The position numbers were made by a program, and so were the translations under genes. A stretch of 33,881 nucleotides of DNA from a bacterium (lineage in GTDB: Bacteria > Patescibacteriota > Gracilibacteria > Peribacterales > Peribacteraceae), in assembly GCA_027592135.1 (NCBI GenBank), contig JAQCIJ010000010.1:1-33881 (forward strand), in the 5' to 3' direction. The notes below the pieces were generated by a model. That model searched no databases. It was not told the origin of the DNA and was given only the letters and a program-made list of their open reading frames with translations. Positions 1 through 33,881 of this stretch are shown here, one piece after another (position 1 is the first letter of the stretch; every line of letters begins with the position of its first letter).

Positions 1-1
1 T

Positions 2-424
2 CCTATACTTTCACAAGTTGTCCTACCTCTAAAACAACATACGACCATCGATACGTTACATGATCAACTCGCTTCAGCTGGTGCAGCTTTACTTATCGAT
101 ACCCTCAGCAAACCACTCGTAGAGAACGAGCAAGAAGAAGAGGCAATGTCCATGTGCCATAAACTGAATCGAAAAATGGGTAACGTAGATGTGGCAACAA
201 TGAATGCAGAAGAAATAGATCGGCATGTTCGCGCTCTTGTTCCATGGCCTGGTGTGCGTGTGTATCTTGCAGGCCAAGAAGTAAAACTTCTCACCGTATC
301 TCTGATTCCCACAGAAGACTCTATTCCTCTGCAATGTAAAGACACTGAGTTGCACATAGTGACACTGCAACCACCGGGGAAAAAGCCAATGACAGGACTC
401 GCATGGCATAGAGGGCATGCATAA
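2..424 (+). CDS. fmt: Methionyl-tRNA formyltransferase, C-terminal part (5' end outside window)
   Basis: Open frame from window edge reads ...PILSQVVLPLKQHTTIDTLHDQLASAGAALLIDTLSKPLVENEQEEEAMSMCHKLNRKMGNVDVATMNAEEIDRHVRALVPWPGVRVYL..., typical of the Fmt linker and C-terminal domain. Confidence 0.85.
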   Translation, partial: PILSQVVLPLKQHTTIDTLHDQLASAGAALLIDTLSKPLVENEQEEEAMSMCHKLNRKMGNVDVATMNAEEIDRHVRALVPWPGVRVYLAGQEVKLLTVSLIPTEDSIPLQCKDTELHIVTLQPPGKKPMTGLAWHRGHA

Positions 425-450
425 AGGTATACTATGTGTACCCCCTTACC

Positions 451-1722
451 ATGTTGCAAAAAACCCTCATCCTACTATTGCTCTTTGCTATGCCAATAAC
501 TGGTCTTGCTCAGGTAGATAATTCTGATGTAGATGGAGACGGTTTATTAAACACGGAAGAAGATAAAAATAAAGATGGCATCGTAAACTCTGGAGAAACA
601 GACCCATTTAATGCCGATACTGATGGGGGTGGAGAGGCAGATGGGTCGGAAGTTTCCGCTGGAAGAAATCCCTTCAATCGCAGTGATGATATGACATATG
701 ATCTTGATAACGATGGCTTAACCAATGTCCAAGAAGATACAATTGGAACAGATAGAGCAAACCCTGATACAGATTCTGATGATATCAATGATAAAGACGA
801 CCCCTTCCCCCTCGATAAATCCTATCGCCAAGATAGTGACAACGATGGACTGCCTGATGCATATGAAATAGAGCAAAACATGCAGAGAGATATTCGCTCT
901 GATGCGAATGAAGACAGTGACGAAGATGGCCTTACGAACCTACAAGAGTTTATCGAAGGTACTGATATGCATGACGCAGATACCGATCAAGATGGCATTC
1001 TTGATGGCGAAGAGGTAGAAAACGGAGATGACCCTCTCGAGAACCCGTGTCTCTTTTATGCAGGACCAACAGAAGTATTGCACGACCTCGAAGATCACTG
1101 GAGCAAGCCGTATGTAAATGCTCTTCAACAAACAAAAGTCGGTGAAGAAGGTCCACGCATCATTTCTGGGTACTGGACAGACCAAGGAGCAATGTTCCAG
1201 CCAAATAGAGAGATCAGCCGATACGAACTTCTGAAGATTATCTTACTTGGTAGCTGTATTACTCCCAACGATAGTGTAGATGTGGGAGAATTCAGCTTCC
1301 CAGATATACGAAGAGAACCACGACCAAGAGAGACTGAAGACACTACCCTCAAGCGTCGTATTATTTACAAAGCATATGACATGGGTATTGTTGATGGATA
1401 CGACGATGGTACGTTTAAACCTGATGCTCCAATTAACAGAGCAGAAGCTCTGAAGATGCTATTTGTCGCAAGCAAACTAAAACCATTCGATGAATCCGAC
1501 TTCTCTGGGCGATTTTCCGATGTGCGCAAAGGTGATTGGTTTGAGCCACACGTAAGTAATGCGCTTAGCTATGAGTTTGTCGAAGGATACGAGGACCGAA
1601 CATTTAGACCGGGGCAGTCTATTACACGAGCAGAAGCCTCGAAGATTGTTCTCTTTATGATGATAAGTAATCCCCATGTAAATGGATATGTGATTCCGGT
1701 TGATGATGTGGAAGGGTTATAG
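451..1722 (+). CDS. Exported thrombospondin type-3 (Ca-binding) repeat protein with about three C-terminal SLH domains
   Basis: Signal peptide MLQKTLILLLLFAMPITGLAQ; repeated DxDxDGLxxxxE / DSDNDGLPD motifs; SLH-like blocks (DMGIVDGYDDGTFKPDAPINRAEALKM, SYEFVEGYEDRTFRPGQSITRAEASKI). GTG at 436 is an alternative start. Confidence 0.85.
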   Translation: MLQKTLILLLLFAMPITGLAQVDNSDVDGDGLLNTEEDKNKDGIVNSGETDPFNADTDGGGEADGSEVSAGRNPFNRSDDMTYDLDNDGLTNVQEDTIGTDRANPDTDSDDINDKDDPFPLDKSYRQDSDNDGLPDAYEIEQNMQRDIRSDANEDSDEDGLTNLQEFIEGTDMHDADTDQDGILDGEEVENGDDPLENPCLFYAGPTEVLHDLEDHWSKPYVNALQQTKVGEEGPRIISGYWTDQGAMFQPNREISRYELLKIILLGSCITPNDSVDVGEFSFPDIRREPRPRETEDTTLKRRIIYKAYDMGIVDGYDDGTFKPDAPINRAEALKMLFVASKLKPFDESDFSGRFSDVRKGDWFEPHVSNALSYEFVEGYEDRTFRPGQSITRAEASKIVLFMMISNPHVNGYVIPVDDVEGL

Positions 1723-1754
1723 AAACCCTCCCAACATTTCCAACCCCCAAACCT

Positions 1755-2087
1755 TTAAACGTACTGCCTCATCTCCTCTAGCGCCTTAATAAATGGCTCG
1801 AGGTCTTCGGAGTCGAACATAATAGTCGTCTTTTGACCATTACGAGACTTCTCGGAAACCTTAAAAAACTTTCCGTTAGTGCTCTCTTTGAGGTCGATGT
1901 AAAAGGTTCGCTGACGAGCGTGAATAGCAATAGAGTGCAGCTCGTCTGCGAACTTTCCTCCACTACCACCTCCAGATGACTGGCGTGGGGTAGGAGCTGC
2001 AGGAGCTGAGTCTTCTGTAATAACTGGAGCATCATCATCTCCTCCGATGGATCCACCACTTGCAAGATCGGACATTGGATCAAACAT
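1755..2087 (-). CDS. PUR-alpha-like / DUF3276-type nucleic-acid-binding protein
   Basis: C-terminal FYIDLKESTNGKFFKVSEKSRNGQKTTIMFDSEDLEPFIKALEEM resembles the PUR fold. Confidence 0.65.
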   Translation of the reverse strand: MFDPMSDLASGGSIGGDDDAPVITEDSAPAAPTPRQSSGGGSGGKFADELHSIAIHARQRTFYIDLKESTNGKFFKVSEKSRNGQKTTIMFDSEDLEPFIKALEEMRQYV

Positions 2088-2162
2088 AATAAAGATTGAA
2101 AAGAAATAAATCGCCCCTCGCCACTGCTTTCGGTCGCTTAACTCTAAGACATTCCCGCGTCG

Positions 2163-3719
2163 TTACGAAAGAGGCGCAAAAAGAATACTCGGCTCCCCTA
2201 CTGATTTCCAGTCTTTTCCACAACTTCCCCATTTAGTGAGATCACGTTCATTATTTTTTAGAACAAATTTTGTATTCAGCATATCCTCTGCATATGGCAC
2301 ATTCAGCTGCTTACTTATGCGATAAGCAGTATCTGGCATAAAAGGAAGAAGCATCAATGAAATATGTCGTAGCCGTTCTGCAATACCGCAAAGGACATGC
2401 ATCTTCTCATCGCCCTTTAATGTCCACGGCTTTTTGTTCTCCATTTCAACATTGCCGGAAGCCGCCCATGCCACTGCTTCAGCAAGGGCTTTCGACAGTT
2501 CAAATGCATCCATATACTTTTTATATTTCATCCATGAATCTGAAACAGTCTCTAGCCATTCACCTTCACCTACAGGAACATTAATGGAACCACCCTCTTT
2601 TTTTAATAAGGTAAGCATGCGGTTGAGAAGATTCCCAATCTTATTACTAAGCACTCCGATGTATAATTCCTCAAATCTTTCCCACGAGAAGTCACCGTCG
2701 CGGCCTACAGGAATCTCGTGACTCAAATAAAATCTGATCGGGTCTGGGTTACCATTAAACTTTGCAAGTACATCATCTGGAACCACAACATTGCCCGTTG
2801 ACTTGCTCATCTTCTCTCCTTCGCTTGTCAAAAATCCATGGATCAGTAATTGATCAGGAGTTTTTATTGACGCAGCCTTAAGCATACTTGGCCAGATGAG
2901 TGCATGAAAACGTGCGATGTCTTTTCCGATAATGTGCGTCACCGTTGCGTCATCCCAAAACGTTGTATCTTCTGCATCAGTAAAATACCGAAGTCCAGAG
3001 ATATAGTTTGTCAGTGCATCACACCAAACATACATAGTCTGGTCTTCATCATCAGGAACAGGAACACCCCAACTAAGAGTTGTTTTAGGACGAGAGAACG
3101 AAACATCTTCGAGACCTTGATCGATAAGTGTCAATGTTTCGTTGGCACGGCTAGCAGGAATTATACGGTAACTCTCTCCATCCCATGTATCTGTCAGCAG
3201 ATTTTTTAGATTATCGGTATCCCGACTCATTAAGAAAAAGTAGTTCTCTTCTGTTACCTCCTCTGGAGCCTTTTTATGATTGGGACAAAGACCTGCCTCA
3301 TCCAAATCACGCTGTGTCATAAAGCGTTCACACCCACTGCAATAGAGTCCTGTGTACCTTCGCTTCTCCAGCATTCCAGCCGCCTCCAATCGCTTCCAGA
3401 GCTCTTGGACTGTTGGCCAGTGCTCGTGCTGGTCTGATGTACGAATGAAATGATCATGACTAATATTCAGACGTATGTAGAGATCTTCGAATAGTACGAC
3501 ATTGCGGTCAACCAACTCTTTCGGGCTGATACCCTCCTCTTCTGCTGCACGCTGAATCTTGGTACCGTGCTCGTCTGTACCTATCTGAAATCGAACAGTA
3601 TCGCCGCGTAAGCGCCTCCAACGAGCTACAACATCTGCAAGGACCTTCTCGAGTACATGACCCATGTGAGGAGCTGCATTCGGATAATCGATAGCCGTAG
3701 TAATGTACTGACGAGACAT
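2163..3719 (-). CDS. metG: Methionyl-tRNA synthetase
   Basis: MSRQYITTAIDYPNAAPHMGHVLEKVLAD (HIGH-like motif), CSGCERFM zinc motif, KMSKSTGN. Start placed at MSRQY rather than the 20-aa upstream extension. Confidence 0.95.
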   Translation of the reverse strand: MSRQYITTAIDYPNAAPHMGHVLEKVLADVVARWRRLRGDTVRFQIGTDEHGTKIQRAAEEEGISPKELVDRNVVLFEDLYIRLNISHDHFIRTSDQHEHWPTVQELWKRLEAAGMLEKRRYTGLYCSGCERFMTQRDLDEAGLCPNHKKAPEEVTEENYFFLMSRDTDNLKNLLTDTWDGESYRIIPASRANETLTLIDQGLEDVSFSRPKTTLSWGVPVPDDEDQTMYVWCDALTNYISGLRYFTDAEDTTFWDDATVTHIIGKDIARFHALIWPSMLKAASIKTPDQLLIHGFLTSEGEKMSKSTGNVVVPDDVLAKFNGNPDPIRFYLSHEIPVGRDGDFSWERFEELYIGVLSNKIGNLLNRMLTLLKKEGGSINVPVGEGEWLETVSDSWMKYKKYMDAFELSKALAEAVAWAASGNVEMENKKPWTLKGDEKMHVLCGIAERLRHISLMLLPFMPDTAYRISKQLNVPYAEDMLNTKFVLKNNERDLTKWGSCGKDWKSVGEPSILFAPLS

Positions 3720-3787
3720 ATTTTTAGCATAGCTAAAAAAGAACAAAGAGAAGAGCGAAAAGAGAAGAATTCGCTTCATCTGTCATA

Positions 3788-3812
3788 TCTCTACTCTCTA
3801 CTCTCTACTCTA
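3788..3812. repeat. Heptanucleotide tandem repeat (TCTCTAC)x3 plus partial unit
   Basis: tctctac tctctac tctctac tcta. Confidence 0.9.
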
Positions 3813-3813
3813 T

Positions 3814-4179
3814 TTACGCACACAAACCAGAACCCGCCGTAGCGAGTTCTACTACTTTACAAACCCAGTTCACGATAGCGACACCAGTTACAGCGAGGAT
3901 GATTCCTACTACTGCACCAATGATAATCTTCTTCGCTTCCTCTTTTCCTTGATCATCTCCAAAGGAAGAGATCATCTTGATAGATGCCCATAAGATAGCA
4001 ATCACAGCGATTGCTCCAACAACTGGAATAACAATGACATTCGCCGTTCGTACAGCAATGTGAATAATAAATCCTTGTCCATCTCCGCAGTATGTTCCAA
4101 GCGCACTACAGTAATACCCAAAATAGGGAGAAGCATATGCCGTCTCGATAATGCCGAGGAATGTAAGAAGAGAGAGCAT
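3814..4179 (-). CDS. Small two-TM pilin-like (TrbC/VirB2-type) membrane protein
   Basis: 121 aa; N-terminal signal-like helix and two hydrophobic helices (ANVIVIPVVGAIAVIAILWASIKMI; KKIIIGAVVGIILAVTGVAIVNWVCKVV). Confidence 0.6.
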   Translation of the reverse strand: MLSLLTFLGIIETAYASPYFGYYCSALGTYCGDGQGFIIHIAVRTANVIVIPVVGAIAVIAILWASIKMISSFGDDQGKEEAKKIIIGAVVGIILAVTGVAIVNWVCKVVELATAGSGLCA

Positions 4180-4182
4180 GAT

Positions 4183-4728
4183 TTAAAATCCAAGTTGAGC
4201 AGTAGCACGAACGAGTGCGTAGGAAAGATTAATGGCAATCGCACCAGCAATGGTCCATGTGAAAGCCTTCTTTACTGTATCCAACTCGCTCTGCTGACCT
4301 CGGGAAAATACCATCTTAAACCCATAGAAAAGCATCATTAATGCGAACACTACGTTAAAGACATACAACATAGAACCAACGGCTACCTGCATAATACTAA
4401 GGTGTGGTACTTGATAATCGATCGTTCCTGCACGAGCCACTGCAAACGAAATGATCGCCTGAGAAGAAAGGGCGATAGCCCACCCGATAAGTGCAAAAAT
4501 AATTGCCTTCTTGCCTTTACCCGACTGAGTTTCATTTCCAAAGTTTGTCACAAGAAGTGCACCACCAATAACAACAAACAGCACAGAAAGTCCGGATGCA
4601 ATTTCTAGTAATGCAGCAGCTGCAATAACCGTAAACCGCGGCAGAGGGTTTGCACCAATTCCGCAATTAGAAACATAAAAACAAGGGTCTCCTATAGCGT
4701 ACGCCATTGGTATTAAAAAATTCCACAT
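4183..4728 (-). CDS. Pilin-like / T4SS-associated multi-TM membrane protein
   Basis: Start at MWNFLIPMAYAIGDP; hydrophobic pairs with the motif ALLVTNFGNETQSGKGKKAIIFALIGWAIALSSQAIISF; 3 nt from the next gene. Confidence 0.55.
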   Translation of the reverse strand: MWNFLIPMAYAIGDPCFYVSNCGIGANPLPRFTVIAAAALLEIASGLSVLFVVIGGALLVTNFGNETQSGKGKKAIIFALIGWAIALSSQAIISFAVARAGTIDYQVPHLSIMQVAVGSMLYVFNVVFALMMLFYGFKMVFSRGQQSELDTVKKAFTWTIAGAIAINLSYALVRATAQLGF

Positions 4729-4732
4729 AGAT

Positions 4733-5623
4733 TTACGTGAAGAACAAACTGTTAAGAGTGCGCAAGAAGAATCCTGCAAAGTTGACAATGATCAATCCGA
4801 TTAACGCCCACGTAATCATAGATTTTCCTGTTCCTCGCATTCCCCCATTAGAACCAGACAACATCACGAAATAACTTCCGATCAAAATCCAAAGAACAGC
4901 AAAACCAACCGAAATAGTAATAAGTAAATCTGCAGCATCGTTAAAGTAATCGATAAACGAATCTGCTCCTGGCCTTACCAGGATCGTATTTCTACTACCA
5001 AGTGGCTGAATAAGCGGTACACATGCACGATTCGAAGGGTTTGACACTGAACAAGTTCCTGGATTAGGAAAAGCACTACGCCTTGGAGGAGAACCTCCTC
5101 CTCCGCCTCCTGTGCTTACGGCACCCACTCCACCGCCTCCAAGAAGTCCGCTTCCACCAATCACTCCGCCAAATGTTCCACCACCAAATGTTCCGCCTGC
5201 ACCTGGGCTACCAATTGGTCCGCCTGCACCTGGAGACCCTGGAGACCCTGGGCTAGGATCTACAGATGAAAAAGAGAACGATATTGAAGCGAAAGAAAAG
5301 CTAAAAGAAGAAAATGATACCTGAGAAAAAGAAGCAGAACTCTGTGGTTCTTGAGAAAACGAGAATGAGCTAAATGAGCTCGGAGGAGCAATAGAACTGA
5401 ATCTCACTGTAGAAACACCTGTTGAACTAAAAGTGACAGAAGAAATCTGCACAGAAGAAAATGAGAGTGAAGGAAACGACCGTGAAGGAAAGACCACTGC
5501 AACAATGTCTCGCTCTCCTTCTGCAAAAGCTGGCACACCTGCTCCACCAAAATGAACAAATATCCCCGCAAGCGCGAGAGAGATAACCGCAATCTGTACT
5601 GTATGTTTTTGTGAAGACATCAC
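4733..5623 (-). CDS. Exported Ser/Phe-alternating, Gly-rich protein with C-terminal two-TM pilin-like domain
   Basis: N-terminal signal; FSSFSFSFASISFSFSS tract; GSPGSPGAGGPIGSPGAGG tract; C-terminus FAVLWILIGSYFVMLSGSNGGMRGTGKSMITWALIGLIIVNFAGFFL. Confidence 0.6.
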   Translation of the reverse strand: MMSSQKHTVQIAVISLALAGIFVHFGGAGVPAFAEGERDIVAVVFPSRSFPSLSFSSVQISSVTFSSTGVSTVRFSSIAPPSSFSSFSFSQEPQSSASFSQVSFSSFSFSFASISFSFSSVDPSPGSPGSPGAGGPIGSPGAGGTFGGGTFGGVIGGSGLLGGGGVGAVSTGGGGGGSPPRRSAFPNPGTCSVSNPSNRACVPLIQPLGSRNTILVRPGADSFIDYFNDAADLLITISVGFAVLWILIGSYFVMLSGSNGGMRGTGKSMITWALIGLIIVNFAGFFLRTLNSLFFT

Positions 5624-5753
5624 ATGATTATAGCAGAAATTTGCTATGTAATCGACTCTTAAAGCTGGAATTGTTAAGACTAGTTAGCAAAATTATAATA
5701 TTACAAAACATTATAGATTTTTTACAATGCCTAGTAGGATTTGTAAGTATAAA

Positions 5754-5830
5754 TGGAGCGGATGACGAGATTCGAACTCGCGACCTTCTCCATGGCAAGG
5801 AGACGCTCTAGCCAACTGAGCTACATCCGC
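5754..5830 (-). tRNA. tRNA-Gly(GCC), CCA encoded
   Basis: Reverse complement GCGGATGTAGCTCAGTTGGCTAGAGCGTCTCCTTGCCATGGAGAAGGTCGCGAGTTCGAATCTCGTCATCCGCTCCA; cloverleaf, anticodon GCC. Confidence 0.95.
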
Positions 5831-5871
5831 GTGTGACGAAAATCCTAATCATATTCGCCTCTTTGTGCAAT

Positions 5872-6630
5872 CTATAATCCGTAAAACTTCACCGTGTTCT
5901 CCGTGGTAATACGACTCACCTCCTCGAGAGATATGTCTTTGATATCAGCGATCAGCTTTGCAACCTCTACGACATATGCAGGCTCACAACGTTTCCCTCT
6001 GCATCCTTCTGGTGCCAAGTACGGTGCATCCGTCTCAATCATCATCTGCTCTAGTGGACACTCCAAAATGGTATTTCTGATCTCATCTGATTTTGGATAC
6101 GTAGCAATACCTGTAAATCCAAAGAGGTATCCTCTATCAATAAGTTCTCTACAATCCTCCCACTTCTCTGTATTACAATGTAAGACTAGTCTCTTCGGCT
6201 CAAGCTCTCTGATGATATCCAAATAATCTGCAAGAGAGTCTCGGTTATGCGTAACCACGGGAAGATCTAACTCTTTGGCAAGAGATAGCTGATCGCGAAA
6301 TGCTCTGATCTGATCCTCTTTTGGGCTGTTCATGTAATGATAATCCAAACCGATTTCACCCACTGCCACCATCTTCGGGTGCTTGGCAGCTTCTGCAATA
6401 GTCAATTGACCATTGACCATTGACCATTGACTTGCACCATGCGGATGTACTCCTATTGTACAAAATATTTGTTCATATTTAGCAGCTAGCGCAAGACACC
6501 TCTCCCCTTCTTCGAGCGTATCGGCAATAGCAATATATCGATCCACTCCAACGGCAGATGCACGTGCAAGTACCTCAGGAAGATCTGAAGCAAACTTCGG
6601 GTCCGCCAAGTGGCAGTGACTATCAATCAT
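5872..6630 (-). CDS. tatD: TatD-family deoxyribonuclease
   Basis: MIDSHCHLADPKF; VGEIGLDYHY; MMIETDAPYLAPE. Confidence 0.93.
   Translation of the reverse strand: MIDSHCHLADPKFASDLPEVLARASAVGVDRYIAIADTLEEGERCLALAAKYEQIFCTIGVHPHGASQWSMVNGQLTIAEAAKHPKMVAVGEIGLDYHYMNSPKEDQIRAFRDQLSLAKELDLPVVTHNRDSLADYLDIIRELEPKRLVLHCNTEKWEDCRELIDRGYLFGFTGIATYPKSDEIRNTILECPLEQMMIETDAPYLAPEGCRGKRCEPAYVVEVAKLIADIKDISLEEVSRITTENTVKFYGL
6405..6431. repeat. Heptanucleotide tandem repeat (ATTGACC)x~4 inside tatD
   Basis: attgacc attgacc attgacc attgac. Confidence 0.9.
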
Positions 6631-6754
6631 GTATACACACTACCTATATAAAACTCACCCTGATAGGGTGCTGGTAAGTCATGAGTAAAGAGTAAGAAAA
6701 CAAGAGTTCACGCATTTCCATTTTCCACTTTCTGTCCCTACAATAATCGAGCAT

Positions 6755-7555
6755 ATGGCAGCTCTGCTTATCACCCTCCGCGAAACTCTCGAGGCATCTC
6801 TGATTGTCGGCATCATGCTGGCGTTCTTGAGTAGAACACAGAATAGAGATCGCAATCCTATTATCTGGGCAGGAGTTGCAGCTGGAGTACTAACGTCAGT
6901 AATAACTGGGTTCATCCTCTTGCAATTTACTGGAGGTTTCGAAGGACACGCAGAACAAATCTACGAAGGAGTTACGATGCTGGTAGCTGCCGCCCTTATT
7001 ACATGGATGGTCGTATGGCTAGCATCCCATAGTAAGTATATGAAAGAAGGGATAGAGCAGAAGATGCAGTTACATCTCGAAAAAGGCGCACTCATCAGCC
7101 TGTTCCTCTTGGTCTACACATCAATATTACGCGAAGGAATAGAGACAGTGATCTTCTTGCAAGCAGCCTTTATGCAATCGCAAGATACATCGACACACCT
7201 CGGAGCAATTGCAGGAATGGTACTTGCTGTCAGTGCTGCGTGGCTACTGTTTAGAGGAATGATGACATGGTTCTCCTTAAGTCGATTCTTTCAATGTACC
7301 GGAATACTTCTGATGTTCTTTGCAGCAGGTCTAGTAGCGCACGGAGTACACGAACTCCAAGAAGCAGGCCTAGTCCCTATCCTCGTCGAGCATGTTTGGA
7401 ATACGAATCACATCATCAACGAAAAGGGTGCAATAGGTGGACTGCTTAAAGGCGTATTTGGCTACAACGGTAACCCTAGTTTGATAGAAGTATTCAGTTA
7501 CATCGTGTATCTCTGTGGAGTTGGTATGCTGTGGCGTAAGATGCGCATCGTGTAA
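6755..7555 (+). CDS. FTR1-family iron permease
   Basis: Multi-TM; two REXXE motifs (RETLE near N-terminus, REGIE mid-protein). Confidence 0.88.
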   Translation: MAALLITLRETLEASLIVGIMLAFLSRTQNRDRNPIIWAGVAAGVLTSVITGFILLQFTGGFEGHAEQIYEGVTMLVAAALITWMVVWLASHSKYMKEGIEQKMQLHLEKGALISLFLLVYTSILREGIETVIFLQAAFMQSQDTSTHLGAIAGMVLAVSAAWLLFRGMMTWFSLSRFFQCTGILLMFFAAGLVAHGVHELQEAGLVPILVEHVWNTNHIINEKGAIGGLLKGVFGYNGNPSLIEVFSYIVYLCGVGMLWRKMRIV

Positions 7556-7562
7556 ACGCCAC

Positions 7563-8633
7563 CTACTGACCAATACCAAAAAGGTTAAGTATGGCGGCAA
7601 ACCTACTACGTGCTTTAGAAACATCTCCTGCATCAAGTGTGACTGTTGCGTCTACAGGTGTGTCAGGTACCTCTGCATTCAAAGCAGCAACTGCAGCCAG
7701 AAATTCTGGAGAATCTATATTTGCATTTTCAACGCGATCAGTTCCCGCCTTGCGTACATTCTCTAATTCAGCTTGAAGATACGCTGTATCCCAAAAGGGC
7801 ATACCTGCCCCTCGTTGCATCATTAGAGAAAGGTTATCTGCTGCATACGGACCGCTTCCAAATTCTAATGTATTCGAATTTGATGTTCTTCGATCACGAT
7901 CAATTTCTCTGTCAGAGCCATCTACCCGTACAGCAGATGCAGCCGTCAATTCTAGATCCTCTGCCAGAGGTCGAAGTTCTTCCTTCTGTTTCTCTCTCGC
8001 TCTAGCCATAAGAGCTTTTTGCGCATCGTGGAATCGCTGAACTAAACAAAGAGAAGTATTTACTTCTGCAATGCCACTTTTTAAGGTCTGAATTGCGCGA
8101 ACTTCATTCGATGGATTTGCCACAAGTACCCAACCTTGTATTGAGCCATCCCCGTCATTTTCAGCAAATGCCCCTAGGGAATCAATGATTCCAGATACGT
8201 TTGCAGAATCTGCTGCTTTACCAATCTCTTCAATGCTTCCACCTTCTGCTGCAAGAAGTTTTCTCTGTAGGTTATCATCACTCAGTGGACCAGTAACAGT
8301 CTTTGAGACATCAGACAGATTCAATTCCTGATCAAGGGTTTGTAATCTACTCTTCGCTCGTTCTAGTTGTATTGTTGCACCTTCGTACAGCCCAGGTAAT
8401 TCATCAACGGAAACTTCTGTCATTTCACCTGTAGGGTCCTCAAATAACACTTTTTCACCAGCAAGAATATTCTCGTATGAAGTAAGTGTGGCTTTTCGAT
8501 ACAGTGGATCATTAAGCCTGTTGTTTACAGCAGCTCCCTGAAGTGCCCAGTTCTTTACAACAGTATTGCCATCTGCAAGATAGGAGGCAATATCTGGATG
8601 TAGATCTGGTGTGTTTAATTGTTTTTCCGACAT
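7563..8633 (-). CDS. Hypothetical protein
   Basis: Long ORF (MSEKQLNTPDLHPDIASYLADG...), no family recognised. Confidence 0.6.
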   Translation of the reverse strand: MSEKQLNTPDLHPDIASYLADGNTVVKNWALQGAAVNNRLNDPLYRKATLTSYENILAGEKVLFEDPTGEMTEVSVDELPGLYEGATIQLERAKSRLQTLDQELNLSDVSKTVTGPLSDDNLQRKLLAAEGGSIEEIGKAADSANVSGIIDSLGAFAENDGDGSIQGWVLVANPSNEVRAIQTLKSGIAEVNTSLCLVQRFHDAQKALMARAREKQKEELRPLAEDLELTAASAVRVDGSDREIDRDRRTSNSNTLEFGSGPYAADNLSLMMQRGAGMPFWDTAYLQAELENVRKAGTDRVENANIDSPEFLAAVAALNAEVPDTPVDATVTLDAGDVSKARSRFAAILNLFGIGQ

Positions 8634-8726
8634 ATGAAATTGGGAAATGTAACAATATTGTACCATATTTATAGTATTTATACAAATAACCTTTTATGGC
8701 GTATAGTACCGTACGAGGCAATCAAA

Positions 8727-8996
8727 ATGGGTTTTTACATCAATGCACTTAACCCCAAAGCAACACTCGCATTCGTGAGTTTATTCTCTGCGTTCATCAC
8801 ACCCGAGACACCAGATAGGATTCAGTATGCATTTGCCGTGTTCGTTGTTGTGTCTTCGGTGATGTGGTTCTCACTCGTCGCGTCGATCTTTACGATCCAA
8901 AAAGTTCAAGCTGCATTTAACAAAGCAAAAAGCAGAGTCGATAGAACCATCGGTATCCTGCTTGTATCGCTCGGGCTTAAAGTTGTGGATGTGTAG
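8727..8996 (+). pseudogene. LysE/RhtB-family exporter, C-terminal half only
   Basis: MGFYINALNPKATLAFVSLFSAFITPE...GILLVSLGLKVV matches the second half of LysE/RhtB proteins; no N-terminal half upstream in any frame. Confidence 0.6.
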
Positions 8997-9032
8997 AACC
9001 ATCTCGGCGGCGTAGCCGGAGACGAAGACGGT

Positions 9033-9107
9033 TGGTGGGTCGGGTGGGGATCGAACCCACGGCCAAGAGATTAAAAGTCTCCTGCTCTACCACTGAGCTA
9101 CCGACCC
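9033..9107 (-). tRNA. tRNA-Lys(TTT), CCA encoded
   Basis: Reverse complement GGGTCGGTAGCTCAGTGGTAGAGCAGGAGACTTTTAATCTCTTGGCCGTGGGTTCGATCCCCACCCGACCCACCA. Confidence 0.95.
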
Positions 9108-9289
9108 ATGATGTGAAAGATATACTGTAGCTAGACTGAAACCAAATCCTGCGAAGTGGTCCACTGCTTGCCCACCATAGCTCGTAGCGTTAGCGGAGAG
9201 CGAAGGTGGGAGCTACCGACCCAGAATTCAACTGAGCGTATTGTACGCAATTTACAGCAAAGTGAAACAGAAATCGCTATCCTTTGTGT

Positions 9290-10414
9290 ATGAAAGTAGC
9301 AATTGTCCATGAACTCCTCACCATGCGAGGTGGTGCCGAACGGGTGCTACGGATCCTTGCTGAGATGTATCCAGAGGCTCCTATTTACACTTTGCTCTAC
9401 AACGAGAAGAAGCTGGGAGAGTGGTTTCCACGAGAAAGAGTACGAAAACCGAAGCTCCCTAACTACTATCTACTAATCCCCAGCCCCTACCGTTTCAATC
9501 ATCATCTCTACCTCAAACACTTCCCAAAAATGGTCGAGTCGATGGATTTCTCAGAATATGATCTCGTGATCTCAACCTCTTCCGCGTTCGCGCACGGCAT
9601 TATTACCAATGGCAAACCAAAACATCTTTCGTATGTGCATGCTCCTGCCAGATACCTCTGGGATAGAACCCACGATGTCACCGAGAAAGCATCAAAAGGA
9701 ATACTTGGGTCTCTTAAGAAGAAATACCTCCAACGAACATTCCATCCCTTACGTACTTGGGATGCAGAAGCTTCGGCACGAGCTGACAAAATTATTGCAG
9801 CATCCAATGATGTAAAGCGGCGTATAGAGTTGTATTGGAGAAAACCCAGCGACGTGATCTATCCACCAATCGATGACTTCTGGATGAGAGAACGTGATGA
9901 AAAAAGAATGAAGAGTGAAGAGAGGTACTTCTTGATTGTCTCAACACTCGTTTCCTATAAAAATATTGAACTTGCTATTGAAGCGTGTAAGACACTCAAC
10001 CTCCCTCTGAAGATTGTTGGTGAAGGTCCATACAAAAAGCAACTGCAACGCATCACGCATCACGCATCACGCATCACCTTCTTAGGATATCAACCAAAGA
10101 AACAGCTCAAAGAACTGTATGCAGATGCAACTGCAGTGATCTTTCCCGGTAAAGAAGACTTCGGTCTTGTGCCACTCGAAGCTGCTGCTTGCGGCACTCC
10201 TGTCATCGCCTACCGAGGAGGTGGAGCACTCGAAACGATTATCGAAGGCAAGACGGGAACATTTTTTACAGAGCAAACCACGCAATCATTAATTGATACT
10301 CTGGAAAAGTTTGATCAAAATTTGTATTCAGAGAATGACTGTAAAGCAAGAGCAAAGGAGTTCTCTCAGGAGAGGTTTGAAAAGCAGATTCGGGAGGTAG
10401 TTGCTGGTCTGTAG
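9290..10414 (+). CDS. Glycosyltransferase family 4 protein
   Basis: MKVAIVHELLTMRGGAERVL; LIVSTLVSYKNIELAIEA; FPGKEDFGLVPLEAAACGTPVIAY. Confidence 0.9.
   Translation: MKVAIVHELLTMRGGAERVLRILAEMYPEAPIYTLLYNEKKLGEWFPRERVRKPKLPNYYLLIPSPYRFNHHLYLKHFPKMVESMDFSEYDLVISTSSAFAHGIITNGKPKHLSYVHAPARYLWDRTHDVTEKASKGILGSLKKKYLQRTFHPLRTWDAEASARADKIIAASNDVKRRIELYWRKPSDVIYPPIDDFWMRERDEKRMKSEERYFLIVSTLVSYKNIELAIEACKTLNLPLKIVGEGPYKKQLQRITHHASRITFLGYQPKKQLKELYADATAVIFPGKEDFGLVPLEAAACGTPVIAYRGGGALETIIEGKTGTFFTEQTTQSLIDTLEKFDQNLYSENDCKARAKEFSQERFEKQIREVVAGL
10049..10076. repeat. Heptanucleotide tandem repeat (CGCATCA)x4 inside the glycosyltransferase gene
   Basis: Four perfect cgcatca units, encoding RITHHASRIT. 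Confidence 0.93.
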
Positions 10415-10530
10415 CAGACCTCACTCCAAATACTGAACCATGATTTTCATGATGAAAGGATGAGGTCAATCAAAAGCTCCTTTCCATTTGATATTTCTTC
10501 GCACGAGTCCAGTCTGCCTTGATTTTTTTG

Positions 10531-10560
10531 GTTCGTTTTTGCATCAAGGCAAAAATGAAC
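10531..10560. terminator. Hairpin between convergent genes, possible bidirectional terminator
   Basis: gttcgtttttgc-atcaag-gcaaaaatgaac, 11 of 12 bp paired, followed by A-rich tract. Confidence 0.4.
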
Positions 10561-10571
10561 AAATAAAAAAA

Positions 10572-11012
10572 CTACGCCCTCGCCACTACCGCTCCGCCAA
10601 CAACTATCAACAGAGATCCAATAAGCAACTGTGGAACTTTTACCGTTTGCCATTCAGAAAATAACCACAGCCCCAAAGCAACAGTCACTAACGTATTCAT
10701 ATTAAACACCGGAGTGATAATACTGATAGACGCATCGTAGTTTTGCAAAGCTAGAAGAATACCAGAAACGCCGGCAGCCCATAGCGCACCTGCGGTGAAT
10801 GCATACCCTCCAGAGGTAAGTGAGACCTTCGTATCTTTCATGATCATCAGCATGATGATACCAATGACTACTGTGCCAACACCTGTACATATCACATAGA
10901 GCGGAATAGAAATCCCCTTCTCTGTACTCGCTTTTACTAACGTATTCGTTAATCCAAAAATAAGTCCTGGCAGTATTCCTCCGATGATTATTCCGTATGT
11001 TTGTGGACTCAT
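10572..11012 (-). CDS. Single-domain EamA/DMT-type small transporter
   Basis: MSPQTYGIIIGGILPGLIFGLTNTLVKAS..., repeated hydrophobic helices, C-terminal LLIGSLLIVVGGAVVARA. Confidence 0.7.
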   Translation of the reverse strand: MSPQTYGIIIGGILPGLIFGLTNTLVKASTEKGISIPLYVICTGVGTVVIGIIMLMIMKDTKVSLTSGGYAFTAGALWAAGVSGILLALQNYDASISIITPVFNMNTLVTVALGLWLFSEWQTVKVPQLLIGSLLIVVGGAVVARA

Positions 11013-11022
11013 GACGGAGAGT

Positions 11023-12069
11023 CTACTGGAAGAGTTTGCGCTGCGCATCTGCATTGAGCGTTATTCCTAAGAGTTTGTACCCAAGCTCTGTCACTGTTCT
11101 CCCCTTGGCAGTTCTCTGCAAGTATCCGCACTGCATCAAGTACGGTTCATACACATCTTCTAATGTATCTGCTTCTTCTGCAGTAGCAGCGGCAAGTGTC
11201 GAAAGTCCTACAGGACCTCCAGCAAACTTTTCGATAATCGTCCTGAGTATTTCTCTATCTGTATGGTCGAGACCTTTATTATCTATTCCCAATTTTCCGA
11301 GTGTAGTTTCTACGCGATGTTTACTGACCGTTGTCTCGTCACGTACTTGAGCAAAGTCTCGAATAGACCGCACAAGCCGATTGGCAATACGTGGAGTAGA
11401 GCGACAACTCTTTGCCAATAAGTATGCAGCCCCCTCTTCGAGTGGCACTTCTAATATTCCTGCAGTACGCTCTACAATCTGTTCCATCTCGATATCATTA
11501 TAAAAATTGAGTTTAAAGTTATGCGTAAACCGATCTCGCAGTGGTGCACTGATTGTTCCAATTTTTGTTGTTGCCCCTACCAATGTGAAGGGCTTTAAGT
11601 CCAGACGCATAGAACGAGCTGCGGGGCCTTTTCCAATAACAAGATCTAACGCGAAGTCTTCCATCGCGCTGTACAGCACTTCTTCTATCGCAGGTCGCAT
11701 ACGGTGAATCTCATCGATAAATAACACGTCTCCCTCTTCGAGATTACTCAGAATTGAGGCGAGATCACCAGGTTTTTCGATAGCAGGACCTGATGTGCCG
11801 CGCATCTGTGAACCCATTTCTCGTGCAATAATATTGGCTAGTGTTGTTTTTCCAAGACCAGGAGGTCCATGCAAAACCGCATGACCCAATGGCTCTCCTC
11901 GTTTTTTTGCCGCTTCAATGTGTACAATAAGATGCTCTTTTATCGCACTTTGACCAATATACTCACAAAGTTTTTTTGGACGCAATGTTACTTCGAATAC
12001 CTCTGTCTCACTTGGTGCTTGTGTTGGTTGAACCGCCGATTCTTTTCTTTTTTGTCGCTTGATTACCAT
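11023..12069 (-). CDS. ruvB: Holliday junction DNA helicase RuvB
   Basis: RPKKLCEYIGQ, HGPPGLGKTTLA, DEIHRM, GATTKIGTISAPLRDRF. Confidence 0.97.
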   Translation of the reverse strand: MVIKRQKRKESAVQPTQAPSETEVFEVTLRPKKLCEYIGQSAIKEHLIVHIEAAKKRGEPLGHAVLHGPPGLGKTTLANIIAREMGSQMRGTSGPAIEKPGDLASILSNLEEGDVLFIDEIHRMRPAIEEVLYSAMEDFALDLVIGKGPAARSMRLDLKPFTLVGATTKIGTISAPLRDRFTHNFKLNFYNDIEMEQIVERTAGILEVPLEEGAAYLLAKSCRSTPRIANRLVRSIRDFAQVRDETTVSKHRVETTLGKLGIDNKGLDHTDREILRTIIEKFAGGPVGLSTLAAATAEEADTLEDVYEPYLMQCGYLQRTAKGRTVTELGYKLLGITLNADAQRKLFQ

Positions 12070-12111
12070 GGGAGGTGGATAATACCAGAGAACGCTGTAC
12101 AATCATATCCA

Positions 12112-12744
12112 ATGAATGAAAAGATGAAAGTAACAACGGGCCTTCTTACAATGATGCTTCTGCTCTCCATAACAGACATCGCATTACTCGAAGGATTACC
12201 GAATGCAGAAGTGGCAGAAGGTATAGAGGGTACAGAAGGTGCAGAGGTAGAGAGCGGAGATACTTCCCCGCAACCAGAGGTGCCAACAACGCCAACGCCT
12301 GCAAATGGTGTACGAAAAGCTACGGGTCCTGATGTGCTTGAAACTCTCGTCAGTAATCAGATGACCTTTAGTGATACACGAGAAAAATTCGTTCTCGCAA
12401 AAGTTATCGAAACCGGCCGCGATACACTCACCACAAAAGCAATCTTAATTGATGGGGATAGAGCAGGTGCAATCGGATGGATAGACTCCCCAAATGTCAA
12501 AAAACACTATTTAGTCCTTAAAGAGGCCCTACATTCTGCATTTACCCCAGAGGTCAAAGATCTACTCGATGAGACGCAGAGGCGAGAAAATCACCCTACC
12601 AGAAACCTCCTAACCTTCTTTGATTCAGGAATTCTGCCAGAAAGAGTGGTTTTCGTCCGAGTACGTGAAAGACTGTACGAAATCCACATTGCAGAGGGCT
12701 CCTCTAATGCAATATTTAATCTAATAGAGGATTTGACGAACTAA
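12112..12744 (+). CDS. Hypothetical exported protein with Ala-Glu-Gly repeat
   Basis: MNEKMKVTTGLLTMMLLLSITDIALL hydrophobic N-terminus; AEGIEGTEGAEVE. Confidence 0.6.
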   Translation: MNEKMKVTTGLLTMMLLLSITDIALLEGLPNAEVAEGIEGTEGAEVESGDTSPQPEVPTTPTPANGVRKATGPDVLETLVSNQMTFSDTREKFVLAKVIETGRDTLTTKAILIDGDRAGAIGWIDSPNVKKHYLVLKEALHSAFTPEVKDLLDETQRRENHPTRNLLTFFDSGILPERVVFVRVRERLYEIHIAEGSSNAIFNLIEDLTN

Positions 12745-12770
12745 AGGAAATCGAAGTAATCAACGATTAC

Positions 12771-12815
12771 AAGGAAATCAAAGATCCTCGTTTTCCTCGA
12801 TTTCTTTGATTTCCT
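12771..12815. repeat. 13-bp inverted repeat within a period-9 simple-sequence tract upstream of rplK
   Basis: aggaaatcaaaga ... tctttgatttcct, 18-nt loop; flanking ttcctcgat ttctttgat ttcctcgat units. Confidence 0.75.
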
Positions 12816-12874
12816 CGATTTCTTCCCAGTATTCGTTTGACCTACATGAACCCATTACGTAGAGTATCGCAGCT

Positions 12875-13297
12875 ATGGCAAAAAAAGTTACCAAAGTAAT
12901 AAAGGCTCAAGCACGTGGAGGACAGGCAAACCCTGCGCCGCCACTCGGTCCTGTTCTCGGACAGGCTGGTGTTGATATTAATGCCTTCTGCACGCAGTTC
13001 AACGAGCGTACAGCAGACAAGCAAGGACAACTTATTCCTATTGTCATTAAAGTATACGAAGATCGAAGTTTTGTATTTGAGCTTAAGCAGCCACCAGCAG
13101 CTTCGATGATTATCGAAAAAGCAAAACTAAAGAAAGGAAGTGGAGAACCTAACAAAAATAAGGTTGGAAAACTTACACGATCTCAACTCAAAGAAATCGC
13201 TGAAGCAAAGATGCCAGACCTTAACGCAATCGACATTGAGGGTGCTATGGAGATTATTGCAGGGACTGCAAGAAGCATGGGTGTAACCATTGAATAA
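12875..13297 (+). CDS. rplK: 50S ribosomal protein L11
   Basis: [36 protein letters not shown]. Confidence 0.97.
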
Positions 13298-13394
13298 TTT
13301 GTACTGCAGCATCTCTTGCAAAAAGTGCAATATCTTTAATGTGCATGTTTTCAGTTATAAACGTAACCTATATGCACCTTTCCTTACTTTAATT

Positions 13395-14030
13395 ATGGTT
13401 GAAAACCCTCTCTCAACAATTTTTGGATTCATTGGATCCTTTTATGGTCTTGTACTTCCACTCCTGACCATCTTCTTTCTAACAGTACTATTCCTTGCAA
13501 GCTTAAGCGTTCCAGGATCAAAACCTCGTCGCGTTGGAGATGCAATCTACTGCTATCTTATGCACGGAGTATCTGTTCTACTGATGACCGTCGGTGCATT
13601 GCCAACTGTCTTCTCTGTCTTTGCAGGCGTTGCCTATACAGGCCGAACCTACATAGCTCTACTGTTGGTATTTGCCTGCGGAGGACTCCTCTTCCTTGTG
13701 CAAGATCAAGCAACACAATCTTTGGATAGTGCATCCAAAGCAGTGACAGAGGCGATTTACTTTACGACAATCAAGATCATTGGAAACGTGATTGCTCTTC
13801 TTTCTGGAGTATCCATCTTCCTGAGTATCGTGCTTGCCTCCTTTCAGCCTGGATGGTGGGTAACCCCATTTGTTCTCCTTCTCTACGGAATGCTCCTTAG
13901 CTGGTGCACCAAAGGAAACCATGACTGGGAACTCATGAAGGCTCTCCAAGTACAATCTCCTGCTCCTGCAAGAGCGAGTACCCCAAAACTAAAGGCAAAG
14001 AAGCGTCCTGTGCGCAAAAACCGTAAATAA
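13395..14030 (+). CDS. Multi-TM membrane protein with basic C-terminus
   Basis: MVENPLSTIFGFIGSFYGLVLPLLTIFFLTVLFLAS...; C-terminus KLKAKKRPVRKNRK. Confidence 0.6.
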   Translation: MVENPLSTIFGFIGSFYGLVLPLLTIFFLTVLFLASLSVPGSKPRRVGDAIYCYLMHGVSVLLMTVGALPTVFSVFAGVAYTGRTYIALLLVFACGGLLFLVQDQATQSLDSASKAVTEAIYFTTIKIIGNVIALLSGVSIFLSIVLASFQPGWWVTPFVLLLYGMLLSWCTKGNHDWELMKALQVQSPAPARASTPKLKAKKRPVRKNRK

Positions 14031-14140
14031 GGCCACTTTTTCTTGCGCGCCCTCTCAATATCCCCCAAACTCCCTTTACTTTGTTGTGGGAGTCCTTCGG
14101 CTACGCTCTGGACGCTAGAACCACATTCCCCCTACCTATC

Positions 14141-14845
14141 ATGTCTAAAGCATCAGCAGTCGCGCGCGCGCACGGTAAGAAATATGAAGAGAAGAAAAAA
14201 CTTGTTGAAGAAGGAAAAATCTACTCAGTTGCAGAAGCTACCGAACTTCTTCCAAAGCTGAGTACAGTAAAGTTTGATGCCACTGCAGAAGTGCACATCA
14301 AAATTAACGCAAATACAACTCAGGCAGATCAGCTCGTTCGTACAACAGTTGCTCTTCCCCATGGAACAGGAAAGAAAATACGTATTGCAGCCTTCGTAAA
14401 AGACGACCAAGCAGATGCGGCAAAGAAGGCAGGAGCAGATATTGCTGGAATCACAGAATTAATGGCAGCAGTAGAGCAAGAGAAGATTGACTTCGATGTC
14501 GCAGTAGCAACACCGGACGTCATGAAAGATCTTGGTAAGGTTGCAAAGATTCTTGGACAGCGAGGACTTATGCCAAATCCTAAAGCAGGTACCGTAACGC
14601 CAGACGTAGCAAAAGCAATCGACGAACTAAAGAAAGGTCGTATCGAGTGTAAGATGGATAAGCAAGGAATTATACATACTGTATTCGGAAAAGTTTCTTT
14701 CGGTCCGCAGAAGCTAAAAGAAAACCTCGACGTGATTCTTCATGAAATTCGCGAAGCAAAACCTGCAGGAATTAAGGGTGAATACATCCAGACTATTTCT
14801 GTTAGTCCAAGCATGGGACCAGGTATTAGAGTGCAAAATGGATAG
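14141..14845 (+). CDS. rplA: 50S ribosomal protein L1
   Basis: MSKASAVARAHGKKYEE...; LPHGTGKKIRIAAF; GLMPNPKAGTVT. Confidence 0.97.
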   Translation: MSKASAVARAHGKKYEEKKKLVEEGKIYSVAEATELLPKLSTVKFDATAEVHIKINANTTQADQLVRTTVALPHGTGKKIRIAAFVKDDQADAAKKAGADIAGITELMAAVEQEKIDFDVAVATPDVMKDLGKVAKILGQRGLMPNPKAGTVTPDVAKAIDELKKGRIECKMDKQGIIHTVFGKVSFGPQKLKENLDVILHEIREAKPAGIKGEYIQTISVSPSMGPGIRVQNG

Positions 14846-14859
14846 TGGAAAAAGATATT

Positions 14860-15843
14860 TTATCCACAAAGTATTCTCTGTACCTCCTCAACGGATTCCA
14901 CTCGCACCAAACGTGCACGCATATCTGATGCCCCATCGATGCCTTTGACATAGCTTGCGAGGTGACGACGCATCTCCAGCATTCCCCTCTTTTGGCCTTT
15001 TACTTTTACGGCCAATTTACAGTGTTCGATGATAAAAGGTATTTTTTCCTCAAATGACAACCTTTCAACTGTCGGAATCATTTTTCCATTATCCTCTATC
15101 CGTTTTCCACTCCGAAGCCGAAAGGCTTCGGCTATGTCTTTCATCACCCACGGGTTTCCAAACGTTCCTCTCCCTACCATTACACCATCAAGGTTTTTGA
15201 TCTTATCCAGTGCATCTTGGCTGCAACGAATATCACCATTACCAATAACCGGAACAGATACATTCTCTTTAAGCTCGTAGATAGGATCCCAATTGGCATC
15301 CCCTCCAAACTTTCCCTCGTATGTGCGGCCGTGAATCGCCAGAGCATCAGCCCCTGCTTCTACGAGGCCCTGGCAAAATGGTATAAGATTATCGATACAA
15401 TCCCATCCGAGACGAGTTTTTACGGATACAGGAATAGACACTGCACGTTTCGTAGCATCCACAAGACGCTTTGCAAGTTCTGCATTTTTAAGAAGTGCAG
15501 AACCATGACAGCTGGATACTACTTTTGCTGCAGGGCATCCCATATTGATATCAATCCCATCGGCACCCATTTCTTCAATAACTTTTGCCGCAGACAAAAA
15601 GTGGTCTGGATCTTTTCCAAATACCTGCACAATAAACGGATACTCCGACTCTTTATCAAACTCTAACTCTTGCATCGTCTTCTTTGCACCATAATGAATA
15701 GCATCCGTACTCAAGAATTCAGTGTAAACAATCGTCTCTGGAGCGCACGTTTTTATCAACTGCCTATAAGAGCCATCCGTCACACCAGCCATAGGTGCAA
15801 GACAGATAAAAGGCCGAGAATACGTGTCCCACGAAAACTTCAT
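14860..15843 (-). CDS. dusB: tRNA-dihydrouridine synthase
   Basis: LAPMAGVTDGSYR, DINMGCPAAKV, SVKTRLGW, IHGRT, VIGNGDI, GVMVGRGTFGNPW. Confidence 0.93.
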   Translation of the reverse strand: MKFSWDTYSRPFICLAPMAGVTDGSYRQLIKTCAPETIVYTEFLSTDAIHYGAKKTMQELEFDKESEYPFIVQVFGKDPDHFLSAAKVIEEMGADGIDINMGCPAAKVVSSCHGSALLKNAELAKRLVDATKRAVSIPVSVKTRLGWDCIDNLIPFCQGLVEAGADALAIHGRTYEGKFGGDANWDPIYELKENVSVPVIGNGDIRCSQDALDKIKNLDGVMVGRGTFGNPWVMKDIAEAFRLRSGKRIEDNGKMIPTVERLSFEEKIPFIIEHCKLAVKVKGQKRGMLEMRRHLASYVKGIDGASDMRARLVRVESVEEVQRILCG

Positions 15844-15903
15844 TAGTTGCATTATAACAATATTTCCCTTTGTAAAGCCAGAAATACGTAAAGTGAATCT
15901 CTA

Positions 15904-16254
15904 ATGTGGCAACATAGGGGGGTAATGATTATCCCTAGTGCACTTGCTGCCGGCGTCACCCCTTCTTTGATCGATGGATCAGTTCCTGGATGTGACTTTA
16001 GAGAAGGCATAATAAATGCAGGTAGCTGTATTCCAGGTTTTATTGCCCATACTATTAAATTCGTTTTTGCGTTCTCTGCAGGGCTTGCCATCATCATGAT
16101 TACCTTGGCTGGATATGAGATTGTTATTGGTAGCTTGCCTGGTGGAAGTAGTGAGTCTGGTAAAAACCGACTGACTTGGGCTATTATAGGATTTATCATG
16201 TCAGCTGCGTCCTTCTTTATTATGGACTTCATTATTTCCGCCATCAGTGGCTAA
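15904..16254 (+). CDS. Two-TM pilin-like / T4SS-associated membrane protein
   Basis: FIAHTIKFVFAFSAGLAIIMITLAGYEIVIGSLPGGSSESGKNRLTWAIIGFIMSAASFFIMDFIIS, same layout as the 3814-5623 proteins. Confidence 0.55.
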   Translation: MWQHRGVMIIPSALAAGVTPSLIDGSVPGCDFREGIINAGSCIPGFIAHTIKFVFAFSAGLAIIMITLAGYEIVIGSLPGGSSESGKNRLTWAIIGFIMSAASFFIMDFIISAISG

Positions 16255-16266
16255 CCTCTCTCTATT

Positions 16267-17514
16267 ATGCCGTCCAAAAAAGATCAGAACGCTTTCACCT
16301 CCATTCGTGTAATAGGCAAAAAGGCACAACGTCTTTTGCAACGAGCAAAAGGTTCCGAGCCAGAGGTAACGAAGCAGCTAGTAAAGAGACCAATTCATAC
16401 CAAAGCACACGACGAAATGATTATGCACATCTCTGTTCAGAGTGTTGTACGTGCTGCATTTGGCATTCTTGCTGTCGCTGCAGGTACATGGCTTGTGTAC
16501 CATCTGCGCGATAAGATTCTTTTACTCTTCCTTGCAACATTTATCGCAGCAGTTATCGACCCAAGTGTCGATAAGATGGAACGCCACGGTGTACCCAGAG
16601 GTATCGCGATACTGGTACATTACTTCTTTGCCATATTTATTCTGCTATTCTTGCTTTTATCATTTATTCCAATCATTGCAGAGCAGATCCAAGGAATCTC
16701 TATCATCATCTCTGCAGAAGTTGATGCGTTCCTCAGTAATCCTCAAATAGATCTTCCTCTTGTAAAAGATGAAGCAAACCTGAGGCTTACAGGACTGGCC
16801 AAGTCGACACTACAAAACTTAAACATCAATCAGTTTACTGATGCACTAGCACAATTCGGACAGAGTCTATCTTCTGCTGCACAAGGTGGAGTGCGCTTTG
16901 CTACACGGCTTGCAGGAGGTGTTGTTGGATTCTTTATCAGCATGATTATTGTTTTGGTACTTGCATTCTTCATGCAGCTCGAAAAAGAAGGTATTGTGCA
17001 ATGGTTCCGATCATTCTTTAAGAATGATTACCGTGTCTACCTCGACAACAAGTTCGAAGCAATGCACTCAAAGATCGGACAATGGGCACGAGGAGAACTT
17101 CTTCTGATGCTGACGATCTTCTCACTAACCCTTGTTGCTCTCCTAATCCTGCGTATGCCGTACGCACTCACTCTCGCAGTACTTGCTGGTATCTGTGAGT
17201 TTATCCCTGCTGTAGGGCCGTTTATTGCCGCTGTACCTGCTGTGCTTATCGCGTTTACACAGGGTGGATTTATAATGGGTCTTATTACTATGGGTGTGTA
17301 CTACATTATTCAGTGGTGTGAAAATAATCTTCTTGTTCCATTGATCATGAAACGTGCTGTAGGGCTTTCCCCTATCGCCATCCTCTTTGCGATGCTTGTC
17401 GGTGTAAGCTTTTCTGATACTGTTCACCCCGTTCTTGGAATTATGCTCGCCGTTCCTACGACAACGCTTATTACCATATTCCTCGAAGATTGGCGTATGT
17501 CTGGAAAGAAGTAA
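16267..17514 (+). CDS. AI-2E / PerM-family transporter
   Basis: Multi-TM; FLATFIAAVIDPSVDKMERHGVPRGIAIL; ICEFIPAVGPFIAAVPAVLIAF. Confidence 0.88.
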   Translation: MPSKKDQNAFTSIRVIGKKAQRLLQRAKGSEPEVTKQLVKRPIHTKAHDEMIMHISVQSVVRAAFGILAVAAGTWLVYHLRDKILLLFLATFIAAVIDPSVDKMERHGVPRGIAILVHYFFAIFILLFLLLSFIPIIAEQIQGISIIISAEVDAFLSNPQIDLPLVKDEANLRLTGLAKSTLQNLNINQFTDALAQFGQSLSSAAQGGVRFATRLAGGVVGFFISMIIVLVLAFFMQLEKEGIVQWFRSFFKNDYRVYLDNKFEAMHSKIGQWARGELLLMLTIFSLTLVALLILRMPYALTLAVLAGICEFIPAVGPFIAAVPAVLIAFTQGGFIMGLITMGVYYIIQWCENNLLVPLIMKRAVGLSPIAILFAMLVGVSFSDTVHPVLGIMLAVPTTTLITIFLEDWRMSGKK

Positions 17515-17564
17515 ATAATGCTTTCCAAAGCACAATAACACGACATTTACCCTATTTTTGTCAC

Positions 17565-17593
17565 TGCACAGAGTGAGGATTTTTTGATACAAT
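17565..17593 (+). promoter_or_regulatory. Candidate extended -10 promoter for clpC
   Basis: TGATACAAT (extended -10; box 17588-17593) upstream of the CIRCE-like element; the -35 (tgcaca) is weak. Confidence 0.5.
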
Positions 17594-17614
17594 GTTTAGA
17601 ATCTTAATCGACAT

Positions 17615-17641
17615 TTAGCACTCAAAACAGTAGACTGCTAG
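17615..17641. promoter_or_regulatory. CIRCE-like operator (HrcA site) upstream of clpC
   Basis: TTAGCACTC-aaaacagta-GACTGCTAG against consensus TTAGCACTC-N9-GAGTGCTAA: left arm 9/9, right arm 7/9, spacing exactly 9. Confidence 0.75.
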
Positions 17642-17695
17642 CAGTGTCACACGGATTCAGTTATCACTTTCCATTATCCGTTTTCCACTTCTGTC

Positions 17696-20299
17696 ATGCA
17701 CCCCTTCGATCGCTTTACTCCCAACGCAAAACTCGCACTGCAAATCGCAGAGCAGGAAGCAAAGAACATGAAGAGTAATTACATTGGTACAGAGCATCTC
17801 TTGCTCGGCCTCTTAAGTATTCCAAAATCTTTGGGATTCTCTATCTTTACAGGGGCAGGCGTTACGCAAGAGAACGTGCGTATTTTACTAAAATCTATGA
17901 AGACACCAAGTGTGGAAGGAAAACATATTAAACACGGACTCTCTACCTACCTTCACAATGTCATTGAACAGAGTGTGATCACTGCTCATAAGTTCCGTCA
18001 TGCAAACGTCGGAACAGAGCATCTTCTCCACTCCCTTGTTTCTACAGGAAAGAATGCAGCAACTATTCTTCTTGAACAAATGCAGGTAGAACCAGAAGAC
18101 CTAAAAACTCACGTCGAAGAAATGTTTGGACAAATATCACAATTCAAACAACAAGGTCGTAACATGGAACAGTCTCTCGAATCCTTCTTCCAAGGATTGC
18201 AAGGTGCAATTGTTGGTATGCAAAACGGCATGGCTTCTACAGATCCAGAAGCGCTAAAGAAGCAAAAAGCTGATGGAAAAAGTAAGACACCAGTACTCGA
18301 TTACTTCACCGAAGATTTAATTGAACGGGCAAGAGAGAAAAAGATTGATCCTATTATTGGTCGAGACCAAGAGATCGAACGTTTGGTGCATATTCTTAAC
18401 CGCAAAACCAAGAATAATCCGGTTCTCATTGGAGAGCCTGGTGTAGGAAAGACTGCGATTATCGAAGGGCTTGCCCAGCGTATTTATGATGGAAACGTTC
18501 CAGCTACTCTCAGAAACAAACGTGTACTTGTTCTAAATATGGGGTCTCTGATTGCAGGTACCAAGTACCGTGGAGAATTTGAACAACGCTTTGACGATAT
18601 CATCAAAGAGGCTCTACAAAGTGAGAATGAGATTATACTCTTTATTGATGAAATCCACACCGTAGTAGGAGCAGGATCCGCAGAAGGATCTTTAGATGCT
18701 GCAAACATCCTCAAGCCTGCACTCTCCCGTGGAGCAATCCAAGTTATTGGAGCAACAACTCTGGATGAGTACAGAACAATCGAAAAAGATCGTGCACTTG
18801 AACGAAGATTTCAATCGATCTCTGTCCCAGAGCCTACAGCAGAAGATGCTATTAAGATTCTTCAGGGGCTACGGAAAGGATTCGAAGAATTCCACAACTT
18901 AGAAATTACCGATGATGCCCTCGAAGCTTCTGTAAACTTAAGTAAGCGCTACATCGCAGACCGCTTTCTACCAGACAAAGCTATCGATGTACTCGATGAA
19001 GCCGCTGCAGGACGTAGCTTGCAACAGATGGACGCCAATCCTGAACTCAAAAAGCATGAAGAAAAACTTGAGAAGCTTGTAGTAAAGCAACAGTCAGCAG
19101 TAAAAGAGCAAAAGTACCACACTGCGCTCAAATTAAAACAAGAACAGCAAAGCTTACAAGAAAAAATTGGTGAACTCCGTGCAGCTGTCGATGGTGATAA
19201 GCGCACTCCACTAAAAATTGATAGTGACGATATCGCATACGTTATCGGTCGCATGACCGGAATCCCTGTGACAAAACTTCTAAAGTCCGACCGTAAGAAG
19301 CTGCAAAACCTCGAAATGGTGATGCGTAAATCTGTTGTTGGACAAGATGAAGCTATCAAAAAAGTTGCACGAGCTATTCGTCGCAGCCGTATTGGTATCG
19401 GGGACCAGAAACGTCCTATTGGATCCTTCCTCTTCCTCGGACCAACAGGAGTTGGTAAAACAGAACTTGTACGCACGATAGCTACAGAAGTATTTAACCG
19501 CGAAGATGCGCTTATAAAAATCGATATGTCTGAGTTTATGGAAAAGCACAACGTCTCACGTCTCGTAGGGGCAACTGCCGGATATGTTGGATACGAAGAA
19601 GGTGGCCAGCTTACAGAAGCTGTTCGTCGTAAGCCCTACTCTGTTGTGCTCTTTGATGAGATTGAAAAAGCTCACCCAGAGTTCTTTAACATTCTGTTGC
19701 AGATTCTCGAAGATGGAGTCCTTACAGATGCACAAGGAAAACAAGTCGATTTCAGCAACACCGTCATTGTTATGACCAGTAACATCGGTGCAGATAAACT
19801 GACAAAACAAGCTGCGAAGATCGGATTTAAACTCGAAGAAGAAGCCGTTGCCGAAGAAAAAGCCTACGAAGAAAAGTGCAAAGAGGTTATTGGAGAACTT
19901 AAGGAGCATTTGCGTCCAGAGTTCATCAACCGTATCGACCACATTATGGTGTTCAATGCTCTCGACCAACATTCTATTCGTAAGATTGTAAAGATGCACC
20001 TCGACATGCTTGAAGTACGCCTTAAGGAAAAAGGCTTCTCTCTTGAGATTGACCAGAAAGCGATAAACCTCTTAGGAGAGCTAGGGTTTGATCCAGAATA
20101 TGGAGCAAGGCCTGTGAGACGTGTCATTCAAGACCGTATAGAGGACGAAATTGCTGAACATATCCTCAAAGGTATCTTCGAGGAAGGTGATATCATCCGC
20201 ATCGTCATAAAAGGATCTGATAAGTTTGATTTCCTCCATGGAGAGCGAAAATCTAGAAATGCTGTAAAAATGCAAGAGGCAGAAGAAGCAACGAAATAA
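17696..20299 (+). CDS. clpC: ClpC-type AAA+ ATPase
   Basis: Clp_N repeats, two Walker A motifs ([16 protein letters not shown]), short UVR-type middle domain. Confidence 0.93.
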
Positions 20300-20306
20300 A
20301 CGAGAA

Positions 20307-20394
20307 AATTGTTGTATTGCTAAATTGTTGTATTGTTCGCAAGCGATTATCACATGCTATGTAAACAATGTAGCCATATAGCAATACAACAATT
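20307..20394. repeat. 16-bp perfect inverted repeat downstream of clpC
   Basis: aattgttgtattgcta (20307-20322) / tagcaatacaacaatt (20379-20394); additional direct copy aattgttgtattg at 20323-20335. Confidence 0.85.
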
Positions 20395-20419
20395 CTATAT
20401 TATTACAATATTCCAACAG

Positions 20420-20448
20420 TTCAATATATCGCTGTTTTATGCTATAAT
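20420..20448 (+). promoter_or_regulatory. Candidate sigma-70-type promoter for prgI
   Basis: TTCAAT-N17-TATAAT with extended TGC. Confidence 0.6.
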
Positions 20449-20475
20449 AATAGGAATTACCTAAAACAAACATCC

Positions 20476-21069
20476 ATGCCAATAGATGCCGTCAAAATAC
20501 CGCAGAACGTGTACGTAGAAGACAGAATTATCGGTCCCGTTACTCTGCGTCAAATTATGATCATAATGATCTCCACAGGTATCAGCTACGCTATCTGGGC
20601 AGCAATGAAAGCGAGTGGACCTACCTCTAGTATACAGACAGCTATTGCATGGATGCCAGCAGGTATCGGAACGATCTTTTCTTTTGTGAAAATTAATGGA
20701 CTTTCACTACTACGCATTATGCTTCTGTTATTTGAGAAACTCGATAAGCCCTCAAGACGTATATGGATGCCAAGACAAGGGATCTATATTAATATAGTAA
20801 CAAAGCCAAAAGAGAAAAGCTCGAATCCTGACATTGAGAAAAAAACTCAGCAGAAAGGTGAAGCACAAATAGAAGAACTCAGTAAACTTCTCGATCAAGG
20901 TCCTCATGAGCAAGAGGTTACAACAAAACAAAAGCCAGTGAATCCCAGTCGTATCCAAGTGGAAAAGCGAGAGAAACCTGTTGATGACATTGCTCCACCC
21001 AAAAAAAATACAGGTTCTTTCGGTAGTGGTTTGATGCGCGATATTACTCCTCCACCTTCTCATGCCTAA
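20476..21069 (+). CDS. PrgI-family protein
   Basis: IPQNVYVEDRIIGPVTLRQIMIIMISTGISYAIW...; charged C-terminal extension. Confidence 0.75.
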   Translation: MPIDAVKIPQNVYVEDRIIGPVTLRQIMIIMISTGISYAIWAAMKASGPTSSIQTAIAWMPAGIGTIFSFVKINGLSLLRIMLLLFEKLDKPSRRIWMPRQGIYINIVTKPKEKSSNPDIEKKTQQKGEAQIEELSKLLDQGPHEQEVTTKQKPVNPSRIQVEKREKPVDDIAPPKKNTGSFGSGLMRDITPPPSHA

Positions 21070-21766
21070 AAAAGATAATAATCTTGTCCGCAGGCGTACT
21101 CGAAATAAGAAAATAGCGACACAACGCTTTGTTCCTATCTCTGAAATTCGCAATGACACAGTGCTCCTTAAAAAAGGAGGACTGAGAGCAGTACTCGAAG
21201 TAGGGACTCTCAATTTTAACCTGAAGAGTGAAACAGAGCAGCAAGGTATTATCTCTGGATACGAATCGTTTATTAATACACTCACATTCCCGCTACAAAT
21301 TGTTATTCGATCAACAAAAGTAAATATCGACCCCTACATCGAACAAATTCGACAAAAAGCTATCATTCAAGAAAAAGACCTTCTACGAGAACAAACAGAG
21401 TCGTATGCGATTTTCGTAGAAAAGATTGTAGAAGTAGCAGATATTATGCAAAAACGATTCCTCGTCGTTGTACCTCTTGATGACACAGAAGAGAAGAAAT
21501 CCCCTCTTTCACAATTCTTCTCATGGATTGGAATTGATGATTCAAAATCAAAAATTACCTATCACCGTAAATACTTCAACGAAAAATCAATAAAGCTAAA
21601 AGATCGCGTAAACCTCGTGGATTCAGGATTGCGCAACATCGGTCTCTCCACGCGTCGCCTAACCACTATGGAGCTTATAGAAATGTATTACGAGATCTAC
21701 AACCCCACAACCAGCCAAGAGCAAAAACTGCCAAAAGACCTAAATACATCACCAGTGCAAATTTAG
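21062..21766 (+). CDS. TraC/VirB4 N-terminal-like protein without ATPase domain
   Basis: FVPISEIRNDTVLLKKGGLRAVLEVGTLNFNLKSETEQQGIISGYESFINTLTFPLQIVIRS...; overlaps prgI by 8 nt; no Walker motif. Confidence 0.65.
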   Translation: MPKKDNNLVRRRTRNKKIATQRFVPISEIRNDTVLLKKGGLRAVLEVGTLNFNLKSETEQQGIISGYESFINTLTFPLQIVIRSTKVNIDPYIEQIRQKAIIQEKDLLREQTESYAIFVEKIVEVADIMQKRFLVVVPLDDTEEKKSPLSQFFSWIGIDDSKSKITYHRKYFNEKSIKLKDRVNLVDSGLRNIGLSTRRLTTMELIEMYYEIYNPTTSQEQKLPKDLNTSPVQI

Positions 21767-21904
21767 AACGAAGATTCTAGGTAATATAGTTGACCCATAT
21801 GCTCCTAAGTGGGATATTAAACACGAATTCTGGTCTGTTGCTCGTGCAAGGGCGTCCAGAACCCCTCTCCTCCTACTTTCTACCACTTGCACCCCCTATT
21901 TATT

Positions 21905-23317
21905 ATGGCTAATGCAACTGCACAAAAATCAGATCTTATGGATAAGCTCCTCATGGATGCTCCAGAGCCTTTTAGAGTACGCCCTGGTGAATCTGTCGAT
22001 GGAAAAGTTGTCTTCCGTGGAAAGAACAAACTCCTCATTGATATTAATGGTATTGCTGTTGGTATAGTTTCTGGACGAGAGCTTAGAGACTCTTTTAACA
22101 CATTCCGAGAGTTAAAAGTTGGAGATGAGGTAACAGCCCTCGTACTCGAAGACGAAAATGACGAAGGAATGATTGTGCTCAGCTTGCGCATGGCCAGTCA
22201 GCAGAAGGCATGGGATAGGTTCCATGATCTTGTAGATACAGATGGCACTATGAAATTTGCCGCTCAAGAAGCAAACAAAGGAGGGCTTCTTGCAAACATC
22301 GATGGTATCCGTACATTCTTGCCAGTCAGCCAATTGGCTCCAATGCACTACCCTCGTGTGAACAATGCAGATAGCAGTGAGATCATCTCACGGCTTGCGA
22401 AGTACATCGGTCACACATTTACCGTAAAGATTATCACTATGGATGAAGAGGCAGGAAAGATCGTTGTGTCAGAGCGTGAAGCAATGGCCGAAGAACGATC
22501 GAATTCTTTGGAATCTCTTACCATTGGTAATGAAAAAGACGGTATGGTTACCGGTATTGTAAAATTCGGAGTCTTCGTAGCCTTCGATGGACTTGAAGGT
22601 CTTGTGCACATCTCAGAGATTGCATGGGGACACGTAAAGAACCCATCCGAGCACGCACACGTTGGAGACAAAGTGCGTGTAAAGGTTATCGGTCTTGAAG
22701 GAGATAAGTTAAGCCTTTCTATAAAACAACTAACAACAGACCCTTGGGAAGAGATCGCAGAGCGATACCCTGTAGGAAAGAAAGTATCTGGAACTGTGGT
22801 GCGATTTGCAGATTACGGAGCCTTCCTCAGGCTCGAAAAAGATATCAACGGTCTTGTGCACCTCACAGAACTTGCACACACAAAGATCGAAGACCCATCT
22901 CAAGCTCTTACTATCGGTCAGAAGGTCGACGCACAGGTTATCAATATTGATATTGATGAGCGCCGTATCGGGCTATCTGTAAAGGCACTTCTTCCTATTG
23001 ATAAAGAAACTCTTGCACGCATCAAGGCAGAACAGGCAACGGAAGAAGAAAAGAAGTCTGAAGAAGATGCAGAGGGTGCAGAGGGTGCAGAGGTAAAAGC
23101 AAAGAAGAATGTGAAAACTGTAAAGTCTGATAACACAACAGCAACTCAGCAACTCAGTATTGATGTTGGTGATGCACCTGATGCAGCATTCGTCGCAAGT
23201 TCATCTGGAAAGAAATACTACGCAATCGACTCTGTAGGAGGAAAGAAAATTAAAGAAGAGAAGCGTGTGTACTTTAAAGATGAAAAAGAAGCTGAGGCTG
23301 CTGGTTACTCCGCGTAA
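21905..23317 (+). CDS. rpsA: S1 RNA-binding domain protein (ribosomal protein S1-like) with C-terminal Ada-like module
   Basis: About four S1 domains (e.g. KDGMVTGIVKFGVFVAFDGLEGLVHISEIAW); C-terminus GKKYYAIDSVGGKKIKEEKRVYFKDEKEAEAAGYSA. Confidence 0.85.
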   Translation: MANATAQKSDLMDKLLMDAPEPFRVRPGESVDGKVVFRGKNKLLIDINGIAVGIVSGRELRDSFNTFRELKVGDEVTALVLEDENDEGMIVLSLRMASQQKAWDRFHDLVDTDGTMKFAAQEANKGGLLANIDGIRTFLPVSQLAPMHYPRVNNADSSEIISRLAKYIGHTFTVKIITMDEEAGKIVVSEREAMAEERSNSLESLTIGNEKDGMVTGIVKFGVFVAFDGLEGLVHISEIAWGHVKNPSEHAHVGDKVRVKVIGLEGDKLSLSIKQLTTDPWEEIAERYPVGKKVSGTVVRFADYGAFLRLEKDINGLVHLTELAHTKIEDPSQALTIGQKVDAQVINIDIDERRIGLSVKALLPIDKETLARIKAEQATEEEKKSEEDAEGAEGAEVKAKKNVKTVKSDNTTATQQLSIDVGDAPDAAFVASSSGKKYYAIDSVGGKKIKEEKRVYFKDEKEAEAAGYSA

Positions 23318-23321
23318 ATCT

Positions 23322-23657
23322 CTAGAGAGACTGCTGGCTCAAGAAGTGCAGGTGTAAGTAAAACACCTCCTGCCCACCCTTGGCACCACAGTGAAACGTC
23401 AGCTTGTATCCTTCTATCCCCTGTTGCGCGGCAAACTCCTGCGCAGCTCGAATAAGCATGCACGGAACATGTTGTGTCTCTTCTGTAAGCTCTGTAATAG
23501 ATGATACAAAGTGCTCCTCTTTCTTAGCAACAAAGAGAATGTGCGTAGGGGCTTTTGGATGGATATCCCTAAAGCCTAAAACCTCTTCTGTGTCGAATAC
23601 AGCAGTACAAGGAATCTCTCCTGCTACGATTTTATGAAAAAGAGTAGGTTCATGCAT
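23322..23657 (-). CDS. HIT-family (histidine triad) protein
   Basis: MHEPTLFHKIVAGEIPCTAVFDTEEVLGFRDIHPKAPTHILFVAKKE...GGQEVFYLHLHFL. Confidence 0.88.
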   Translation of the reverse strand: MHEPTLFHKIVAGEIPCTAVFDTEEVLGFRDIHPKAPTHILFVAKKEEHFVSSITELTEETQHVPCMLIRAAQEFAAQQGIEGYKLTFHCGAKGGQEVFYLHLHFLSQQSL

Positions 23658-23764
23658 ACATCGACTGTACCGAACTTCTCTGAATCGCACAAATGACAAA
23701 GAATTTGAGAGCGGATCAGCAAATCAACATTGCTTTATTATGGAAAATATGAGAAAATAGATGT

Positions 23765-24253
23765 ATGCCAAGTGGAGTAAATCCAGAACTACAGGCACAA
23801 CAAACAGAGAGAAAAGAAGGTAATACAAACCTGGTGGTTACGCAGCCCGAAAAATTCGAAGGCCTGCTTGAAACTATATCACTCATGGATAAAATTTCTG
23901 AGCGGATGAGTGAAGACAAGTCTGGAGACCTAGGAGGTGGAGGCAGCAGCACTGGTAAAGGTGATGACGATGACTCTGTCTCTGCACGTGCTCAGGCTAT
24001 TGCAAATCTTCCTGATACTCCACAAATGCGTAAAGAGTTAGGGGTGTACATACAGAAAGAAATTAAAGTGCTACGAAAAGAAGTACGCCGAAAAGCCTTC
24101 CGTGCATCAAAGCCTGGGTCAGCATACAAGCTCAATGATCTCTACAGTAAAATACGTCGACTCAATAGTCTGCTTGCAGAGCTAATGGAAACATCTGTAG
24201 ACGTACTGAAAAGAATATTCATCAGAGTGCTTATCGATAAACAGTCTATCTAG
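23765..24253 (+). CDS. Hypothetical protein
   Basis: Complete 162-aa ORF; shares a CTAG stop overlap with the convergent gene. Confidence 0.6.
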   Translation: MPSGVNPELQAQQTERKEGNTNLVVTQPEKFEGLLETISLMDKISERMSEDKSGDLGGGGSSTGKGDDDDSVSARAQAIANLPDTPQMRKELGVYIQKEIKVLRKEVRRKAFRASKPGSAYKLNDLYSKIRRLNSLLAELMETSVDVLKRIFIRVLIDKQSI

Positions 24254-24531
24254 TACGGACGCTGTGCGCTTTCCATGCGAAAAACGATTTCTGAAATCAG
24301 ATCTCCTATAAATGGGATCCAATCTATTGTACTTAAGACAGTAAGGAGAATGGGTAAGACAATTGCAATCGAAACAATAATACCAAGACCATAGAAAATA
24401 CCGCGCACAAAAGCCATCAAGATGTACTTCTGCGGTTGATAGTGGCTTGCAAGCATTTCCATGTGTTTATCCAAACTCTTCATAGTCTTATTAAGCCCCT
24501 TAGACTCCGACTCTTTAGATTTACCTACCAT
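24250..24531 (-). CDS. Small membrane protein, DUF5665-like
   Basis: MAFVRGIFYGLGIIVSIAIVLPILLTVLSTIDWIPFIGDLISEIV. Confidence 0.55.
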   Translation of the reverse strand: MVGKSKESESKGLNKTMKSLDKHMEMLASHYQPQKYILMAFVRGIFYGLGIIVSIAIVLPILLTVLSTIDWIPFIGDLISEIVFRMESAQRPY

Positions 24532-24534
24532 GAG

Positions 24535-24804
24535 CTATTTCTTTTTGGAGGATTTTTTCTTCTTTGGCTTCTCTTCCGATTGTAATTCAAGATACTTCAT
24601 CAATCCATCAATAATATAGTCTGCTGCATTGATCGGCTTCATAATCATCCCCTCTACTTCATGAGTAATTGTCTCGATTCTCCGTAATACTTTACGAAGG
24701 TCTACAGTAATAAAAAGTACGTGGTACAGTACGATAACGAGGAGCACAGCGACTGTGATCTGAAGATACGTGAGGACATCCATGCTGGTAACAACTGTTT
24801 CCAT
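24535..24804 (-). CDS. Small membrane protein with Lys-rich C-terminus
   Basis: One N-terminal TM helix, coiled middle, KPKKKKSSKKK end. Confidence 0.55.
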   Translation of the reverse strand: METVVTSMDVLTYLQITVAVLLVIVLYHVLFITVDLRKVLRRIETITHEVEGMIMKPINAADYIIDGLMKYLELQSEEKPKKKKSSKKK

Positions 24805-24827
24805 GTAGACTTAGCGTACATTCCTCT

Positions 24828-25133
24828 GTGACTATACGCAATATAGGATCGTTCATCTGGCATATACCGCGCACCATACTTTGTGGGCTGATATCGATTT
24901 ATCAACAAACCTTGTCTCCAGACCATGGCCCCCTGCGAAGTATATATACCTACGGATACTGCCGTCACCACCCTACATGTAGTGAGTATGGCACAAAGGT
25001 CATATCAAAGCATGGAGCTGTTTTTGGGTCCCTTCTAACCTGCAAAAGAGTACTAAGCTGTAATCCCTGGACCACTCCTGATGATGCCAGTCTACAAAAG
25101 GCAGTTTCTGCGCATATAAAAAATCGCTCATAG
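24828..25133 (+). CDS. yidD: YidD-type membrane protein insertion efficiency factor
   Basis: ISIYQQTLSPDHGPLRSIYTYGYCRHHPTCSEYGTKVISKHGAVFGSLLTCKRVLSCNPWT; GTG start. Confidence 0.88.
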   Translation: MTIRNIGSFIWHIPRTILCGLISIYQQTLSPDHGPLRSIYTYGYCRHHPTCSEYGTKVISKHGAVFGSLLTCKRVLSCNPWTTPDDASLQKAVSAHIKNRS

Positions 25134-25164
25134 GCCTAATTTAACGTATATTGCCAATATCTCC

Positions 25165-25193
25165 TTGTCATTGACAAATCTCTATATTATTAT
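25165..25193 (+). promoter_or_regulatory. Candidate promoter giving a leaderless transcript
   Basis: TTGTCA-N17-TATTAT-N6-ATG(25200). Confidence 0.5.
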
Positions 25194-25199
25194 ATAAAT

Positions 25200-26081
25200 A
25201 TGCCTGACATAGCATTTACCATACTATCGGCGATCTGTGCGCTCTTTATAGTAATAGCCCTCTTCTCTGATCCATCAAGCGATGATCAATTAGGACTCCC
25301 TGCCATAGGAACTCTTATTATGATACCAATCATTGCATTAATCATTGCAGGTATTGCATTTGCTCTACCGTTAATTTTAAGTGCCCTCGGCATTTTGACC
25401 CTCGTACTTATCGGTCTAGCTCTCCTCTTCCTTCTATGGAGGATAGTAACAAGCAATGAATTTGGTAGTCTTATAAAAAAGATCTTCCCTAACATACTGA
25501 AATTCCTCAAAGCAATCCCGAAAGTACTCGCTAATATATTCAAGCCAATCTGGAAATCCATCAAAGCACTATCCAAAGCATTGTGGAAGATCCTCAAGAG
25601 TCCATTAAAAGCACTGCGAGCCTTGCTAAAAACTCTCTCTAATCTTCCTGGGTTCTTAGGAAGAATATTTAAGGGGATAGGCAATATCTTCGGCGCACTA
25701 TTCGATGCAGTGCGAGCAGTGTTCAATGGTATCTTTGGATTGATCAAAGATGTCCTATCGTTTATCTACAACATGCTTTGGGATGCTGCCCCTTGGATGC
25801 GACCTATTCTTAAGTTCCTCCTATGGTTCCTCCTGATTCCCCTACTCCTCTTTCGTAGACGCAAGGACGATGATGAAAAAGAAGATGGTAAAGAGAAGAA
25901 GAGAAAAATCCGAAAGAGTCGTGGACCCTTCTTTATCAAAGGATCCAAAAAATCTAAGAAAGAGTATGTACCTGTTGCTCTTGTAAAACAGGTTCCTACT
26001 GTTATTCAGGGAGCCTCCAAAGATCTCCTTCATGTCCTCAGTAGTACACACAAACGCATCCGAAATATCGAACAGAGGTAG
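25200..26081 (+). CDS. Membrane protein with long amphipathic Lys/Trp/Phe helical repeats
   Basis: N-terminal TM helices, then FLKAIPKVLANIFKPIWKSIKALSKALWKILKSPLKALRALLKTL..., basic C-terminus. Confidence 0.6.
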   Translation: MPDIAFTILSAICALFIVIALFSDPSSDDQLGLPAIGTLIMIPIIALIIAGIAFALPLILSALGILTLVLIGLALLFLLWRIVTSNEFGSLIKKIFPNILKFLKAIPKVLANIFKPIWKSIKALSKALWKILKSPLKALRALLKTLSNLPGFLGRIFKGIGNIFGALFDAVRAVFNGIFGLIKDVLSFIYNMLWDAAPWMRPILKFLLWFLLIPLLLFRRRKDDDEKEDGKEKKRKIRKSRGPFFIKGSKKSKKEYVPVALVKQVPTVIQGASKDLLHVLSSTHKRIRNIEQR

Positions 26082-26155
26082 CCGAAGAAAACTCTGAGAA
26101 GAGCTTCACAGAGTGCAGCCTATTCATTAAGATATCCTCGTTCTTTTAGATACAA

Positions 26156-26230
26156 GCGGGCGTCGTATAGTGGCTATTATCCCAGCCTTCCAAGCTGATG
26201 ACGGCGGTTCGATTCCGCTCGCCCGCTCCA
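26156..26230 (+). tRNA. tRNA-Gly(TCC), CCA encoded
   Basis: GCGGGCGTCGTATAGTGGCTATTATCCCAGCCTTCCAAGCTGATGACGGCGGTTCGATTCCGCTCGCCCGCTCCA. Confidence 0.94.
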
Positions 26231-26283
26231 ACCTGCGTAGCAGGTTGCCGACCGAAGCTCGCCCGCAGGTGAGCGCAGGTTGG
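26228..26283. repeat. GC-rich nested palindrome abutting the tRNA-Gly 3' end
   Basis: CCAACCTGCG...CGCAGGTTGG terminal arms; internal aacctgc-gta-gcaggtt. Confidence 0.8.
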
Positions 26284-26349
26284 CTTATTCAACAAAGTCC
26301 TGCTACTTCGGTTGGCAGGCCACCACGATGTAAATTACAATGAACTGCT

Positions 26350-26595
26350 ATGTGGCATTTCGTCTATATTCTTAGAAACAAATCAGGCAAACAATATGTT
26401 GGGCACACTGCTGACGTGAATGAACGCATCAAAGAACATAATGAAGGCTCAGTTAAAGCTACTAAAAATCTAAGGCCATGGCAGATTGAATGGTTTTGTG
26501 GATTTAAAAGTAAAACAGCAGCAATCAAGTTCGAGAAGTATTTAAAGACAGGATCAGGAACATCTATTCGATATAGACATATTGCTCCTAATTAA
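26350..26595 (+). CDS. GIY-YIG domain small nuclease
   Basis: MWHFVYILRNKSGKQYVGHTADVNERIKEHNEGSVKATKNLRPWQIEWFCGF. Confidence 0.88.
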   Translation: MWHFVYILRNKSGKQYVGHTADVNERIKEHNEGSVKATKNLRPWQIEWFCGFKSKTAAIKFEKYLKTGSGTSIRYRHIAPN

Positions 26596-26611
26596 GCCAT
26601 TTTTTGCTGTA

Positions 26612-26640
26612 TTGGTAAGCGGAAATACAACTGGTACAAT
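26612..26640 (+). promoter_or_regulatory. Candidate promoter giving a leaderless transcript
   Basis: TTGGTA-N17-TACAAT-N7-ATG(26648). Confidence 0.55.
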
Positions 26641-26647
26641 TGATACA

Positions 26648-27169
26648 ATGGATTTCACATCAAATACGTTCATCCTCTCACAGGCTCTAGTCGTGCTTTC
26701 AACCATTGTTTCTGTTTGGAGTCAGCAACTCAAGAAACGAGAAGTAATCTTGATATTATTCATCATTGCAAACCTACTGAATGCTGGTCAGTTTCTTCTT
26801 CTCAGTGCTTTTACAGGCGCTGCGATGTCGATAATTGGTGCAATACGATTCGGTGTAAACATCTTCTCCACTAACAAACTCTGGTTGATTCTTTTTCTTC
26901 TCATTAACACGATAGCAACGTATGTATTCTTTGAGGGGTACATCCTGTCGGGAACTTCATATTTAGCTTCAACATTCGTTATCATTTCGACTTTTCTCAA
27001 CTCTGACCATTGGATGCGCGTTTTGATCATACTTGGATTACTCGGCTGGCTTATATATGGAATCCTCATTCCATCACCAATGTTAGTCCTTTCTAGTGCA
27101 CTGTTTATCGTAAGCGGAATCGTAGGATGGTACAGACATGTGTACCTCGTATGGAAAGTGCCAATGTGA
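26648..27169 (+). CDS. YgjV-family inner membrane protein
   Basis: MDFTSNTFILSQALVVLSTIVSVWSQQLKKREVILILFIIANLLNAGQFLLLSAFTGAAMSIIGAIRF. Confidence 0.65.
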   Translation: MDFTSNTFILSQALVVLSTIVSVWSQQLKKREVILILFIIANLLNAGQFLLLSAFTGAAMSIIGAIRFGVNIFSTNKLWLILFLLINTIATYVFFEGYILSGTSYLASTFVIISTFLNSDHWMRVLIILGLLGWLIYGILIPSPMLVLSSALFIVSGIVGWYRHVYLVWKVPM

Positions 27170-27221
27170 ACACCATGAACACAAACTCCTAGTACCACCC
27201 ATTCCAGTTGTAATAACCTCC

Positions 27222-27245
27222 CGCCTACGCCAAGGCTTCGGCGGA
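27222..27245. repeat. GC-rich palindromic element
   Basis: cCGCCtacgccaaggcttcGGCGG imperfect stem-loop between convergent genes. Confidence 0.5.
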
Positions 27246-27329
27246 CAAGCCAGCCACCCGCTCCACCCGTCTACCTTCGCTTTCAGCAAAAATCCATCAA
27301 TATAGCCCATAGAAAAATAATCATACCGT

Positions 27330-28781
27330 TTAGAGCGCTCCCAAATCCAACTCTTCGTTCATAGAAATTTGTGCAACAAACTCATGGTCGTGACTTACTA
27401 AGATCATACCCCCCTCGTACTCGTCTAAGGCCTTCGCAATAACAGGGATATGACGGAAGTTAATGTGATTGGTTGGCTCATCTAAAATCAAGAGTGTGGG
27501 CTCTTGCAACATAAACCGTGCAAAACACAGAAGTCCTTTTTGTCCTTCGGATAACGACCCAACCGTGTTTTGTACTGTATCCCCTTTTAAGAAGAACCGA
27601 GCAGCTGTTGCATAGATCTTTTGATTGTCTGGCATTTCCATAACCTCAGACAATGTTTCGTATACGGTTTTATCCATAGCAAGACCGGAAAAGTCCTGAC
27701 GGTAATACCCAACTTTAACCTCGGGTGGAATAACAGCACCTTTCTCTGTATCCCCTGCCATAGCTTCGAGCAGTGTGCTTTTGCCGATACCATTGGGGCC
27801 TGTAATAAGAAGCTTATGATTTTTGCGCACGGTAACCTGAACCTTCTGGGTAGTGGGTTTATGATCTTTCATCACGGTGAGCGATGTGATTTGTACAAGT
27901 GGCTTAGTACACTCCGTAATAGGAATAATAAACGGTGCTATAGCTTTATCTTCTTGTTGCACAACCACCTTATGATCTTCTGCCTCCTCTACAGCATCGC
28001 GCATTTTCGATGCGAGCTTACGCATCTTCCCTCCTTTGTGTGAAAAAAAGTTAATCTTCTCTTTTTGGTCAATAATACTTTTTTTCATTCGTGCATTCTG
28101 GCGTTCTTCACGTTCTATCTGTGCTTTAATTTGGTCAATTACATCAAAGTAGTCTCCAACATACTGCCGCACCACAAACGTATTGCTATCTAAGTGTAAT
28201 ACTCCGTGCGTGAAACCATTGAGAAAAGCTGCATCATGAGAAATAACAATACACGTCTTTTCGTAGTCATTGATAAACTGTGTTAAGTGGGCAATACCCT
28301 CGGGATCTAAATTATTTGTCGGCTCATCCAACAGCAAAATATCTGGCTCTTGAATAATAGCAAACGCAAGAAGTAAGCGAGCCTTCTGGCCACCAGAAAA
28401 AGCAGAGAGTACTTTGTCGTGTGGAGCATGAAGATTCACCAAATCTAACACCCGAGCAATATCACGATCTATATCGTATTTCTTATCTGGAAAGGCAGAG
28501 GAAAAAAATTCCAAAACCGTTTTCTGTAAATCAGCAGGTGCAACCACTTGCTTTGCTATCCCTATAGTTGTTCCTTTTGTGATATGAATCCCACCCGCAG
28601 AAGGTTTACGTTCACCCATGATTAGTTTAAAGATTGTACTTTTCCCTGCTCCATTAGAACCAACAATGGTAAGTTTGGCATTTTGACGGACGACAAAACT
28701 CGCCTCCTCCAAAATGGGCTTTTTTGGATCGTATCGAAACGATACGTCCTGAAACCGTAAAATAACATCTCCATGATCCAT
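27330..28781 (-). CDS. ABC-F family ATP-binding protein
   Basis: Two ABC cassettes (GSNGAGKST; GPNGIGKST), FSGGQKAR, LLLDEPTNNLD, LILDEPTNHINF; no TM segments. Confidence 0.93.
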   Translation of the reverse strand: MDHGDVILRFQDVSFRYDPKKPILEEASFVVRQNAKLTIVGSNGAGKSTIFKLIMGERKPSAGGIHITKGTTIGIAKQVVAPADLQKTVLEFFSSAFPDKKYDIDRDIARVLDLVNLHAPHDKVLSAFSGGQKARLLLAFAIIQEPDILLLDEPTNNLDPEGIAHLTQFINDYEKTCIVISHDAAFLNGFTHGVLHLDSNTFVVRQYVGDYFDVIDQIKAQIEREERQNARMKKSIIDQKEKINFFSHKGGKMRKLASKMRDAVEEAEDHKVVVQQEDKAIAPFIIPITECTKPLVQITSLTVMKDHKPTTQKVQVTVRKNHKLLITGPNGIGKSTLLEAMAGDTEKGAVIPPEVKVGYYRQDFSGLAMDKTVYETLSEVMEMPDNQKIYATAARFFLKGDTVQNTVGSLSEGQKGLLCFARFMLQEPTLLILDEPTNHINFRHIPVIAKALDEYEGGMILVSHDHEFVAQISMNEELDLGAL

Positions 28782-28804
28782 AGTCCCGCTAGTGTAGAGA
28801 AACT

Positions 28805-28832
28805 ATAAAAAAACACGAGCTTTCGCTCGTGT
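28805..28832 (-). terminator. Rho-independent terminator of csp
   Basis: Minus strand ACACGAGC-GAAA-GCTCGTGT followed by a T run. Confidence 0.9.
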
Positions 28833-28854
28833 ATTTCCGTAGATTTTCAAAAAA

Positions 28855-29049
28855 TTATACTCTTGAAACCTCTTCAGCTTTTGGTCCTTTAGGACCGCTG
28901 CCTTCCTTGAACTGAACGCTGTCTCCTTCCTGGAGATCATCGAACTGAACCTCAACAAGATCTGCTGAGTGAAAGAAAAGGTCGTCTCCGCCTTCTCTAG
29001 AAATGAATCCGAAACCGTTTAACAGTTTCTTGATAACACCTGTATCCAT
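28855..29049 (-). CDS. Cold-shock protein
   Basis: MDTGVIKKLLNGFGFISREGGDDLFFHSADL...FKEGSGPKGPKAEEV. Confidence 0.92.
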   Translation of the reverse strand: MDTGVIKKLLNGFGFISREGGDDLFFHSADLVEVQFDDLQEGDSVQFKEGSGPKGPKAEEVSRV

Positions 29050-29067
29050 AATAATAGGATGAAATAA

Positions 29068-29107
29068 GTAGAAATGTAACCTGTAACTCTGCGAGAAGCA
29101 TTTCTAC
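29068..29107 (-). promoter_or_regulatory. Predicted 5'-leader stem of csp
   Basis: Inverted repeat gtagaaatg (29068-29076) / catttctac (29099-29107) just upstream of the csp start. Confidence 0.5.
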
Positions 29108-29361
29108 CTCATCAAAAGTAAGCTTACGGGGCAGAGTATAGCAATATTTACTTGAAACAACAGCAAATAATCAACAGAATTAAAATTCTGTATTATTGAA
29201 CAAATAATGTATACAAACTAATAACACAAACACTATGCTCTACAAATGCATAATGCGAAATACTTATTATTCTCAGCAAGATCAAATTATAAAAAGCCTA
29301 TTGTATAACGACAAAAAAAGTCGATAATTTGGTTCATCCTAATCCCTTCCCCAGCTTCATT

Positions 29362-29466
29362 ATGGCTACGAAAAAAGCCACTAAGAAAGTAGCGGTAAAA
29401 AAGCCCGCTAAGAAAGCATCAACTAAGAAAACTGTCAAAAAGACAGCAGCAAAAAAGAAGAAGTAA
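29362..29466 (+). CDS. 34-aa Lys/Ala-rich histone H1-like peptide (absent from ORF track)
   Basis: ATG...TAA reads MATKKATKKVAVKKPAKKASTKKTVKKTAAKKKK; followed directly by a strong terminator. Confidence 0.75.
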   Translation: MATKKATKKVAVKKPAKKASTKKTVKKTAAKKKK

Positions 29467-29477
29467 TGCATCATATT

Positions 29478-29501
29478 CACCCCGGTTTACCGGGGTGTTT
29501 T
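29478..29501 (+). terminator. Rho-independent terminator
   Basis: CACCCCGG-TTTA-CCGGGGTG-TTTT. Confidence 0.9.
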
Positions 29502-30609
29502 AATATTCAATAGCTATATTTCTCTGAAGGGCACATCCATTAGGAGTACGAGAATTTCGCAAAGCTGAATACAGAGGCTGATAGTAATTACTCGCACTCC
29601 ACACGGTAAATCCACAGAGACCTGCATCGTAGACCGCTTCTATCTGATCGGTCATATCTTCTGCATCGGTGTAGTATCCCTGAATCCACGGCCGCAATTT
29701 CCATGCGTATTCTTCTCCAAGCACTTCTTTGTATCCTTCCAGTGTGCGATACACCAACCAGTACATACGACTACGTGGATGAATAGCAGGATCAAAGTAT
29801 CCTCCAGCAGTAGAGAAGGTCTGTGGATAAGCCATTGGCGAAATCACATCAACAAATGGCGCAAAGCGCGTGATGTCTTGGCCAAGAGTACGAATATTGT
29901 CATCAGACTGCCAACCTAATATCGCATACGTACTTATACCAAGCTTTGTATCACTTCCAGACATATCAATAGCACGACGCGCCATGCGAACAAACGCCTC
30001 TATGTGTACAATTTTTTCTTTTGCAGACATCTTGTTTAGTGATGTGAGGTTATCTGTCGGATACCGAATGTAATCTAGGTTGATTTCATCCACTCCAGCT
30101 TGAGCAATTTCATAAATAAGCTCACGGTTGTACTGCAATACGGTGTGATGAGAAGGATGCACCCACTCTGTATCAAGTGGCTCCCCTGTTATAGGGTCTG
30201 ACATACGTGTTTCTGGAAACGCACGTCCCAAAAACTTATCACGCACTGCAACGTACCGTGCAATCGTATAAATGCCTTTGCTGTGTGCCTTTTCTACAAG
30301 TGCAGGTAAATCAATCAGAGGAACGACAAGATTTGCATCATTTGCTAGGCCAGACTGACTATCGAAATAGACGTAATGCCCCTTAACATCAAATACCAAA
30401 GCAGGAATTCCAAGATCTGGTAATCGATCGATTACTCCTTCAAGAAACTCCTGATCTCCTGCGTTTGAGGAGTTCAGATAAATTCCAAACTGCTTCTGGG
30501 GAAGTTCCACAGCTAACGTTTGCGCACTAACAAACCGAGGTTGGATAAGTAGGAGAAGGCCTATAAGAAAACCAGTAGTTTTGGGCACTGCTGCACATGC
30601 TACAAGCAT
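29500..30609 (-). CDS. Putative glycoside hydrolase-like TIM-barrel protein (DUF4015-type)
   Basis: GIPALVFDVKGHYVYFDS; KGIYTIARYVAVRDKFL; INLDYIRYPTD; VISPMAYPQTF. Confidence 0.8.
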   Translation of the reverse strand: MLVACAAVPKTTGFLIGLLLLIQPRFVSAQTLAVELPQKQFGIYLNSSNAGDQEFLEGVIDRLPDLGIPALVFDVKGHYVYFDSQSGLANDANLVVPLIDLPALVEKAHSKGIYTIARYVAVRDKFLGRAFPETRMSDPITGEPLDTEWVHPSHHTVLQYNRELIYEIAQAGVDEINLDYIRYPTDNLTSLNKMSAKEKIVHIEAFVRMARRAIDMSGSDTKLGISTYAILGWQSDDNIRTLGQDITRFAPFVDVISPMAYPQTFSTAGGYFDPAIHPRSRMYWLVYRTLEGYKEVLGEEYAWKLRPWIQGYYTDAEDMTDQIEAVYDAGLCGFTVWSASNYYQPLYSALRNSRTPNGCALQRNIAIEY

Positions 30610-30613
30610 CTCA

Positions 30614-31186
30614 CTATTGCATCAATGCTCGCACATTCTCTATAAACATCTTGTGAACAGAATGTGATACGCACAACTCAGGATGAAACGTCGCAGCGAG
30701 GATATTCCCCTTCTGAACCAGAACGGGATGGTCCTCATGCTGTGCAAGAACCCCAACCCCATCCCCAACTCTTGTAATAATAGGAGCACGAATACATACC
30801 GCTTCCATAGATCCGATTCCTTCAACGTCTATCTGTGCAGAAAAGCTTTGCAATTGTGACCCATATGCATTGCGTTCAACGGTGATATCTATCAACTTCA
30901 AGTGGGAATCAGAAAGTAAAATTGCTCCGGCACACGTACCAAATATAGGCATTCCGGATTGAACTCTATTCATTATCTCTTGATCAAGTCCAGATTCTTT
31001 CAATAACTTCATCATCACCGTGCTCTCTCCCCCCGGAAGAACAAGGGCATCGCAACTCTCAAGGTCCTTCGCACTTCGCACTTCGATACTTCGCACGTTC
31101 AATGCTGTGAGCATTGCTTTGTGTTCTGCAAAGTCACCTTGTAGAGCTAAAACTCCTACGGTGATTGGTGATTGGTAATTGGTCAT
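30614..31186 (-). CDS. pdxT: Pyridoxal 5'-phosphate synthase glutaminase subunit
   Basis: ITVGVLALQGDFAEHKAML; LPGGESTVMMKLL; GTCAGAILL; start at MTNYQSPITVG. Confidence 0.94.
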   Translation of the reverse strand: MTNYQSPITVGVLALQGDFAEHKAMLTALNVRSIEVRSAKDLESCDALVLPGGESTVMMKLLKESGLDQEIMNRVQSGMPIFGTCAGAILLSDSHLKLIDITVERNAYGSQLQSFSAQIDVEGIGSMEAVCIRAPIITRVGDGVGVLAQHEDHPVLVQKGNILAATFHPELCVSHSVHKMFIENVRALMQ

Positions 31187-31187
31187 T
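31160..31187. repeat. Degenerate heptanucleotide array (GGTNATT)x4 spanning the pdxT start codon
   Basis: ggtgatt ggtgatt ggtaatt ggtcatt; the pdxT ATG lies in the last unit. Confidence 0.8.
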
Positions 31188-31192
31188 AGCGT

Positions 31193-31245
31193 ATTCGTTG
31201 GTTCGTCGTTTCGTTGGTTCGAAGAAACGAACAAACGAATAAACG
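31193..31245. repeat. Period-8 palindromic array in the pdxS-pdxT gap
   Basis: attcgttg gttcgtcg tttcgttg gttcgaag aaacgaac aaacgaat aaacg; outer arms pair 12 of 13. Confidence 0.8.
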
Positions 31246-31248
31246 TGT

Positions 31249-32127
31249 TTATAATAATGATCCACGTTCAGCCATCATCACTTCTAGCTCTGCAATCTCG
31301 AGTCCAGTCATCGCTTCTCCAAGTCCTTCGGATACTTTGGCTACCTCTGCAGGATCATTCCAATGCACAGTTGCATGAACAATAGCTTTAGCAGTTGCTG
31401 CTGGATCTTCTGACTTAAAAATACCAGAACCCACAAACACACCTTCTGCTCCAAGTGACATCATAAGAGCTGCATCCGCAGGAGTGGCAATGCCTCCTGC
31501 AACAAACGTGACAACAGGAAGTCTCTGCAACTCACGGACACGTTCGACAAATTCAAGGGGAACGCGCTCAGTTTGTGCAAAGACACTCAACTCTGTTTTA
31601 GACATTTCTTTAAGGTCTGCTAATTGCTTCTTGATCATCTTGAGGTGACGGACAGCTTCGATGATGTTACCTGTTCCTGCCTCCCCTTTTGTGCGGATCA
31701 TCGCAGCACCTTCATGGATTCTCCGAAGACCCTCTCCAAGGTTAGTCGCTCCACACACAAAGGGAATCGTAAATGCAGATTTCTCGATATGATCAAATGG
31801 ATCTGCAGGAGTAAGGACTTCACTCTCATCGATAAAGTCGACATTCAATGCCTCGAGAATACGTGCTTCTGCGGTATGTCCTATGCGTACCTTGGCCATA
31901 ACAGGAATACTCACTGCAGCTGCTATTTCTTTAATAAGTTTTGGGTCACTCATACGCGCAACACCACCATCTCTACGGATGTCAGCCGGTACACGCTCGA
32001 GTGCCATAACAGCACATGCGCCTGCATTCTCTGCAATCTGTGCCTCCTGCGCATTCACCACATCCATAATCACACCACCCTTTAGCATGGCAGCTAAGTT
32101 CTCGCCGAGTGTGTTTCGAGGAGTCAT
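31249..32127 (-). CDS. pdxS: Pyridoxal 5'-phosphate synthase lyase subunit
   Basis: [47 protein letters not shown]. Confidence 0.97.
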
Positions 32128-32223
32128 AGATAAGCAGGATAGCGAAAATAATCCAATTCAACAGCTGATATTCACAGAATTTTACCCTAAAATGCCTGTT
32201 TTTCTACCCCCTACGCCCCAACC

Positions 32224-33279
32224 CTATTGCCCCTCTTTCTTCACATACACCGTCTGCGTTGGGTATGCGATCTCGAGACCATTTTCCTCGAAGTATTTCA
32301 TCATCTGAATATTGATGTCTTGTTGTGTGTCCATGTAATCGACGTAATCACTTGTCAGCATGTAATATACCGCTTCGAACTGGAGGTCGCTTTCACCAAA
32401 TCCTCTAAAATGCACACGGTCCACTTCGGCAAGCTCGTGGTCATCAATAATTTTTGAAACATCGTCTGCAATTTTGGCCATTTGATCTGCCTTTGCATCG
32501 TACGTACAACCAAACGTAAATACGATACGACGCTTCTGCATTTTCTTGTAGTTTTGGACTCGTGCAGTGGTCAGCTCGTTATTACTGATGACAATCTCCT
32601 CTCCTTCGAGGGCTGTAATTCGCGTTGTCTTCATTCCGATATTTTTCACTGTCCCTTTGTGCTCTCCCACAATAATGAAGTCCCCTATCTCGAATGGCTT
32701 ATCAACAACCAAGGAGAACGACGCAAAGAGGTCAGACAGAATCCCTTGTAGAGCAAGGGAAATTGCAAGTCCACCAATACCCAGTCCTGCGATAAGAGAC
32801 GTAATATCCACTCCGGCATTACTGAGGATAAGAAGACCTCCAACAGACCAAAGAATTAAGCGAATTCCAATACGAAAGACACCTGGTAATTCTGAATTGG
32901 GACTAGTTTTTCGAAACTGTGCACCAAGCACCATGGCGAATACCTCTTCTAATAGCTTTACCACCTGCGATACAACCACAACAAGAATGATGATATCAAC
33001 AATCAAACTCAGAGACTCTGGCACTTCAATCCCCTGCAAAGCGACAAAGAATGCAACAAGCAAGTACATCGGAGTACGAATTCCCCCAAGGAATGCCGTG
33101 ACAACATCATCCACCCTTGTGCTCGTCTTCTTCGACATCTTAAACATTCGGTCTATGACATGTTTCCGAGCAAGCTTCATTGCGATAAAAATGAAACCAA
33201 AGATACCAACCGCTGTAGCGAGTTGTAATACGGTATTGCCGCCTATTTGAAATTCAAGGATTTGTTGTATATCAACCAT
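32224..33279 (-). CDS. MscS-family mechanosensitive channel
   Basis: IAGLGIGGLAISLALQGILSDLFASFSLVVDKPFEIGDFIIVGEHKGTVKNIGMKTTRI. Confidence 0.93.
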   Translation of the reverse strand: MVDIQQILEFQIGGNTVLQLATAVGIFGFIFIAMKLARKHVIDRMFKMSKKTSTRVDDVVTAFLGGIRTPMYLLVAFFVALQGIEVPESLSLIVDIIILVVVVSQVVKLLEEVFAMVLGAQFRKTSPNSELPGVFRIGIRLILWSVGGLLILSNAGVDITSLIAGLGIGGLAISLALQGILSDLFASFSLVVDKPFEIGDFIIVGEHKGTVKNIGMKTTRITALEGEEIVISNNELTTARVQNYKKMQKRRIVFTFGCTYDAKADQMAKIADDVSKIIDDHELAEVDRVHFRGFGESDLQFEAVYYMLTSDYVDYMDTQQDINIQMMKYFEENGLEIAYPTQTVYVKKEGQ

Positions 33280-33340
33280 TTCCCTAATTATACAGTACTT
33301 TGAGCTGTTTTAGAACCACAAATCCACGTACAATACAGGC

Positions 33341-33856
33341 ATGAAAACTGTCATATTAACCAATGAACAGGGTGAAACCCTCGGAAAGTCCGAGATTATC
33401 GAAGCGCATACCAATGGTGGCAGTCTTCATAAGGCCTTTTCAGCTGTCATATTCAACATTGATAACACACGAATGCTTATCCAGCAGAGAGCAGAAGAAA
33501 AGATGCTCTGGCCAGGTTTCTGGTCAAATACATGCTGTAGTCACCCAAAGGAAGAGAAAAGTATTGAAGAAGAGGCAGCAACCAGGCTGCAAGAAGAATG
33601 CGGTTTCACCTGTCCTCTGACGGTGATTAGCTCTTTTGTGTACAAAGCCGAGGACCCACATGGCAAAGGGGCAGAGCACGAGTACGACACTATTCTTGTG
33701 GGTGAGATAGAAGAATCCACACCTCTCGACCCAGACCCATTAGAAATTGCAGATATGAAGTGGGTTGAGGTATCTGACCTCCAAAAAGACCTAACGATAA
33801 ACCCGGACAAGTACAGCCCATGGTTTCATATTATAATGAAAACAATCTACCCCTAA
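33341..33856 (+). CDS. idi: Isopentenyl-diphosphate delta-isomerase, type 1 (Nudix)
   Basis: HKAFSAVIFN; LWPGFWSNTCCSHP; EEEAATRLQEECGF; EHEYDTILVG. Confidence 0.92.
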   Translation: MKTVILTNEQGETLGKSEIIEAHTNGGSLHKAFSAVIFNIDNTRMLIQQRAEEKMLWPGFWSNTCCSHPKEEKSIEEEAATRLQEECGFTCPLTVISSFVYKAEDPHGKGAEHEYDTILVGEIEESTPLDPDPLEIADMKWVEVSDLQKDLTINPDKYSPWFHIIMKTIYP

Positions 33857-33881
33857 CCCTACCCCCTACCCCCTATCCCCA

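Follow-up and report, generated by a model that had tools for sequence, protein, structure and literature searches.

A VirB2-like pilin array beside metG in a bacterium of the Candidatus Peribacter lineage, with a Ser/Phe repeat ectodomain on its first pilin

A row of pilin-like genes raises the question of which machine it serves, and the locus described herein raises a second one, namely what a long Ser/Phe-rich tract might contribute at the front of a pilin. The window (the whole stretch of DNA analysed, 33,881 nucleotides) is contig C18 of a 1.12-Mb genome that is 98% complete. The source bacterium belongs to the Candidatus Peribacter lineage of Patescibacteria (CPR) and is very small and probably host-dependent. 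Herein, we propose that pil1, pil2 and pil3 form a VirB2-like pilin array and that pil1 would be exported with the tract as a surface contact module, a reading to which we assign a probability of roughly 50%.

The array and its setting

The first-pass annotation described three consecutive pilin-like genes on the minus strand in one operon, and this arrangement was found as claimed. The genes pil1, pil2 and pil3 are adjacent, with gaps of 4 and 3 nt, and all of them match T4SS_pilin (PF18895). The features of the locus and of the related genes in the window are as follows.

2163-3719, minus strand: metG (methionyl-tRNA synthetase, named from sequence), the conserved downstream neighbour
3814-4179, minus strand: pil3, 121 aa; best match T4SS_pilin; conserved Cys residues
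4183-4728, minus strand: pil2, 181 aa; two T4SS_pilin-like stretches; two conserved Cys near the N-terminus
4733-5620, minus strand: pil1, 295 aa from the ATG at 5620; PF18895 E 3.4e-5; orthologues present
4736-5023, minus strand: conserved C-terminal domain of pil1, residues 200-295; VirB2-like two-helix hairpin, helices at about 222-257 and 262-294
5090-5251, minus strand: Gly-rich stretch of pil1, residues 124-177; GSPGSPGAGG and GGTFGGGTFGG; retained in orthologues
5261-5491, minus strand: Ser/Phe tract of pil1, residues 44-120; hydrophobic period of 5 and 2.5 residues; conserved in the genus
5522-5620, minus strand: probable Sec signal peptide of pil1, residues 1-33, ending in GVPAFA before EGE; judged by eye, with an AlphaFold2 helix at residues 3-25
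5627-5632, minus strand: -10 element TATAAT preceded by TGC, as in an extended -10; it ends exactly 6 nt upstream of the pil1 start codon
15904-16254, plus strand: further single pilin-like gene, 116 aa; PF18895 E 3.3e-5, 24.3 bits, just below cut-off
20476-21069, plus strand: PrgI (VirB3-like), a separate T4SS part; PF12666 E 1.5e-7
21062-21766, plus strand: TrsD/TraC-like, a separate T4SS part; TrsD E 1.7e-8, below cut-off

Several lines of evidence place these proteins among the pilins. First, at the curated Pfam cut-off of 26.6 bits for PF18895, pil2 (E 3e-6, 27.6 bits) and pil3 (E 3.8e-8, 33.7 bits) are members and pil1 is borderline, scoring just under the cut-off as a protein (24.3 bits) and 28.0 bits as a locus in the genome search, with its orthologues in G002 and G014 above it at 27.1 bits. 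In addition, pil3 matched TrbC/VirB2 (PF04956) below cut-off (E 0.002), and the profile match between pil1 and pil3 was weak (probability 63%). Since two PF18895 stretches are present in pil2, this protein probably forms two hairpins with four membrane helices. Second, the parts of pil1 follow one another as signal peptide, Ser/Phe tract, Gly-rich stretch, two-Cys neck and C-terminal helical hairpin. Both the signal peptide and the Gly-rich repeats after the tract had been noted in the first-pass annotation and are present, the former as judged by eye. The neck residues, Cys190 and Cys200, are invariant across four aligned full orthologues, and a GTG at 5623 provides a longer start option. Third, AlphaFold2 modelling of full-length pil1 with a four-sequence alignment (pLDDT 39.6) returned the signal-peptide helix and two helices at 222-257 and 262-294, and the C-terminal part modelled alone reached a pLDDT of 60; the two long helices of a pilin hairpin are thus present in the model with moderate confidence. 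The fold search of the low-confidence C-terminal model (pLDDT 60) against the PDB gave nothing below E 1.8, with no pilin among the fold matches shown, and no solved VirB2/TraA pilin appeared among the PDB sequence matches, which were based on shallow alignments. The VirB2-like C-terminus had been singled out as a point on which the annotation might fail, and this challenge failed. Arg262 and Lys266 lie in the loop between the helices, which under the positive-inside rule fits a loop in the cytoplasm, with both ends outside.

The position of the operon is also conserved. The array is preceded by tRNA-Gly and tatD and followed by metG, and nearly all metG-linked loci of the family that were examined keep the same-strand order pil1-pil2-pil3-metG. 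A single-protein search of a public genome collection recovered the operon at three loci, in two Candidatus Peribacter MAGs and one Peregrinibacteria MAG. As a kind of array, the three-pilin operon is already known; with its constant position next to metG, it provides a fixed genomic marker for the array across the family. Upstream of pil1, 25 of the 53 loci carry a TATA-type box 1-10 nt before an in-frame ATG, usually at 6 nt, compared with a background of 1.6% of the ATGs in those loci. From the spacing between TATAAT and ATG, a leaderless pil1 transcript is predicted, conserved in many genomes of the family.

Other components of a type IV secretion system are present in the genome, in which 14 T4SS_pilin matches and one VirB4-type ATPase match were found, the latter on contig C23 (G000:C23), elsewhere from the array. 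The features by which a T4SS pilin array is recognised in Patescibacteria, at least two adjacent divergent pilins together with a VirB4-type ATPase, are both observed. According to a recent report, this same set of PrgI, TrsD and VirB4-type genes characterizes the Patescibacteria T4SS, together with arrays of 2-11 divergent VirB2-like pilin genes, and pilin genes distant from virB4 are common (PMC12102498). The machine is described as essential in the one strain tested (PMC11665869, PMC12857230), and a six-pilin array as essential in Ca. Southlakia epibionticum (reviewed in PMC12857230). The role of the T4SS in Saccharibacteria is stated as unknown (PMC11665869).

Additional features were observed elsewhere in the window. 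Short tandem arrays of 7-bp repeats lie at 3788-3811, 6405-6431, 10048-10077, 31067-31096, 31160-31187 and 33857-33880. At least two fall within genes, namely tatD and that of a glycosyltransferase, and the arrays recall the heptamer repeats of cyanobacteria. The gene at 436-1722 encodes a probable S-layer or surface protein that combines an SLH domain with a TSP3-type repeat, and the proteins at 7563-8666, 25200-26081 and 13290-14030 have no Pfam match at E 0.01.

Period, conservation and distribution of the Ser/Phe tract

The 81-residue stretch analysed contains 34 Ser and 15 Phe, and among 1,828 six-frame segments from the window and the sampled loci, at least 57% Ser plus Phe over 70 residues was found only in pil1 of this genus. 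Because the Ser codons are mixed, the tract in the window is not a simple DNA repeat. The first-pass annotation emphasized an alternation of Ser and aromatic residues, which is real at residues 102-119 (SFSSFSFSFASISFSFSS); this stretch covers only part of the tract, however, and the underlying unit is a pentapeptide period, not plain alternation. Hydrophobic residues 5 apart were observed 17 times, compared with 8.8 expected by shuffling (z 4.0), whereas a spacing of 2 was not significant (12 compared with 9.1) and directly neighbouring hydrophobic residues were avoided (3 compared with 9.2). The Fourier peak lies at 2.45 residues (P 0.002), and the autocorrelation and Fourier tests rule out plain period-2 alternation as the basic unit. 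Register shifts occur inside the tract. Of the five tract-bearing genomes, G001 has its Fourier peak at 4.95 residues and the other four (the window, G002, G003 and G014) have theirs at 2.45-2.5 (each P at most 0.02 against shuffles), and an excess of distance-5 spacing was found in four of the five, being strongest in G001 and not significant in G003. The alternating pattern itself is not conserved: G001 lacks it, and G014 has almost none. The G001 tract is encoded by 13.8 tandem copies of a 15-bp unit that specify FSSQQ or FSSQG in a nearly perfect array, which suggests that the tract expands through duplication of a pentapeptide and then diverges. The five-residue period with a hydrophobic centre by which pentapeptide repeats are recognised is present in the tract and speaks for a repeat or solenoid-like module no less than for amyloid.

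The tract also appears to be maintained as protein. Between the window and the congener G003, the tract shows 77% protein identity and 69% DNA identity (dN 0.22, dS 1.45, dN/dS 0.15), and between the window and G002, 68% and 61% (dN/dS 0.11); dS in the tract is saturated (>1), and these ratios are rough. The corresponding values for the C-terminal domain in the same two congeners are 0.12 and 0.17. Because protein identity exceeds DNA identity, the tract looks selected within the genus, where the ratios, rough as they are at dS >1, disfavour neutral filler. The concern that the tract might be poorly conserved filler is thus not upheld within the genus but does apply outside the clade, where the tract is absent and a short spacer stands in its place. 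In the single MAG representing G003, an in-frame TAG lies inside the tract (L008, 1153-1155), for which assembly error, polymorphism or genuine loss could each account, and a Pro/Ala run takes the place of some of the Gly stretch.

The C-terminal domain of pil1 was found in 70 of 74 family genomes (E at most 1e-8), a count that may include some other pilins. In most relatives outside the tract clade, a short spacer alone separates the signal peptide from the domain. The tract clade consists of this genus and one sister genus, in which about 60-115 Ser/Phe-rich residues are followed by a Gly-rich stretch. A 46-genome tree built on the pil1 domain, pil2 and pil3 groups G014 with all five members of the genus in a single clade (support 1.0). 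Of these, the window, G001, G002, G003 and G014 show the tract, and in the remaining member, G004, the contig end cuts the gene before the tract. Since the tract-bearing genomes form one clade, a single gain followed by retention is the simplest account. A tract search of 353 genomes of the class gave good matches only in the source genome, G002 and G014, and in G003 with its TAG; the remaining matches were weak and mostly interrupted, and the FSSQQ version of G001 is too diverged for detection by this search.

Other ectodomains were observed in front of a pil1-type C-terminal domain. L074 (G006:C43) and L075 (G077:C51) carry roughly 500-600 aa, L026 (G009:C26) carries Cys-rich repeats, and L082 (G083:C27) carries a Pro-rich PGPAATITSTPPGPAPTT repeat. 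The hairpin would seem to act as a generic socket at the surface.

It is possible, though rather unlikely, that the tract is an unstructured low-complexity spacer for which length, polarity and flexibility suffice, the repeats arising from slippage and composition drift. In keeping with such a spacer, AlphaFold2 (four-sequence alignment) leaves the tract unstructured at a pLDDT of about 24-33 with no secondary structure, tract length and sequence vary strongly toward G001 and G014, the G001 array is fresh, the Gly stretch is partly replaced in G003, and other lineages manage with a short spacer. However, a spacer of this kind is hard to reconcile with amino acid identity above nucleotide identity at dN/dS 0.11-0.15 in the genus, with the five-residue excess in four of the five genomes and a non-random period in all five, and with nearly one Phe per six residues, a frequency that is unusual for a disordered polar spacer.

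Proposed role of the array

The pilin-array reading combines the observed gene order, family matches, distribution, periodicity and conservation with export, topology, pilus assembly and contact function, all four of which we infer. The array would serve the reduced type IV secretion-like machine of the source bacterium. Upon export by Sec, the signal peptide of pil1 would be removed, and the hairpin would stay in the membrane or enter a pilus, with the Arg/Lys loop inside and both ends outside. Given this topology, the new N-terminus would face outside, its pentapeptide-type Ser/Phe repeat carried by a flexible Gly-rich arm that has the two-Cys neck. There, the tract might act as a surface-displayed contact module, in either host-cell adhesion or bundling between subunits. 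Thus, pil1 is probably an exported pilin-like subunit with a lineage-specific repeat module for contact on the cell or pilus surface, and surface display with contact function is, we infer, the likeliest use.

Whether such proteins are pilus subunits at all may be asked. They might instead be membrane anchors or parts of an inner-membrane channel, with pil1 a surface protein on a borrowed pilin-like hairpin, which we consider doubtful. The ectodomains of L074, L075 and L026 would be hard to pack in a helical pilus, and the array lies away from virB4; pilins away from virB4 are nevertheless common in Patescibacteria (PMC12102498), and the metG-linked orthologues are nearly all small and pilin-sized in a fixed three-gene array. 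A more specific version of the pilin-array reading, in which a folded Ser/Phe pentapeptide-type repeat (a solenoid or a reversible cross-beta structure) on the outside of a VirB2-like pilus makes a sticky host-contact pilus and the pil1 anchor is a general socket for lineage-specific ectodomains, is offered as speculation and is unlikely. A cross-beta (amyloid-like) fibre linking cells or subunits, in line with the suggestion of the first-pass annotation, is very improbable, since the overall period is 5/2.5 rather than 2 and the G001 orthologue, with 0 Ser-hydrophobic-Ser triplets, indicates that alternation is not the conserved feature, despite the strictly alternating stretch at 102-119, the lack of charged residues or prolines in it and a Ser/Phe/Gln/Gly composition that resembles prion-like domains.

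Comparison with known systems

The conjugative pilins TraA and VirB2 of F and T pili share with pil1 a signal peptide, two long hydrophobic helices and basic residues in the loop. They differ in having no long N-terminal repeat ectodomain and gave no direct sequence match to pil1.

Pentapeptide-repeat proteins of the QnrB type likewise show a five-residue period with a Phe/Leu centre, but the tract has no Asp/Asn before the centre and matches no Pfam pentapeptide family above threshold. The A(D/N)LXX consensus is absent, and the nearest scores were below the Pfam threshold (PF13599, E 0.25, for the window; PF25296, E 0.0014, 18.9 bits against a cut-off of 45, for G001). The G001 tract matched QnrB1 weakly (E 0.19) and NF033900 of NCBIfam below threshold (E 8.3e-6).

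Among solved-structure sequences, the FSSQQ tract of G001 matched the repeat region of DotG/IcmE (E 9.3e-19), and the NF033900 and PF25296 scores below threshold agree with the resemblances found for G001. Residue order matters for this match, because the shuffled G001 residues matched nothing at all. The DotG/IcmE region likewise has a hydrophobic residue at every fifth position, in GFS(A/S) units. DotG is a VirB10-type core protein without a pilin hairpin, and the tract in the window itself gave no such match. The likeness probably reflects a shared five-residue repeat logic that is convergent. We do not read it as membership in the DotG or pentapeptide families. In agreement with the first-pass annotation, no described family matches the Ser/Phe and Gly ectodomain, and a literature search on N-terminal extensions of VirB2 and pentapeptide repeats of DotG found nothing useful.

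A surface protein with PTD repeats in Gracilibacterium BD1-5, another CPR bacterium, resembles pil1 in that short repeats are kept as protein while the codons vary, and its authors proposed a role in adhesion (PMC6851277). That protein differs in its tripeptide unit and in that no pilin domain is reported (PMC6851277).

The closest systems are the VirB2-like pilin arrays of Patescibacteria (Quinonero-Coronel et al. 2025, PMC12102498; PMC12857230). They are likewise tandem, divergent, chromosomal genes of the PF18895 type, with PrgI, TrsD and VirB4-type genes in the genome and no need for closeness to virB4; the main text of these papers describes neither a long Ser/Phe repeat ectodomain on an array pilin nor a conserved array adjacent to metG. 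Pilin arrays themselves are already known (PMC12102498), and what is new here is the Ser/Phe repeat ectodomain of pil1 in one small lineage. A lineage with a long repeat tail on its first pilin, apparently under selection, would reveal which part of the array faces outward and can change, and the repeat-tailed pilin offers a way to test how these bacteria make contact with their hosts.
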